Positions 1 through 20,249 of a stretch of DNA of 20,249 nucleotides are shown here, in pieces. A program made the position numbers and the translations under genes. How positions within the stretch are numbered: position 1 is the first letter of the stretch; each line of letters opens with the position of its first letter. Below the pieces are notes generated by a model. The model ran no database searches. It was not told the DNA's origin and was given only the letters and a program-made list of their open reading frames with translations. The DNA lies in the IMG/VR virus record IMGVR_UViG_3300015069_000009, positions 1 through 20,249 of that record. The stretch is one strand, 5' to 3'. The stretch is from a virus.

Positions 1-144
1 CTAGGCAAGACGATTGAGATTGTCGTGTACCCCGACGCCGGACACGGCTTCGAGATGCCCGGCAGCACGGCCGGTCACCGCCCCGACGACAGCGCGGATA
101 CCTGGAAACGCACGGCCACATTCCTCGTAACCCACCTCAAGTGA
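1..144 (+). CDS. Dienelactone hydrolase family protein, C-terminal end (partial)
   Basis: The first 47 codons of the window, read in frame 1 to a TGA, give the end of an alpha/beta hydrolase. YPDAGHGFE matches the block that carries the catalytic His of dienelactone hydrolases. The following ADTWKRTATFL matches the C-terminal helix typical of the family. These enzymes hydrolyse ester or lactone bonds in the cytoplasm or periplasm. The start and the nucleophile lie outside the window, so substrate and localisation cannot be judged. It appears to be the last ordinary metabolic gene before the accessory region begins. Confidence 0.72.
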   Translation, partial: LGKTIEIVVYPDAGHGFEMPGSTAGHRPDDSADTWKRTATFLVTHLK

Positions 145-402
145 GCGCGCGAGCCCACTGTTCCGTGGATAGCGGACCATCACGAGCGCAATCGTTCACG
201 AGGGACAGGTTAGCAGATTCGCCGTTTATTCGCCTGCCGCAAAAAATATTAGAAACTATTTCAGTTTGACAAGCTTTTAGTGGCGAACAAAAAGTGGTCG
301 ACAGGCATCCAACGTTTAGAACAGCAATTGGTCTGAGGAGCGTGGTGTAGGCATCATCACGCTTAGGGAAATTACGCGCGAGTCAAGAGGGGAGAAAACC
401 CG

Positions 403-747
403 GTGCATGAGATCTTTGTCTCAATTTCCAGTTTCGTGGTGGAGGTAGCCGCGTTGATTCTCCTTTTGTTTGGCCTGTACGCGGTGATCATCTATCACTG
501 TAGATTCCACGGAGGCGCGAAAGTTCCAGCAAAATCTCGCCAGTGGCGTATGAGTTGTTCCCTGGCCTTGGTTACCGGACGACCGAGGCGAAGGAGGAAC
601 CACATTGCCAGACCAACACGAAGCCGCGAGGCGGCTGGATTTCCGAACGCTTACAAGCGCGCTCGGCATATCAATGGAAAGCTTCAAGAGGGACGAACGG
701 AAGAAAGAGTGGGTCGGGCTGTGCCCGGTCCACGGAGGCAAGAATAA
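403..747 (+). CDS. Possible small membrane protein (uncertain ORF)
   Basis: A GTG at 403 is preceded by a purine-rich AGAGGGGAG about ten bases upstream. The first 35 residues include one strongly hydrophobic segment (VVEVAALILLLFGLYAVII), enough for one membrane helix. After about residue 45 the translation becomes Arg-rich and low in coding character. It also overlaps the better supported primase fragment at 605 in another frame. Either only the N-terminal part is a relic of a short membrane protein, or the ORF is chance. I recognise no family. Confidence 0.22.
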   Translation: MHEIFVSISSFVVEVAALILLLFGLYAVIIYHCRFHGGAKVPAKSRQWRMSCSLALVTGRPRRRRNHIARPTRSREAAGFPNAYKRARHINGKLQEGRTEERVGRAVPGPRRQE

Positions 748-826
748 CAAGGGCGCATTCCGGTACAACGATTCCGGGGTCTATCACTGCTTCTCATGCG
801 AGTGCAAAAGGAGCGGCGCCATAGAT
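605..826 (+). pseudogene. DNA primase CHC2 zinc-finger fragment, truncated 3'
   Basis: A TTG at 605 sits seven bases after a very good Shine-Dalgarno (AAGGAGG, 591-597). The translation holds CPVHGGKNNKGAF and then VYHCFSCECKRSGAID. This is the CHC2 zinc ribbon (C-x2-H ... C-x2-C) found at the N-terminus of DnaG primases and of phage or plasmid primase-helicases. It binds Zn and template DNA. At the point where the TOPRIM/helicase part should start, around 820-826, the reading becomes unrelated. The opposite strand there carries the end of a propeller gene. I infer a deletion or insertion junction that left only the zinc domain. It may derive from a phage or island replication gene. Confidence 0.72.
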
Positions 827-1719
827 GCGCGTAGCCATACTCACCAGGCGGGCCTCCGCGAGTTCGGCATGGTGTCCGACGGCTTTTCCAACGAGCAGTT
901 CTCCCCGCTGGCAAAGGACCCAGATGGTGTCCCCGGCGGCGTTGGTCCGCACGCTGACCGGTGCCGCTGAGACCCTAGTCGGGAAGTATATACTCGCCCA
1001 CGATGCACCGGAATTGTTTGAGTAATCGACGGAGTTGGCGACATTACTCGTCGCCCATACCTCCGTTCCGTCGTCGGTCGCGGCGAGCGAACGGGCTTGC
1101 ATTAAGGGTTTTAGCGGCGTCCAGTTCTTCCCCTTGTCCGAGGAGCGGTCAAGAGGTGAGGTGTAGGACGGAACCGCCTCAATAAGGAACAGGAGTAAGC
1201 CGGATTCGACGGAATGGACACCGATAATTCCATAGAATCGAGGGCTGTCCTGAATAGGTTTCCATGTCGCGCCGGCATCGGGAGAGTACATGAGCGTGGC
1301 ATTGTTCGCGGACAGCCACAACGCCCTACCGTCAGCCGTTCCGGTGATTGACCAGGGATACGATACGCCGGGTATGTGGCGATGTCGCCAGGATGCCCCC
1401 CCGTCCGTCGAGCTGAGTATTAAGCCGTCTTTGCCTATAATCCAAACAGCCCTCCCATCCCGCGATGCGAAGATGCTGAGGAGATCGCCGTAGCCGATGT
1501 GTTGATCGGCTTGCAGGACTTGCTTGGCCCAGCTTTTCCCCCCGTCAAACGATCGCAGTGCCGTGCCCTTGGTACCGATTGCCCAGAGTTCCCGGCCGTC
1601 GCGCGAAACGGCCAGCGAGGTGAGGTCCAGATCGGCGCCGAGGTCATAGTTCTGCCAGCTGTACTCGCGTGCCGGATGTGCAAGTTGCGTTTCCGACGCG
1701 ACTTGTTTCCAGGTGGAAA
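794..1719 (-). pseudogene. YCF48/BNR (Asp-box) beta-propeller fragment
   Basis: About 300 residues on the minus strand contain repeated Asp-box-type motifs: SFDGGKSW, SSTDGGASW, SPDAGATW, SDKGKNW and SNNSGASW. They are separated by blades such as DGRELWAIGTKG, DGRAVWIIGKDG and DGRALWLSANN. This is a sialidase/YCF48-like propeller of the type often fused to STAND or adhesion proteins. The frame stays open to 1984, but residues upstream of about 1719 are an out-of-frame reading of a helicase fragment. The real N-terminus is therefore missing. The C-terminus runs into the primase fragment at about 820. Both ends look like recombination junctions, so this is a remnant rather than a working gene. 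Confidence 0.65.
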
Positions 1720-1881
1720 CACTGTCGCGATCATCATCGAAGGCGGGCGATGATAAATTTCCTCGTCGACGACCAGCACGGGAATACCGGGGTGCGGCTT
1801 CTTGCTCGACTTGCCCTTCGAGAATTCGCAGCCTCCCAACTTGTCGCCGCAATAGATCGTCGCGCCGAACTCTGCCGCGAT
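1720..1881 (-). pseudogene. DrmA-like helicase fragment (about 54 aa)
   Basis: In the frame that opens after a stop at 1884-1882, the minus strand reads AAEFGATIYCGDKLGGCEF, then GIPVLVVDEEIYHRPPSMMI, then ATV. From memory, the order YCG..GxC - PVLVVDEEIY - PPS..IATV matches a conserved block of large SF2 helicases of the DrmA type, the DISARM defence helicase, just before IATVDKFA. The match stops abruptly at 1720, where the sequence changes frame into the YCF48 propeller. Only this block survives, so the gene is dead. Assignment to DrmA rather than another SF2 relative is moderately sure. Confidence 0.5.
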
Positions 1882-2006
1882 CTAATAGCTCGTTCGAGCC
1901 AAAGGTTCGTCGCCCTTGACGCTTTTCCCAACGGTACGCCCGGTTGGGACGCGTGCCGGAAAGGGTTCTAGCTTCATCAAGCAAGGGTTACGTTAGAAAT
2001 CAGACC

Positions 2007-2780
2007 TCACAGAATCGCTGCAATCGAACCGTTCTCGTGAATCATGTGCGCAGGACGGAGAAACATTATGTCAAAGCTGGCAGAGAATTCGAACATTATC
2101 CCCGCTAACTCCCAATGCAGCTGACGTAGAATGAACGCAGGTCCACCGCTCAACCCTCCTAGGTTTTCGGGTTCTCTCATTCCCTCGCTTCTATATCCCC
2201 AGACCCAGCGTTCGCGTTCGAACCGGCATCCGAGTTTTTCCTCCGTAACCGAAGTTACCGGAGTTGCGCCCACGCTGTAACCTATCAAATCCAGTTCATT
2301 CCAAGAGACTTGCTTACGCAATATCCCCGGATAGCCACCGAGCGCCACCCAGTCGCCCTCTTTAATCAGCCCTGGAGGCCAGGATACGGGAAGAAAGAAT
2401 TGCCTTCCATTCTTCTCCATGACACCGGCCTGCTCGTCGGAAAGTAGGATAGTGGCCAAATCCGTTTTGTGATCTTCCGCGATGAGCTGCGAGATTGGGT
2501 CAAGCTTTATGTTACCGATTTGAAATATCGCTTTCCGTTCTGACCTGCGCAGATCCGTATACTTCTCCAACACGTGAGCACAGGTAATTGCAACCTTCTT
2601 CGACCCGAGTTCAAGGAGTGTGGCGGTTCCGTTATAAAGCTGAGGGTCGCGCTGCGACAAATCAGCAACCAATGCCGCAGCCGTGTAAGGCAGAGCGAAC
2701 TCTCCGAAACACTTTCCCAATGGACCAGTCGCCCAGCTTTTTTCTTTCGTGATCTTATTTGCAAGGATGTCCACAGCCAT
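2007..2780 (-). CDS. Trypsin-like serine protease (S1/chymotrypsin fold), cytosolic
   Basis: 257 residues. The catalytic triad of a trypsin-like peptidase is visible. His69 lies in AITCAHVL, Asp107 in HKTDLATILL and Ser211 in GGLSGGPAF (GxSGGP). There is no signal peptide or membrane segment, so it should act in the cytosol, unlike HtrA/Deg proteases, and it has no PDZ domain. The ATG at 2780 is preceded by GAGGTAAGGT. It lies downstream of, and on the same strand as, the TIR-like gene at 2869-3586, about 90 bases away, so the two could be co-transcribed. Stand-alone trypsin-like proteases next to TIR or STAND genes are known in defence islands, where they cleave effectors or toxins. That role here is inferred. 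The substrate is unknown. Confidence 0.82.
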   Translation of the reverse strand: MAVDILANKITKEKSWATGPLGKCFGEFALPYTAAALVADLSQRDPQLYNGTATLLELGSKKVAITCAHVLEKYTDLRRSERKAIFQIGNIKLDPISQLIAEDHKTDLATILLSDEQAGVMEKNGRQFFLPVSWPPGLIKEGDWVALGGYPGILRKQVSWNELDLIGYSVGATPVTSVTEEKLGCRFERERWVWGYRSEGMREPENLGGLSGGPAFILRQLHWELAGIMFEFSASFDIMFLRPAHMIHENGSIAAIL

Positions 2781-2868
2781 ACCTTACCTCGTTTCCCGTT
2801 CACGCCTTACCCACGCTGCCGCGCATCGGCCCGAAGCGGATGTTAGTAAATTCCTGTCCGAGTAATCT

Positions 2869-3586
2869 TTAGTGTTTGGATTTGAAGAGGATGGTCGTGG
2901 CCCCACGCCGGCTCACAGTGTAGTTCCAACGTTTCGCTGCTTCTTCCAAACATTTTTCGGCAGAACCAGGCTTCAGCTTTAGGAGTTGATCAACTTCAGC
3001 AAAGACCAGTACGCGTTCATTCCCTTCATGAGGACGTGATCCCATCCAAGTTTCAATTATCGAAAGTGCGTCAGCATCGTCGTGAAATTGGGTAACTGCT
3101 TCACTAGTGTTTACCAGGGATTCGTCGCGAAGCGCGCCTAGTTGTCGAATTCCCCTTCGAATCTGATTGCACGCCGGTCCAAGCGCCGCGATCAGATTTT
3201 GATCCGTGCGGTTCACGTCGAATAAAACAGGCGTAAGACCCAACAGATCGGTCGGCAACCGTAGATCTTCCTGCCCCCGCGGGATAACCATAAAGCATCT
3301 CTCCCGACCGAGACGTCCGATGAACATTCCTAACTAGTACAACGTTATCTCGTATCGCTGTCCACTCTTGTTTTCTAATGATGAGGATATCATCTGGCGA
3401 CAAAACGAAGATTCCGAAGTCGTAGTCGTCGAGACCCTTAATCAAGGAGTCCAGCGTCGATTTCGACGGTTCGAAAACTCCTTGGCTCCAGACCGTAACC
3501 TCAGCATCGGGCTCCAAGTTTTCTTGGATTGCATAACCCACCTCCAGTCCTTCCTTGGACGAAGCTACGAAAAGTTTTGGTTTCAT
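2869..3586 (-). pseudogene. TIR-like nucleotide-binding protein (PF10137 type), frameshifted
   Basis: Two overlapping minus-strand frames together give one protein. From the ATG at 3586 it reads [20 protein letters not shown], then VTVWSQGVF, then [12 protein letters not shown] and RDNVVL. In another frame it continues [18 protein letters not shown], then [10 protein letters not shown] and [14 protein letters not shown]. This is the family of predicted nucleotide-binding TIR-like proteins used as NAD+-cleaving effectors in CBASS/Pycsar-like defence. The break is at about 3333-3336. The expected codon order L-E-L-G has lost two bases, so the Glu codon of the ELG motif is destroyed. An about 85-residue C-terminal tail (ETWMGSRPHEG...LFKSKH) of unknown fold follows. 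No good ribosome site is seen before ATG 3586. A sequencing error is the alternative to a true pseudogene. Confidence 0.72.
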
Positions 3587-3717
3587 CCGAGTATTGTCTA
3601 TTCTAATGGATGCTGCCCCACCCACGCGTACGTACATAGCGTGTCGCACAGAATCTGCCGACGTCGCCCTTGACGGTTTTTCCGCCAAGCCCTACGCTTG
3701 CTTCCGCTTGTGTTTTG

Positions 3718-5094
3718 ATGGAACCTGTGACGCTTCGCGAAATACTACGTGGGCCCATCGTTGATTTGCACTCGCGTGGCACACACGCTGACTTGCCAAC
3801 CATCTGCGCACGACTCGGGCTTCCCTCACCCGATAGGGAGGGCTCCAAAAGAGAGCGCATGCGAGCCAGTTACGACGCTACCGAAGACAGTTCTCTTCCC
3901 CTGATCGCGGAGAAGCTTCTTCGCGAGTACCCGCCCTCTCCGGAGTTGCGGAACCAGATCCAGGATATGGCTTGGCAGAACCTCGATACGCAGGATATTC
4001 CGCGTCGTTACCGCCACGAACTTAGCAGAGTGCTAGGTACCGCAGGCGAACTATTTCTTCGGACTGGCGCTTTCGAGACGCTCTTGGACAGCCTGTGGAT
4101 TCTCGAAGATCCGTTCGACTTCTTAGAGTCGGGGCCCAGGAAGAAAGGCCTCCGGGCACAAATCCATCAACACGTCTTTCGCAACCCAGAGGATTGGTCA
4201 GCGGAATTCCTCTTCGAGAAACTCGGAGCATTTGAATCGTCGAGCCGACGTTTCATATTGTTCATAGAGGGCCTTGCCTCGGCGCATGTTCGTCCAGATG
4301 TCGATGACCAACACCGATTTGTGAAAGCTGTGAACCAATGCCTGAGGCCGTGCGGCGTAGAAATGCGAGAGACCGGCCTCGACGGCGGCTATCCCCTGTT
4401 TCAGATTGTGCGGTCTACTGAAGGTGTCAAAGGGAAGCCTAAAAACATCATCTTCGCTTCGCCGGTCAAACCAGACCTCCGATTTCGTGATGCTGTAAAC
4501 AACGACATTGAGATCGTCACCAATGCGGATGCCGTACTAGTTTATGACCGGGCAATTCCAAGCAGTGGCCTCTCCTGGGACGATCTGCAGGACTGGTGGG
4601 CTGATCTTAAGGAACTTTCGGCTGAAGACGCAAAAAAAACGCTATATCAGCGGCTGTTGGGCAGCCTTCCAGAAACATCGCCACCACAGCGCCTTGTCTT
4701 CACCACTTTCTTTCGACACTTTGGTGCGGCGGTGCGGACCCTTCCAGCGCTGCTACCGGAGGTATGGCTTCACTGGGATCCAAAAAATATCACAGAGCGC
4801 GGGCCAGCTGCTCTGACCCGATTCAGAATGGATTTCCTAATGCTCCTTCCGAACGACGTGAGAATCGTCATCGAAGTCGACGGGAAACAACACTATGCAG
4901 ACGACGACCGAGCCAGCCCACAAAAGTACGGCGTAATGATGGCAGCCGACCGTGAGATTCGGCTTGCGGGGTATGAAGTCTACCGATTCGGAGGAGCTGA
5001 GGTCTCCCCAGCGTCACGGGCTTTGGTCGGGGAGTTCTTTGAGCGCCTTTTTAAGCGACATCGCATCACAGTACCTCCGAAGAGGAATACGTGA
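3718..5094 (+). CDS. AbiJ N-terminal-domain protein with C-terminal PD-(D/E)XK nuclease
   Basis: 458 residues from ATG 3718. An in-frame TTG at 3670 is possible, but homology-like sequence begins at TLREILRGPIVDL. The N-terminal about 90 residues (GTHADLPTICARLGLP, GSKRERMRASYDA) resemble the AbiJ_NTD3 module of abortive-infection proteins. The middle part is helical and unassigned. The C-terminus has a restriction-endonuclease-like core: Asp372 in RMDFLML, then EVDGK with Glu386 and Lys390, then QHY and GYEVYRFGGAEV. This gives the D...ExK set expected for a DUF559/Vsr-like nuclease. It is divergent from the TIR-like gene, with about 130 bases between the starts and no strong Shine-Dalgarno. 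I infer an abortive-infection nuclease. The trigger is unknown. Confidence 0.75.
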   Translation: MEPVTLREILRGPIVDLHSRGTHADLPTICARLGLPSPDREGSKRERMRASYDATEDSSLPLIAEKLLREYPPSPELRNQIQDMAWQNLDTQDIPRRYRHELSRVLGTAGELFLRTGAFETLLDSLWILEDPFDFLESGPRKKGLRAQIHQHVFRNPEDWSAEFLFEKLGAFESSSRRFILFIEGLASAHVRPDVDDQHRFVKAVNQCLRPCGVEMRETGLDGGYPLFQIVRSTEGVKGKPKNIIFASPVKPDLRFRDAVNNDIEIVTNADAVLVYDRAIPSSGLSWDDLQDWWADLKELSAEDAKKTLYQRLLGSLPETSPPQRLVFTTFFRHFGAAVRTLPALLPEVWLHWDPKNITERGPAALTRFRMDFLMLLPNDVRIVIEVDGKQHYADDDRASPQKYGVMMAADREIRLAGYEVYRFGGAEVSPASRALVGEFFERLFKRHRITVPPKRNT

Positions 5095-5861
5095 CGGCGC
5101 TTCCTCTGCTTGTATCCGTCCCCAAGACAGGACCGGCGAACCGCCGCGTTTTTCTTCACTGATGGGAGTGGAACCGTCCAGCCCACAGGCCCAATGAACG
5201 CCCGGTTTCGCCACAGGGCATCCCCAAGCCCGCCTCTTGGACGGATCTCGGACTATATATAAGGATGGGTGAATCGCGGGCGCTACCGAGCACAAAAAAC
5301 TGCTGTAAACAATGGCTTTATCGTCCCGCTGTTAATCAAAGGGGCGAAGTTCGAGTCCCGATTGGTGACCGAAACTTTTTCTCAGCTCCGAATATCATCG
5401 TCGCGAGTGAAGCGCCAGAAGTCTTTGCTTCCCGCACAATCGACAGGTCGGCATTCATCGTTTCCTTCACCTTCCATCGCACCTGCGTCGCGATACGGTA
5501 CCCAGGCGCCGGAGAACGCAACGCTCGCACTAACGTTCGGCGGTCTGATTCTAATCGATTCGTCCGGGCCCCGAACAAAATGAACGCCCCCGAGGGGTCG
5601 GGAATCGCGTCACCTGACTATGCGCGGCGCGAGCGAGCCTTCCGCCGCATTCCACGGTACTCGCGGCCACGTCCTCTTCGCATCGGACTCATCGGGACGT
5701 TTCTGTCAGCACTGAGGACCGTGGCCCTTCACTGGTTAACACGACCGATAGCTTCCCATGAGTCGCACTCCGTCGGAGGCCTAGGCCGCGCGGCCCGATT
5801 GCCACACCGTTGATTCCCGAGGAGTTGAACGATATTGTGTCCGGGACCTGCCGTTGTGGGA
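5095..5861. other. Non-coding or degenerate stretch of about 770 bases
   Basis: No reading frame here looks like a protein. The longest open frame (5265-5813, plus strand) is Arg/Ser/Pro-rich with no recognisable motif. The stretch contains a tRNA-3'-end-like GTTCGAGTCCCGATTGG at about 5350 and one copy of a two-block repeat (5556-5590 and 5700-5740). An inverted copy of the repeat lies at 16575-16691. The rest shows nothing I can name. Confidence 0.5.
5556..5740 (-). repeat. Two-block repeat, copy 1 (inverted relative to 16575-16691)
   Basis: Read on the minus strand, block 1 (5740-5700, 41 nt) begins GTTAACCAGTGAAGGGCC and ends GCTGACAGAAA. Block 2 (5590-5556, 35 nt) begins GGGGCGTTCATTTTGTT and ends CCCGGACGAATCG. 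Both recur in the same order on the plus strand at 16575-16615 and 16656-16691, with only a handful of base changes. The spacer is about 109 nt here and 40 nt there, and unrelated. Block 1 can fold as AGGGCC/GGTCCT with a two-base loop. The two copies face each other across 11 kb. Confidence 0.7.
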
Positions 5862-6602
5862 TTAGGAAATCTTGAGTGGTCGCGGATCGCCGTCGAGCCA
5901 GTTGCGCCATTCCAGATGTTGAGAGAACATGACCACGTTCCTATACCAACTCCCGTCCTTGGCGCGGACGCCGGGCACAAGCATTCCGTCAAACGACTGG
6001 CTGACGACGGAAGCCACGAGATTGCTGAAGAGATAAGCTTCCTCAATCGTAGTGCGTTTCTTGGTTTCGCGCCCTTCGACATTGCATTCCTCGGCTTTAG
6101 AAAAAACGCAAGTAAGAAAGCTGTCATGAGCGAGATCAGAGAAATCAGCGATTCGCACTCCATTGGCCGGAAGGATGTATGGCTGAACCCACGCCTCGCC
6201 TTTGAAATGCCATGCCTCAAGCTCATTTAGCACGCCCTGCTCGGATTCAGATAGATAGAGGACCTGGGTGCCGGCAACCGAATAACGTCCAGCTTGAGGC
6301 GGGAGGTGGAGCGGGCGTGGTCCCATCCGCTCTTTTGTCGGGGGAGGCTTGTCTATGTCGCAACCGCGGAAGCCTGGAAAATCTTCTGTGAGAAGGGTGG
6401 CCTGCGCGACACAATCCTGGAATTCTTCGAACGCGGGATCGGCCTTCAGTTTCTCAATTGTCTCCAGGTCTGACCAACTCTCGGCGCGGATGCAATCAGG
6501 CGTAGCTGTAGTGGTTCTCCCCGTATGCCCGCGAGTGACGGTCGGGATCACGGTCATGCTGCCCTGTCCGTGAGACGAGCCGCTGATTTTCTGTTCGTCC
6601 AT
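5862..6602 (-). CDS. RES-domain protein (putative NAD+-degrading toxin)
   Basis: 246 residues. From residue 104 the RES pattern can be read: AGRYSVAGTQVLYLSES (Arg106, Tyr116), LNELEAW (Glu127), then YLFSNLVASVV, FDGMLVPG and YRNVVMFS. RES toxins are NAD+ phosphorylases or glycohydrolases. The conserved Arg, Tyr and Glu needed for this are present. An N-terminal extension of about 100 residues, with no recognised fold, precedes the domain. The usual Xre/MbcA-like antitoxin is not adjacent on either side. The gene is therefore either an orphan or has a different, perhaps effector-like, role. The ATG at 6602 lacks a clear Shine-Dalgarno and the frame stays open upstream, so the start is uncertain. 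Confidence 0.68.
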   Translation of the reverse strand: MDEQKISGSSHGQGSMTVIPTVTRGHTGRTTTATPDCIRAESWSDLETIEKLKADPAFEEFQDCVAQATLLTEDFPGFRGCDIDKPPPTKERMGPRPLHLPPQAGRYSVAGTQVLYLSESEQGVLNELEAWHFKGEAWVQPYILPANGVRIADFSDLAHDSFLTCVFSKAEECNVEGRETKKRTTIEEAYLFSNLVASVVSQSFDGMLVPGVRAKDGSWYRNVVMFSQHLEWRNWLDGDPRPLKIS

Positions 6603-7036
6603 AATGATAGAGTCGCATGTTGGCGCGACCCGGGACGTCAGTTTTTGGATTGGCCGTCGCCAGTGGCAGCGCCGGTGAATCCTCTGAAGTAAATTGTGGT
6701 CAACGCCCAGACCACTTACTTCTGAAGTTGGTGTAGAATTTTGAGCTCGGCTTCATCTCTGGTGTCGAGCTTAAGCAATTGTGCGCCCTGGAAGAATTTG
6801 AATAAGCAGCTAAAAATAGGGTAGGCGTCTCAATGATGAGCCCGGAACAAATTTCGCAACTGGCGTTTCTGCTTTACCCGCATATCACCAAGACCGCGCT
6901 CGATGACGGTGGGGTCCCAGATGCCAGAGATCGTTCAGCCTCGAAGCCGGAGACTCTGGCACGGGCGGCGTGGCGTTCTCTTGTTCGACGTACATCGCAT
7001 CGTATGGGCGAGTATAGCGCGTTGGATGCGTGCGAC
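6603..7036. other. Intergenic stretch with no supported gene
   Basis: About 430 bases without a convincing gene. A plus-strand frame from ATG 6833 begins MSPEQISQLAFLLYPHITK, preceded only by a weak AGGGTAGG. It decays into Arg/Ser-rich sequence and runs into the opposite-strand PD40 fragment. It could be the stub of a truncated gene. No repeats or RNA gene recognised. Confidence 0.4.
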
Positions 7037-7300
7037 CTAGAACCCGCTCACTGTCCGGAAGACGAAGACGCTCTTTAACCCGCCGTTGTCGCGAGTGCCC
7101 TCTGAAAAGGCGATCCAACGACCATCGGGAGACCATCGCGGACTTTGACCGGAAGGCCGGATGTGATGTGAGTCGCTGCCATCGGGGTTAATGGTGTAAA
7201 TCCCCCTTGGGCATCCGGGCACATGCTCGCCAGTTCGCTCGAATGTAATCCGTGAAGATGTCGCCCGATTTGGAGCCCCGCCGAACCAATTCTTCAACAT
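7037..7300 (-). pseudogene. TolB/PD40 beta-propeller repeat fragment
   Basis: The minus strand reads RITFERTGEHVPGCPRGIYT, then INPDGSDSHHIR, then PRWSPDGRWIAFSEGTRD. IYTINPDGS followed by P-x-WSPDG-WIAF is the hallmark of WD40-like PD40 repeats, as in TolB and many extracellular propeller or protease proteins. Only about one and a half blades survive, with no signal peptide and no flanking blades, so both ends are cut. It is another gene remnant in the island and has no predicted function now. Confidence 0.55.
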
Positions 7301-7361
7301 TGGAGTGATCTAACGTGAAAGTGGACAGCACTCTTTACCATAATAGCCATACTGAAAATGT

Positions 7362-7589
7362 TCACGACTTTGGCGCTGCGTCCAAACCGGCATTTAATAG
7401 CCGGTCAACATCGGCAGGAGTCAATCGAGAGGGATCGTACTCGATCTCCACTGTACTCAGCCCCTGGAATACCACTCCTTTTATGCCCTTGGTGGAATAA
7501 ATCCGATTGATCGCACGATCCATACCAGGATGGTAAGGTGTCGCGAGTTTGTACAGCATCTTGACCGTTTTGCCGCCAAATAAACTCAT
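7362..7589 (-). CDS. Small HMA-like (ferredoxin-fold) protein, no CxxC
   Basis: 75 residues from ATG 7589, with a clear GAAGGAG eight bases upstream. The pattern DRAINRIYSTKGIKGVVF, then TVEIEYDPSRLTPADVDRLL, looks like the beta-alpha-beta-beta-alpha order of heavy-metal-associated domains. The first helix, a KGIKGV turn, a strand VEIEYDP and the second helix are visible. The metal-binding CxxC loop is absent (YHPG in its place), so copper binding is unlikely. It follows a broken gene end (7617-7778) by 27 bases and may once have been the last gene of that operon. The function is unknown. The fold assignment is tentative. Confidence 0.55.
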   Translation of the reverse strand: MSLFGGKTVKMLYKLATPYHPGMDRAINRIYSTKGIKGVVFQGLSTVEIEYDPSRLTPADVDRLLNAGLDAAPKS

Positions 7590-7616
7590 AACATATTCTC
7601 CTTCAGTAATCGACCG

Positions 7617-7778
7617 TCACCGTGCGTGGCCATTCAGCCACGACAAGGCCATGTCGAGCGCTCCCTGCATATCATATGCCTTGCCAGCGTACTTGTCGGT
7701 GCCCCAATAGACGTAGACCTCTTTGGAGATCGGATTCGGTGCGCTGGATTTTAATCCACACGATGCATGAATCTCTTG
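7617..7778 (-). pseudogene. Orphan C-terminal gene fragment, in frame behind a TAG
   Basis: After the TAG stop of the HEPN gene, the same frame stays open for 53 codons to a TGA at 7617. It reads SKEVYVYWGTDKYAGKAYDM, then QGALDMALSWLNGHAR. The composition looks like genuine protein, unlike neighbouring shadow frames. There is no start codon before an internal Met, and no ribosome site. It is either the tail of a gene whose front was replaced by the HEPN gene, or the true end of the HEPN protein after a nonsense mutation. I do not recognise the family. Confidence 0.4.
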
Positions 7779-9092
7779 CTATGCCCAAGGTACCTTTTCA
7801 CGCGCTTGGAACTGCTTCTGCAATACCGTCCTGTTCGCACACTCCCCTTTGAAATCGAACAAGTACAGGAGTGCCATCTCCAAGTACCACATTGTCAGTT
7901 GAGATGCCTCAAAGGCCACACCTTCCTGTCCACTACGCTCAGGGTGTGCTAACGAATTTCGGATTTCGGAAACCGCCTCAGGACCATCCCAGCTCAAAGG
8001 CATCGCGACATCGTGGAGCTCATGCAGTTGCCGTGGGATACTTGTAGGCATTTTCATCAATCCCAGTACCGCGCGTATCTTCTGAGCCGACTTCGCTCCT
8101 CTACTTCCGCGTCCGCTCCCGGTGGCGCCAGGCCAGGCGAGAGGGCTGATCCCGCGATGCTTCCGGAAGGCCGAAGCGATCATCTCAAGTCCGGCCAGGC
8201 TTGCCAAAATTGCGGTTTCTGAGCGCTGTCCGGGATGGGTGGCGGAAAGCCACCAATAAAGCGCCCATTCGACGGCGTCCTTCCAGAGAGGATCTCTGCA
8301 CCGCCGCATGTATCCCGGCAGAATTTGCTGCAAGACCTCCGCGTTACCGGGCAAGAACCAGTGCCCTTGGTGAAACGAGGGCGCGTTGGGGTCTGCACGC
8401 ATCATGCCCCAATGTGCGAATGCGAGTTTCCCATGCTTGTCAGTACCGTGCGCCAAAGCAATGCCTACATAATGTCCCCAGGCGAAAGACATGAACTGTC
8501 TAAAATCAAACAGCAGTGTTTCGAGATCGCTACAGGACTCTCCGTTACCATCGATCACCAGCTTCAACAGATTGGTAGGGCGATGCCATGGAGTCGATAT
8601 GGCCGGCAACGCGGCCTGGTATTCGTGGGGTATGGGGCTAATTGTGAAGCTGTACCGATCGAAGACCAACTGAAGAGGGTCCTGGCCTCGTGTCGGAAGC
8701 CCGTTAAACGAAAATTTTCCCAGATTGTAAAATAGCGCCTCTACTGTGTTGCTGTTCCGCTGGCTCATGACCGCGATCGGCTCCGTGTATCGGACGCTAT
8801 ATCGGAATAGATCCCCGAGAGCGCGTTTGTTGAGTGGAGTTCCGCCGAGCATGCCGTCGCGCACTTCAAAACCTGAATCAAGGAATTGCAACGAAACGGG
8901 TTGACTCGTGTCCAGGCCCACGGCGAGGTCAGGGATTTCCCCGGTGGCGGACGGGAACTCCGTCACATCGAACACGACTCGGCAGCGGGTACGGATCTCA
9001 GCTTCACCCGCTCGCAGGAGACAATCTTCCTCACGGACTACCACCCCTGTTTTCACCTGCGGAATCGCAATTAGCCTCAGAAATTCGGACAT
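7779..9092 (-). CDS. HEPN-domain protein, ApeA-like candidate RNase
   Basis: 437 residues, start ATG 9092. The first about 220 residues appear beta-rich with no family I can name. The C-terminal half is helical. WALYWWLSATHP and ETAILASLAGLEMIA resemble the first helices of ApeA/HEPN proteins. EIRNSLAHPER supplies the RX4H signature (Arg378, His383) of HEPN ribonucleases. There is no signal peptide or membrane helix. HEPN proteins of this size with a variable N-terminal sensor act as single-gene abortive-infection systems that cleave RNA after phage infection. That role is inferred. No partner antitoxin is adjacent. The C-terminus ends at a TAG behind which the frame continues for 53 codons. 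Confidence 0.65.
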   Translation of the reverse strand: MSEFLRLIAIPQVKTGVVVREEDCLLRAGEAEIRTRCRVVFDVTEFPSATGEIPDLAVGLDTSQPVSLQFLDSGFEVRDGMLGGTPLNKRALGDLFRYSVRYTEPIAVMSQRNSNTVEALFYNLGKFSFNGLPTRGQDPLQLVFDRYSFTISPIPHEYQAALPAISTPWHRPTNLLKLVIDGNGESCSDLETLLFDFRQFMSFAWGHYVGIALAHGTDKHGKLAFAHWGMMRADPNAPSFHQGHWFLPGNAEVLQQILPGYMRRCRDPLWKDAVEWALYWWLSATHPGQRSETAILASLAGLEMIASAFRKHRGISPLAWPGATGSGRGSRGAKSAQKIRAVLGLMKMPTSIPRQLHELHDVAMPLSWDGPEAVSEIRNSLAHPERSGQEGVAFEASQLTMWYLEMALLYLFDFKGECANRTVLQKQFQAREKVPWA

Positions 9093-9273
9093 GCTTCAAG
9101 ATTCTCCCACTGGGACGTCTTCCCTAGACATTAGCGCGAGCAAAGGGTTCGAGTAGCGTTCCAACGAAGATGCAGCTTCGTCCAATGGAACGGGTCGAGG
9201 TCTCTCAAATCGACCTTAACAATCTCGGGATTCGTGGATCGAATGACCTGGAGAATAGCCACGGGGAACGACG

Positions 9274-9330
9274 ATGGTGGTCCTACATCGAAGCATTCTC
9301 GAGGAGGTCATTGAGGTTGCTGGCGGGTGA
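9274..9330 (+). pseudogene. Possible remnant of a HicA partner (antitoxin tail)
   Basis: A short frame reads MVVLHRSILEEVIEVAGG and ends at TGA 9328-9330. The stop overlaps the GTG start of hicA in a GTGA arrangement, the translational coupling seen in toxin-antitoxin operons. An in-frame stop at 9256 prevents a longer reading. Only a stub of the upstream gene remains. I cannot prove it was HicB-like. Confidence 0.25.
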
Positions 9331-9548
9331 AGCTACCGGTTGTTTCCGGCAGCGAGGCAGTTAAAGCATTCGGAAAAGCCGGATACGAACTCGATGAGCA
9401 GCACGGCAGCCACATCATTCTGCGACGAACCGATCCGCCGCATAGACGCCTCTCCGTTCCAAATCACAAAGAACTTGCCAAAGGGACTCTTCGGGCGTTG
9501 ATCCGGGAGGCCGGGCTGACGGTGGAGGAGTTTGCCAAGCTGCTTTAG
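9327..9548 (+). CDS. hicA: HicA-like mRNA interferase toxin
   Basis: 73 residues from GTG 9327. It opens KLPVVSGSEAVKAFGKAGYE, continues with GSHIILRRTDPP (catalytic His in GSHI), and ends NHKELAKGTLRALIREAG, LTVEEFAKLL. This is the full dsRBD-like fold of HicA, normal in length. HicA cleaves mRNA until bound by HicB. Here the start overlaps the stop of a very short upstream frame, and no HicB-type gene follows before the recombinase module. The toxin may be unguarded, controlled in trans, or inactive in practice. The upstream sequence provides no strong Shine-Dalgarno of its own, consistent with coupling to a lost upstream gene. Confidence 0.85.
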   Translation: MKLPVVSGSEAVKAFGKAGYELDEQHGSHIILRRTDPPHRRLSVPNHKELAKGTLRALIREAGLTVEEFAKLL

Positions 9549-10011
9549 TATCGCCCGCCCGCGCCAATGCGACAGGACCAACTGTGCTGAGATAAGATCG
9601 AGTTCGAATCCCGACTGGGGTTTTGATATTTGTCTCCCCAGTAAAATTCTGCCTCTCAGTCTCCAGAGAATGTTCAAATGCACGTTTTCTACATTAGTTC
9701 GGGTATAAAAACGGTCCCGCATCGCAAAAACAATCATTTGCCGCCGTGTTTTTGGGGTATGAACCCGAAACAATGGCCGTGGAAACCCCCAGTTTGCTCG
9801 GGTTTTTGAATTTCTTCGGGTCAATAAAGGTGGGAAGCAAAAGTCGCCCAGTCATTTTCGCCCTTGGCATAGCCCAAAAGGCGAACAGGAGGCGAATGAT
9901 GGTCTGCTCCCGGGCCCCGCAAAGCTGTTTACTTTTCGACACGGTTTACGCGCTCTCCCGACTTGCTTTCTGTCTAATTCAGAGCGTCCATGGTGACAGG
10001 GGGAAACGAAC
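9549..10011. other. Non-coding stretch before the recombinase module
   Basis: About 460 bases with no credible gene. At 9599-9619 the sequence GAGTTCGAATCCCGACTGGGG looks like the T-arm and acceptor end of a tRNA. No matching 5' half exists, so it could be the trace of an integration site. At 9783-9807 there is a hairpin with a T-run. The stretch is more A/T-rich than the coding parts. It lies where the left end of the mobile module is expected. Confidence 0.45.
9783..9807 (+). terminator. Weak hairpin plus T-run
   Basis: AAACCC (9783-9788) pairs with GGGTTT (9800-9805) across an 11-base loop and is followed by two further T residues. An outer ACCCGAA/TTCGGGT pair encloses it. It could end transcription from hicA before the recombinase module. 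The stem is short, so confidence is low. Confidence 0.22.
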
Positions 10012-10497
10012 ATGGACGAGCCGTTACGGCTGGAAATTGAAGGACTGAGAAAGCTGAAGACGAAGGCGTTGAAGGCGCGCTACCGGGAGGTGTTCGGAGA
10101 GACTTCGCCTTCGTCCAACCACGCGCACCTGTACCGGCGCGTGGCGTGGCGGTTGCAGGCTCGCGCCGAAGGAGACTTGAGCGAACGGGCGCGCGAGCGG
10201 GCTGCGGAATTGGCTAATGACGCCGACCTGCGCTTGCGCGCTCCACACCAATTCTGGGGAAAGCTGCAACAGGCGCGGGAAGAAGCAAGCCTGCGACGCG
10301 ACCGGCGGCTGCCCGCTGCCGGGTCGTTGCTGAAACGATCGTATCGCGGGCAGGCCATCGTGGTGAAAGTTCTCGACGATGGTTTCGAATATAACGGCCA
10401 GAGGCATCAATCCCTCAGCGCTATTGCATTGCAGGTGACGGGCACCCGCTGGAATGGGTTTGGCTTTTTCGGCCTGCTCCAGCAGGAGCGGGCGTGA
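10012..10497 (+). CDS. DUF2924 domain protein
   Basis: 161 residues from ATG 10012, with AGGGGG about eight bases upstream. The family pattern is clear. There is an N-terminal helix with LRKLKTKALKARYREVFGE, then HLYRRVAWRLQA, and a C-terminal beta part with LKRSYRGQAIVVKVL, DDGFEYNGQRHQSLSAIALQ (broken here by one residue) and VTGTRWNGFGFFGL. DUF2924 proteins are commonly encoded just before a large serine recombinase in mobile islands. They are thought to assist or regulate it, but no biochemical role is established as far as I know. The stop TGA overlaps the recombinase start, so the two are translationally coupled. Confidence 0.85.
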   Translation: MDEPLRLEIEGLRKLKTKALKARYREVFGETSPSSNHAHLYRRVAWRLQARAEGDLSERARERAAELANDADLRLRAPHQFWGKLQQAREEASLRRDRRLPAAGSLLKRSYRGQAIVVKVLDDGFEYNGQRHQSLSAIALQVTGTRWNGFGFFGLLQQERA

Positions 10498-12038
10498 TGC
10501 AATCTCCGCGTGCGTTGCGCTGCGCCATCTACACGCGCAAGTCTACCGAAGAGGGTCTCGAACAGGAATTCAATACCCTGCACGCGCAGCGTGAAGCCGG
10601 CGAAGCCTGCGTACTGAGCCAACGCGCCTCCGGCTGGACGGCGTTGCCGGAGCGTTTTGACGATGGTGGGTTCAGCGGCGCGAGCCTGGAGCGTCCCGCG
10701 TTGAAGGAACTACTGAACCGGATCGAGTCGGGCGCGATTGACTGCGTAATTGTGTACAAGGTCGATCGACTGAGCCGGTCGCTGCTCGACTTTGCACGGC
10801 TGATGTCGTTGTTCGACCGGCACGGCGTCAGCTTTGTTTCGGTGACGCAGGAGTTCAATACCACCACGTCGATCGGCCGTCTGACGCTGAACATCCTGCT
10901 GTCGTTTGCGGCTTTCGAACGTGAACTGATCTGCGAAAGGACACGCGACAAGCTGGGAGCGGCGCGGCGCAAGGGTAAGTGGATCGGTGGTATTCCAGTG
11001 TTGGGTTATGACGTAACCCCGAAGGGCGGCGGACTTGTACTGAATGTGGAAGAAGCCGCTCGGGTCCAAGAGATCTTCGCGATTGCTGCCGGGGCCGGAA
11101 CTTTAGCCGAAACGCTGCAAAGTGTAAATGCGCGCGGCATGATGACCAAGCAGTGGACGAGCGAAGGCGGACGGCTGCACCGAGGGCGGCCATTTCGCGC
11201 GCAAAGTTTAAGCGCTCTGCTCGGCAACGTGCAGTACAAGGGGATGATCAGCCACAAGGGCACCCTCTATCCGGGAGAGCAGCCCGCGCTCGTTAGCGGG
11301 GAGTTGTGGGAAGAAGTCCATGCCAAGATGGCCTCGAACGGCCAGGGCCAGCGTGGCAGAAAACACGCGCGTCAAGAAGCCCTCTTGCTCGATCTGCTGC
11401 GTTGCGGCAATTGCGGCGCGCGAATGATTCCGACTTTCACGACCAAGCGTGGCCAGCGCTATCGATACTACGTTTGTGAGCGAGCCAAACACCGCGAGTG
11501 CAAGCAGCGGGCTATCGCGGGCGAAGATCTCGATCTCTCGGTGCTGCGCCACATGGAACCGATCCTCGGCCCCACCAATACCATTGCCCTGCAGCAATCA
11601 ATTGAGCGCGTCACATTCAGCGGAGAATCGCGCGAAGTCTCGATCGCGCTTCGCGATGGAACACGATCGACCTATTCTCTGCCGGCTGTCAATCGGCGGG
11701 GCGCGCGAGGAGCACGGCAGATAGAGGGCGGGAGAGTTCCGCGCATTAGCCGCATCATGGCTCTGGCGATCAAGCTGGAGCGAGTGGTGCGGGAAGGCCA
11801 AGCGCCCACGTATGCGAGTTTGGCGGAGGCCGGACATCTGAGCCGGGCTCGCCTTTCGCAGATCATGACGCTGGCCAATCTTGCCCCGTCGATTCAGGAA
11901 ACGGTGTTGTTGTTACCCCGCAAAATGTCGGGGCCGGATCGCGTGAGCGAGAAACAACTCCGCAGCATCGCCCGGCAGGTGGATTGGGACTCGCAGCGAA
12001 AGCTCTTCGACGTCCTAATGAACTACCAGACCCATTAA
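10497..12038 (+). CDS. Large serine recombinase (integrase)
   Basis: 513 residues from ATG 10497. A GTG at 10494 is an alternative. AGGAG lies nine bases upstream. The resolvase domain shows the nucleophile Ser16 in IYTRKSTEEG, then ERFDDGGFSGASLERP, VYKVDRLSRSLLDF and FERELICERTRDK. A recombinase domain and a zinc beta-ribbon follow, with Cys303, Cys306, Cys327 and Cys335 (CGNCGARM ... CERAKHREC). The C-terminal about 120 residues include a helix-turn-helix-like segment (TYASLAEAGHLSRARLSQIM). Such enzymes integrate or excise phages and islands between attB and attP without host factors. It heads the co-directional module up to the methyltransferase and is probably that module's integrase. 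Confidence 0.92.
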   Translation: MQSPRALRCAIYTRKSTEEGLEQEFNTLHAQREAGEACVLSQRASGWTALPERFDDGGFSGASLERPALKELLNRIESGAIDCVIVYKVDRLSRSLLDFARLMSLFDRHGVSFVSVTQEFNTTTSIGRLTLNILLSFAAFERELICERTRDKLGAARRKGKWIGGIPVLGYDVTPKGGGLVLNVEEAARVQEIFAIAAGAGTLAETLQSVNARGMMTKQWTSEGGRLHRGRPFRAQSLSALLGNVQYKGMISHKGTLYPGEQPALVSGELWEEVHAKMASNGQGQRGRKHARQEALLLDLLRCGNCGARMIPTFTTKRGQRYRYYVCERAKHRECKQRAIAGEDLDLSVLRHMEPILGPTNTIALQQSIERVTFSGESREVSIALRDGTRSTYSLPAVNRRGARGARQIEGGRVPRISRIMALAIKLERVVREGQAPTYASLAEAGHLSRARLSQIMTLANLAPSIQETVLLLPRKMSGPDRVSEKQLRSIARQVDWDSQRKLFDVLMNYQTH

Positions 12039-12207
12039 GCCCGATCCGTCAACGGCGCCAGGCGACAGGACACTTTTCCTCGCGACTCCGCACGCACCCT
12101 CGTCGGTCGCTTGACGATTACAAAACCAGATGCCATCACACGGACGGGAAAATCTATGACTCTCGAACTTCTATCCACCGTTGCGGCAGCGGAAAGGTGT
12201 TTACCAA

Positions 12208-12690
12208 ATGACCGACGCATCTAAGCGAAGAAGAGGCCGCACCCCGGTCCACATTGATTTGGGAGATTTGGAAAAGCTGTGCATGCTGCAGTGCACCGAC
12301 CAGGAGTTGGCCGGATGGTTCAACGTTTCCACGCGAACCATTGAGAAGCGCCGTAAGCAGCCGGAGTTCTCAGAAGTGATGCAGCGTGGCCGGGCCAAGG
12401 GAAGAATCTCGGTGCGCCGCGCCCAGATGAAGCTGCTCGAAAACGGCAACGGCACCATGGGCGTTTGGCTAGGAAAACAGCTGCTTGGCCAGCGCGACGC
12501 TGGCGCAGCCGAACATACCGGCAATACAACGGATCAGATCCAACCGTTTCCTAAACCTGATCTTACACGGCTCAACGACGCCGAGCTAGATCAGCTACGC
12601 GAACTGGTACTGAAAACCCAGCTCGAAACGACAACAACACCGGACGTGAACACGCCCGATACAAAAACATCTGAGGAGAAACCATCGTGA
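12208..12690 (+). CDS. Terminase small subunit-like DNA-binding protein
   Basis: 160 residues from ATG 12208, nine bases after GGAAAGGTG. The N-terminal half reads RRGRTPVHIDLGDLEKLC, then TDQELAGWFNVSTRTIEKR, a helix-turn-helix. It continues with SEVMQRGRAKGRISVRRAQM and NGTMGVWLGKQLLGQRD, a pattern usual for phage terminase small subunits that recognise the packaging site. The C-terminal tail is Thr/Asp-rich and probably contacts the large subunit. The stop overlaps the GTG start of the large subunit by four bases (GTGA), which confirms the pairing. It contributes DNA recognition for packaging. Confidence 0.8.
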   Translation: MTDASKRRRGRTPVHIDLGDLEKLCMLQCTDQELAGWFNVSTRTIEKRRKQPEFSEVMQRGRAKGRISVRRAQMKLLENGNGTMGVWLGKQLLGQRDAGAAEHTGNTTDQIQPFPKPDLTRLNDAELDQLRELVLKTQLETTTTPDVNTPDTKTSEEKPS

Positions 12691-14162
12691 AACCCGATCA
12701 TTTGAACTTACTGTTGCGCCCCAGCCTGCTCCAGGAAATAGACCGCGAAAAGGCCACCAGGCATCTGAAAGACTTTATCCGGCTGGCTTGGCCGGTGATT
12801 GAACCGTCCACGCCTTTTGTGCCGGGCTGGCATCTCGACGCGCTTTGCGAACACTTGGAAGCCATCAGCTCCGGCCAGATTCGCAATCTGCTCATCACCA
12901 TCCCGCCGCGGCACATGAAGTCGCTGGCGGTGAGTGTTTTCTGGCCCTGCTGGGAATGGATTCGGCGGCCCCAGCGGCGCTGGTTATTCTCGTCCTATGC
13001 GGAAAGCCTGAGTATTCGCGATTCGGTACGTTGCCGGCGGCTGATCCAATCGCCCTGGTATCAGAATCTCTTTGGCGACTGCTTCGCTCTCACCGGCGAC
13101 CAGAACGAAAAGCAACGCTTCGAAAACGACCGGAGTGGATGCCGCATCGCCAGTTCGGTGGGTGGCTCCAACACCGGCGAAGGTGGGGATCGCATCGTGT
13201 GCGATGATCCTCACAACATTCATGACGCCGAGTCCGACGTCATCCGCAAGAACGCTTGTGACTGGTGGGACAAAGTGATGTCGACGCGTTTGAATGATCC
13301 CAAGACCGGAGCCAAAGTGATCATCATGCAGCGGGTCCATTGTTCGGATCTGGCTGGACACGTTCTCCAGCAAGGCGGCTATGAGCATTTGTGTCTGCCG
13401 GCCGAGTATGAAGACGTTCCTCGAACGACCAGTATCGGCTTTACCGATCCGCGCCGGGAGTGGGGAGAACTTTTGTGGCCGCAGCATTTCGGCGTGGAGC
13501 AGCTCGCGGAATTGAAACTGCGGCTCGGAAGCTATGCAGCCGCCGCTCAGTTGCAGCAGCGTCCTTCGCCGGCCGAGGGAGGGATTTTCAAAAGACACTG
13601 GTGGAGACATCACCCGAATCTTAAACAGCAACAGTACGATGAGATTATTCAGTCCTGGGATTTGGCATTCAAAGGCAACCAAAACTCTTCCTATGTGGTG
13701 GGCCAGGTGTGGGGCCGCATAGGCGCCGAGTTCGCACTTCTGGATCAAGTGCGCGGGAAGTTTACATTTCCCGAGACGCTCGATCAATTTAAAGAACTTA
13801 CGGCACGATGGCCTGGCTGCACCGCGAAGTTTGTCGAGGACAAGGCCAACGGGCCGGCGCTGATTGCGACGCTGCAGCGCGAGATCCCAGGCATCATCCC
13901 AGTTCGACCGGATGGAACAAAGGAAGCCCGAGCCCATGCCGTTTCACCGCTCATCGAAAGCGGCGCTGTATTTTTGCCGGATAAACACAGCGCGCCCTGG
14001 ATCGACGACTTCGTGGAAGAATGCGCAGCGTTCCCCAAGGGCGCCTACGACGATCAAGTAGACTGCTGCACTCAGGCGCTAAAGCATCTCAATTTAGGCT
14101 GGCAGCAAGAGCAGCATTACATCCTAATCTACGAAAACCGCGTGAGAATCAGCCCGTTCTAA
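12687..14162 (+). CDS. Terminase large subunit (ATPase-nuclease)
   Basis: 491 residues from GTG 12687. The ATPase half has a phage-type Walker A, TIPPRHMKS (residues 71-79), a GGSNTGEGGDRI stretch, and Walker B RIVCDDP (169-175). The C-terminal RNase-H-like nuclease shows its acidic residues in QSWDLAFKG (Asp325), KFVEDKANG (Glu384/Asp385) and YDDQVD (Asp455-Asp459). All catalytic positions appear intact. The protein would translocate DNA into a prohead and cut it, but no portal, protease or capsid gene follows. It would have to use proheads from another phage or be left over from a lost prophage. Confidence 0.93.
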   Translation: MKPDHLNLLLRPSLLQEIDREKATRHLKDFIRLAWPVIEPSTPFVPGWHLDALCEHLEAISSGQIRNLLITIPPRHMKSLAVSVFWPCWEWIRRPQRRWLFSSYAESLSIRDSVRCRRLIQSPWYQNLFGDCFALTGDQNEKQRFENDRSGCRIASSVGGSNTGEGGDRIVCDDPHNIHDAESDVIRKNACDWWDKVMSTRLNDPKTGAKVIIMQRVHCSDLAGHVLQQGGYEHLCLPAEYEDVPRTTSIGFTDPRREWGELLWPQHFGVEQLAELKLRLGSYAAAAQLQQRPSPAEGGIFKRHWWRHHPNLKQQQYDEIIQSWDLAFKGNQNSSYVVGQVWGRIGAEFALLDQVRGKFTFPETLDQFKELTARWPGCTAKFVEDKANGPALIATLQREIPGIIPVRPDGTKEARAHAVSPLIESGAVFLPDKHSAPWIDDFVEECAAFPKGAYDDQVDCCTQALKHLNLGWQQEQHYILIYENRVRISPF

Positions 14163-14265
14163 ATGGGTTGAAGAATTGACTTGCTTTCCTCTTCAAACGG
14201 AGTGATCGATAGGTGACCGCGAAGGTGGCAGGAACAAACCAGGCGCGGTAGAAAGAGGATTTCGC

Positions 14266-14613
14266 ATGTCAACAAATACGATTGAAGCGCCGGGCAAAAA
14301 GCCCACCAAGGCCCCTACGGGGGCGAAGCAGGCCAAGCGTGCGCGCCAGGGCGCAAAGAAAGGGAGCCGGGCCAAGTCCAAGAAGACTGTGGCCGCCAGC
14401 ACGCCGGGTGGCGACGCCAGCAGCAAGAAGGCGGAAGTAATCGCGCTGCTGCGCCGGGCCAAGGGGGTGAGTCTGCCAGAGATTCAGAAGCTGACCGGCT
14501 GGCAGAAGCACACGGTGCGCGGCTTCGTAAGCCTGCTTGGCAGCAAGGCCGGGCTGAAGATAATTTCCACTCGCAATGATGCTGGTGAGCGCATCTACCG
14601 CGTCGTGAAATAG
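14266..14613 (+). CDS. DUF3489 domain protein
   Basis: 115 residues from ATG 14266, preceded by AGAGGA. The first about 45 residues are a Lys/Ala/Arg-rich, histone-tail-like segment (KQAKRARQGAKKGSRAKSKK). The C-terminal about 65 residues are a winged-helix-like DUF3489 domain: KKAEVIALLRRAKGVSLPEI, QKLTGWQKHTVRGFVSLLG and RNDAGERIYRVVK. This suggests a small DNA-binding protein. In mobile islands it often lies near DUF2924 and recombinase genes. It may act as a transcription or nucleoid factor. The exact role is unknown. Confidence 0.85.
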   Translation: MSTNTIEAPGKKPTKAPTGAKQAKRARQGAKKGSRAKSKKTVAASTPGGDASSKKAEVIALLRRAKGVSLPEIQKLTGWQKHTVRGFVSLLGSKAGLKIISTRNDAGERIYRVVK

Positions 14614-14624
14614 CCACGGCTAAT

Positions 14625-14668
14625 GATCGGGCGTGGTTCAAGACCCCGCGTGAGAATCTCGCCCGATC
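14625..14668. repeat. 9-bp inverted repeat after the DUF3489 gene
   Basis: GATCGGGCG (14625-14633) and CGCCCGATC (14660-14668) are perfect inverted repeats separated by 26 bases, starting about ten bases after the DUF3489 stop. There is no T-run. It could be an RNA hairpin or an operator for a dimeric regulator. Confidence 0.35.
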
Positions 14669-14717
14669 TAAAGGACGGAGTCATGTACGCTATCCCAAAA
14701 AGCGGAGCAAGTTTGTT

Positions 14718-15014
14718 ATGAAAGGCCTGCGGTTCACCGTGCCGCTGGTCCGACTCGTCGTTCCCCTTGATCGTCTTCAATCACAGCCATCAACTGACAA
14801 CTCTCCTTCCCTTCCTCTAAGAATGTTACTGCCGATCATTCGTATCGAGACACCGCTAGTTGCTCTCCTGCCAAAACCGAAAGCGTCGCTCAAAGCGCCG
14901 CCGTCCCGCCCTGAACAAACCCCAACACAACGACCCAAGAAGAAAATAAAACCGATGCGTAAATCCTCCGGCGCTCGCCGTCGCCAGCCTTCTGCGCGGC
15001 GGAAAAAGAAGTAG
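14718..15014 (+). CDS. Small basic, proline-rich hypothetical protein
   Basis: 98 residues from ATG 14718, with GGAG twelve bases upstream. The N-terminal half is Leu/Val/Pro-rich (VPLVRLVVPLDRL, LPIIRIETPLVALL). The C-terminal half is rich in Lys, Arg and Pro and ends RRQPSARRKKK. It has no recognisable domain. Its place between DUF3489 and the methyltransferase, and a hairpin just after its stop, are mild support. The low-complexity sequence could also be a chance frame. If real, a nucleic-acid-binding role would fit the charge. Confidence 0.35.
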   Translation: MKGLRFTVPLVRLVVPLDRLQSQPSTDNSPSLPLRMLLPIIRIETPLVALLPKPKASLKAPPSRPEQTPTQRPKKKIKPMRKSSGARRRQPSARRKKK

Positions 15015-15021
15015 GGCCGTC

Positions 15022-15040
15022 GAATCGCATCGGGCGATTC
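15022..15040 (+). repeat. Short stem-loop, GAATCGC/GCGATTC
   Basis: A perfect 7-bp stem with a five-base loop begins seven bases after the stop at 15014. It is not followed by a T-run, so it is not a classical terminator. It may stabilise the 3' end of the upstream RNA. Confidence 0.35.
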
Positions 15041-15161
15041 ACCAGTTGATGACGAACCAATCGCGATGCCTAGCGGGTGCCTTCTCTCAGGGCCAGCCGG
15101 TGGCGCGAAGCTCCACCGAAGGAAGGGCGATTACATAGGCGGGCGAAGGAGCCCCTCAAAC

Positions 15162-16463
15162 ATGACCAATAACTCTAAACCACAAATTACGCTCTGGCCG
15201 ACAGAGCGATTCATCCCCTATGCAAAGAATCCGCGCAAGAACGATGGAGTCGTGGAGCAGATGATCTCTTCGATCCAAGAATTCGGATTCAAGATTCCAA
15301 TGCTCGCGCGCAGCGATGGCGAGGTCGTTGACGGACACTTGCGGCTGAAGGCCGCCCGCAAGCTTGGAATTACCGAGATTCCGGTGATCCTCTGCGACGA
15401 GTGGACGCCGCTGCAGGTGAAAGCCTTTCGGCTCATGGTCAATCGCTCTGCCACGTGGGCCGATTGGGATGAAGATCTACTTGCTCTCGAATTGCAGGAG
15501 CTCCAGGAATTGGACTTCGATCTCAGCCTCACTGGATTTGACCCTGGAGAAATTGATGGCTTGCTCGTACTCGATGATGAGGAAAAAGCAAACTTTACGC
15601 CACCCCTACCGGAGACATCGGTTTCTCAGCCAGGAGATCTCTGGCTGTTGGGGAATCACCGGCTGTTGTGTGGAGACGCTACGAGCGCCGACAGTGTAGC
15701 GCGGCTCCTCGGCGAGCGAAAGCCACGGATGATGGTGACGGATCCTCCGTACGGAATCGAACTGGACTCTGAATGGCGCGATCGAGCCGGACTCAACGGT
15801 CGCGGAGCGGCGGCGCCGAGCTACATGAAGCAACGCACCCGGGGTCACACCGAGACTGCAATCTCCGGCGACACGCGCGCTGATTGGTCAGACGCATTCG
15901 CGCTCGTACCGAGCCTCGAGGTGGCCTATGTGTGGCACGCCAGCAAATTCACGCGCGAGGTCCTCGATGGCCTGCTGCGCATTGGGTTTCTTCACCACCA
16001 GCAGATCATCTGGAACAAAGGCAGAACAGTCCTTACCAGGACGCTGTACTGGTTCGCGCACGAACCTTGCTGGTTTGTGCGGAAGAAAAACGCACCATGG
16101 TATGGAAAGGCTGGACAAAACTCGACGATTTGGGATTCACCCTCGCCAAAATTCATCATGGGCGGTTCTGCTGAGGACAAATGGGATCATCCGACTCAAA
16201 AACCCGTCGAACTGATGCGACGCCCGGTCTTGAATCATCTCCGGCGTGGCGAACTCGTATATGACCCGTTCCTGGGTTCCGGCACTACCCTCGCGGCGGC
16301 AGAACTTACTGAACGCGTCTGCTGCGGCTTGGAGCTAGATCCGAAGTACGTCGACGTCATAGTGGAGCGATGGCAACAACTCACGGGCAAGAAGGCAACG
16401 CTCGAAGACGGTGGGCGAACATTTGACGAGATCGCTATGGATCGACACGAAGTGGCTAGATAA
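15162..16463 (+). CDS. ParB-domain DNA methyltransferase (beta class, orphan)
   Basis: 433 residues from ATG 15162, ten bases after AAGGAG. An upstream in-frame ATG at 15066 lacks such a site. Residues 7-100 form a ParB/sulfiredoxin-like domain (NPRKN, GEVVDGHLRLKAARKLG). Motif IV, TDPPYG, is at 193-198 and motif I, DPFLGSGTT, at 368-376. The order IV before I marks a beta-class N6-adenine or N4-cytosine methyltransferase. HPTQKPVELM precedes motif I as usual. No cognate restriction gene is adjacent, so it is probably an orphan phage-type enzyme that masks or marks the element's DNA. It closes the co-directional recombinase-terminase module. Confidence 0.92.
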   Translation: MTNNSKPQITLWPTERFIPYAKNPRKNDGVVEQMISSIQEFGFKIPMLARSDGEVVDGHLRLKAARKLGITEIPVILCDEWTPLQVKAFRLMVNRSATWADWDEDLLALELQELQELDFDLSLTGFDPGEIDGLLVLDDEEKANFTPPLPETSVSQPGDLWLLGNHRLLCGDATSADSVARLLGERKPRMMVTDPPYGIELDSEWRDRAGLNGRGAAAPSYMKQRTRGHTETAISGDTRADWSDAFALVPSLEVAYVWHASKFTREVLDGLLRIGFLHHQQIIWNKGRTVLTRTLYWFAHEPCWFVRKKNAPWYGKAGQNSTIWDSPSPKFIMGGSAEDKWDHPTQKPVELMRRPVLNHLRRGELVYDPFLGSGTTLAAAELTERVCCGLELDPKYVDVIVERWQQLTGKKATLEDGGRTFDEIAMDRHEVAR

Positions 16464-16574
16464 AATCAAGTCTTGCGCGGAGTTTCAAACCCTACCCCAA
16501 CCAGAAACGCCGCCTGGGCCAGCAGAGGTCACGGTTGTTAAAAAGATTCCGACTCGTGACCGCAGCTGCCGCAT

Positions 16575-16691
16575 GTTAACCAGCGAAGGGCCGTGGCCCT
16601 CAGTGTTGACAGAAAGTAAACGACTTACGCGTTTACCTTCTGGAGACTAGCGGGTGGGGCGTTCATTTTGTTTGGGGACCCGGACGAACCG
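16575..16691 (+). repeat. Two-block repeat, copy 2
   Basis: Block 1 is 16575-16615, GTTAACCAGCGAAGGGCC through GTTGACAGAAA. Block 2 is 16656-16691, GGGGCGTTCATTTTGTTT through CGGACGAACCG. Both match copy 1 at 5556-5740 in opposite orientation. Inside block 1, AGGGCC-GT-GGCCCT (16587-16600) is a perfect hairpin. The equivalent stem in copy 1 is kept with a G-T pair. The base changes between the block 1 copies are all transitions. Confidence 0.7.
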
Positions 16692-16743
16692 CGTCATCGA
16701 AGCGTCGTACGAAAGGGTTCGAGCGTGAAATCGAAAATGATAT

Positions 16744-16811
16744 GTTAACTACTCGGTGGACCGTTCCGATTGTTCGGCGAGCCGGACGAACTGGGCCACC
16801 CTGTAGTTAAC
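16744..16811. repeat. 68-nt long hairpin with perfect 9-bp ends
   Basis: GTTAACTAC (16744-16752) and GTAGTTAAC (16803-16811) are perfect inverted repeats. Inside, GGTGG pairs with CCACC, and CCGTTC pairs with GAAC-GG with one bulged base, giving about 20 base pairs. It carries no gene. It looks like a MITE or REP-type element, or a folded recombination site. Confidence 0.6.
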
Positions 16812-16866
16812 AAGACTTTTTTCTGCATATACTGTATGGCCAAGTTTGAATCGAGATGTCTTGGCT

Positions 16867-16980
16867 GAACCGCTGCAGCCCTCGCCGGGTCCACACTTCC
16901 ACTGTGAAGAAATCCGCGGCTACAATCAGTTCCAAGCGTGCCGGCGCGTCGCCCTGGAACCTCACCTCCTGGCTGGCCTT
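16867..16980 (-). pseudogene. Integrase-core (rve-type) transposase fragment
   Basis: The minus strand reads KASQEVRFQGDAPARLELIV, then AADFFTVEVWTRRGLQRF. AADFFTVEVWT matches, from memory, the first acidic-residue strand of a widespread family of integrase catalytic-region proteins, followed normally by an LFFIEL strand. That continuation is lost after 16867, and the 5' part is lost at 16980, where a ligase fragment is joined in another frame. It is a dead remnant of an insertion element. Confidence 0.5.
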
Positions 16981-16982
16981 AA

Positions 16983-17258
16983 CGACGGACGGCCCGAGTC
17001 ATCGAGTGCCACAACTTCACCATCGATCACAGTCTCGTCTGGCAAATGTCCAAGTGCTTGTGTGATGGCCGAATATCTTTTGCTGAAGTCGTTGTCATTG
17101 CGCGACCGAAGTTGTACCTTGTCACAATTCTTGATGGCGATCGCGCGGTAGCCGTCGAGCTTCAATTCATAGAGCCGGTTCTTCCCTTCCGGCAAGGCAT
17201 TTGTACGAAGCAAGAGCATCGTCGCAATGAACGACGCTCTGACATCCTTGCTTGGCAT
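16983..17258 (-). pseudogene. ATP-dependent DNA ligase (LigD-type) fragment
   Basis: 92 residues on the minus strand carry the adenylation domain start of an NHEJ-type ligase. MLLLRTNALPEGKN comes first, then YELKLDGYRAIA with the nucleotide-accepting Lys33 in KxDG, then VQLRSRNDNDFSKRY and ETVIDGEVVALDDSGRPS. The homology stops within the expected SFNALQN. At 16983 the sequence changes frame into an integrase fragment. Motifs IIIa-V are missing, so there is no ligase activity. It is evidence that the host lineage or donor had a LigD/Ku repair system. It is not a working gene. Confidence 0.75.
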
Positions 17259-17494
17259 GAATTTTGATTGTCGCTCAGCGGTTCGCTTCCAGTTCGCGGC
17301 GGACGATGGGGACTTGGGTACCGTCGATTCCCCTTCATGACGAAAGAGATCAAGAGCATCATCGATCGCGGCATGGAGTTGGGGGAAAGAAAACAGCGCT
17401 GCTGAATAACCCTAATCTGGAGCGCCGCCGCATGGGAGTGTTTGATCGACGAAACCGGCCGTCCTATTTCTTGGGTGGTGCTTCTGGCGCGCCG
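17259..17494. other. Short gap, nothing supported
   Basis: Between the ligase fragment and the Mrr-like gene there is no credible gene. A 22-codon frame from ATG 17338 (MTKEIKSIIDRGMELGERKQ) looks protein-like but is too short to assign. Confidence 0.3.
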
Positions 17495-17899
17495 CTATTT
17501 TGTTCTGTGTTCTCTGAGCCATGCTTGCAGTGCCGCGTGGTCGGCGAGTTGGATGCGGTATTTGTTCCTGTCTTGAAAGGATTTTGCGTCTCTGGTGAAT
17601 GACGACGTGGTGACGATCAGACCCGTTGTGGCTCCTTCGTCTTCCGTGACTCCGTACAGTCCGCGGACGACGTCTACTGACACGGGCCGTTTTGGGCCGC
17701 AGCGTTTGCATTCGATCAGCGTCAGGAAGGTTCCTACGGCGTTGCGGTGAAATGCGCGCATATCGAATCCTCCGTCGCGGGTTGCTGGCGTGAGTTCGAC
17801 ATCGTATCCTTTCGCGCTGAACAGTACTGCCACGAGCTCTTCAAACTTTCTCGGCGTCAGGTCCTGCATTTTTTCCGGATGCTGCGCTAGCTCATTCAA
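17495..17899 (-). CDS. Mrr-like restriction endonuclease domain, probably 5'-truncated
   Basis: 134 residues. It opens LAQHPEKMQDLTPRKFEELV. It then has a PD-(D/E)XK core: TRDGGFDMRAF (Asp46), LIECKR (Glu63, Lys65) and VVRGLYGVTEDEGATTGLIV, followed by TTSSFTRDAKSF. This matches the Mrr catalytic domain (PF04471), which cleaves modified DNA or serves as an effector nuclease. The catalytic residues are intact. Homologs usually have a further N-terminal domain. Here the frame can be read upstream only through TTWTEPGRALWGLN, to the edge of a hairpin element at 17941. I infer that an insertion cut off the N-terminus. TTG 17899 is a nominal start without a clear ribosome site. Confidence 0.68.
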   Translation of the reverse strand: MNELAQHPEKMQDLTPRKFEELVAVLFSAKGYDVELTPATRDGGFDMRAFHRNAVGTFLTLIECKRCGPKRPVSVDVVRGLYGVTEDEGATTGLIVTTSSFTRDAKSFQDRNKYRIQLADHAALQAWLREHRTK

Positions 17900-17940
17900 T
17901 CCCCATAGAGCACGGCCCGGCTCCGTCCAAGTCGTCTTAT

Positions 17941-18003
17941 CGGAAATGCTCCGGCGATCTGCATACCGCCACGCCCGAACATTTCAGCGCCGGAGCACTT
18001 CCG
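17941..18003. repeat. MITE-like hairpin with 16-bp imperfect ends
   Basis: CGGAAATGCTCCGGCG (17941-17956) and CGCCGGAGCACTTCCG (17988-18003) are inverted repeats, 15 of 16 matching, around a 31-base centre. Outside them TTAT and ATTAA extend the symmetry with a one-base indel. The size and form are those of a short non-autonomous element or REP-type hairpin. It sits directly upstream of the truncated Mrr gene. Confidence 0.6.
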
Positions 18004-18322
18004 ATTAAGCCTAAGGACTTCTGGCGGCGTATCACTTCTACGAGTTGGGCGTTTTTCGTCAAGTTGACGTGGAGCGGACCTCAAGGAAACTTCTCCGAAC
18101 GCCGTTTTGAAACCACGATTCAGCAAGTTCGACATGGCCACCACCCCGCTTACACGCTGCTTCCGAATGCCGGCGATCAAGGACTTTGCGGCCCGGAATT
18201 ATCAGAGCGCGGCCGCAAAAGCGTGTGATGGCACGTGCTGGGGAAGGAGAACCAGATCATGCAACGCCGGGTGCTGATGGCCGAATCACAGCTCCCACGC
18301 GTAAGCTTAGAGAGGCGAACAA
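18004..18322. other. Intergenic region upstream of the TIR-STAND gene
   Basis: No solid gene is seen. A 27-codon frame from ATG 18259 (MQRRVLMAESQLPRVSLERR...) has a strong AAGGAG nine bases before it. It ends at 18342, overlapping the GTG start at 18323 by 20 bases. It could be a leader peptide that couples translation, or chance. No clear sigma-70 promoter was found. Confidence 0.35.
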
Positions 18323-20249
18323 GTGCTAAAGTACGTGCCTAGTAACAAGGCTGTGCGAATCTTCATCTCTTATGCCCGAAAAGACGCGACAGATCTTGCG
18401 CAGACGTTACAAAATCGCATCGCAGGAATCGGACTTAATGCCTGGCTGGACACGTCGCGCATTGACGGTGGAGCTGTCTGGACAGAAGACATCGAGCACG
18501 CAATCGATTCGTGTGATGTCTTCCTCGCGCTCCTTTCCCCCGGCTCCTACCAATCCGACATCTGCCGTGCCGAACAGCTTCGGGCCTTACGCAAAGGCAA
18601 GCGCGTCATCCCGGTCCTCGCCAAACCAGGAACAGACATCCCGCTTCACCTCGAGACCAAGAACTATCGCGATCTATCCGGCACCAGACCCCTGGCGGCC
18701 CCGCTCAAACTCCTTTTGCAGGACATTCAAAACGGGAAGGACGGCGTCAAATTACGGTCGGAATATCAACAAACGTACGTCACCGCCCCGCCGCTTCCAC
18801 GCAACTACCTCCCGCGTCCCGATGCGCTTGAAGCGCTCCGCAACGCGCTCCTCACCGAAGATCCCGGCCCAAGCATCGCCCTCACAGCCCTCAAAGGAAT
18901 GGGCGGTATCGGCAAGACCGTCCTCGCACAGGCGCTCTGTCGCGACGAGGTCGTGCAGCAGGCGTTCCCCGACGGCATCATTTGGACTGCTGCAGGCAAG
19001 GAGTCTACCGACGATCTCGTCACCCGCCTCCGCGAGGTTGGGAAAGGCCTGAACGACGATGTGACCGGCTATGACACGGAACTCGGCAGCATCCACCGGT
19101 ACCGCAACATCATGCGGGAAAAGGCCGCGCTGATCGTCGTGGACGACGTCTGGAATGCCCATGACATAGAGGCCTTTCTCGCCGAGTCCCCTCGTTCGCG
19201 ACTGCTCTTCACAACCCGCAACGGTTCTATCGCCGATGCCGTAGGAGCGGAGCAGGTCATAGCCGGTCTCCTCACGTTCGAGCAGTCGCGACTACTTTTG
19301 GCAAAATGGGCCAAACTAAAAGCGGAAGACCTGCCGCCGGAAGCGGCGGACGTAATCCGCGAGTCCGGCAGGCTTCCCTTGGCGCTCGCAATCTTAGGCG
19401 CCATGCTGCGCGAGAAGCCTCGAGCGTACTGGACACACGTTCTCAACCTGCTCCGCAACGCCGATCTCGCCAAAATGCGGACGCAGTTCCCCGGCTATCC
19501 TCACACTGACCTGCTTCGTGCCATCCAGGTAAGCGTGGAGACGCTCGATCAGCGAGGCCGTGAACGGTATTTCGCCCTTGCGGTTCTGCTCGAAGATATG
19601 CCGGTCTACCCCGCCATCCAGCAAGTCCTGTGGAACGCGGATCAGTTCGACTGCCTTGAGACCGCCGAACAGTTCGTTAGTCTCTCTCTGGCCCAGCGGG
19701 ACGAAGACACCGGCGCCATTCGCCTCCACGACCTGCAATTCGATTACATCCGCACGCGATTCCCTGATCGCGAGTCGCTCGAACTGATCCATGGGGCAGT
19801 TCGGCTCTCCTCGGACGTCATTGCGGGGGATGCATCGCAGTTCGTATCCCAACTAACCGGGCGCCTCCTGCAATACCAAGACCAGCCGCCCATTCGGCGA
19901 TTCACCTCTTTCCTTGCACACACGGCCGGGGGCAAGCCCTGGCTGCGAGCGTTGCAGCCGACACTCCACCCACCGGGGACGGCTCTTCTCCGCACGCTGG
20001 AAGGCCACTCGATCTATGTCATGGACGTTGCGCTGAGCCCGGACGGGCGCCGTGCCGTTTCAGCTTCATATGACAAAACGCTGAAGTGGTGGGATTTGGA
20101 AACCGGCCGCGAACTTCGCACGCTGGAAGGCCACTCTGGCCCGGTCAACGGGGTGGCGGTGAGCCCGGACGGGCGGCGCGCTGTTTCCGCTTCCTGGGAC
20201 AAGACCCTGAAGGTGTGGGATCTGGAGACCGGCCGCGTACTGCTCACCC
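18323..20249 (+). CDS. TIR-NB-ARC-WD40 STAND protein (NLR-like), partial at 3' end
   Basis: 642 codons from GTG 18323, with AGAGAGG seven bases upstream. A TAG at 18308 excludes a longer N-terminus. The TIR domain spans residues 11-130: RIFISYARKD, then SPGSYQSDICRAEQ with Glu84 at the NADase catalytic position. The NB-ARC core has P-loop GMGGIGKTVLA (192-202), Walker B LIVVDDVW (270-277), LLFTTRN and the GLPLA-like GRLPLAL. A helical part follows, then WD40 repeats from residue 556: LLRTLEGHS, ALSPDGRRAVSASYDKTLKW. The first two blades are a 126-nt near-perfect DNA repeat. By analogy with bacterial NLR-like defence proteins, the propeller senses a phage product, the STAND ATPase oligomerises and TIR destroys NAD+. 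That mechanism is inferred. The gene continues beyond the window. Confidence 0.93.
   Translation, partial: MLKYVPSNKAVRIFISYARKDATDLAQTLQNRIAGIGLNAWLDTSRIDGGAVWTEDIEHAIDSCDVFLALLSPGSYQSDICRAEQLRALRKGKRVIPVLAKPGTDIPLHLETKNYRDLSGTRPLAAPLKLLLQDIQNGKDGVKLRSEYQQTYVTAPPLPRNYLPRPDALEALRNALLTEDPGPSIALTALKGMGGIGKTVLAQALCRDEVVQQAFPDGIIWTAAGKESTDDLVTRLREVGKGLNDDVTGYDTELGSIHRYRNIMREKAALIVVDDVWNAHDIEAFLAESPRSRLLFTTRNGSIADAVGAEQVIAGLLTFEQSRLLLAKWAKLKAEDLPPEAADVIRESGRLPLALAILGAMLREKPRAYWTHVLNLLRNADLAKMRTQFPGYPHTDLLRAIQVSVETLDQRGRERYFALAVLLEDMPVYPAIQQVLWNADQFDCLETAEQFVSLSLAQRDEDTGAIRLHDLQFDYIRTRFPDRESLELIHGAVRLSSDVIAGDASQFVSQLTGRLLQYQDQPPIRRFTSFLAHTAGGKPWLRALQPTLHPPGTALLRTLEGHSIYVMDVALSPDGRRAVSASYDKTLKWWDLETGRELRTLEGHSGPVNGVAVSPDGRRAVSASWDKTLKVWDLETGRVLLT

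What the first reader, a model, noticed from the sequence alone, without database searches (positions are those of the whole stretch)
7779..9092. Large HEPN protein with RX4H motif and unassigned N-terminal half
The C-terminal half has ApeA-like helices and RNSLAH (RX4H), the HEPN RNase signature. The first about 220 residues match nothing I recognise and may be a new sensor domain. No antitoxin is adjacent, as in single-gene abortive-infection RNases.
Basis: partly seen in the sequence, partly recalled or inferred. Interest (0 to 1): 0.52.

Follow-up and report, generated by a model that had tools for sequence, protein, structure and literature searches.

The report
Divergent ApeA-like HEPN ribonuclease gene
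This gene most likely encodes an RNA-cutting protein that halts an infected cell; it belongs to a widespread, almost unstudied family (named after YopA of phage SPbeta) that is a distant cousin of the known antiphage protein ApeA.

Summary
The ORF is real: 7779-9092, minus strand, 437 aa, RNSLAH at residues 378-383. R-x4-H alone means little (62% of shuffles of this protein have one), and no Pfam, PADLOC, NCBIfam or PHROG model matches the protein. The homologues settle it. tblastn finds SPBc2 YopA, plasmid proteins and genomic copies in at least five phyla; NCBI calls some E. coli copies 'YopA family protein'. R and H are kept in 35 of 35 sequences covering the motif. The AlphaFold2 model puts the motif at the end of the third HEPN helix, and the four best structural rows are HEPN RNases (Z 6.0-6.9). 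Profile-profile comparison joins the family to ApeA over 238 columns (E 1.1e-8; best of 60 shuffles far lower), including the end of the N-terminal half. Residues 1 to about 114 remain unassigned. Several relatives sit beside restriction-modification genes (3 of 12 tested loci have type IIG methyltransferases, 0 of 12 control stretches). Best reading: an ApeA-like HEPN RNase acting in abortive antiphage defence. RNase activity, trigger and target are untested. It is a distinct family outside the ApeA models, not a new kind of system.

The parts
7779..9092 (-). Gene of the YopA-family, ApeA-like HEPN protein, 437 aa, ATG start
   Evidence: Open reading frame; scores 163 bits against an HMM of the 26 relatives built without it
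8751..9092 (-). Residues 1-114: unassigned N-terminal part
   Evidence: pLDDT under 50 in the model; no family match; no structural match for the N-terminal half of relative L016
8358..8603 (-). Residues 164-245: later part of the N-terminal half (strands plus one long helix), shared with ApeA
   Evidence: Part of the hhalign match to ApeA; NTD against NTD alone 59 columns, E 0.0012; strands and helix 187-205 in the model
7842..8291 (-). Residues 268-417: HEPN domain (helices 268-284, 291-312, 370-381, 390-411, with an insert between the second and third)
   Evidence: Model with pLDDT about 90 over most of it; best structural rows are HEPN toxin and Csm6'; C-terminal half against ApeA C-terminal half E 1e-7
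8184..8186 (-). E303, conserved acidic residue in the second HEPN helix
   Evidence: E in 26 of 27 rows of A6, D in the other
7944..7961 (-). RNSLAH, residues 378-383: predicted catalytic RNx3H motif
   Evidence: R and H invariant in 27 of 27 rows and in 8 of 8 further copies

Best explanation
The protein is a divergent ApeA-like HEPN endoribonuclease of the YopA family that works as an abortive-infection effector. Steps: (1) the C-terminal four-helix HEPN domain carries the RNx3H catalytic site [shown by conservation, profile homology and model]; (2) two copies pair so that two such sites form one metal-independent RNA-cutting centre [inferred from the HEPN superfamily]; (3) the strand-rich N-terminal half, with or without a neighbouring restriction-modification enzyme, keeps the nuclease off and releases it when a phage is sensed or restriction is overcome [inferred; only the location beside R-M genes in some relatives is shown]; (4) the released nuclease cuts host RNA, most likely tRNA, and stops growth before phage progeny are made [inferred].
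For: R378/H383 invariant, N379 and E303 near-invariant in 27 rows, 35 of 35 with R-x4-H. Profile match to ApeA: probability 95.6, E 1.1e-8, 238 columns, RNSLAH aligned with ApeA RHNLTH; best of 60 column shuffles scores 20.5 against 73.7, and cross-domain controls are blank. Pfam HEPN_Apea in 7 of 27 members, one above cut-off. Model: motif at the end of helix 370-381 and the loop after it, as described for HEPN domains in PMC3710099 (passages); four best VIA rows are HEPN RNases. Defence setting: type I R-M in E. coli, MmeI-like methyltransferase with DUF1016 nuclease and DEAD helicase in a Burkholderiaceae genome, Eco57I-type methyltransferase with SNF2/PLD helicase in Nostoc, 3 of 12 tested loci with type IIG methyltransferases against 0 of 12 control stretches, a bona fide ApeA in tandem in L047. 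In the window itself: a split Cap12/TIR gene, AbiJ_NTD3-DUF559, RES and an LmuA-like protease.
Against: No activity or defence test of any member is known to me. The first profile comparison, with only 5 ApeA rows, was weak (probability 12.4, E 0.0023). Foldseek finds no significant PDB match, and Z of 6-7 for a helical bundle can be a common arrangement (note). The window copy is divergent (N174 and W281 where most relatives have H and Y), and it has no R-M gene beside it; scans with the window protein found no close relative in viral or genome contigs. 9 of the 12 tested relatives have no methyltransferase within 6 kb, and several lie among ordinary housekeeping genes. The dimer and active groove were not modelled.
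Confidence: 0.7

Rival explanations
1. It is the toxin of a classical toxin-antitoxin pair: a small neighbouring protein, not phage sensing, holds the HEPN RNase in check.
For: In SPBc2 yopA is followed by a helix-turn-helix gene (yopB), also in the SPbeta-like contig L014 (HTH_26), and the E. coli copies are followed by a 240-base 'HTH-like domain' gene. In the window a 75-aa ORF (7362-7589, same strand) follows 190 bp downstream.
Against: The follower is not conserved: directly after the gene come DUF1016 in L015 and a helicase in Nostoc, a sigma-factor gene in Planktothrix and an ApeA gene in L047. The window ORF was not matched to any antitoxin (not scanned).
Confidence: 0.14
2. It serves a phage or mobile element in its own regulation or RNA processing (for example lysogeny control), not defence.
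For: YopA lies in the SPbeta prophage; the window is a 20,249-base virus record with integrase, terminase and methyltransferase genes.
Against: Only 1 of 50,697 phage records has a relative by tblastn; most copies found lie on chromosomes or plasmids, several inside R-M clusters.
Confidence: 0.1
3. The window copy is a decaying pseudo-effector in a defence graveyard.
For: The neighbouring Cap12/TIR gene is split between frames; the copy is divergent (163 bits).
Against: The frame is intact over 437 codons and all four signature residues (E303, R378, N379, H383) are kept.
Confidence: 0.06

Closest known systems
YopA family (SPbeta YopA; NCBI product name 'YopA family protein')
   Same: Full-length homology, same length, invariant RNx3H and near-invariant E303; the window protein scores 163 bits with an HMM built without it.
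   Different: 17-19% identical to YopA; no functional description of the family found.
ApeA (Pfam ApeA_NTD1 + HEPN_Apea), single-gene antiphage HEPN protein
   Same: Same layout (strand-rich N-terminal half, C-terminal HEPN), aligned in order over 238 columns with the catalytic motif in register.
   Different: No ApeA_NTD1, HEPN_Apea or PADLOC ApeA match for the window protein; the first ~160 residues do not align.
HEPN toxin of a HEPN-MNT pair (8xdj, 8yuf, 8xeh) and Csm6' (8pe3)
   Same: HEPN bundle over residues 268-417 of the model, Z 6.0-6.9.
   Different: 8-13% identity; no MNT or CARF partner domain seen.
R-M linked HEPN proteins such as PrrC with PrrI (PMC3710099, passages read)
   Same: Several relatives are embedded in type I or type IIG R-M clusters.
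   Different: No ABC-ATPase domain; the window copy has no R-M partner.

Membership tests
HEPN superfamily | Rx4-6H motif with a polar residue after R, conserved across the family | tested here: met
   R and H 27 of 27, N 26 of 27; 8 of 8 more copies keep R-x4-H
[quoted passage not shown]
   AF2 model: helices 268-284, 291-312, 370-381, 390-411; R378 in the third, H383 in the following loop, E303 in the second; best VIA rows HEPN, Z 6.0-6.9
HEPN superfamily | Metal-independent endoribonuclease active as a dimer | not testable with these tools
   Needs a biochemical assay
ApeA | HEPN_Apea domain (PF18739) | tested here: inconclusive
   Window protein: no match; 7 of 27 relatives match at E up to 10, best 3e-5, L032 24.9 bits over the 24.4 cut-off; profile-profile E 1e-7 for the C-terminal halves
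ApeA | ApeA_NTD1 domain (PF18862) | tested here: not met
   No match in the window protein; not among the families listed for the 27 relatives; only the last part of the N-terminal halves aligns
ApeA | PADLOC ApeA model | tested here: not met
   0 PADLOC families for the window protein; among 9 family members only RTasHEPN in 1, E 0.047
YopA family | Full-length sequence similarity to SPbeta YopA | tested here: met
   tblastn E 4e-8 over 71% of the query; HMM without the window gives 163 bits, E 5.4e-47 at Z 100000
Type II toxin-antitoxin HEPN (HEPN-MNT) | Adjacent MNT antitoxin | tested here: inconclusive
   Small ORFs around the gene were listed and none looked like MNT by eye; they were not scanned with a model
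RES toxin pairing (as in SPbeta yopA-yopB-yopC) | RES gene near the YopA homologue | tested here: not met
   RES found in 7 of 21 genomes with a YopA homologue, none within 100 kb on the same contig; only the window and SPBc2 show it

The most novel reading that the evidence does not exclude
The YopA family is an undescribed, widespread second-line effector tied to type IIG and other restriction-modification enzymes: its N-terminal half reads the state of the restriction enzyme or of phage DNA and frees an RNase when restriction fails, a PrrC-like logic without the ATPase.
Probability: 0.2. Interest if true: 0.6.

Novelty: new member of a known kind. Interest (0 to 1): 0.36.

Why it matters
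It gives a testable function (HEPN RNase, probably abortive defence) to a family that includes a gene of a model phage (SPbeta yopA) and whose window member no Pfam, NCBIfam, PADLOC or PHROG model recognised here, so defence-finding programs built on such libraries would miss it. It also widens the reach of the ApeA fold and offers a laboratory system (B. subtilis SPbeta, E. coli plasmid copies) for testing how such RNases are switched on.

Tried and rejected
Motif alone: rejected as evidence, because 62.1% of 5000 shuffles contain R-x4-H.

Single-protein searches: no match in PHROGs, Pfam, PADLOC, NCBIfam or PDB sequences (14: only FAP275 at E 0.074). The A1 profile gives none in PDB sequences. 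Scans with the window protein found none in viral contigs (11) or genome contigs; alignment A8 and protein L037 gave no viral relative.

First ApeA comparison with 5 rows (A11) was weak: probability 12.4, E 0.0023. A13 dropped two of those rows (L051 truncated, L052 under the family cut-off) and added L047 and 10 of the 16 plasmid records (left out: 4 near-duplicates and 2 partial matches).

Synteny with RES (yopA-yopB-yopC in SPBc2; HEPN then RES in the window) looked promising but failed: of 21 genomes with a YopA homologue 7 have RES somewhere, and none lies near the homologue.

Folds: no significant Foldseek match for the whole model (PDB, viral library) or for the N-terminal half of relative L016 (best VIA Z 3.4). 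No fold is claimed for the N-terminal half. Known families absent from those lists are not excluded.

Rows dropped before counts: A6 uses 26 of the 45 ORF hits plus the window; the 19 left out are duplicates, fragments or broken copies; 7 of these and L047 were checked for the motif.

Literature: 'yopA' with 'SPbeta' or 'HEPN' gave 0 papers with two terms; 'yopA' with Bacillus subtilis and prophage gave 1 (listing only); 'YopA family' 0; (listing) showed no paper on the gene; a review of SPbeta (PMC8270828) does not contain 'yopA' (word find); one search listed only Yersinia, yoghurt and unrelated papers. A 2026 Nature paper on a prophage abortive-infection protein, seen only in a reference list, is not held and a word search found nothing; whether that protein is related is untested.

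Full report
Observation. The ORF at 7779-9092 is on the minus strand, 437 aa, and holds one R-x4-H, RNSLAH at 378-383. By itself this is weak: 62.1% of 5000 residue shuffles contain R-x4-H and 8.4% contain R[NDH]x3H. The protein matches no PHROG, Pfam, PADLOC or NCBIfam model.

Relatives. tblastn with the window protein finds 7 of 72,556 plasmid records and 1 of 50,697 phage records, SPBc2 yopA. With the E. coli plasmid copy as query, 19 of 5426 E. coli genomes have a match, 9 of them with a place covering 80% or more, and RefSeq names some of these proteins 'YopA family protein'. Pattern scans then gave 1 locus per productive viral scan (the last is the same contig) and 7 genome loci from Burkholderiaceae, Planctomycetota, Acidobacteriaceae and Cyanobacteria. 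Profile searches of whole genomes found matches in 3 of 297, 2 of 398, 6 of 343 and 12 of 292 genomes of four phyla; these counts include the starting genomes, and the last includes three weak matches (E 4e-4 to 4e-10). The family is thus broad but rare.

Conservation. In the 27-row alignment A6 R378 and H383 are invariant, N379 is N in 26 and E303 is E in 26. Eight further copies all keep R-x4-H. An HMM built from the 26 relatives without the window gives the window protein 163 bits.

HEPN domain. AlphaFold2 on ten sequences gave mean pLDDT 63.1 and pTM 0.66; helices 268-284, 291-312, 370-381 and 390-411 mostly reach about 90, while residues 1-114 are under 50. R378 lies near the end of the third long helix and H383 in the following loop; E303 is in the second. 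PMC3710099 (passages read) describes just this placement for HEPN domains. Among 995 PDB chains compared by VIA-align 2 the four best rows are HEPN RNases (8xdj Z 6.9, rmsd 3.5, 119 aligned; 8yuf 6.8, 3.8, 120; 8xeh 6.5, 2.6, 110; 8pe3 Csm6' 6.0, 2.8, 103); the next, 4.9, concerns the N-terminal half. Three of the four are HEPN-MNT toxin entries, and such Z values can occur by common arrangement, so the structure supports but does not alone prove the fold. Foldseek gave nothing significant.

Link to ApeA. Pfam HEPN_Apea matches 7 of 27 members at E up to 10, one above its cut-off. I built an ApeA alignment of 14 proteins (A13). hhalign against A6 gives probability 95.6, E 1.1e-8 over 238 columns, window residues 164-417, with the catalytic motifs in register. 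Sixty column shuffles reach at most 20.5 against 73.7; halves compared crosswise give nothing; C-terminal halves alone give E 1e-7, N-terminal halves alone E 0.0012 over 59 columns. A first comparison with five ApeA rows was weak. PMC3710099 describes ApeA-NTD1 as about 300 aa, mostly strands, fused to HEPN; the modelled N-terminal half of relative L016 is likewise strand-rich with one long helix and has no clear structural match.

Neighbourhoods. In E. coli the gene rides next to ssb with two tyrosine-recombinase genes and a type I R-M cluster with DUF262 genes. L015 has an MmeI-like methyltransferase before and a DUF1016 nuclease and DEAD helicase after it; Nostoc (L006) has an Eco57I-type methyltransferase before and an SNF2/PLD helicase after. 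In viral contig L047 the order is ADP-ribosyltransferase-type gene, YopA-like gene, bona fide ApeA. As a controlled test I took 12 of the 21 genomes, those whose contigs were long enough, 6 kb on each side of the gene, and stretches of the same size 60 kb away. PADLOC models at E up to 1e-10: near the gene 91 models match among 102 proteins, the best type IIG model in 4 proteins; in the controls 20 models among 109 proteins, none of them a methyltransferase. The methyltransferases lie in 3 of 12 loci (L068, L074, L075, by motif); L074 is the Nostoc locus already known, so only two are new. Nine of 12 have none, and some lie among housekeeping genes. The association is there for a part of the family, not for all.

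The window. The record is a 20,249-base virus entry with integrase, terminase and ParB-methyltransferase genes. On the side of the HEPN gene lie an LmuA-like protease, a Cap12/TIR gene split between frames, an AbiJ_NTD3-DUF559 gene and a RES gene. RES is not a constant neighbour of the family.

Reading. Shown: homology to YopA and ApeA, a conserved HEPN catalytic site, a HEPN-like model, R-M company in several relatives. Inferred from known HEPN proteins: RNase activity, dimer, switch by the N-terminal half or by an R-M partner, growth arrest. For PrrC the R-M enzyme PrrI holds the RNase in check (PMC3710099 passages); for a type IX retron HEPN, tRNA loss and growth arrest are reported (PMC13405049 passages). 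These are models for the mechanism, not evidence for this protein.

Verdict.

Noticed in passing
window 2869-3688, minus strand: A Cap12/Pycsar-type TIR effector gene is split between two frames (PF10137 and PADLOC PycTIR matches in both pieces), so it is probably broken.
   Followed up: partly
window 3670-5094, plus strand: AbiJ N-terminal domain 3 (E 1.3e-36) followed by a weak DUF559 nuclease match, with no HEPN domain found.
   Followed up: no
window 2007-2780, minus strand: Trypsin-like protein with a PADLOC LmuA match (E 4.5e-9), no partner gene seen.
   Followed up: no
window 9327-9548, plus strand: A 73-aa ORF that looks like a lone HicA toxin (recognised from memory, not scanned).
   Followed up: no
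window 7362-7589, minus strand: A 75-aa ORF 190 bp downstream of the HEPN gene on the same strand, of unknown kind.
   Followed up: no
L047 6709-10313: ADP-ribosyltransferase-type gene, YopA-like HEPN and bona fide ApeA follow each other closely on one strand, two HEPN effectors in tandem.
   Followed up: partly
L012 (NZ_CP141061.1) 8001-8973: Some E. coli genomes keep only the first 260 bases of the yopA-like gene; in the one examined an IS1 element lies right after: a defence island apparently cut back at an insertion sequence.
   Followed up: partly
L068 2672-7964: A split MmeI-type methyltransferase, the YopA-like gene and a following gene that looks like DUF3644 (recalled), itself a reported HEPN family.
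   Followed up: no
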